A stretch of DNA of 22,915 nucleotides from a virus, in the IMG/VR virus record IMGVR_UViG_3300030098_005653, positions 1 through 22,915 of that record; one strand, 5' to 3'. Below the pieces are notes generated by a model. That model made no database searches, was not told the DNA's origin, and saw only the letters and a list, made by a program, of their open reading frames with translations. The position numbers and the translations under genes were made by a program. Positions 1 through 22,915 of this stretch are shown piece by piece. Positions within the stretch are counted from its first letter, which is position 1, and every line of letters begins with the position of its first letter.

Positions 1-1
1 A

Positions 2-631
2 AATTATACGGGTGGGTCTGGTGGAGCTTGTGCCTCTACACGCCAAGCCAGTGGAGGAGGTGCCACAGGCTTGTGGATGAACGGCAGTAATGGTCAGGCA
101 GGTATCACTGGTGCGTCCACATCTAGTGTGGTCGAGCATAGTTTTGGGGGCGCGTTAAATCAATATCAGGAGGGTGGTGTATACGGAACAGGTACAGAGT
201 ATGGGTCAATGGATACATACCTATATGGTAATGTTCAGGACGTTCCTGTACTAATGTCTCCATTTCCAGAAATTTTTAGTTATGACGAGCGACAACAGCA
301 GATTCCAAGAGGGGCCGATGATGGCGATCCTTCAATGTGGAAAAGTGAAACTGAATTTTATCGGGCAGGTCAGATCATGAATGGAGGATATGATAGTCGT
401 AAGGATGCTCTTGGAAGTGATGGAAACGGATGGTATATAGGCCAAACAACAGGGCCGTTTGAGGGTGGAAAAGGATCAGTAGTAACGGACTCTTTAGAGT
501 GGGGTTACGGAGCGCGTGTATCTATGGGTGCGGGTTCTGGGGCTGTACGTACAACGAAAAGTGATGCAAGGTGTACCCCTGCAAAAGGTGGGGCAGGTAT
601 AGTTCTTATTTTTCCTATTTCAATGGGGTGA
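2..631 (+). CDS. Glycine-rich tail fibre/tail protein, C-terminal part (5' truncated by window)
   Basis: The reading frame is open from the first complete codon of the window, so the gene starts upstream and only about 209 C-terminal residues are present. The sequence is very rich in Gly, Ser and Thr. It ends in a GGAGIVLIFPISMG-like segment, resembling the GG-G-V-(I/L)-I close of glycine-rich C-terminal domains of phage tail fibres and receptor-binding proteins. The next gene looks like a tail assembly chaperone and begins 4 bases after the stop, which supports a tail-tip or fibre role at the virion surface. The exact family is not certain because the N-terminal part is missing. The first internal ATG (71) is unlikely to be the true start. 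Confidence 0.7.
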   Translation, partial: NYTGGSGGACASTRQASGGGATGLWMNGSNGQAGITGASTSSVVEHSFGGALNQYQEGGVYGTGTEYGSMDTYLYGNVQDVPVLMSPFPEIFSYDERQQQIPRGADDGDPSMWKSETEFYRAGQIMNGGYDSRKDALGSDGNGWYIGQTTGPFEGGKGSVVTDSLEWGYGARVSMGAGSGAVRTTKSDARCTPAKGGAGIVLIFPISMG

Positions 632-635
632 TACA

Positions 636-950
636 ATGGCTGACTACAAAATTACATACGAAGATGGCAGCACAGGCGTAATTGTAGCGTCTGAAGAAAT
701 GGCAAGGACAGTGGCAGGTAATGGAAGCTATGAATTAATACCTATACCGCAAGAATCGACTGAGCAAAAAGCGGAAGTTGCGAGAGCCATAGGACGCTCG
801 TGGCGAGACAGAGAACTGAATCGCACCGATAAATTCGTTAATGTGACAGACCATCCAGAGCATACTGCGATAATGGCCTATAGGGTCAAATTACGTCAAT
901 GGCCCAATGACGCTGACGCTGGATTTCCAGACACACGGCCTACCATTTAA
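636..950 (+). CDS. Phage tail assembly chaperone-like protein
   Basis: A 104-residue protein. Its C-terminal half has the pattern R-D-x-x-L-x-x-T-D, then YR-x-x-LR-x-W-P, then FP and a final P-T, which is the layout of the Phage_tail_APC type of tail (fibre) assembly chaperones. The N-terminal part (MADYKITYEDGS) looks like a small beta domain. It lies directly after the glycine-rich tail protein, as such chaperones often do, and would help that fibre fold or assemble in the cytoplasm. The family call rests on motif recognition by eye. Confidence 0.6.
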   Translation: MADYKITYEDGSTGVIVASEEMARTVAGNGSYELIPIPQESTEQKAEVARAIGRSWRDRELNRTDKFVNVTDHPEHTAIMAYRVKLRQWPNDADAGFPDTRPTI

Positions 951-952
951 AC

Positions 953-1360
953 ATGCACTCGTTTCCACCCTTAAACAAAATTCGGAGTCAGACCGAATTA
1001 CAAAATAATTATCTGAAAGCGGTACGTCGCGTGGAGAGTTTGACGAGGGAACGCAATGCAAACCAGTGGGCTGCCAAAGGGTACCGTACGGACCGTGATG
1101 AAATCAAAGGCAGAGCAAGCAAATTAGAAAAAAGAGTGGTACACCTTACAGCCCAGCAGAAAGCGACCGAAGAGGCTAAAGCCTGTGGCTATTGGTCCGG
1201 TGCTGCAAGCATCTGTGTTACGATGACCTATCTCGTTATGGATGAGGTAGGCTATCCATTTGGCTGGAACAATTTTTGGAACCACTACGCAGTCAATTGT
1301 GTAGCTGTTAATATTGCCACGATTTTTTTTGCATGGCTTTATAAGTTAACGCAAAAATAA
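953..1360 (+). CDS. Coiled-coil membrane protein of unknown function
   Basis: A 135-residue protein. Residues 15-80 are charged and heptad-like (predicted coiled coil, rich in R, K, E, Q). Two hydrophobic stretches follow, at about 83-98 and 112-131, the second ending in WLYKLTQK. It starts 2 bases after the upstream stop, and its stop overlaps the next ATG (ATAATGG), so it is co-translated with its neighbours. Its position after the tail genes, among other small membrane proteins and a holin-like gene, suggests a lysis or membrane role, but no named family is recognised. Confidence 0.6.
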   Translation: MHSFPPLNKIRSQTELQNNYLKAVRRVESLTRERNANQWAAKGYRTDRDEIKGRASKLEKRVVHLTAQQKATEEAKACGYWSGAASICVTMTYLVMDEVGYPFGWNNFWNHYAVNCVAVNIATIFFAWLYKLTQK

Positions 1361-1800
1361 TGGAAGCTGACGCAGCTAACGCGGTCCACCAGTTTGGCGC
1401 AGAGAGTGGACTCACAACGCTTATTGCAGATTGGGCATGGATCGCCATTGTAGCGTTTGTTTTGTTGTTGTTTAAAAGCTCGATTGAAAATGCAGTAGAG
1501 GGTTTACAGGTTTTCATGGGAAACGATTACAATGAGGATGATATTGTAGTAGTCGATGGTAGGCCAGGCCGAATTGTTAGAGTGGGGTTTTCCAAAACAG
1601 TTTTTTATCTCTACAGCTTTCGAGATGGGAAAATTACTGGAGGCACAAAATTAGCCGTAGAGAATGGCGCACTGGCATCGATGCGTATTGAACGCCCTTT
1701 ACCAAAATTAGACCCACAAGATTTTTTTAAAGCGGATGAAGGGCCAAACGGGAAAAAAAAAGACGATCCCCAAAAACCTCCCAATCAACAGAAGGGGTAA
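1360..1800 (+). CDS. Membrane protein with MscS-like beta domain
   Basis: A 146-residue protein. A single strong hydrophobic helix at about residues 22-42 (WAWIAIVAFVLLLF) is followed by an amphipathic stretch. Residues 50-110 read F-M-G-N-D-Y-N-E-D-D-I-V-V-V-D-G-R-P-G-R-I-V-R-V-G-F, which resembles the middle beta domain of MscS mechanosensitive channels (GD-x-V-x-V-x-G-x-x-G-x-V). The lysine- and proline-rich tail is probably disordered. It lacks the multiple transmembrane helices of a complete MscS, so it may assemble differently or modify the host membrane. The start overlaps the upstream stop. Membrane location is fairly clear; the MscS relation is only suggestive. Confidence 0.6.
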   Translation: MEADAANAVHQFGAESGLTTLIADWAWIAIVAFVLLLFKSSIENAVEGLQVFMGNDYNEDDIVVVDGRPGRIVRVGFSKTVFYLYSFRDGKITGGTKLAVENGALASMRIERPLPKLDPQDFFKADEGPNGKKKDDPQKPPNQQKG

Positions 1801-1802
1801 AA

Positions 1803-2012
1803 ATGGAAGTAAAAAATTTAGACGAAAAAATAGTCGAGATGGAAGAGAACCAGACTACCGCTATAGCTGAGTTGCAGACCGCGCAGAGCAAGGTGAACGA
1901 GCTGCAGAATTTATTGCAGCGTCAGCAGGGAGCTATTACAATTTTGCGAAACTTAAAAAAGGAAAACGAACCACAAACCGTAGAAGGGGATGATTCACAT
2001 GAAATTTCTTAA
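1803..2012 (+). CDS. Small coiled-coil protein
   Basis: A 69-residue hydrophilic protein with continuous heptad character over residues 5-55 (E, Q, L, K rich; LQTAQSKVNELQNLLQRQQG) and an acidic end. It has no signal peptide or membrane segment. It starts 2 bases after the stop of the MscS-like gene and overlaps the following holin-like gene by 14 bases, so it is part of the same small-gene cassette. It could be a spanin-like or accessory lysis protein, but there is no lipobox or N-terminal anchor to support that. Confidence 0.55.
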   Translation: MEVKNLDEKIVEMEENQTTAIAELQTAQSKVNELQNLLQRQQGAITILRNLKKENEPQTVEGDDSHEIS

Positions 2013-2169
2013 CACGATTACAGAAAAATTAGGTAGTAGAAAACTTGGCGTTACAGCTATCGTAGGTGCTGCAGCTGGGACCGGAGCAGCGGAGATCAGT
2101 TATCCCGTAGCACTCGTTGCTGCTGCATATATTCTCGGCCAAGCCTATGTAGATGCAAAAAAAGCGTAG
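1999..2169 (+). CDS. Small holin-like membrane protein
   Basis: A 56-residue protein starting MKFLNTITEKLGSRKLG. It has two hydrophobic segments (about 16-30 and 35-50), then ILGQAYVDAKKA. The arrangement of S-R-K at the start of helix 1 and G-Q-A-x-V-D-A-K after helix 2 is recurrent in small phage proteins encoded near lysis genes and often labelled holin-like. It would sit in the inner membrane. It overlaps the coiled-coil gene and is the last rightward gene before the convergent hairpin. The endolysin candidate lies far away at 16019, so a holin role is inferred, not shown. Confidence 0.6.
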   Translation: MKFLNTITEKLGSRKLGVTAIVGAAAGTGAAEISYPVALVAAAYILGQAYVDAKKA

Positions 2170-2203
2170 CATCGATCCCTGGGGGGTTGTCGATGTTGCG
2201 TAG

Positions 2204-2234
2204 GGGGGTGGGACATGAGGCGTGTCCCACCCTC
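2204..2234. terminator. Strong hairpin between convergent genes (putative transcription barrier)
   Basis: GGTGGGACA (2207-2215) pairs perfectly with TGTCCCACC (2223-2231) around a 7-base loop, and the stem can be extended by G-C and G-T pairs. It lies between the end of the rightward small-gene cassette and the end of the leftward integrase. Neither strand has a clear U-run after the stem, so it is not a textbook intrinsic terminator. A role in blocking or stabilising both convergent transcripts is inferred. Confidence 0.6.
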
Positions 2235-2236
2235 TA

Positions 2237-3613
2237 CTAATACGGTAAGTTTTCTTCTACTGTAATATCTTCAGCTTTCACTTGGGTTAGGTACTTATTT
2301 GTTGTGTCTATCTTTTCGTGACCCATGCGATTCTTAACGGTTGCTATATCTACATTATTTCTCAGCAGTTGTGTAGCATAGGTATGTCTATAGCTTGTGT
2401 AGGTGGGTAACTCACTAATGCTGTATATTGCTTTTTCATTTTGATTAAATTCTTTAATACTATCAGCAAATTGATTATTCGATATAACTACGTTTTTTGT
2501 ACCTACGCTCCGCTGATCTTTGTCCCATTTACTGCCTTGCCTCACATAACGTCCTGATGGAATAATATATTGACCTAACATTCCTAACTTATTTTGCCGT
2601 TTTCTTTCAGTTTCAATCATATTTTTTAACTCATCTTTAATACCAAGCGTTCGAAATTCGTGATCTTTTGGTGTATGTATTTCACCGTTAGCTGCACACG
2701 TTGATTCTTGCACATATAAAAATGATGCCTTGTTTTTATTTATTACTAATGCGTCCCATTCCAGCCATCGCATTTCATTGGTTCGCAACCCACAATACAA
2801 TCCAAAATAAATAGCGATCACTATACAGCCATGCATTGGATGTTTACGTCCACAGGGATCGGTATAGTAATCATATTTCGCGCTTAGAACTGCAATCGTT
2901 CGTTTGGCCTCATCTTCGGTTAAAACTCTACGTGGTTTTGTCGTTGTTTGTTTAATGGTTGGGCATCGATTTTTATTATATGGGGAACGGTCTATTAAAT
3001 TCAAATCTATACAGGCACTAAAAAAGTTTTTTAAAGCATAATTTTTTTTGTTTGTGGTGCTCGGTGAATGTTGATTCCGTTGCATATCCCACCATTCATA
3101 GTAATCGTCCTCAGACATAGATGCTGGATTAGGATGTTTTTTTCTTACATCCGATAAAACTCTTGTAAGCTCATTTTTTGTTTTTTGTAATGAATCAGGT
3201 TCTTTGCCCCAATCTTTTCTTGTTTTATTTTTTGCGTTTTCAAGGTATTTATCCACAATTAAATTCATATCAAGTTCCACAGCAGCAAAGGAGTTTGTTC
3301 TTTTTATGTGATCTCTGTAGCCAGGCCAAACCAATGCAGCATCCGCAGGACTAATTAAAGGTTTAGTTAGTCCAAACTCTCTATAGCCGTTTACCCATGT
3401 ATCTATTTCTTCCGATGTAGCAATGCCGCTTTTGGACGCTTGTTCAATTCGGTTTGCAGCAAATTGCAGAGCTTTCGTGATATCTGATTTACTTACTCTT
3501 TTGATACGTGGGGGTGGATCTTTTTTGAATCCAGAAATCCATATGTTATACTGTAAAACCCATCGTCCTTTTGGCTTTTCTTTTGTTGGTTTTTCAAATG
3601 TCAGGCTTGGCAT
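2237..3613 (-). CDS. int: Tyrosine recombinase (phage integrase)
   Basis: A 458-residue site-specific recombinase that would join attP to the host tRNA-Tyr attB. The catalytic domain occupies about residues 228-445: box I Arg277 in GLRTNE, Lys316 in TPKDHEFR, Arg409-His410 in SYRHTYATQLL, His432 in MGHEKIDT, and nucleophile Tyr441 in NKYLTQ. Residues 95-210 fit a core-binding SAM-like domain and the N-terminus may bind arm sites. The first His of the HxxR box is replaced by Thr406. The start is set by a GGAG ribosome site 8 bases before the ATG. It points away from attP, whose tRNA-derived core begins 235 bases upstream of its start codon. Confidence 0.93.
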   Translation of the reverse strand: MPSLTFEKPTKEKPKGRWVLQYNIWISGFKKDPPPRIKRVSKSDITKALQFAANRIEQASKSGIATSEEIDTWVNGYREFGLTKPLISPADAALVWPGYRDHIKRTNSFAAVELDMNLIVDKYLENAKNKTRKDWGKEPDSLQKTKNELTRVLSDVRKKHPNPASMSEDDYYEWWDMQRNQHSPSTTNKKNYALKNFFSACIDLNLIDRSPYNKNRCPTIKQTTTKPRRVLTEDEAKRTIAVLSAKYDYYTDPCGRKHPMHGCIVIAIYFGLYCGLRTNEMRWLEWDALVINKNKASFLYVQESTCAANGEIHTPKDHEFRTLGIKDELKNMIETERKRQNKLGMLGQYIIPSGRYVRQGSKWDKDQRSVGTKNVVISNNQFADSIKEFNQNEKAIYSISELPTYTSYRHTYATQLLRNNVDIATVKNRMGHEKIDTTNKYLTQVKAEDITVEENLPY

Positions 3614-3664
3614 ATTACTCGCTCCGCTGTGTATTTAGTCTGCTCTTTTAGACACGAAAGCAGT

Positions 3665-3687
3665 GGGGGGGATAAAAGGGGGGATAG
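3665..3687 (+). repeat. G-rich direct repeat, left of attP core (candidate arm site)
   Basis: Two GGGGGGAT units 12-13 bases apart, in the form G7-ATAAAA-G6-ATAG. The same double unit recurs at 3942-3963 on the other side of the tRNA-like core. Paired direct repeats either side of a core are typical of integrase arm-type or excisionase sites. That role is inferred. Confidence 0.5.
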
Positions 3688-3805
3688 TTTATTCGTATTT
3701 CCCGTTATATCCTACATTTTGAAGTAATGTTAAGCAAAGTGGAGTAATACTGCAAGTGGGACCAACGGACGATACAGAAACACTGTATATGTAGCGTTTT
3801 AGCCT

Positions 3806-3844
3806 AAAAAAGTAGGGAGACTCTTGTATTTAAGAGCCTCCCTA
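3806..3844 (-). terminator. Rho-independent terminator just downstream of the tRNA-Tyr fragment
   Basis: On the minus strand, TAGGGAGGCTCTT and AAGAGTCTCCCTA pair over 13 positions (one A-C mismatch) with a 6-base loop, followed by CTTTTTT. It lies 4 bases after the CCA end of the tRNA-Tyr fragment, which is where a host tRNA gene would be terminated. The phage therefore appears to carry a replacement tRNA 3' end together with a terminator. It also isolates the integrase from upstream leftward transcription. Confidence 0.8.
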
Positions 3845-3848
3845 AAGA

Positions 3849-3906
3849 TGGTGGGGGGAGCAGGATTCGAACCTACGAAGTCGAAGACAACAGATTTACA
3901 GTCTGC
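3849..3906 (-). other. attP core: 3' part of tRNA-Tyr(GTA)
   Basis: Read on the minus strand, this 58-base segment runs from the anticodon stem (GCAGACTGTAAATCTG, anticodon GTA) through a class II variable arm, the T-arm with GGTTCGAATCC, and the acceptor 3' strand ending in CCACCA. It closely follows bacterial tRNA-Tyr. The sequence before it shows no matching 5' half, D-arm or acceptor 5' strand, so it is not a full tRNA gene. A partial tRNA next to an integrase is the classic signature of attP: on integration it would restore the host tRNA-Tyr gene. The exact crossover and identity length need the host sequence. Confidence 0.88.
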
Positions 3907-3941
3907 TTTGAGGTATTTAAAAACAACAACTTACGTTAATA

Positions 3942-3963
3942 GGGGGGATAAATGGGGGGGATA
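3942..3963 (+). repeat. G-rich direct repeat, right of attP core (candidate arm site)
   Basis: G6-ATAAAT-G7-ATAA, near-identical to the repeat at 3665-3687 and in the same orientation. It overlaps the last codons of the small wHTH/excisionase candidate, so that gene's 3' end would double as a binding site. Confidence 0.5.
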
Positions 3964-3964
3964 A

Positions 3965-4183
3965 TTATTTAGATTTAACCCCAGTATAAGCATTTGTAGC
4001 AAACTTTTTTAAATCTCCAACGTAAAAATTTACAATCTTACTTGTTACTCTAATTGAGGGTATTCGCATACCTGTGTGGTGTCTATCCGCTGCCAATTCC
4101 TTTAAAGTTCTTTCGGGTATTTGCAGATACTCCAAAGCCGTTTGAAACGGCACGATTCTATCGTCTGGTAAGTGCTCTATCAT
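3965..4183 (-). CDS. Small winged-helix/MerR-like DNA-binding protein, excisionase candidate
   Basis: A 72-residue basic protein. Residues from about 10 (RIVPFQTALEYLQIPERTLKELAADR) fit a helix-turn-helix of the MerR/excisionase kind, followed by a short beta wing (IPSIRVTSKIVNFYVGDLKKF). The start was chosen at ATG 4181-4183 because AGGAG lies 7 bases upstream; an in-frame ATG at 4207 has no such site. It is the last gene of the leftward early operon and abuts attP, as recombination directionality factors often do. It could equally be an ordinary small regulator. Confidence 0.6.
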   Translation of the reverse strand: MIEHLPDDRIVPFQTALEYLQIPERTLKELAADRHHTGMRIPSIRVTSKIVNFYVGDLKKFATNAYTGVKSK

Positions 4184-4193
4184 GGGGATTCTC

Positions 4194-4406
4194 CTATAGT
4201 ATGTCAACCAGTTTTCTTTTAATATCTTTTATGTGTTTGCATTCAAACTCTCTACTTTTTCTATGTCTGAACTTCCAGCCCTTACATGTGCAGCTCCATT
4301 TACGTTGCAAGTTTGGGTCGCGTTCGATTAGGTAAAATTCACCATCGCTTCCGATACGCCTCCAGATTTGCCTGATGTTTAAGTTGGGAATTACTGTGGT
4401 TTCCAT
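4194..4406 (-). CDS. SWIM-type zinc finger protein
   Basis: A 70-residue protein. Residues 38-58 read C-T-C-K-G-W then E-C-K-H, the CxC...CxH arrangement of SWIM zinc fingers, which bind DNA or protein partners. The N-terminal half (WRRIGSDGEFYLIERDPNLQRKWSC) is a short beta region that usually precedes the finger. It overlaps the upstream gene by 16 bases and sits in the early leftward operon. In other systems SWIM proteins work with recombinases or helicases. The role here is unknown. Confidence 0.65.
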   Translation of the reverse strand: METTVIPNLNIRQIWRRIGSDGEFYLIERDPNLQRKWSCTCKGWKFRHRKSREFECKHIKDIKRKLVDIL

Positions 4407-4651
4407 ACGATTACTGGAGTGCCTTTGCCGTATTCTCGCATTGTGTTTGTTTCAATCCATTCCTCAGCTTCTTTTAAGTTCATGCCGTGTACTCGTTGGC
4501 GTATTAACACCAGTTTATCGTAGTCGTATGCTGCGACACTTACGCCATTGTGTAGTGCAATACCGAGCAGTGCCTCGTCTAATGCCCGATCCTCGTACAG
4601 ATAAATTTCATCCTCCTCGTCATTCGCAAAATCATTAATCGCATCGCGCAT
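4391..4651 (-). CDS. Conserved-looking acidic protein of unknown function
   Basis: An 86-residue protein, acidic at the N-terminus (NDFANDEEDEIYLYEDRALDEA). A mixed alpha/beta stretch follows (VSVAAYDYDKLVLIRQRVHGMNLKEAEEWIETNT), ending in PVIVWKPQ. The E-A-x-E-W-I-E-x-N pattern looks like a phage family but no name can be given. It overlaps genes on both sides (16 bases each), so translation is probably coupled. No catalytic motif is visible. Confidence 0.6.
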   Translation of the reverse strand: MRDAINDFANDEEDEIYLYEDRALDEALLGIALHNGVSVAAYDYDKLVLIRQRVHGMNLKEAEEWIETNTMREYGKGTPVIVWKPQ

Positions 4652-5210
4652 AAAATTTGTATTCCAGTGGTGGTAATGGCTTGAGGGAGGGAACGGGGAT
4701 AACGTAACTGTCTTTGAAAATTCCTTTGGTTTCTTTGTTGCCAGGGAAGTCAGAACAGGTAGCGTAACCAGGGAGATAGATCGTTGGGGGTTTACTGGTC
4801 CACATTAGTGGATTTTTGTCACCATCGATCAGGACCAATATGTAGATCCAATTTGGTCGTGGCGTATGTGGTGTATACAAGTTGTAGCAGTTGACTATCT
4901 TACTACTTCTCATGTAGGAACCCTTGACATCGACATTCAGACATCCAAGATCATATCCACCATCCGGTGCATCAGGATTTTGATTTCGGTGAAATCTGGT
5001 AACCATGTATTGATCGATGGAGCCGTATAGATATTTGCAATAAGCAGCGGTAGCTACCTGGCCAACGCACTGGTCCATGAGCATATATTTATCACGCTGT
5101 TCGCCACGGAACGCACTGTCTCGTTTGCCGATGCCACGGTCCATGTTGTCCAGGCCGTGAGTGACAGCTGAATTAATTTCTGCGCTGGACATATTTATTT
5201 TGTGTGGCAT
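4635..5210 (-). CDS. PD-(D/E)XK nuclease-like protein
   Basis: A 191-residue protein. Asp87 (GGYDLG) followed by Asp94-Val-Lys96 (LNVDVKGS) gives the D-x(6)-DxK signature of PD-(D/E)XK nucleases, on a predicted beta hairpin. Preceding helices (MDQCVGQVATAAYCKYLYG) fit the first core helix. The C-terminal part has aromatic and proline-rich strands (PNWIYILVLIDGD). It begins the downstream half of the early operon, 63 bases after the sigma-like gene, with CGGAGA before its ATG. It could be a restriction-like nuclease attacking host DNA or a recombination nuclease. The motif is short, so the call is moderate. Confidence 0.55.
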   Translation of the reverse strand: MPHKINMSSAEINSAVTHGLDNMDRGIGKRDSAFRGEQRDKYMLMDQCVGQVATAAYCKYLYGSIDQYMVTRFHRNQNPDAPDGGYDLGCLNVDVKGSYMRSSKIVNCYNLYTPHTPRPNWIYILVLIDGDKNPLMWTSKPPTIYLPGYATCSDFPGNKETKGIFKDSYVIPVPSLKPLPPLEYKFYARCD

Positions 5211-5229
5211 AGTTTTGTCTCCGTTATTG

Positions 5230-5266
5230 GTGGGGCAGCCCCATCCCCAATGAGACTGCCCCTGCG
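5230..5266 (-). other. Hairpin in the gap between the sigma-like and nuclease-like genes
   Basis: GGGGCAG near 5232 can pair with CTGCCCC near 5258, and shorter GGGGC/GCCCC pairings overlap it. It occupies most of the 63-base gap, the only sizeable gap inside this part of the leftward operon. No U-run follows on the minus strand, so it may be an attenuator, an RNA processing site, or nothing functional. Confidence 0.3.
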
Positions 5267-5273
5267 GTGCGTG

Positions 5274-6011
5274 CTACTCGTACCTCTCCCTATGAGTACG
5301 AGCCTTCAACATCGCACCGCGTATATTTTTGATTCCTCTTTGATATTCCTGGTTTACGGCTTGTCTACTTTTGCCCATCACGCGACCGATTTGCTCGAAC
5401 GTCCAACGACGATTTCCAATAAGACCTTTATTAAACTGGATGATACGTCTGTCGTTAGATTTTTTTACGTGATGTATATAAATTTCTTTTTCTTCATATT
5501 CCTCTGGTTGTGTACTTAAAACAGCCTTATCCAAACTCACCGGATGTTGTGCGGTGTGTTTTTGTGTCTTTGGCAATTCCTCATAGGCGACCTGCGCTGC
5601 ACGCATGTACGACATTCCACCAGCAACTAATTCATTCTCTCGTTTTTTACGTTTATTGTTTTTTGCGAGATCGTGATTCGTGGCTGTTCCACCTGGGGCA
5701 CACTCGACATAAGTATCGTGGATTCCGCGAATAATCCAGTGGCGCACGTACGCACCCACGGTGTATGGAGACGATAAATCAAACTTGTCTATCGATTCGG
5801 TTAGTCGCATTAAGGTATTCTGCAACGCATCATCGACATTTAATTTGTTATGCTGGTTTATAAACTGGACACACAAACGCACCATAGATCGCACCAGTTT
5901 GTCTCGCGCTTGGTAGTCCTGATTTTCCTGCCATAACCTTACACACTCTTTTTGTTCATCATGGGTTAATGGCGCGAGGGCCATATTATCCCACTGGTTT
6001 TGTCCGCTCAT
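5274..6011 (-). CDS. Sigma-70 family-like transcription factor
   Basis: A 245-residue protein. Residues 34-100 resemble sigma region 2: ARDKLVRSMVRLCVQF, then DDALQNTLMRLTESIDKFDLSS and YTVGAYVRHWIIRGIHD, which matches the YaxxxIRxAI part of regions 2.3-2.4. Residues 203-232 (WTFEQIGRVMGKSRQAVNQEYQRGIKNIR) are a typical region 4 helix-turn-helix for -35 recognition. The middle is a charged linker. It overlaps the helicase gene by 26 bases within the early operon. By analogy with phage sigma factors it would redirect host RNA polymerase, perhaps to the late promoter near 15.9 kb. A non-sigma HTH protein with sigma-like folds is the alternative. Confidence 0.75.
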   Translation of the reverse strand: MSGQNQWDNMALAPLTHDEQKECVRLWQENQDYQARDKLVRSMVRLCVQFINQHNKLNVDDALQNTLMRLTESIDKFDLSSPYTVGAYVRHWIIRGIHDTYVECAPGGTATNHDLAKNNKRKKRENELVAGGMSYMRAAQVAYEELPKTQKHTAQHPVSLDKAVLSTQPEEYEEKEIYIHHVKKSNDRRIIQFNKGLIGNRRWTFEQIGRVMGKSRQAVNQEYQRGIKNIRGAMLKARTHRERYE

Positions 6012-7302
6012 AAAATTTTACCCATTGCGGATGCCACTTGACGTAACATGTGCCAAGCGCACCGTTTCTATTTTTCCGTATTAAAAGTTCACCATCACCA
6101 TTATCTATCTCTGGCACATGCTCCCACCCCCACCACAACATGCCTACTACATCTGCGTCCTGTTCTATCTGGCCCGAGTCACGAAGGTCAGACAAAGTAG
6201 GCCGTGATGTTTCACCCACTCTTCCTTCGATAGTTCGATTGAGCTGGGCGCACGCCAACACGGGTATCTGTAGGTCCATCGCTAATGCTTTTAGCCCACG
6301 CGATATTTGGCTGACTTCCTGCTCTCTTGAATTAGTATTGTTTCTTGCTTGCATCAGCTGCAGATAATCCACGACAACCAACCCTAATCCATGCTGACGT
6401 TGTAACCGTTTGCATCTCGCCCGTAACGCATTGAGGCTGACGCTACCACGTTGGTCTACATGGATTTTTCGTTTCTTTAGATCCTGCACTGTTAGGCTGT
6501 AGTGTTCACTTTGTTCCTTGCTTATTCTGTTTCGTTGTAGATCCGAAATGCTGATGCCAGTTTCTTGACAGAGGCAACGTAGGACTAAACTTCGAGCATC
6601 CATTTCTAAAGAGAAATATGCTACGACATCACGTTCTGCTATGTGGTGGGCTATCTGCCAGGCGAGTGCGCTTTTTCCTTTACTTGGTCTGGCTGCCAGT
6701 ATAAACAACTGCCCTGGCTGCATACCGTAGGTGAGTTGGTCGAACTGGCGAAACCCACTACCCAAACCAATCATCTCAGAGTTTTTATTTTTCTTTGCCC
6801 ACTTTTCCGCATCGGCAACAGCGGTATCTAAGGAGAGTAAACCTGTATCAGATTTGTAGTGGTCTAATAAGCCAGCCTCGACATCGGCTATCGCGCTTTC
6901 CGCATCCGCGTGCAAATCCTCTGCACGCTCTGCGAGTTGTCTACCCAATGATTGGAGTTTGCGTCTGGTTTCCAGATCCAGAATTTGTTGAGCATGATGT
7001 TTTGCGTTGGCCGTAGTAGCGACCATCGTGAACAGAGTCGTAGCGTCCATCACCGTATATTCAGGTAAGCGTGTCACGACCACACGCTGTAGCGTCAGTG
7101 GATCGATAGATTCGATGCCAGCTGTATCTGTGGTATGTATGTCTACTATAGATTTCCAGATCATTTTATTTTTTGTTGAGGCAAACGTGTTTTCAGACAC
7201 ACCCCAATCGATCAGCTCCGGTATGACATCCGGTCTATTTAACGCTGCGCTTAACACGCACTGCTCCAGCTCGTAATCCTCAATGATATTTTTATCTATC
7301 AC
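5986..7302 (-). CDS. dnaB: Replicative DNA helicase, DnaB type
   Basis: A 438-residue hexameric helicase expected to unwind the phage origin and drive the fork. The N-terminal domain (about 8-105; YELEQCVLSAALNRPDVIPEL) is typical of DnaB, and residues 110-175 form the helical linker. The RecA-like domain has Walker A ARPSKGKS (204-211), Walker B LVVVDYLQLM (308-317), and the late motif SDLRDSGQIEQDAD (371-384). The start is GTG (7300-7302), overlapping the TGA of the upstream resolvase gene, so translation is coupled. No loader, primase or initiator gene is recognised nearby. Confidence 0.94.
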   Translation of the reverse strand: MIDKNIIEDYELEQCVLSAALNRPDVIPELIDWGVSENTFASTKNKMIWKSIVDIHTTDTAGIESIDPLTLQRVVVTRLPEYTVMDATTLFTMVATTANAKHHAQQILDLETRRKLQSLGRQLAERAEDLHADAESAIADVEAGLLDHYKSDTGLLSLDTAVADAEKWAKKNKNSEMIGLGSGFRQFDQLTYGMQPGQLFILAARPSKGKSALAWQIAHHIAERDVVAYFSLEMDARSLVLRCLCQETGISISDLQRNRISKEQSEHYSLTVQDLKKRKIHVDQRGSVSLNALRARCKRLQRQHGLGLVVVDYLQLMQARNNTNSREQEVSQISRGLKALAMDLQIPVLACAQLNRTIEGRVGETSRPTLSDLRDSGQIEQDADVVGMLWWGWEHVPEIDNGDGELLIRKNRNGALGTCYVKWHPQWVKFYERTKPVG

Positions 7303-7637
7303 ATCGTTCCTATGAATTTTTTGTAGGTGGACCAGGGGAGCACAACCATTGGCTCTTGTCGATCCTCTTTCACAATCAGCATATCGTTATCGCCAAGCCA
7401 ACGGTTCAAAAGCGTGAAACCTTTGCCCTCTTTTCTTGCTTTGACTTCGACCCGATACTGGCCATCCACAATGACATCTCCGGTGTAAGATCCACCAGCT
7501 GCACCGGACAGTGGGACGCGCTCTGCGACCACTCCCATTTTTTGGTGCATCTTTACGATCTCGCGCTCAACACGGCTGCCTTTATTGCGCCTACCTTTAG
7601 CTGACAGAGGTTTAGAAGGGGTCATTAGCAATGCCAT
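7299..7637 (-). CDS. Hjc-like Holliday junction resolvase / PD-(D/E)XK endonuclease
   Basis: A 112-residue protein. SRVEREIVKMHQKMG (21-35) supplies the helical Glu, followed by a basic R-V-P-L-S-G-A-A-G-G turn, then Asp54 (TGDVIVDG) and Glu64-Val-Lys66 (RVEVKARKEG). This is the order seen in Hjc-type resolvases. The protein would cut branched recombination or replication intermediates before packaging. A second in-frame ATG at 7625 overlaps the SSB stop and is an equally good start. It sits between SSB and helicase genes, consistent with DNA processing. Confidence 0.75.
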   Translation of the reverse strand: MALLMTPSKPLSAKGRRNKGSRVEREIVKMHQKMGVVAERVPLSGAAGGSYTGDVIVDGQYRVEVKARKEGKGFTLLNRWLGDNDMLIVKEDRQEPMVVLPWSTYKKFIGTM

Positions 7638-7944
7638 CTTCAGTTACTAAGTTCACACGGTTCGCCTTAATCACCGTTTTGTATTTCTTTTCACCATCCT
7701 GTTCCCATGACTCAGTTCCTATCGATCCCTGCACATACAGTTTCTCGCCCTCGTTCATATCTCTCACTAGTTCAGCAGACTTACCCCAAACGGTTATGTT
7801 GTGATAGGTGCGAATGGTTTTGCCGTTAAATGTTTGTTCTTCGGTAAGCAGCGAGGCATTAGCAACTTGTGAATTGGCCGTGGTATTATGTCTGACATCG
7901 CCTTTTATCTCACCCAACAGGGTCACACTATTCACAGATATCAT
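7612..7944 (-). CDS. ssb: Single-stranded DNA-binding protein
   Basis: A 110-residue OB-fold protein. SVNSVTLLGEIKGDVRHNTTANSQVANASLLT and YHNITVWGKSAELVRDMNEGEKLYVQGSI follow the canonical SSB strand pattern, with the usual aromatic positions. The C-terminus ends in NDPF, a short form of the acidic D-x-P-F tip that recruits partner proteins. The linker is almost absent, so the protein is shorter than typical bacterial SSBs. AAGGAA lies 8 bases before ATG 7944; a GTG one codon earlier is possible. It coats ssDNA for replication and for the Rad52-like annealase encoded upstream in the same operon. Confidence 0.9.
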   Translation of the reverse strand: MISVNSVTLLGEIKGDVRHNTTANSQVANASLLTEEQTFNGKTIRTYHNITVWGKSAELVRDMNEGEKLYVQGSIGTESWEQDGEKKYKTVIKANRVNLVTEDGIANDPF

Positions 7945-8200
7945 CACGTAATTCCTTTCTATTTTCTACGAAGTAGCCAAAAATTGTACGGGCCACAGAT
8001 TTGTTTTTTAATAAAAAATTCAAGATCATCAACAGCGCATCAAAGTGGCTGGCATAGCCAGCGATCTTTACTTGATCTTCTTCTTTAGTCAGCAACAGAT
8101 AGCTCTCGGAATTTTCTATTAGATTGTCTACGTCCTGCACGCTCAATTCCTTTTCTTCATTGAAGTCGAAATTAATCGTTGGAATCATCGTCATCCTCAT
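7928..8200 (-). CDS. Small acidic protein of unknown function
   Basis: A 90-residue protein with an acidic central region (FNEEKELSVQDVDNLIENSESYLLLTKEEDQ), followed by a hydrophobic helix (FDALLMILNFLLKNKSVARTIFGYF) too interrupted to be a clear membrane anchor. It overlaps its neighbours on both sides (17-29 bases). Three in-frame ATGs lie close together (8200, 8194, 8188) and the third is preceded by GAGG. No family is recognised; its place between annealase and SSB genes suggests a recombination accessory. Confidence 0.5.
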   Translation of the reverse strand: MRMTMIPTINFDFNEEKELSVQDVDNLIENSESYLLLTKEEDQVKIAGYASHFDALLMILNFLLKNKSVARTIFGYFVENRKELRDDICE

Positions 8201-8405
8201 TTTCCGTTTGTGGTGCTAACACCGGAGGGCTATCCACTGTCGCTGCGATCATACCTGCGATGGCTCTGGTGCCAATACGCGCCACGAACCATTCGATACC
8301 GTTTACTTCTCGTACCTGCCAATCCCAGTCCGGTAGATCATCCTGCAGCAGCAGTTGGACTTCATTTGGAATACTGGCTTTCCATTCACCTTTGGCTATA
8401 TACAT
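8172..8405 (-). CDS. Small protein of unknown function, recombination block
   Basis: A 77-residue protein. The N-terminal part is structured-looking (WKASIPNEVQLLLQDDLPDWDWQVREVNGIEWFVARIGTRAIAGMIAA) and the tail is very acidic (TENEDDDDSND), resembling the partner-mimicking tails of DNA-binding proteins. It starts immediately after the Rad52-like stop (TAAATG) with CGGAGC upstream, so expression is coupled to the annealase. Function unknown. Confidence 0.55.
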   Translation of the reverse strand: MYIAKGEWKASIPNEVQLLLQDDLPDWDWQVREVNGIEWFVARIGTRAIAGMIAATVDSPPVLAPQTENEDDDDSND

Positions 8406-9110
8406 TTAATTGCTCCGTTGAAAATCGGTGAGACTGGCGTAGTAGGCTTTTAAGTCAGCCTCAGTTGCAGCCTCAAGTTTTATCGTCTTTGCATATTTGG
8501 TTCGAACGCGAGTTCGTGTTTCAGCGGTGAGTCGATCACTGGATAAAAGGGCGTTTTCCAGTTCCATAATTCCTTCGATGAGATCCGCTTGCGTGCTGGA
8601 GAGTTCAGTTTCTGTGATTTTCTTGTCATCGGTTTCTATTTGATCGAAGGGTATGTCGTTGGGGTCAACGGCTACTGGCGTGGGTGGAGTGTCGTCATTG
8701 GGCAACGCCCAATCAGGTAGGGCAGGGGGCTTTACTATTTTACGCTTTGAATCCAATGCTACCCAAACGGATTCTAAGCGATACAAATATCGACCTACTC
8801 CAAACTTTACTGCAGCGCGCTTGAAAGCGTCACTAAGCCCACCTTTTTCGGCCTCGACTTGTGTGTCACCTGCACCATCCGAACGGGTCACACCATGTAT
8901 AGTAATGTTACATACGACACGCCCAGCAACTTCCTGATAACTATCGGACCAGTTGTTGCCACAAACTTGATCCAGCCGATCCATCACATCTCTGGCATCC
9001 AGATAGGCGAGTGCCATGCCACGCTTATTGTCTTTAGTTGTGCTACCTACGCGCCAGTGTATCTGATTGGCAGCGAAGGGTTTACTGAGCAGATTTAACA
9101 CGTCATCCAT
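8406..9110 (-). CDS. Rad52/Rad22-like single-strand annealing protein
   Basis: A 234-residue protein. Residues 1-115 fit the Rad52/Rad22 annealing domain: LSKPFAANQIHWRVGSTT, AYLDARDVMDRLDQVCGNNWSD, VVCNITIHGVTRSDGAGD and the signature EKGGLSDAFKRAAVKFGVGRYLYRL. It would form rings that anneal complementary ssDNA in phage recombination, working with SSB and the Hjc-like resolvase. The C-terminal half (PNDIPFDQIETDD and two helices) is probably a flexible partner-binding region. Its ATG overlaps the stop of the small membrane protein gene. No partner exonuclease is identified next to it. Confidence 0.87.
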   Translation of the reverse strand: MDDVLNLLSKPFAANQIHWRVGSTTKDNKRGMALAYLDARDVMDRLDQVCGNNWSDSYQEVAGRVVCNITIHGVTRSDGAGDTQVEAEKGGLSDAFKRAAVKFGVGRYLYRLESVWVALDSKRKIVKPPALPDWALPNDDTPPTPVAVDPNDIPFDQIETDDKKITETELSSTQADLIEGIMELENALLSSDRLTAETRTRVRTKYAKTIKLEAATEADLKAYYASLTDFQRSN

Positions 9111-9237
9111 TGGATTTTCCCCCCAGCAATACAGCAGGGAGTATCCGCACTGCGAGATACACTGCTGCCAACAGCAGACAGCCCTGCATAATTTTTTCTA
9201 TTTGCTTGTCTTTGGGGGGTTTGCTATCTTTAGGCAT
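9103..9237 (-). CDS. 44-residue single-pass membrane protein
   Basis: A short ORF reading MPKDSKPPKDKQIEKIM, then one hydrophobic helix (GCLLLAAVYLAVRILPAVLL), then GGKSNG. AAGGAA lies 8 bases before the ATG, and its TGA overlaps the start of the Rad52-like gene (ATGGATGA), so it is embedded in the operon with coupled translation. The positive N-terminus suggests an N-in orientation in the inner membrane. Function unknown; small early phage membrane proteins can act in superinfection exclusion or host takeover, but nothing here shows that. Confidence 0.6.
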   Translation of the reverse strand: MPKDSKPPKDKQIEKIMQGCLLLAAVYLAVRILPAVLLGGKSNG

Positions 9238-9261
9238 GCGCAAATTCCTTTACTTAGCGGT

Positions 9262-9300
9262 TTGGGGTTTTGTGTTTCGGGGCCGAATGAGTTAGCGCTC
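9262..9300 (-). other. Hairpin between the HTH gene and the small membrane gene
   Basis: On the minus strand, CCGGATGAG pairs with CTCATTCGG around CGCTAA. It is followed by CCCCGAAACAC rather than a U-run, so it is not an intrinsic terminator in the operon direction. It lies in the 83-base gap after the first gene of the leftward operon and could tune downstream expression. Confidence 0.35.
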
Positions 9301-9320
9301 ATCCGGTCCTTGTTTATTTT

Positions 9321-10055
9321 TTATACTTCAGCAGACTCTCGTAGTACTTTTAATTTTCTGGCCGTAATCTGCCATTTCAAATCTTTGTTTTTTCGTATCT
9401 CATCTACAGTATGGGTAAGATCCCAGATATCAATTACTTCGGCCTTAATTATCGGATTCAGGCCCTGTGTAGCGGTGCGTTTTGGTTTGCCCCGAGGAAT
9501 TATTTCTTCACGCGGACCCGCGCTGAGTGTGCAGTTGTGAATTAATATTGACGTGTCTGCGATTATGGAGGCACTGTACACATTGTAGTCGACTCTGTGG
9601 GGATGCTTGCCATTAATTTTTACTTCGTCCTCAAAATTGGGACCCAGGGCTTCTTCCCTGGTGGGAGCATCGCAATAATAGATTCTATAGTCAGGGTGAA
9701 TCCGGTGTCCGATGAGCGTTCGCGCCGTTTCGATGTCAGACCAAATTGCCAAAAACATATCGTAGATCGCTTCGTCTATTGCTGGGATACCCGTTAGGTC
9801 ATTATCGACACGGTCCACCAGCAGTTTTTCAGGAGTCGTGTGCAGGGCAAATGCCAGTTTACTAAGGGTGTTTACAGTAGGGTTTGCGGAGCCACTCACA
9901 ATTCGCTGCACAGTCGCCAGCGATGCACCCATTTCATGGGCCAGTTCGTGTGTTTTTATGTGGTTCCTGTTCATAATTTTTCGGATGTTGGTGGCCACAA
10001 CCGCGTGTATGTCAGGTGCATCAGGTTTGATTTTGAATCCAATTTTTTTTTGCAT
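9321..10055 (-). CDS. HTH (XRE) regulator with unfamiliar C-terminal domain
   Basis: A 244-residue protein. Residues 17-80 form an XRE-type helix-turn-helix (IRKIMNRNHIKTHELAHEMGASLATVQRIVSGSANPTVNTLSKLAFAL). The C-terminal 150 residues (DEAIYDMFLAIWSDIETARTLIGHRIHPDYRIYYC onward) show no LexA/CI-type Ser-Lys autoprotease motifs and match nothing I recognise. GGAGATGAC precedes the ATG. It is the first gene of the leftward operon that encodes the replication proteins, so it may autoregulate that operon, act as repressor, or have a replication role. It is divergent from the small HTH gene across a region with two matching palindromes. Confidence 0.78.
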   Translation of the reverse strand: MQKKIGFKIKPDAPDIHAVVATNIRKIMNRNHIKTHELAHEMGASLATVQRIVSGSANPTVNTLSKLAFALHTTPEKLLVDRVDNDLTGIPAIDEAIYDMFLAIWSDIETARTLIGHRIHPDYRIYYCDAPTREEALGPNFEDEVKINGKHPHRVDYNVYSASIIADTSILIHNCTLSAGPREEIIPRGKPKRTATQGLNPIIKAEVIDIWDLTHTVDEIRKNKDLKWQITARKLKVLRESAEV

Positions 10056-10085
10056 GTCATCTCCGATCCTCTTTACGGGATTATT

Positions 10086-10114
10086 ATTTTAGCACATTTA
10101 TTTTTCTAAGGCAA
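10086..10114 (-). promoter_or_regulatory. Leftward early promoter candidate
   Basis: On the minus strand, TTGCCT (10109-10114) and TAAAAT (10086-10091) are separated by 17 bases, with an extended -10 TG one base upstream of TAAAAT. Transcription would start about 25 bases before the ATG of the HTH gene and drive the leftward operon. The palindrome at 10131-10154 lies just upstream. Confidence 0.6.
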
Positions 10115-10130
10115 TCAATATTTTTTAGTA

Positions 10131-10154
10131 AAAAAACTCATATATGAGTTTTTT
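10131..10154. promoter_or_regulatory. Operator palindrome 1
   Basis: A perfect 24-bp inverted repeat with core ACTCATATATGAGT (10136-10149), flanked by a run of A on the left and T on the right. The identical core occurs at 10289-10302. It is probably bound by one of the two HTH regulators. The A/T flanks could also form a hairpin, but there is no loop, so a DNA-binding site is preferred. Confidence 0.7.
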
Positions 10155-10283
10155 AGGACAAAAACTGCGAATATATGCGTATTTGGTGTATTTAAGCACA
10201 AAATTTATGCGATTTTGAGAGGATATATAGATGTCGTAATAATATAAGCCTTGTAAAAATATTAGTTTACGAGCATAAACATG

Positions 10284-10307
10284 AAAATACTCATATATGA
10301 GTATTTT
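10284..10307. promoter_or_regulatory. Operator palindrome 2
   Basis: A perfect 24-bp inverted repeat sharing the 14-base core of operator 1. Its centre (10295.5) lies 42.5 bases upstream of the first base of the -35 box at 10338. The same offset separates a related palindrome from the promoter at 11343. Confidence 0.7.
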
Positions 10308-10337
10308 TTTTATATTTTGGTTTATAAAAATTTAATA

Positions 10338-10365
10338 TTGACGTATATATAAACTTATTTATCTT
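10338..10365 (+). promoter_or_regulatory. Rightward promoter of the small HTH gene
   Basis: TTGACG (10338-10343), a 16-base AT-rich spacer and TATCTT (10360-10365) make a sigma-70-like promoter. The expected start near 10372 leaves a leader of about 36 bases with GAGGTG before the ATG. Confidence 0.55.
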
Positions 10366-10407
10366 AGATGCTATAAACCTTACGTATAAAATTAAAACGA
10401 GGTGAGC

Positions 10408-10641
10408 ATGAAAGTCAGCTTACGTAAATACCGCGTGTTAGAAATCGCAGAGGCAAAAGGGTTTTCTTCACTGAAAGATTTGAGTGGAGAACTTGGATTA
10501 CACCCAACAGCACTCTCTCAATTAATGTCCAACAAAACCAATTTCACAAAAGAAACTTTGGAGAAGTTATTGACCGTTTTGGATTGCGAGTTGGGGGATA
10601 TCGTAGAGGCAGTCAAGGAAAAGGACTTGCCTAATTCGTAA
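10408..10641 (+). CDS. Small Cro/CI-type HTH regulator
   Basis: A 77-residue protein that is essentially one helix-turn-helix domain: YRVLEIAEAKGFSSLKDLSGELGLHPTALSQLMSNKTNFTKETLEKLLTVLDCELGDIVE. This is the short Cro/C1-type (HTH_26-like) form. ATG 10408 was chosen because GAGGTG lies just upstream; GTG 10402 is an alternative. It is a single-gene transcript: an intrinsic terminator follows 37 bases after the stop. It would bind the neighbouring palindromes and oppose or complement the leftward HTH protein. Which one is the lysogeny repressor cannot be told from sequence. Confidence 0.85.
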   Translation: MKVSLRKYRVLEIAEAKGFSSLKDLSGELGLHPTALSQLMSNKTNFTKETLEKLLTVLDCELGDIVEAVKEKDLPNS

Positions 10642-10677
10642 TTACTTTCTAAGTTACACCCAATCGCTAAAAGTAAT

Positions 10678-10715
10678 GCCTCTGTAGTCCTTCGGGATTG
10701 CAGGGGCTTTTTTTT
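10678..10715 (+). terminator. Rho-independent terminator after the small HTH gene
   Basis: GCCTCTG pairs with CAGGGGC, and an inner TCC/GGG pairing closes a TTC loop with small bulges. Eight T residues follow (10708-10715). It separates the regulator gene from the iteron array. Confidence 0.85.
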
Positions 10716-10901
10716 GGAATCCGAACCCCTATCAACTCAATTTGGAATCCTCTCTCTTATCAACTCAATTTGGAATCTCAATACCTATCAACTCAAATTT
10801 GGAATTTGGACTTATATCAACTCAAAATAATTTTGGAATTGGTGCGCCTATCAACTCAAAATAATTTTGGAATTTCGACCTCTATCAACTCAATTTAAGT
10901 C
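10713..10901 (+). repeat. Iteron-like array, six tandem direct repeats
   Basis: TATCAACTCAA occurs at 10730, 10758, 10786, 10815, 10849 and 10883, spaced 28, 28, 29, 34 and 34 bases. In the first five units it is followed, after 0, 0, 1, 5 and 5 inserted A/T bases, by TTTGGAAT. The last unit has degenerated to TTTAAGTC, and a lone TTTGGAATC (10713) precedes the first. About 8 variable bases separate units. All copies have one orientation and lie beside a T-rich tract, as in iteron origins. The binding protein is not known. Confidence 0.8.
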
Positions 10902-10952
10902 GTTATATATATAATTTTTTTGTTTTTTATTTTTTTATTTTTTTTTGTTTTC
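10902..10952 (+). other. T-rich AT tract, candidate DNA unwinding element
   Basis: Nearly pure A/T with long T runs, immediately after the last iteron. Such a tract next to iterons is where origin melting normally occurs. No DnaA box with the TTATCCACA consensus is visible nearby, so unwinding by a phage protein would be needed if this is an origin. Confidence 0.5.
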
Positions 10953-11145
10953 AGCTGCTACTTATGAGAAAATAAGCATATTTTCCAGCTTACCGGGCCA
11001 GCAAAAACCCCCCAAACCCCTGTAAATATAGGCTTTTGCTATTTTTTCCAGGCTTTCGAACGCTTCCAGGCTCCCAGGACAGCCCAGCCCCCCAAAATAA
11101 TAAAAGCCCCAGGGTAATAAAAGCAGCCCCAGCCCTTAAAGGTAT

Positions 11146-11288
11146 CCCCCACCCCACCCGGGGCACCCCCTTATTTTTCAGGAATTGCCAAAACTAAACC
11201 CCCTGGAATATTACACCCCTGGAATGCTTCAACACTGGCCAGCATCAAAGCAGCCCCCCCCACCCCACTAGGGGCACCCCCTTATTTT
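11146..11288 (+). repeat. C-rich direct repeat pair
   Basis: A 32-base C-rich unit at 11146-11177 recurs at 11257-11288, matching at 30 of 32 positions. Each has CCCCCACCCCAC, then GGGGCACCCCC, then TTATTTT. The GGGG inside each copy can pair with CCCC on either side. The surrounding 300 bases are rich in C runs on this strand. Confidence 0.75.
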
Positions 11289-11291
11289 GTG

Positions 11292-11309
11292 ATATTCATA
11301 AATGAATAT
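11292..11309. promoter_or_regulatory. Operator-like palindrome upstream of the DUF932 promoter
   Basis: ATATTCAT-AA-ATGAATAT. The half-sites TCAT and ATGA have the same 2-base spacing as the two switch operators. The centre is 42.5 bases upstream of the -35 box at 11343, the same offset as operator 2 from its promoter. Confidence 0.55.
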
Positions 11310-11342
11310 AAAAATATATATTAATATTAATAAAATAATAGC

Positions 11343-11372
11343 TTGACATTAATATATATTTATTATTATTAT
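11343..11372 (+). promoter_or_regulatory. Promoter of the DUF932 operon
   Basis: Consensus TTGACA (11343-11348), an 18-base spacer and TATTAT (11367-11372), in AT-rich DNA. The leader is about 70 bases, ending with GAGGTG before the ATG at 11451. Confidence 0.65.
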
Positions 11373-11450
11373 TAACATGAACGGGGCAAACTGCTCCAAA
11401 TTACTGCCCTACCCTATCAAGGGCGCACACTTTTAGCGAGGTGAAAAAAT

Positions 11451-12641
11451 ATGATAGATCAAAAAAAGAATGTTGTGACTGCGTTTAATCAATGGAAATC
11501 AAGACCAGCTGAGGAACGCTTTCTTGATATAGATCAAATGCAGGCAGTAATGACGAAACGGCGCGAACGGTGCGAAGATGTAGGCCCGTACAGCGTGGCC
11601 GATATGACAGTCGAACCAGGACCCGAAAATAGTCTAGCCCTGGTTGATGGTGATAACGGGGGCGCACTCTTAAACAATTTTTCACTTAACCAGTTAGCTG
11701 CATCAGTAAAAGCTCCAGCTGGATACCTTAGAACGCTACCCAATCACTTAGCAGCCGAATGCTTAAACGAAGGGCTTCCCGAATTTGGCGAAACAGAACG
11801 CCATTTATTGTATGAGCATGGGGATCAAGTAGGCACCATTCGAGCGATAACCAGCCCCCAGTACTCCCGTTATTGGGATAATGAAGTAATAGCCGATTTA
11901 GCCAACAGCTTGCAAGCGGATGGCTGGAGGGTTCCACCCTGTAGACCGTTCCCTGGGTGCCCCGATAATATGACTTGGACAGCAACAGCAAACGACATAC
12001 TGCCTGGTGATTCCCAAAAACTAAGTATAAGAGAAGGTGATTTATGCGGGCCTGGTGGGCTGTACAGTTCGGACCGTGACAGCTTTGTTTTTATGGTGAA
12101 CCAAAACCGAACAATAGAAACCCCAAGCGGGCCAATGTTTAGGGCGTTAATCTGTAAGAATTCCGAAGTTGGCCAAGCTGCTTTTGGTATTAGCTGTTTT
12201 TTATATAGTGCTGTATGTGGAAATCATATTATGTGGGGCGCTGCTGAAGTTGCTGACGTAAAGATTAGGCATAGGGGCGAAGCTGATTTGGCTGCAATAC
12301 GTGCAAAGGCTGCAATGGCTGGAGCAGTAGCAGCAGCCGAAAACGCCAGCAGTTACGTTGAAGAGACTACAATATCACTAGCAGCTGAAACACTAACAGA
12401 CAGCAATGCAGTGCAGCAAGCTACTAAACTCCCAAAGGATACAATCTTAGCAGCTGAAACTTTGGCCAAGGAGTATCCACAGGACCACGGGGACCGATTA
12501 GGTACAACCTGGGCATGGGTGCAAGGTCTAACAAGGGCCAGCCAGCAACGTGGGTACACAGCGGACCGGGCCAGCATTGATGGAGCAGCAGCCAACTTGC
12601 TTAAACCTATAGCAAAGCAGGTGCACAGTGTTGCAGCATAG
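11451..12641 (+). CDS. DUF932 family phage/plasmid protein
   Basis: A 396-residue protein. Residues 70-290 match the DUF932 pattern by eye: LNQLAASVKAPAGYLRTLPNHLAAECLN, ITSPQYSRYWDNEVIADL, VFMVNQNRTIE and FRALICKNSEVGQAAFGISCFLYSAVCGNHIMWG. DUF932 proteins are common in phages and plasmids; their biochemical role is not established. The C-terminal part is alanine-rich and helical. The start has GAGGTG 7 bases upstream. It is the first gene of the rightward accessory operon ending at the terminator at 13281. Frequent CCAG words and heavy C/G runs set this block apart from the left arm. Confidence 0.85.
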   Translation: MIDQKKNVVTAFNQWKSRPAEERFLDIDQMQAVMTKRRERCEDVGPYSVADMTVEPGPENSLALVDGDNGGALLNNFSLNQLAASVKAPAGYLRTLPNHLAAECLNEGLPEFGETERHLLYEHGDQVGTIRAITSPQYSRYWDNEVIADLANSLQADGWRVPPCRPFPGCPDNMTWTATANDILPGDSQKLSIREGDLCGPGGLYSSDRDSFVFMVNQNRTIETPSGPMFRALICKNSEVGQAAFGISCFLYSAVCGNHIMWGAAEVADVKIRHRGEADLAAIRAKAAMAGAVAAAENASSYVEETTISLAAETLTDSNAVQQATKLPKDTILAAETLAKEYPQDHGDRLGTTWAWVQGLTRASQQRGYTADRASIDGAAANLLKPIAKQVHSVAA

Positions 12642-12825
12642 TAATCTAATCCAGCAAGCTGTGAGAGATAGCCAGGGCCGATTTACTGGCCAATATGAGA
12701 TAGTCGAAAAGAATACAAATAAAATCCCTGGGGCGTATGCTCCAGGGGTTAAGGGCTGGGCTTTTTTGGTCCCGTTTATTTTGGTAAATGTTTACGTAGT
12801 CCTAAATATCGGGGGCCAAATATGA
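12628..12825 (+). CDS. Small single-pass membrane protein
   Basis: A 65-residue protein with a polar N-terminal half and one hydrophobic helix (GWAFLVPFILVNVYVVLNIG). It starts at GTG 12628 (or TTG 12631) inside the end of the DUF932 gene. No strong ribosome site is visible, but its TGA overlaps the next ATG (ATGA), which supports a real coupled gene. The codons around 12726-12748 also encode a stable RNA hairpin (CCCTGGGG against CTCCAGGG). Function unknown. Confidence 0.5.
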   Translation: MLQHSNLIQQAVRDSQGRFTGQYEIVEKNTNKIPGAYAPGVKGWAFLVPFILVNVYVVLNIGGQI

Positions 12826-13040
12826 ACGCTAAAACCTTGAACGGATCGGTCCACCTGGTTAATACGTTTATAACGATTTTGAGCGAATGTGAACAGGTCA
12901 TACGATTTGCCGAAACCATCACACCCGATGAAAGCAATAAAAAATATTTTTCTGATTGTGCTGGCGAAGTTTCGACTGTAGTTACAAAGGCCCAGCATAT
13001 GACCGAAGAATTTAAACGCTTAGCTGAAAGGTGCGCTTAA
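12822..13040 (+). CDS. Small helical protein of unknown function
   Basis: A 72-residue protein, predicted mostly helical, with three Cys residues (ILSECEQVIRF, FSDCAGEV, ERCA) and no clear motif. The start overlaps the upstream stop by 4 bases, and the next gene starts directly after its stop (TAAATG). It belongs to the DUF932 transcript. Function not recognised. Confidence 0.55.
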   Translation: MNAKTLNGSVHLVNTFITILSECEQVIRFAETITPDESNKKYFSDCAGEVSTVVTKAQHMTEEFKRLAERCA

Positions 13041-13256
13041 ATGATATTCTACAGAGTTGAAACCTATTGCATAGGATTTGAACCTCAACCCATAGAAAAA
13101 GTAAATCTCAAAAATAAGCGCGATGTTTATTTAGAATTAAATGACGCTGCCTTTTTCGAATATTCTGAGGGTAATACATCAATAGAATATTTTACAACTA
13201 AAGCTAAGGCTGTAGAGCATCATAAATGGCTAAAGCAGCAAGCTAAAGAAGATTGA
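13041..13256 (+). CDS. Small protein of unknown function
   Basis: A 71-residue protein of mixed beta/alpha character (FYRVETYCIGFEPQPIEKVNLKNKRDVYLELNDAAFFEYSEGN), ending in a lysine-rich helix (KAKAVEHHKWLKQQAKED). It is the last gene before the intrinsic terminator at 13281, so it closes the DUF932 operon. No family recognised. Confidence 0.55.
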   Translation: MIFYRVETYCIGFEPQPIEKVNLKNKRDVYLELNDAAFFEYSEGNTSIEYFTTKAKAVEHHKWLKQQAKED

Positions 13257-13280
13257 AACCTTTAACCAAAAACGAAAACG

Positions 13281-13309
13281 GCCCCAGGGTAAAACCTGGG
13301 GCTTTTTTT
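13281..13309 (+). terminator. Rho-independent terminator of the DUF932 operon
   Basis: GCCCCAGG (13281-13288) and CCTGGGGC (13295-13302) form a perfect 8-bp stem around GTAAAA, followed by seven T residues. This is a textbook terminator. Confidence 0.93.
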
Positions 13310-13334
13310 GTGCCTAATTATGAGATAATAAGAC

Positions 13335-14054
13335 ATGACAATAAATAATTGTGCCAAAATTTGGCAAGATACGGAACGCAGCTTATATGCTGCTCTGTAT
13401 TGTATCAGCAGACCCAGCGCGAACGCTAAAACCGGGGATATGCTACAGCTTGCAATAATGCCCCTGGAACTAAGCCCCACACAAGCGCAGAAACAAAAGC
13501 AGCAGCATAATTGCGGAACGGGTGCAACAGCTTGCCCCATTAAATCAATGTGCTATGTCAATACGGTTAGCCTGGTCGATGTATGGAAAAAAACAGCAGG
13601 GGAACCCGTGCAGGAAATTCCCCAGCAAGTTAAGCCTTTACGGCTGGGGAGCTGGGGCGACCCCGGTTTATTGCCCCTTGAATTGCTGGAGCAGTTGACC
13701 AGCTCTAACCCGTACGGGCATACCGGATATACCCACCTTTGGCCCCATATTGATCCCAAATACAGCAAGTATCTAATGGCCAGCGTTGACCAGCCCACTG
13801 CACGGGCGCAAAGTCTCAGCATCGAACAACTAACCAGCAAGGCCCACCAGTTAGGGTATCGAACCTATAGAATAAAGTTACCAGGCCAGCAGCTTAACCA
13901 GGGGGAAATTGAATGTTTAGCCAGCAGCCAAAACAAGCAGTGCAGAGAGTGCAAGCAGTGCAACGGTACTAAGGGCAGGTTTACCCGATCTATTGCAATA
14001 GACGTACACGGAGCACCCAGCAAAATCGCAGCATTTAAAAAGCTGGCAGCCTAA
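13335..14054 (+). CDS. Cys-rich Gp88/DUF7227-like phage protein
   Basis: A 239-residue protein. Cysteines fall in two clusters: Cys60, Cys67 and Cys73 (NCGTGATACPIKSMCY) and Cys203, Cys206, Cys209 (QCRECKQCNG). Between them RLGSWGDP and HTGYTHLWPHID resemble the R-x-x-x-x-GD and YT-R/H-x-W motifs of phage Gp88-like proteins of unknown function. The layout suggests a bound metal or iron-sulfur cluster. It begins a new unit after the terminator. The 16-bp imperfect palindrome ATTATGAGATAATAAG lies just before its ATG and may contain the promoter -10 box. The family call is by pattern only. Confidence 0.6.
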   Translation: MTINNCAKIWQDTERSLYAALYCISRPSANAKTGDMLQLAIMPLELSPTQAQKQKQQHNCGTGATACPIKSMCYVNTVSLVDVWKKTAGEPVQEIPQQVKPLRLGSWGDPGLLPLELLEQLTSSNPYGHTGYTHLWPHIDPKYSKYLMASVDQPTARAQSLSIEQLTSKAHQLGYRTYRIKLPGQQLNQGEIECLASSQNKQCRECKQCNGTKGRFTRSIAIDVHGAPSKIAAFKKLAA

Positions 14055-14107
14055 TGGATATACTAGCCGTGGTGATACTCATAATAATTTTATACAAAAC
14101 CAAATAA
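14054..14107 (+). CDS. Possible 17-residue membrane micropeptide
   Basis: A short ORF (MDILAVVILIIILYKTK) whose ATG overlaps the stop of the Gp88-like gene (TAATG). It is almost entirely hydrophobic with a basic end, as in very small membrane peptides. The overlap favours translation by re-initiation, but an ORF this short can arise by chance. Confidence 0.3.
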   Translation: MDILAVVILIIILYKTK

Positions 14108-14116
14108 GGGGATAAG

Positions 14117-14434
14117 ATGAGAAAACAAAGAATTAAATATTACTACATAAGTAAAGCCGATTTTGACAACGGGGCCAAACAACGGCAGGAATGGTGCTCG
14201 TATAGTTGCGATTCGACATTAAAAAACGCCTATGAGCACGAAAGCTGCTACGGCAGAAAAGATATATCTGGCGAAATTTATTACTTTAAGACTAAATTAC
14301 GGACCGATATATACGACGTTTACCAGGCCACGGATACAAAGTTTAAACTGTTAGCCCGTAAAGTTACGCCCACTGTATACGACGATTTCGGGCTACCGAT
14401 GATTCGAACCCGTACGCAGTGGGATGCACTTTAA
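14117..14434 (+). CDS. Hypothetical protein, Tyr- and basic-rich
   Basis: A 105-residue protein starting MRKQRIKYYYISKADFDNG, with a GGGG-containing ribosome site 5-9 bases upstream. It has three central Cys residues (EWCSYSCDSTLKNAYEHESCYG) and several beta-prone stretches (IYYFKTKLRTDIYDVYQA, FKLLARKVTPTVYDDFG). It is in the transcript of the Gp88-like gene. No domain recognised. Confidence 0.55.
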   Translation: MRKQRIKYYYISKADFDNGAKQRQEWCSYSCDSTLKNAYEHESCYGRKDISGEIYYFKTKLRTDIYDVYQATDTKFKLLARKVTPTVYDDFGLPMIRTRTQWDAL

Positions 14435-14453
14435 AAACGAAAAAAGGGAAATA

Positions 14454-14795
14454 ATGAAAACAATAGAAGCTAAAAGCTTTGATACTCGTATAGATGTCGA
14501 TTTATTTAACTCTGGGCTGGATGCCCACCCTGAGCACGAAATACAACAACACTTAGACTTACAACTTAGTGTTGATTATGCCAATCACGGGGGCGTAGGC
14601 TGGCCCGTGCTCAAGGTGCATGATGTTGCTACGCTGGCTAACTTTCTACAAGCAGCGACTGACCTGGATAGCCCAGGGGATGCAGTTGGCCCCGATGGTG
14701 AATTACAAATAAGGGTATTTGGCAAAGATATACCCACATTAATAGACCTACTTCAATCGGCTTATATAGCGGATAAAACGCACGAAAGAAAATAA
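14454..14795 (+). CDS. Hypothetical protein, last gene of the accessory block
   Basis: A 113-residue acidic protein (MKTIEAKSFDTRIDVDLFNSG...). ATG 14454 was chosen because GGGAA lies just upstream; an ATG at 14424 would overlap the previous gene and lacks a good site. The sequence has the look of a small alpha/beta fold (HEIQQHLDLQLSVDYANHGG, LKVHDVATLANFLQAATDL, LQIRVFGKDIPTLIDLLQSA). A terminator follows after 24 bases. Function unknown. Confidence 0.6.
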   Translation: MKTIEAKSFDTRIDVDLFNSGLDAHPEHEIQQHLDLQLSVDYANHGGVGWPVLKVHDVATLANFLQAATDLDSPGDAVGPDGELQIRVFGKDIPTLIDLLQSAYIADKTHERK

Positions 14796-14819
14796 GCAAA
14801 AGAGTAAAGCAGCATACTG

Positions 14820-14851
14820 GCCCCCGGGTATTGTGTTACCTGGGGGCTTTT
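14820..14851 (+). terminator. Rho-independent terminator of the Gp88-like operon
   Basis: GCCCCCGGGTA (14820-14830) pairs with TACCTGGGGGC (one G-T wobble) around a short loop, followed by TTTT. It closes the transcript that begins near 13320. Confidence 0.85.
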
Positions 14852-14980
14852 GTGTGGCTGCTGCACTCGCGTTTTTTGCTGCAAATAGCACAAAAACGGA
14901 CCAGTTAAGCAAGGTGACAGCGTTTATTGACTTCGATGCTGGGGAATTGCAGGGGATAAATAATATAAGGGGGCCTAATT

Positions 14981-15136
14981 GATGGGGTAGGGGATAGGCC
15001 CAGGATATTGCCAGGGTATAACCAGGGGGGATAATATCGACCAGGGGAAAATATAAGGGGGTAGGTTGATAGGGTAGGGGGGTGCTTGCAGTGTTACAGT
15101 GTGGAAATAGGCAAGGGTATATCGATGGGGTAGGGG
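14981..15136 (+). repeat. G-rich direct repeats, three copies
   Basis: GATGGGGTAGGGG at 14981-14993, GATAGGGTAGGGG at 15068-15080 and GATGGGGTAGGGG at 15124-15136, all in one orientation, within a segment dense in other G runs. The reverse complement (CCCCTACCCCATC) is similar to the C-rich repeats at 11146-11288, so the two G/C-run segments face each other across the accessory block. Confidence 0.65.
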
Positions 15137-15171
15137 AGTAGATACCAGGGGGATACACTCGAATCTGTATA

Positions 15172-15183
15172 ATCAACTCAAAA
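15172..15183 (+). repeat. Solitary iteron half-unit
   Basis: ATCAACTCAAAA is an exact 12-base match to iteron units 4 and 5 at 10815 and 10849, in the same orientation but without the TTTGGAAT half. A 12-base match is unlikely by chance in a window of this size, so it may be a second binding site for the iteron-binding protein. Confidence 0.45.
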
Positions 15184-15224
15184 CGGATACTGGGGATTAG
15201 TGTGCGTTCATTATATGGGGAAAT

Positions 15225-15443
15225 ATGGGTATTTGTCTATATATTGGGGTATATGAACCCAAACAGCACTATATATGGTGTATAATACCCATAATAGGTA
15301 TTATCGATAGTATAAGATATATGCCCGGTCCCCTATTTATACACAAAAACAGGCAAAAAGAAGGTGAACCAACCAGAGGGGGCTATCGGTATAGGTATAG
15401 CTATAATATCCCGTATACATCTTCCCACTTTTCACTACATTGA
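15225..15443 (+). CDS. Doubtful ORF in G-rich/AT-rich region
   Basis: A 72-residue frame (MGICLYIGVYEPKQHYIWCIIPIIGIIDSIRY...) with GGGG 4 bases before the ATG. Its Tyr- and Ile-rich composition comes from TAT and ATA repeats in the DNA and the C-terminal half is low complexity. It could be a small membrane peptide but is more probably chance. Confidence 0.2.
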   Translation: MGICLYIGVYEPKQHYIWCIIPIIGIIDSIRYMPGPLFIHKNRQKEGEPTRGGYRYRYSYNIPYTSSHFSLH

Positions 15444-15449
15444 CCACAT

Positions 15450-15647
15450 ATGGCTAAGAGTATCTGTTTGGAGACTATAGAGGGGTATTTGAGGTATGTC
15501 CCTCGTTATGCGATTGTGGATATTGTTCCTCCGCGTACTCGTTGGGATGTACCTTCTCTGGTATTGGATACGGGTGAGGTGGTATTGTTGAGTGAGGAGA
15601 CTGTATTGGCTCCGGTGGTGGAGTTTGTGTTTTACGGGGGTAGGTGA
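15450..15647 (+). CDS. Small hypothetical protein
   Basis: A 65-residue frame (MAKSICLETIEGYLRYVPRYAIVDIVPPRTRW, then VPSLVLDTGEVVLLSEETVLAPVVEFVF). Its balanced composition and plausible beta-rich fold are more protein-like than the surrounding DNA, although no clear ribosome site is present. It is isolated between the G-rich region and the late control region. Function unknown. Confidence 0.4.
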   Translation: MAKSICLETIEGYLRYVPRYAIVDIVPPRTRWDVPSLVLDTGEVVLLSEETVLAPVVEFVFYGGR

Positions 15648-15745
15648 TCGAACGGGTGTAGGTTTTTATTTGTTGTTTTTCTCTGTAATATTTTGGGGTA
15701 ATATTATATCAGTATATATATACTATTATATATATAATATATATA

Positions 15746-15842
15746 TGTACATAAGGTACATGATATCATATGAGTCTTTATTTAAGATTAAAGTACTTGT
15801 ACTTAGTATCATATGAGTAAGTATATTTTATCTCATATGAGT
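15746..15842. promoter_or_regulatory. Palindrome cluster with three TCATATGAGT sites
   Basis: TCATATGAGT occurs at 15766, 15809 and 15833, all in one orientation; each contains the 8-bp palindrome TCATATGA. Further inverted repeats are AAGTAC-TT-GTACTT (15791-15804) and ATGTAC/GTACAT (15746-15762). The half-site CTCAT/ATGAG recalls the switch operators but without their 2-base centre. The last site is 37.5 bases upstream of the late -35 box, measured centre to first base. Confidence 0.55.
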
Positions 15843-15873
15843 ATATATATATTATTAACCATCTTTTTTCTGC

Positions 15874-15901
15874 TTTACAATCTTTTTTAACGGGTTATAG
15901 T
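15874..15901 (+). promoter_or_regulatory. Late promoter candidate
   Basis: TTTACA (15874-15879), 16-base spacer, TATAGT (15896-15901). Predicted start about 15907. It lies downstream of the palindrome cluster and upstream of a leader terminator and the whole late operon. Confidence 0.6.
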
Positions 15902-15906
15902 GTGAG

Positions 15907-16013
15907 CAGCATTTGTGCTCCTCTATTTTGTATGGGATTCTCACGATCCTCTATTCCTCCGATCACAATGCCCTCTTGCCCTTGATCGCTTAATCGCGGT
16001 CAGGGGTTTTTTT
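15907..16013 (+). ncRNA. Putative short leader RNA between late promoter and terminator
   Basis: A transcript of about 105 bases is predicted from the promoter at 15874-15901 to the terminator U-run at 16007-16013. A hairpin lies at its very start (GAGCA, loop, TGCTC at 15904-15920). No ORF with a ribosome site lies inside it. This mirrors the lambda pR' leader RNA and tR' arrangement, in which late transcription depends on antitermination. Existence of the RNA is inferred from promoter and terminator only. Confidence 0.5.
15979..16013 (+). terminator. Rho-independent terminator before the late operon
   Basis: CCCTTGATCGC (15979-15989) pairs with GCGGTCAGGGG (15996-16006) over 11 bp with three G-T pairs and a 6-base loop, followed by seven T residues. 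The first late gene starts only 5 bases after the T-run, so read-through or antitermination must control its expression. Confidence 0.88.
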
Positions 16014-16018
16014 ATGCC

Positions 16019-16417
16019 ATGAGTATACACCCAGACATTCCAAATTTTTCCTGGTCTGAACTGAAGCCCAGGCATTGCAGTGAAGAGGAACTGATAGCGC
16101 ATTGTTGTTTAAAGGTCAGCGATCGGTTCTGGCTGCACATGAAAAAGTTGCAGCAGTTACGGGACGATTGGGGAGGTCCGTTGCGGATTACCTCCACCTG
16201 GCGTGATGAGGCATACAATCGGAGTGTGGGAGGTGCGCCCAACTCGCAGCATTTAACCTGGGCTACGGATGTTGTTCCGAAAGATCCAACCCCTACGGAA
16301 GTGGAAGAGCTTTCTGTTTTGGCCGATCAGTTAGGGTTTAATGGGATTGGAATGTATCCACAGAAGGGATTTGTGCATTTGGATATGCGTGGCGAACAAG
16401 CGAGATGGCTGGTATGA
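16019..16417 (+). CDS. Peptidase M15-family endolysin
   Basis: A 132-residue protein. Zinc ligands are His78 and Asp84 (SQHLTWATDV) and His120 (VHLDMRG), with GGPLRITSTWRDEAYN before them. This is the M15A (D-Ala-D-Ala carboxypeptidase-like) layout at full usual length. The protein would cut peptidoglycan peptides at lysis. No signal peptide is visible, so it needs a holin or other release route. The only nearby purine-rich ribosome-site candidate (AGGGG) is inside the terminator stem and 12 bases from the ATG, hinting at structure-dependent translation. It heads the late operon and overlaps the small terminase gene. Confidence 0.85.
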   Translation: MSIHPDIPNFSWSELKPRHCSEEELIAHCCLKVSDRFWLHMKKLQQLRDDWGGPLRITSTWRDEAYNRSVGGAPNSQHLTWATDVVPKDPTPTEVEELSVLADQLGFNGIGMYPQKGFVHLDMRGEQARWLV

Positions 16418-16920
16418 AGCTGAATACGAATCACAAACAGGCGATTCAGTTGATGATCCTCGATCGATGGGTTCCCTCGAAAACCACGAACAATGTGGCT
16501 AACCATTTAGGCGTTGCACCTCAAACGGTAGCCCTTTGGCGTACGGACAAGGACTTTTGCGAGGAATTTAAGCGTCAGTTGGACATTTATCGCAAGAATT
16601 TTGACGATGTGCAGCTGGCAGACCGAAAAGAGCGCGTAAAAGAGCTGCAACGACTCTATGTGAAGATACCGGACAAGCGCATTGCTTTAAAAATTAAGGT
16701 TTTAGACACCATTGCCCGTGAAATGGGTGATGTGCAGACGCATGTGCACAAACATATGCTCGAACGGGCTGATAATCAGGATGGAGTAAATGCACCTCCG
16801 CAAGCCAATACCTATGAAGAGTGGGTAGAGCAGAATCGCCAGATGGAAGAGATGATGAAGCTGACCGAAGCCAAACCAGTGGAAGCTGAAGTGACTACGG
16901 AGGACGTTGTTGAAAACTGA
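16405..16920 (+). CDS. terS: Terminase small subunit
   Basis: A 171-residue protein. The N-terminal helix-turn-helix (KTTNNVANHLGVAPQTVALWRTDKDFCEEFKRQLD, about 25-60) fits DNA recognition by small terminases of the phBC6A51 type. Helical middle and acidic C-terminal regions follow, suited to ring formation and contact with the large subunit. It lies directly before the large terminase, overlapping it by 14 bases. The start may be ATG 16405 or ATG 16414, which overlaps the endolysin stop as ATGA. It would bind the packaging site on concatemeric phage DNA. Confidence 0.8.
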   Translation: MAGMKLNTNHKQAIQLMILDRWVPSKTTNNVANHLGVAPQTVALWRTDKDFCEEFKRQLDIYRKNFDDVQLADRKERVKELQRLYVKIPDKRIALKIKVLDTIAREMGDVQTHVHKHMLERADNQDGVNAPPQANTYEEWVEQNRQMEEMMKLTEAKPVEAEVTTEDVVEN

Positions 16921-18346
16921 ACTCCCTATAGCTGATCCAGACATTGCCTTTGAAACGGATAAGGCCGAATTGCCTAAACCGCAGCCTGGACCACAGGAAA
17001 AAGCGTTGCGTGCAACCTTTGTTAATGAAATGCTATGGGGTGGAGCGCGTGGAGGTGGGAAAAGTTTCTGGATACTGCTGGATTTTGCCCAGGGAGTCAA
17101 AGAGCATGGCAAGAACTGGCGTGGCATCATCTTTAGGCGCACCTATCCCGAACTGGACGAGATCTTAAACGAATCCAGGCGCATCTTTTACAAAGCCTTT
17201 CCCGGTTGTGAATACAAGGTGGGTCAACGTAAGTGGTTTTTCCCGAACGGGGCTGAACTGTCTTTGCGTCACCTGGAAAACGAAGCCTCCGCAGACAGTT
17301 ACCAGGGTCACCAGTATACCTGGATCGGATTTGACGAGATCCAGCAGTGGGAAAACCTAAACGCCTACCACAAACTGAAAGCGACCTTGCGATCCGGTGC
17401 TGCCGAAGTGCCGAACAAGCGTATTCGATGCACAGGCAACCCAGGTGGAGTAGGTCATCAGGAAATTAAAGCCTATTTCATCGATAATGCCCCCGAAGGT
17501 ACGGTGTATAAAGACCCTAAAGACAATTCCACGCGCATGTTTATCAAATCGCTGGTAACAGACAATAAGATCCTGTTAAAACGCGATCCCAACTACATTG
17601 ATCGACTTAAAGGCGTTGGAGACGACCTGCTGGTTAAGGCTTGGCTGGAAGGGGATTGGGATAGTTTTGTTGGGCAGTATTTTTCGCGCTGGAGAGAGGA
17701 CGAGATCGTAGTGCCCTCGTTTAAGATTCCTACACACTGGTCGTTATGGGCTGGATTGGATTACGGTGAATCCAGTTACACCGCTTTTGCCCTCTTCACG
17801 CAGGACCACGAAAAAAACATCTATCAGATCATGGAGTTTTACAAACGCGGAGCCACGGCATCGACCTACGCGCAGGAGATCAATCAGATGGTCGAAAGCT
17901 GTCCATTTACGGATGGTCGCAGACCTACCGCTATTTATGCTGACCCTTCCATGTTCACCAAAAGAAGATTAACCGAAGTCATACAAACCAGCCCTGCAGA
18001 TGTGTTTCAAGATCATCATCTCTACCTGCAGCGTGCCAACAACGACCGAGTTACCGGATGGCGCATTTTGAACGATGCGTTAGCCAATAAAAAGTTTTAT
18101 GTGTTCGATCAATGGAACGACAATACGTTGCGAACCCTTCCTGCCCTACCTCGCTGCAAACGCAACCCCGAAGATCTGGACACGCACGCAGAAGATCACT
18201 TAGCCGATATGATTCGCTATGCACTGATCCATCAGTATCGACCTGCCCGTTTGGTTGAGCCAGCTAACCGCGATCCGCAGCTGGGACAAAACGTGATCGA
18301 TTCGATCCTGGATAATCAAACCGCAGAATACGGGAGATACAGTTGA
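16907..18346 (+). CDS. terL: Terminase large subunit
   Basis: A 479-residue packaging motor. Walker A is GGARGGGKS (45-53), Walker B YTWIGFDE (137-144) and the coupling motif TGNPGG (176-181). The RNase H-like nuclease domain starts at WAGLDYGESS (Asp285), with Asp346 in IYADPSMF and a late acidic site in HAEDHLADMIRYAL. Length and motif order are normal. The start is TTG 16907 or the adjacent TTG 16910, with CGGAGG upstream and overlap with the small subunit gene. It drives DNA into the prohead through the portal encoded next. Confidence 0.95.
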   Translation: MLKTELPIADPDIAFETDKAELPKPQPGPQEKALRATFVNEMLWGGARGGGKSFWILLDFAQGVKEHGKNWRGIIFRRTYPELDEILNESRRIFYKAFPGCEYKVGQRKWFFPNGAELSLRHLENEASADSYQGHQYTWIGFDEIQQWENLNAYHKLKATLRSGAAEVPNKRIRCTGNPGGVGHQEIKAYFIDNAPEGTVYKDPKDNSTRMFIKSLVTDNKILLKRDPNYIDRLKGVGDDLLVKAWLEGDWDSFVGQYFSRWREDEIVVPSFKIPTHWSLWAGLDYGESSYTAFALFTQDHEKNIYQIMEFYKRGATASTYAQEINQMVESCPFTDGRRPTAIYADPSMFTKRRLTEVIQTSPADVFQDHHLYLQRANNDRVTGWRILNDALANKKFYVFDQWNDNTLRTLPALPRCKRNPEDLDTHAEDHLADMIRYALIHQYRPARLVEPANRDPQLGQNVIDSILDNQTAEYGRYS

Positions 18347-20421
18347 AACAGGAACAAATAAATTTCTGGCGCAAATCAATCGATAACGGCATCACCTACA
18401 TGCGTCCAAAGCACAAGCTCTGGCACAAACTGTTAGGGATGTATAAAAACGAGTTTGAAGTGGCTGGACTGGACAAAGATCAGGTTGTTCGCATCAGTCG
18501 TTTTTATCCGTTGACCAGACAGATCATATCGTCGATAGCGTTTAACTATCCAACCGTGTTTATGCGCGTAGATAACCCAAACCGCGAATTTCAAGCTCAG
18601 ATTTTAGAGCGCGTAGCGAATGCAGCCCTGGAAACGATGGGCGTAAAAGAAGAGATGCACCAGGCGATCTTTGATGCGCTCTACTGCTCGTTGGGTTGGC
18701 TGAAGTTCGATTACAATGCCCCTGGCGATGATCTCATGGCTCCGTATGTAGTGAACGACTCACTGCAGGACGACATGGTTGCGGTACGACGAGTTTCACC
18801 GTTTAACATCATGGTCGATCCGCTCTGTCCTCCGCATAAGCTCGGACACGCTCGGTACATCATCGAAAAGATGCTGGTCCCACTGGAATTTGTCCGTAAC
18901 GATGATCGGTTTGTCAATCGCAGACAGATCCAGGCCATTACCAACCGCGAAGATGAAACCGATTCGCTGTATGAAATGCAGGACACGAATTACACCGATA
19001 ACGACGAAGAGAATGCCACTACGCAAGCCAAAGAGCTGGGTGAGTTTGCATTACTCTATGAAATACATGACAGAGTGCATCGCAAGCGCATCGTTTTTGC
19101 CGATGGCGTAGAGCAGCCCATCGAAGATATTCCGCATCCGTTTTTAGAGCAGGAACCCGTGATGCAGCCCGATCCGTTTACGGGCGAGATGATGATGACC
19201 GGAGAGTTCGAACAAACGGGTTCGTATCTGGTGCAGGGAGGCTTTCCGTATCACGCACTGAAGTTCGACTTAAGCGAAGAGTCGTTATACGGGCTGCCGA
19301 TGATGTCGTATGTCGAAGATGAACAGAAAGCGATTGTTGAAAGTGTTTCTCGCAGGGTAGACCTGCTAAAGCGGTATCCGCGCCTCATTTTAGGGCAACG
19401 GTCCGAACGCGAAGAAAACGCAAACATTGGCGATCAGATTACTCGCGCACGCGATGGTTCGATCATCTGGTGTAACGATGTGAACAACGGCTTTAGGGAA
19501 ATGCAGATGGGAAGCCCTCCACCCGATCAGCTGGGCATCGAAGCAGACATGCGCCAGTATGAGGAACAGGTGTTGCAGGTTTCACAGATGGCGATGGGAG
19601 GTGGACCACGAAGAACGGCTACGGAAGCCTCGTTGATTGCCTCGTTTGGAACGCAGAACCGCGAATGGTTAAGTGCCGAAGTAGGTAAAGCCTACGAAGC
19701 GATTGTGGCGAACACGTTCCGCATCATGGCCGATCCGCGTTACACACCGGAGAACTTTATTATCAACGTGTCCGAAGGGGAAAACGATCCGGTATATCAG
19801 GCCGTAACCTCTGATCTGTTTAAGGTGCGTTTTAAGGTTGAAGTCGAAACGCAATCGATGCGTCCATTGTTCGAACAGCTTGAGCGCGAAGATACACTCG
19901 CCCTGGCTAACTATATGTTCCAGATGCCCGAAGTGGATCGCACCGAAGTCATCAAACTGGTTATGCGTGCCTTTAGAGTGCCTGACATGGATAAGTTCAT
20001 CAAGGGATCAGCGGATCAGGAAGCGGTGCGTGCAGCGCAACTGGAAAACCAGTTTTTTGCAGCGCGTCAACAAGACCCAGGTGTGTTACCCGAACAGGAT
20101 CACCAGGTGCATTTACAAACACATCAACAGGCACAACAAGATCCTGCGGTCACGCAATATCTACAACAGGCGATGCAGGTCAATCCACAGGCCATACAAA
20201 TTTTTCAGCAGCTTATGCAGCGACACATACAACAGCATCAGCAGTATCTGCAGGGTGAAGCACAAGGTCGCGCACCTCAACCACAGGAATCGGAAAAAAC
20301 TATTCCCAGCGTACGGGATGCCAGTAACGTACAGGCACAAGCCCAAAACATACAAAGTGTAGTGCGTTCCAATGCCCAGCGCGTGGGTCAAGCAGCCAAC
20401 ATTAATACGGAGCAGAACTAA
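18343..20421 (+). CDS. Portal protein
   Basis: A 692-residue protein following the large terminase, with a TTG start overlapping the terminase stop by 4 bases and GGGAG 6 bases upstream. The N-terminal and central regions (KYPRLILGQRSEREENANIGDQ, GGPRRTATEASLIASFGTQNREWLS) fit the portal core. The last 120 residues are very Gln-rich and helical (QQAQQDPAVTQYLQQAMQVNPQ), as in the barrel or internal tail of long portals. It forms the dodecameric DNA entry ring at the capsid vertex. The identity is based on position, size and pattern. Confidence 0.87.
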   Translation: MKQEQINFWRKSIDNGITYMRPKHKLWHKLLGMYKNEFEVAGLDKDQVVRISRFYPLTRQIISSIAFNYPTVFMRVDNPNREFQAQILERVANAALETMGVKEEMHQAIFDALYCSLGWLKFDYNAPGDDLMAPYVVNDSLQDDMVAVRRVSPFNIMVDPLCPPHKLGHARYIIEKMLVPLEFVRNDDRFVNRRQIQAITNREDETDSLYEMQDTNYTDNDEENATTQAKELGEFALLYEIHDRVHRKRIVFADGVEQPIEDIPHPFLEQEPVMQPDPFTGEMMMTGEFEQTGSYLVQGGFPYHALKFDLSEESLYGLPMMSYVEDEQKAIVESVSRRVDLLKRYPRLILGQRSEREENANIGDQITRARDGSIIWCNDVNNGFREMQMGSPPPDQLGIEADMRQYEEQVLQVSQMAMGGGPRRTATEASLIASFGTQNREWLSAEVGKAYEAIVANTFRIMADPRYTPENFIINVSEGENDPVYQAVTSDLFKVRFKVEVETQSMRPLFEQLEREDTLALANYMFQMPEVDRTEVIKLVMRAFRVPDMDKFIKGSADQEAVRAAQLENQFFAARQQDPGVLPEQDHQVHLQTHQQAQQDPAVTQYLQQAMQVNPQAIQIFQQLMQRHIQQHQQYLQGEAQGRAPQPQESEKTIPSVRDASNVQAQAQNIQSVVRSNAQRVGQAANINTEQN

Positions 20422-20600
20422 TGCCTAAAGTGGGAAATAAAGAATTTGGATACGACAAGAAGGGGATGGCTCAAGCTAAAGCAGCCTCTCGCAGATCAGG
20501 TAAGCCCGTAAAGATGGGCAAGCAGACAAGCTATACCTACGGCAACGCAGGACAGATGGGTAAGACCGCAGGTATTCAAGGACAGACACATAAGTGTTAG
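20421..20600 (+). CDS. Small basic protein of the head operon
   Basis: A 59-residue basic protein (MPKVGNKEFGYDKKGMAQAKAASRRSGKPVKMG...). Its ATG overlaps the portal stop (TAATG). Short Lys/Gly-rich proteins with an MPKV-G-x-K-E-F-x-Y start occur between portal and scaffold genes in related phages. It may be a minor virion or DNA-associated protein. No domain is assigned. Confidence 0.7.
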   Translation: MPKVGNKEFGYDKKGMAQAKAASRRSGKPVKMGKQTSYTYGNAGQMGKTAGIQGQTHKC

Positions 20601-20608
20601 GAATGTAA

Positions 20609-20971
20609 ATGCCGATATACGATTGGTTTTGTAAAAAGTGCGAACGGGAGGAGAAGGACGTGTTTTATCAAACGTCCAAGCTCCCAAAAACCCGTGCGTG
20701 CAAATGTGGTGGAAGAATGGCGCAGGACTTTTCACAAAAGGGTCGCAACCAGATACACCACGACCACTCCAGTTTATACGGCAAATGGGAACCAGCAGTA
20801 GGTGAATACATTTACAACTATTCCCATAAACAACAGATAATGAAAAAATACAATATTACCGAAGCAAACGACCCTGTTAAAGGATCACGCGAGTTTCGTA
20901 TAGACCCCCCAAAAAAGACTCCCAATGTACAAAGCGATTGGGCTGATGAGCCCAGTAACGCGCAACAGTGA
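20609..20971 (+). CDS. FmdB-like zinc ribbon protein
   Basis: A 120-residue protein. MPIYDWFCKKCEREEKDVFYQ begins with a CxxC knuckle and continues to ACKCGGRM, giving two Cys pairs typical of FmdB-type zinc ribbons. The rest (HHDHSSLYGKWEPAVGEYIYNYS) is polar. AGGAA lies 6 bases before the ATG. It sits between head genes and might help regulate or assemble head proteins; its function in phages is not established. Confidence 0.75.
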   Translation: MPIYDWFCKKCEREEKDVFYQTSKLPKTRACKCGGRMAQDFSQKGRNQIHHDHSSLYGKWEPAVGEYIYNYSHKQQIMKKYNITEANDPVKGSREFRIDPPKKTPNVQSDWADEPSNAQQ

Positions 20972-20983
20972 GAGGTAAGTAAA

Positions 20984-21865
20984 ATGTCAGAAGTAGTAGC
21001 CGAACAAGCCGAAACCGTAGCCCAGGATTCGACCCCTGCAGCTGCCCCTGTAGATGAGCCACTTTCTCTTGGAAGCGACTTAGCGCAGGATACCAGCAGC
21101 AGTGCTCAGAATACCAGCTCGGACAATTCAGATTCGTTCGATGCAAGCAGTATAACTAATTGGGCTACGCAGGATAAGTCTGCAGTACCCGAACAGTATC
21201 ACAGCGTCATTGATGCAGCGAAAAATCAGCAAGCAGATTACACGCGCAAGACGCAGGATCTGGCCGATCAGCGTAGGCAGTTTGAAGCGCAGATGACACA
21301 ACAGCAGCAGATGGTTAATAATCTGCAGCAACAGGTCAACCAGAACCAGCAGCAGAACAATCAACAGCAGAACGATCCTTATGCGGATCTTCGTCAACGT
21401 CTTGGACCCGATGAAGGAGCTGCCATTGATGTAGTGAGGCAGATCTTTAAAACGGAGTCGCAAGGCATTGAAGATCGATTGGCAAAACTGGATCAGCTGG
21501 AACAGGGATATACCAATCTTGTCAACCAGCAGAACCAGGGAAGGATCAAAGAAGCTGCAGATCAGTTGGCGCAAGCGCGTGAAAAATATGGAGATCGATT
21601 GGATGCACATGCGTCCGGTATTAAGGGATTGATTAACGCAGTGAATCCTGACACAAATCAAAACTATTCGATTACCGAAGCGTTTGAATTGTTGTCCGGT
21701 GAAAAAGCGAATCAGGCTGCTGCATTACGTCAAGCCGATTCCGATACCCGTAATAACTCCAAGCGTGCTGCCAGTAGCGGATCAAGTGTTGTTGTGAGCG
21801 GTGAAGGTGCAGCCATATCGGATGCAGAACTTATTGCGGAAGCACGCAACCTCGGTTTTGAATAA
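20984..21865 (+). CDS. Scaffold (capsid assembly) protein
   Basis: A 293-residue acidic protein directly before the major capsid gene. The N-terminal 60 residues are Ala/Ser/Asp-rich and probably disordered. Residues 85-135 form a long Gln-rich coiled coil (RRQFEAQMTQQQQMVNNLQQQ), followed by helical segments and a Ser-rich C-terminus ending in ISDAELIAEARNLGFE. This is the usual composition of internal scaffolds that guide prohead assembly and are removed later. GAGGT precedes its ATG by 7 bases. Confidence 0.8.
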   Translation: MSEVVAEQAETVAQDSTPAAAPVDEPLSLGSDLAQDTSSSAQNTSSDNSDSFDASSITNWATQDKSAVPEQYHSVIDAAKNQQADYTRKTQDLADQRRQFEAQMTQQQQMVNNLQQQVNQNQQQNNQQQNDPYADLRQRLGPDEGAAIDVVRQIFKTESQGIEDRLAKLDQLEQGYTNLVNQQNQGRIKEAADQLAQAREKYGDRLDAHASGIKGLINAVNPDTNQNYSITEAFELLSGEKANQAAALRQADSDTRNNSKRAASSGSSVVVSGEGAAISDAELIAEARNLGFE

Positions 21866-21882
21866 CAATGGAGAAATAAACA

Positions 21883-22899
21883 GTGCCAGCTATTACAACA
21901 AGTGAGCAATACGATGCATTATGGTCCTTAACAGCTCGCGCAAAAAAGAAACGTCTGACAGACAATATTTCAGACAGTTACCCCACTATTGCAGCGTTTA
22001 GAAAAGCAGGAATTTTAGAGACTTATAACGGTGGGAAGCAGATTCAAGAAGATTTGATGTATGAACTCGCGGATTCGGAATGGTTTGATGGCTACGATCA
22101 GTTGTCAAGCAATTCAATGGATGGAATCACATCTTGCTTTGAGTACTTCCGGTACAATGCAACGCCTATTGTCATATCAATGACAGAGGAAATGGAAAAC
22201 CGTTCATCGGACAAAGCGGTTAAATTGTTGACCGCAAAAACCGAACAGGCGATGACCGGATCGATGTCCACCATTAACGCTGCATTGCTCAGTGCTCAAT
22301 CGGGTAAAAGCATTGTTGGGTTGCAGGACATCTGTTCCGAAACAGCAGGTGGAACAGTACACTCAGTAAACAGTGCTACCAATACCTGGTGGGACAACAA
22401 GCGCGTTGATTACGATAGTAGTGCAGGTGCTAATGATTTTAATGCCAAGACAGGTGATATCTATTATGGCGTTAGGGCTATGCGCGATCTTTGGAACAAA
22501 GTGAGTGAAAGTAATGACACACCAAATTTATTGGTGACCAATTTTTCAGTGTATGGGGACTATCAGTCTATATTCGAAGGAACGGGTTATTATCGCTTTT
22601 CCTCCACCACTAATCAGGCGTTAGGTGACAGTGAAAACAACGCCACATTCCGTGGTGCTGAAATGATTGTTGACCGCGATTCACCGGGTACTGTAGATAA
22701 TCACAACCTCTACATGCTGCAGACTAAATACCTCAAGTTGAAGATGCAGGAAGGTTTGAACTTTGCTAAGACTCCGTTCAAAGAACCTGTAAGTCAACAA
22801 GCTAAAATTTCATATGTAATCACTTCTCTTCAACTAATGACCAACAACAGGCGTAGGCAGGGTGTACTCTACAACATCGAAACATCATCAACCATTTAA
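21883..22899 (+). CDS. Major capsid protein
   Basis: A 338-residue protein with GTG start and GGAG 9 bases upstream. Residues 20-110 (KKKRLTDNISDSYPTIAAFRKAGILETYNGGKQIQEDLMYE, then FDGYDQLSSNSMDGITSCFEYFRYNATPIVIS) and TWWDNKRVDYDSS with a later LLVTNFSVYGDYQSIF closely follow a widespread phage major capsid family thought to have the HK97 fold. Its place after the scaffold gene fits. It would be the most abundant structural protein. The window ends 16 bases after its stop. Confidence 0.9.
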   Translation: MPAITTSEQYDALWSLTARAKKKRLTDNISDSYPTIAAFRKAGILETYNGGKQIQEDLMYELADSEWFDGYDQLSSNSMDGITSCFEYFRYNATPIVISMTEEMENRSSDKAVKLLTAKTEQAMTGSMSTINAALLSAQSGKSIVGLQDICSETAGGTVHSVNSATNTWWDNKRVDYDSSAGANDFNAKTGDIYYGVRAMRDLWNKVSESNDTPNLLVTNFSVYGDYQSIFEGTGYYRFSSTTNQALGDSENNATFRGAEMIVDRDSPGTVDNHNLYMLQTKYLKLKMQEGLNFAKTPFKEPVSQQAKISYVITSLQLMTNNRRRQGVLYNIETSSTI

Positions 22900-22915
22900 T
22901 TAACCTGGGGGGCAA

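Follow-up and report, generated by a model that had tools for sequence, protein, structure and literature searches.

The question raised by this locus is what a run of tandem repeats, lying in non-coding DNA near the replication genes of a phage, is for, and whether it is a replication origin, as the initial annotation had proposed. The window analysed here is a stretch of 22,915 bases, covering bases 1-22915 of the 37,416-base metagenomic virus record IMGVR_UViG_3300030098_005653, and the phage was judged to be temperate from its tyrosine integrase (Pfam and PHROG profile matches). In the window, 809 non-coding bases separate a cro-like gene from a DUF932-family gene, and they contain, in order, the terminator of the cro-like gene, six repeat units, a tract rich in T, a stretch rich in C and a promoter. 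The features of this region are as follows.

10408-10641, plus strand: cro-like HTH gene, directly 5' of the array (Pfam HTH_26, 3e-10)
10678-10712, plus strand: intrinsic terminator of the cro-like gene (terminator prediction, 10678-10707)
10713-10740, plus strand: unit 1, TTTGGAAT-CCGAACCCC-TATCAACTCAA, exact match
10741-10768, plus strand: unit 2, TTTGGAAT-CCTCTCTCT-TATCAACTCAA, exact match
10769-10796, plus strand: unit 3, TTTGGAAT-CTCAATACC-TATCAACTCAA, exact match
10798-10825, plus strand: unit 4, TTTGGAAT-TTGGACTTA-TATCAACTCAA, exact match
10832-10859, plus strand: unit 5, TTTGGAAT-TGGTGCGCC-TATCAACTCAA, exact match, 34-bp repeat type
10866-10893, plus strand: unit 6, TTTGGAAT-TTCGACCTC-TATCAACTCAA, complete, exact match
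10894-10951, plus strand: T-rich tract, a candidate for DNA unwinding in close-group phages alone
11343-11372, plus strand: promoter-like site TTGACA-N18-TATTAT for the DUF932 gene
11451-12641, plus strand: DUF932-family gene (Pfam DUF932, 2e-10), a candidate partner of the array

The array unit is TTTGGAAT-N9-TATCAACTCAA, 28 bp long, and is present in six same-strand copies at 10713-10893, the number given in the initial annotation and all of them complete, with starts at 10713, 10741, 10769, 10798, 10832 and 10866 and start-to-start spacings of 28, 28, 29, 34 and 34. In all six units, TTTGGAAT and TATCAACTCAA are separated by nine bases whose letters differ each time, and the only variable spacing is the gap between units (0, 0, 1, 6 and 6 bp). 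The terminator before the array has its U-tract in the first T's of unit 1. The array is genuine and not a product of chance: a scan of the window for this pattern, allowing up to three mismatches in its 19 fixed letters, returned six matches, all exact, while 100 dinucleotide shuffles averaged 0.01 matches and in no case reached six, and the rest of the 37,416-base record contained no further match at the same threshold. A coding explanation was rejected, as the 66-codon TTG frame that spans the array would be thrown out of phase by spacings of 28, 29 and 34 bp, and also by the differing gaps of the relatives.

The unit has to be read with TTTGGAAT first, since its spacing to TATCAACTCAA is constant here and in nearly all relatives; the initial annotation had used the opposite phase, and the TATCAACTCAA-to-TTTGGAAT distance that it took as internal is the variable gap between units. 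Given the fixed spacing, no unit is truncated, and the reported loss of the second half of the last unit disappears, six of six units being complete. The widening of the gap along the array, also described earlier, does occur in this phage, but it is not a conserved design: units in the relative L020 follow each other at a constant 29 bp, L004 has eight units, with the last two 34-bp units (units 5 and 6) duplicated, and other relatives show long irregular gaps. The gradient is a by-product of two unit lengths, as indicated by the duplicated units of L004 and the constant spacing of L020.

The suggested comparison with related phages was carried out by searching for the exact motif, which gave four other IMG/VR contigs, and for the DnaB protein, which gave 25 loci, while a resolvase profile search added one more array-bearing contig (L060). 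In total, the array was common to 16 contigs (this one and 15 other metagenomic phage contigs), always in the same place, after the cro-like terminator and before the DUF932 gene wherever a contig covers the side concerned. The cro-like HTH gene was found in every array-bearing contig spanning its position, the gene next after the array was always DUF932 (48-96% identical among syntenic relatives), and the array started in, or no more than about 15 nt from, the terminator U-tract in every relative whose 5' array end could be read. It was kept even where DnaB identity was only 53-60%.

Across the lineage, the unit consists of an A box, TTTTGRAAT followed by a pyrimidine, and a B box, WATCAACTCMA, and every unit points the same way. 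Within the B box, ATCAA and the following TC are almost invariant, and the W is T in about half of the units and A in the other half. The A box lies at a constant offset from the B box in nearly all of the approximately 58 genuine units from 13 contigs (the unit table has 60 rows, two of which are chance matches in L025 and L029, near the DUF932 promoter); the exceptions are the first L016 unit, in which no clear A box is present, and one L060 unit with ten bases between the boxes. Relatives carry three to eight units per array, and successive units can lie anything between 0 and about 107 bp apart. Judged from alignment columns, the boxes are under purifying selection in four close relatives, where 48 of 48 A-box columns and 65 of 66 B-box columns were invariant (99% for the boxes), together with 46 of 54 columns in the N9 spacers (85%), 45 of 58 in the T tract and 103 of 348 in the downstream C-rich DNA (30%). 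On these comparisons, the array is a real, selected and lineage-wide element.

A looser pattern scan recovered this lineage and isolated single matches in unrelated contigs, without neighbouring units. Named phages yielded no DNA match, and their best DnaB matches were about 34% identical. Concerning the host, a search with the DUF932 profile gave no genome match, and one with the resolvase profile gave only matches of 39-50% identity, with neither the array nor the full module. The literature search returned general origin models and nothing on the present array.

The array is linked to the early module, whose leftward operon is syntenic throughout the lineage and comprises erf, two small genes, ssb, a resolvase gene, dnaB, a sigma70-type sigma gene and a gene for a protein with a nuclease-like motif. 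In the window, the following genes of this region were annotated.

5986-7302, minus strand: DnaB-like replicative helicase (Pfam DnaB_C, 4e-81)
7612-7947, minus strand: SSB (Pfam, 2e-16)
8406-9110, minus strand: Erf/Rad52-type annealing protein (Pfam, 3e-17; PHROG, 7e-49)
9321-10055: repressor gene

The phage-coded sigma factor (5274-6011, minus strand) is a sigma70 factor of primary type that overlaps dnaB and is kept lineage-wide; its profile matches are to SigA/RpoD, with SigA the best (4e-22). A conserved 191-aa early protein (4635-5210, minus strand) has no Pfam match, but its invariant D-x-G-x(2)-N-x-D-V-K pattern hints at a PD-(D/E)XK nuclease.

The relative G001 (L054/L055) is a natural module swap. 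Compared with this phage, its structural and packaging proteins are close (terL 95%, mcp 92%, portal 92% and TerS 85% identical), whereas identity among its early proteins is just 27-76%, and its array, with the unit TTTAAATT-N9-AATCAACTCA, is both diverged and shorter. As the structural genes are conserved while the array and the early module have diverged together, the array goes together with the early/replication module, not with the packaging genes. G001 also possesses two tyrosine integrase genes at opposite contig ends (bases 221-1600 and 38100-38954), 95% and 71% identical to the integrase of the window, which may reflect a recombinant phage, a prophage junction or a chimeric assembly.

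The T-rich tract beside the array is present here as first described, at about 10910-10951: the 60 nt after the last B box are 90% AT and 72% T, and few stretches of the genome are less stable than the tract, although 15705 and 11299 are. This feature is limited to the closest relatives, however, since AT content directly 3' of the array is 82-90% in the close group but mostly 43-55% in distant relatives (68% in L016), for a genome-wide value of 55%. Several distant relatives have AT-rich TTAAT-N8-TTAA elements further downstream, up to three of them with 24-bp spacing. In the cro-DUF932 intergenic region of L025, L029 and L020, the main array has a further one 3' of it, made of two to three AT-rich 24-bp repeats of the TTTAATGGCGATTTATTAAGCTGG type and followed by a conserved TRTTGYCAAT; these repeats could be an unwinding element or a second binding site. 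The proposed check of cumulative GC skew placed the minimum at 11418, a position in favour of an origin but confounded, since leftward genes give way to rightward ones there; in G001, about 1.5 kb separates the minimum from the array. A C-rich 32-nt hairpin repeat ending in TTATTTT occurs in two copies (11146-11177 and 11257-11288, 94% identical) and is reshuffled among close relatives; it may be either a terminator-like element or a mobile small repeat.

With moderate confidence, the array is interpreted as a group of iterons to which an initiator binds and which make up the recognition part of the phage lytic replication origin. This proposal of the initial annotation stands as the best single explanation, but on other grounds: the graded gap and the lost half were artefacts of framing and the melting-prone tract is not shared by distant relatives, so that the original reasons carry less weight, and the origin is favoured because of the deep conservation of position and motif, the adjoining replication module and the way in which the array tracks that module. 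Multiple conserved same-orientation sites and linked dnaB, ssb, erf and resolvase genes were found, as in iteron origins. Searches of the early genes against Pfam and PHROGs detected no recognisable initiator family and no helicase loader; the array may therefore be said to work like an iteron origin, and is not a proven member of that class.

In the proposed mechanism, each unit would act as a single two-box site, the A box TTTTGRAAT and the B box WATCAACTCMA being held 9 bp apart, and a phage-coded initiator would bind the units side by side and wrap or bend the DNA. AT-rich DNA 3' of the array would then open, at the T tract in this phage and possibly at the AT-rich repeats further downstream in distant relatives, and we infer that the phage DnaB would be loaded there, followed by host primase and polymerase. 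The origin of lambda is activated by transcription from PR; here, rightward transcription from the cro promoter past the terminator could likewise activate the origin. The first candidates for the initiator are the DUF932 protein and the cro-like protein, on account of their adjacency and constant presence. The predicted DUF932 fold was of low confidence (mean pLDDT 57.5), and a structure comparison with it matched nothing. It is possible, if rather doubtful, that the initiator comes from a family not known for starting replication, for example that of the DUF932 protein or of the very small cro-like HTH protein, and that a long two-box iteron takes the place of an O- or gp38-type site. The uncultured temperate-phage lineage gains a well-defined candidate origin, whose motif TTTTGRAAT-N9-WATCAACTCMA is shared by the whole family. 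If this reading is true, the array could be used as bait for an initiator not yet recognised, and DUF932, a family of obscure role that occurs in phages, might be given a function.

The main rival of the origin reading, although an unlikely one, is that the units are sites for a phage or host transcription regulator, which would set the level of read-through out of cro into the rightward operon or would silence it, with no start of replication. In every relative, the array indeed has the cro terminator on one side and the DUF932 promoter on the other, and the cro-like HTH protein always adjoins it; the repressor gene has no room in the array-bearing L020, L025 and L029, and the repressor is therefore not the reader of the array. 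However, no A or B box was found in the rep/cro switch region of ten lineage phages, nor elsewhere in the genome, the switch has perfect dyads of its own (ACTCATATATGAGT), and the array is located about 450 bp upstream of the DUF932 promoter. An identity as lysogeny-switch operators was rejected, as none of the ten switch regions contained an array half-site and other dyads occur there in this phage. These are two perfect 24-bp palindromes with the core ACTCATATATGAGT, at 10131-10154 and 10284-10307 between the divergent repressor and cro-like genes, and they are probably the lysogeny-switch operators; a weaker copy, ATTCATAAATGAAT, lies at 11294-11307, upstream of the DUF932 promoter. Dispersed single sites of the L5 stoperator type were dismissed because all matches in the 37.4 kb are confined to the array, and tandem sigma-factor promoters because the motif (up to three mismatches) is absent upstream of other genes over the whole 37.4 kb. 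The same absence, together with the primary type of the phage sigma70, set aside a likeness to ECF promoters (GGAAT-N16-TCAA).

Binding by an architectural protein of the IHF/HU family, for which the units would provide an A/T-rich element 9 bp upstream of WATCAA, is a good deal less probable. The B box begins with an invariant WATCAA and has the A/T-rich A box to its left, and strong IHF sites have such an A/T-rich element (A-tract) on their left (PMC8421141). The full IHF consensus, WATCAANNNNTTR (PMC4585315), was nevertheless found in none of 59 units, its TTR element being missing, and the additional invariant TC(A/C) core is unaccounted for by an IHF site.

Two further explanations are very improbable. 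Same-strand direct repeats in a non-coding region would suit a centromere or partition site of a plasmid-like prophage, or incompatibility or copy-control iterons, but no ParA, ParB or ParM-like gene was present among the genes examined, and a tyrosine integrase is encoded by the phage. An RNA containing repeats (an antitoxin RNA, for example of type III, a sponge or a structured leader) would be in keeping with an array directly 3' of a transcription unit, as such RNAs can hold tandem repeats; yet the array shows no more stable a fold than shuffled sequence does (z = +1.54), gives no Rfam match, lies 3' of the terminator and contains no plus-strand promoter-like site. A pac or cos packaging site read by the small terminase, whose sites can be directional repeats, is extremely unlikely, given the distance of about 5.5 kb from terS and the diverged, shorter array of G001 despite its conserved TerS and TerL.

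Among known systems, the boxes of the SPP1 origins are two-part. The SPP1 origins oriL and oriR combine direct repeats with an AT-rich DUE and are served by gp38, gp39 and a DnaB-type helicase (PMC6316719). The present locus resembles them in its direct repeats, candidate AT-rich DUE (close group) and phage-coded DnaB-type helicase, annealing protein and Holliday resolvase, but SPP1 oriL lies inside gene 38, whereas no gp38 or gp39 homologue was recognised here and there is one array instead of two. Lambdoid origins have four iterons in lambda and six in Stx phages, plus an AT tract (PMC7466680), and share with the array clustered sites of the same type, an AT-rich flank (here in the close group), a location in the early region to the right of cro and a variable iteron number. 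They differ in that the lambda sites lie inside the O gene, whereas the units described here are non-coding, 28-34 bp long and made of two boxes whose 9-bp gap is conserved; nor was any O- or P-like gene recognised. Plasmid iteron origins likewise show tandem same-orientation sites, a possible AT-rich DUE and an adjoining conserved gene; here, no known Rep family was found in the window, and the bipartite unit exceeds the usual size of about 20 bp. The likeness to an IHF site extends to WATCAA with an A/T-rich element to its left, the array units differing by the missing TTR (59 of 59) and the extra conserved CTC. The overall plan is thus a familiar one; the novelty lies in the motif, in the fixed two-box design and most of all in the putative initiator.

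Follow-up and report, generated by a model that had tools for sequence, protein, structure and literature searches.

How does a phage express its late genes when a strong intrinsic terminator stands directly in front of the first of them? The question is raised by a viral record of 37,416 bp (G000), the first 22,915 bases of which form the stretch analyzed here (the window). Judged from its gene content, the phage appears to be temperate. HTH proteins, one repressor-like and one cro-like, are encoded in the window (Pfam), a leftward operon holds an Erf/Rad52-like protein and a sigma-70-family factor, and a 458-aa ORF at 2237–3613 was taken, by eye, for a putative integrase. No portal relative was confirmed in the species-genome collection, in which the nearest terminase, from a Magnetococcales MAG, is 49% identical over only part of the length. 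The rightward late genes open with an M15 endolysin at ATG 16019, and the features at and upstream of this start are the following:

15874–15901, plus strand: predicted late promoter, with -35 box TTTACA at 15874–15879, a 16-nt spacer and -10 box TATAGT at 15896–15901; hexamers identical in the relatives L003, L004 and L013
15908–15920, plus strand: conserved initial transcribed block AGCATTTGTGCTC (+1 to +13), 13/13 identical in L003 and L004 and 12/13 in L013
15908–16013, plus strand: predicted leader RNA of about 106 nt, with +1 at A15908, the seventh base after the -10 box and the onset of conservation with L013
15909–15971, plus strand: likely closing helix, 15909–15917 with 15964–15971, around an inner hairpin at 15930–15954, from folds of four leaders (moderate support)
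15978–16013, plus strand: intrinsic terminator t4, a 12-pair stem at 15978–16007 with a T run to 16013; 36/36 identical in L003 and 34/36 in L004 and L013
16019–16417, plus strand: M15 peptidase (endolysin), the first late gene (Pfam PF08291, 1.4e-17; phrog_894, 8.2e-23)

A sigma-70-like promoter had been proposed for this locus, and TTTACA-16-TATAGT, matching the consensus at 10 of 12 positions, is indeed present at 15874–15901, where the proposal put it. The score alone is not above chance, with 19 promoter-like sites found in 12000–22915 against 17.8 (sd 3.9) expected. The late promoter is convincing because both hexamers are kept in L013 (6/6 each), with the intervening spacer at chance (4/16); positions -6 to -1 share no base (0/6). 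Conservation between the window and L013 starts exactly at A15908, the +1 expected from the -10 box, and amounts to 12/13 from +1 to +13, 4/13 from +14 to +26, and 34/36 in the terminator. Because this conservation begins at +1, it points both to A15908 as the start site and to a role for the transcribed sequence. The leader has four carriers, namely the window, L003, L004 and L013, three of them close relatives; L003, L004 and L013 were obtained by protein and pattern scans of IMG/VR. Comparison with G009 for L013 yielded no convincing homologue of the right-arm genes of the window from 12641 to the late promoter, yet the leader is common to both. In L003 (6210–7061) and L013 (4657–5508), M15 and the terminase small subunit have a 283-aa ORF between them, absent from the window, that by eye is a PAPS-reductase-like candidate.

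The DNA just upstream of the late promoter (15700–15860) is very AT-rich, with palindromes and GTAC motifs, and recurs in relatives. Three direct repeats of CATATGAGT lie there, at 15767–15775, 15810–15818 and 15834–15842 (0.14 expected), and resemble half-sites of two 24-bp palindromes (core CTCATATATGAG) located between repressor and cro at 10131–10154 and 10284–10307. A repressor-like protein might possibly control the late promoter directly through these repeats, of which, by eye, L013 has no copy.

The strong terminator of the original prediction is borne out: t4 ends five bases (16014–16018) before the ATG at 16019, combines a hairpin of about -20 kcal/mol with T7, and belongs to a set of six strong terminators on the plus strand of the record. 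Terminator-like sites in 12000–22915 are in excess (22 found against 11.2, sd 3.7, expected). Late expression would need read-through of t4, because there is no room for a promoter between the terminator and the gene. The RNA predicted to span 15908–16013 (106 nt) agrees with the earlier estimate of about 105 bases. No convincing second copy of the leader was found elsewhere in the record, and an Rfam search of the leader gave no match at the gathering score; a weak NsiR1 match over the terminator (E 1.3) was taken as chance. Ahead of M15, the window, L004 and L013 offer a single Shine-Dalgarno-like stretch, AGGGG, which lies in the 3' arm of the terminator, so that the endolysin may be poorly translated even from read-through RNA. 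The anti-Shine-Dalgarno-like sequence CCTCC (15956–15960 in the window) is found in the late leaders of the window, L003, L004 and L013; by eye, L024 and L067, whose leaders are unrelated, have it too, and it is absent from the leaders of L005, L006/L009, L021 and L107.

The start-proximal hairpin that had been read into this leader, GAGCA/TGCTC (15904–15920), exists as DNA, and we reject it as an RNA element. Four of its five 5'-arm bases lie upstream of A15908 and would therefore be untranscribed, the pairing is broken in L013, which has CGTTA/TACTC at the same place, and the leader folds otherwise. We folded the four leaders from six starts each, and all six window starts (15905–15910) gave a long-range helix in place of the 5' hairpin. 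In all four records, the 5' end of the leader (AGCAUUUG) can pair with the segment just before the terminator, the helix strands being GCAUUUG/CAAAUGC in L003 and L004 and UAGCAUUUG/CAAGUGCUG in L013, where the first U of UAGCAUUUG immediately precedes +1. Interiors were shuffled leader by leader; the duplex energy of the real sequence was attained in 2.3% (window), 25.7% (L003), 1.8% (L004) and 2.0% (L013) of shuffles, and its helix length in 70.7%, 30.8%, 5.1% and 3.5%, respectively. The MAFFT alignment puts the 3' helix strand of L013 elsewhere, so no pair counts were made on it. The folds, moderate as their support is, make the closing helix likely, not proven.

Recurrence was assessed by looking for a strong terminator, defined identically throughout, at most 320 nt upstream of M15, in 13 near records (terminase at least 71% identical) and 25 wider records (terminase 56–63% identical; only those with a detected M15 and at least 320 nt of sequence before it were counted). 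A terminator was found in 10 of the 13 near records (0.86 expected) and in 4 of the 25 wider ones (0.76 expected), counts that are not independent, the records being kin. By this definition, none was found in the near records L008, L022 and L038 or in 21 of the 25 wider records. The late operon may begin with other genes in these cases, such that absence is not decisive; the terminator-less records do count against a universal gate. A promoter with at least 9 of 12 consensus matches lies upstream of the terminator in 8 of the 14 positive records, and none at 9/12 was found in the other 6. Among those eight, L102, L107 and L108 have an unrelated TTGACA-17-TATGTT with the terminator stem 25–27 nt after the -10 box, a layout that is another instance of the promoter-then-terminator plan. 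In other lineages the hairpins of the leader have unrelated sequences but are just as strong.

The late terminator is not solitary. The right arm is punctuated by four strong plus-strand terminators, t4 and three early ones:

10676–10715, plus strand: terminator t1, just after the cro-like gene (which ends at 10641); same place in L026
13280–13310, plus strand: terminator t2, just upstream of the phrog_2554 gene (13335); same place in 6/6 records examined
14819–14851, plus strand: terminator t3, from terminator scans

A terminator follows cro in 2 of 5 records. The phrog_2554 gene is preceded by a strong terminator at a distance of 22–33 nt in all six records, with differing stem sequences, and seems to be a second gene reached only via read-through. 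A further terminator is located at 23841 of the record, after capsid-region genes; the minus strand of the window has no terminator at a cut of -12 kcal/mol. Some 600 bp upstream of the late genes, at 15361–15425, lies a strongly conserved, apparently non-coding element (GAAGGTGAACCWACC ... GGTATCG..ATWATATC), present in 13/13 near records even where neighbouring genes are only about 50% identical. A scan with its own pattern yielded two extra copies, and RNAalifold detected no covarying pairs in 15 rows; an origin, a cos/pac site or a regulatory site are guesses as to its nature.

If t4 has to be passed, a factor might be expected. The absence of a Q-type gene, as originally noted, holds at the sensitivity of the Pfam and PHROG searches made. 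The Q families PF03589 and PF06530 had no match in G000 or G009, although a diverged Q could be missed; PF06323 had none in either, but its control matched nowhere either. The highest phrog_79 score was 13.6 bits, on the HTH of the sigma factor only. No antiterminator emerged when early or regulatory ORFs were scanned, 18 of them against PHROGs and 17 against Pfam, along with two or three late genes. The scanned set excluded the ORF at 15225 and the genes for DnaB, resolvase, SSB and the putative integrase, and PHROGs alone were used for the 396-aa protein encoded at 11451, a DUF932-like candidate. Two other candidates were set aside: the 65-aa protein at 15450–15647, just before the late promoter, is disfavoured as an antiterminator, having no G009 homologue despite the common leader, and boxA/nut was rejected, with the best score in the window leader, 7/11, falling inside a terminator arm and 9/11 reached in L013 only.

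In the early region, the window and G009 have in common the cro-like gene, the genes for the 396-aa protein and the repressor (27%), and the left operon, to which the sigma factor belongs. A specific trans-acting factor, if any, should be among the genes that the window shares with L013, that is, the cro-like gene, the gene for the 396-aa protein or the left operon with its sigma factor, the candidate late regulator:

5274–6011, minus strand: sigma-70-family factor, regions 2 and 4 (Pfam, profile search; common to G009)

By its sequence, this protein is a sigma-70 relative. Region 2 scores above the Pfam cut-off (6.3e-07) and region 4 below it (1.2e-04), a profile search matched a SigA chain (2e-16), and the structure model is weak (mean pLDDT 62), with Foldseek matches that are sigma factors. 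Its counterparts are 55% identical in G009 and 35% in L045.

The obvious comparison is with the lambdoid PR'-tR' arrangement and its antiterminator Q, as in phages lambda, 21 and 82. The locus studied here appears to have the same order of elements, with a promoter, a short leader, an intrinsic terminator and the late operon behind it. It differs in that no Q-type protein was found among the searches made. Q is described as depending on a site to bind between the -35 and -10 boxes and on a pause sequence resembling a -10 box (PMC6606751). Here, the spacer, where a Q site would lie, is not conserved (4/16 against L013, a test blind to a Q site that co-evolved with its protein), and none of the -10-like pause candidates is positionally constant across the four leaders: TATTTT/TATCCT occurs at +17 in the window, L003 and L004, and L013 has only the weaker TACTCT at +9 and CATTGT at +25. 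The PalpB-tB region of Pseudomonas aeruginosa likewise places a promoter and then an intrinsic terminator before lysis genes, and is opened by the processive antiterminator AlpA, which is described as binding between -10 and -35, after which polymerase passes the terminator (PMC9371919); no conserved site lies between these boxes in our case. StxS, described as a small RNA that Stx phages produce from the PR'–tR' interval (PMC7873438, PMC12197685), resembles the leader as a short terminated transcript of a late promoter, here predicted from sequence, whereas the leader is without an established mRNA target. HK022 put RNA, described as two stem-loops downstream of early promoters (PMC9378689), offers a structure near the 5' end of a phage transcript with no protein factor recognised, as here. 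Its two stem-loops, about 70 nt near the 5' end, act on distant terminators without a phage protein, unlike the leader, a single long-range domain right before one late-operon terminator, plus that terminator. The put-like fold once suggested for the 5' hairpin is thus unsupported.

With somewhat better than even confidence, we favour a gate of the lambda PR'-tR' kind, in which a sigma-70-type promoter is followed by a terminator before the late genes and antitermination is needed. Sequence elements, their conservation and their recurrence are what we observe; promoter activity, default termination and regulated read-through are what we infer from them. Late-operon transcription would initiate at A15908 and by default terminate near 16013, giving the RNA of about 106 nt, and late in infection some factor or RNA state would allow read-through of t4. 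The antitermination would most likely be exerted by a phage factor at the promoter or leader, as by lambda Q at PR'-tR'. Of the original prediction, the short-RNA-by-default logic stands, supported by position, conservation and recurrence; its 5' hairpin and put-like fold do not. The gate is most likely a working analogue of PR'-tR', and we do not claim membership in the Q class. Counting against it is the terminator at 23841, of the same kind, after capsid-region genes where simple attenuation would suffice. Such attenuation could hold for t4 as well: as a plain attenuator or insulator, t4 would stop most promoter-born and upstream transcripts, and a fixed fraction of read-through would set the late level with no antiterminator. 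We regard this as fairly unlikely. It fits the strong terminators placed directly before right-arm genes, with a late-region example at 23841, and the failure of the searches made to recognise an antiterminator, but with a terminator as strong as t4 (about -20 kcal/mol, T7) a constant leak would leave the most abundant phage proteins undersupplied, and the conserved +1 to +13 block would be left with no role.

That block weighs differently if the terminated RNA is itself the product, a stable small RNA of about 106 nt with a regulatory function and a paired 5' end, made in the lysogen like StxS. Conservation of +1 to +13, closing helix and terminator around a variable interior suits this reading, as does the StxS precedent as described (PMC7873438); the lack of an Rfam match at the gathering score speaks against it. 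So does its best predicted target, the repressor start, with 22 nearly contiguous pairs in the window phage: 31 of 200 shuffled leaders did equally well, the best such window comes 43rd among 9,344 in the genome in a ranking that includes the antisense of the leader itself, and L013 shows nothing, so that antisense action on the repressor mRNA was rejected. We give the small-RNA reading, compatible with the gate, little credence. Equally improbable in our view is a late switch in which the factor encoded at 5274–6011 recognises the late promoter and t4 merely insulates against early read-through. A sigma-70-family protein is encoded, also in G009 (55% identical) and L045 (35%), but the hexamers are ordinary sigma-70-like ones, and whichever polymerase starts there still meets t4. 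Least probable is a put-like cis-acting RNA, in which the nascent leader itself would render polymerase resistant to the adjacent t4: the transcribed part is conserved and the spacer is not, and no Q protein was found in the searches made, but the fold is unlike the two put stem-loops, and an always-active cis element beside a terminator would make no switch. There is also a slim chance of a Q-free opening of the gate, with the conserved first 13 nt and the closing helix forming a nascent-RNA element that would make polymerase ignore the terminator, together with the phage sigma factor, with another shared protein or alone, in an RNA-centred late switch particular to a set of uncultured temperate phages.

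The logic of the favoured gate is ordinary, known from phage lambda. If the gate operates as proposed, the late-switch logic of lambda would have been kept or reinvented in uncultured phages without a recognised Q or a conserved Q site, so that a search of the few shared genes should turn up a new antiterminator or an RNA mechanism. Expression of a right arm interrupted by four strong terminators would be explained as well.
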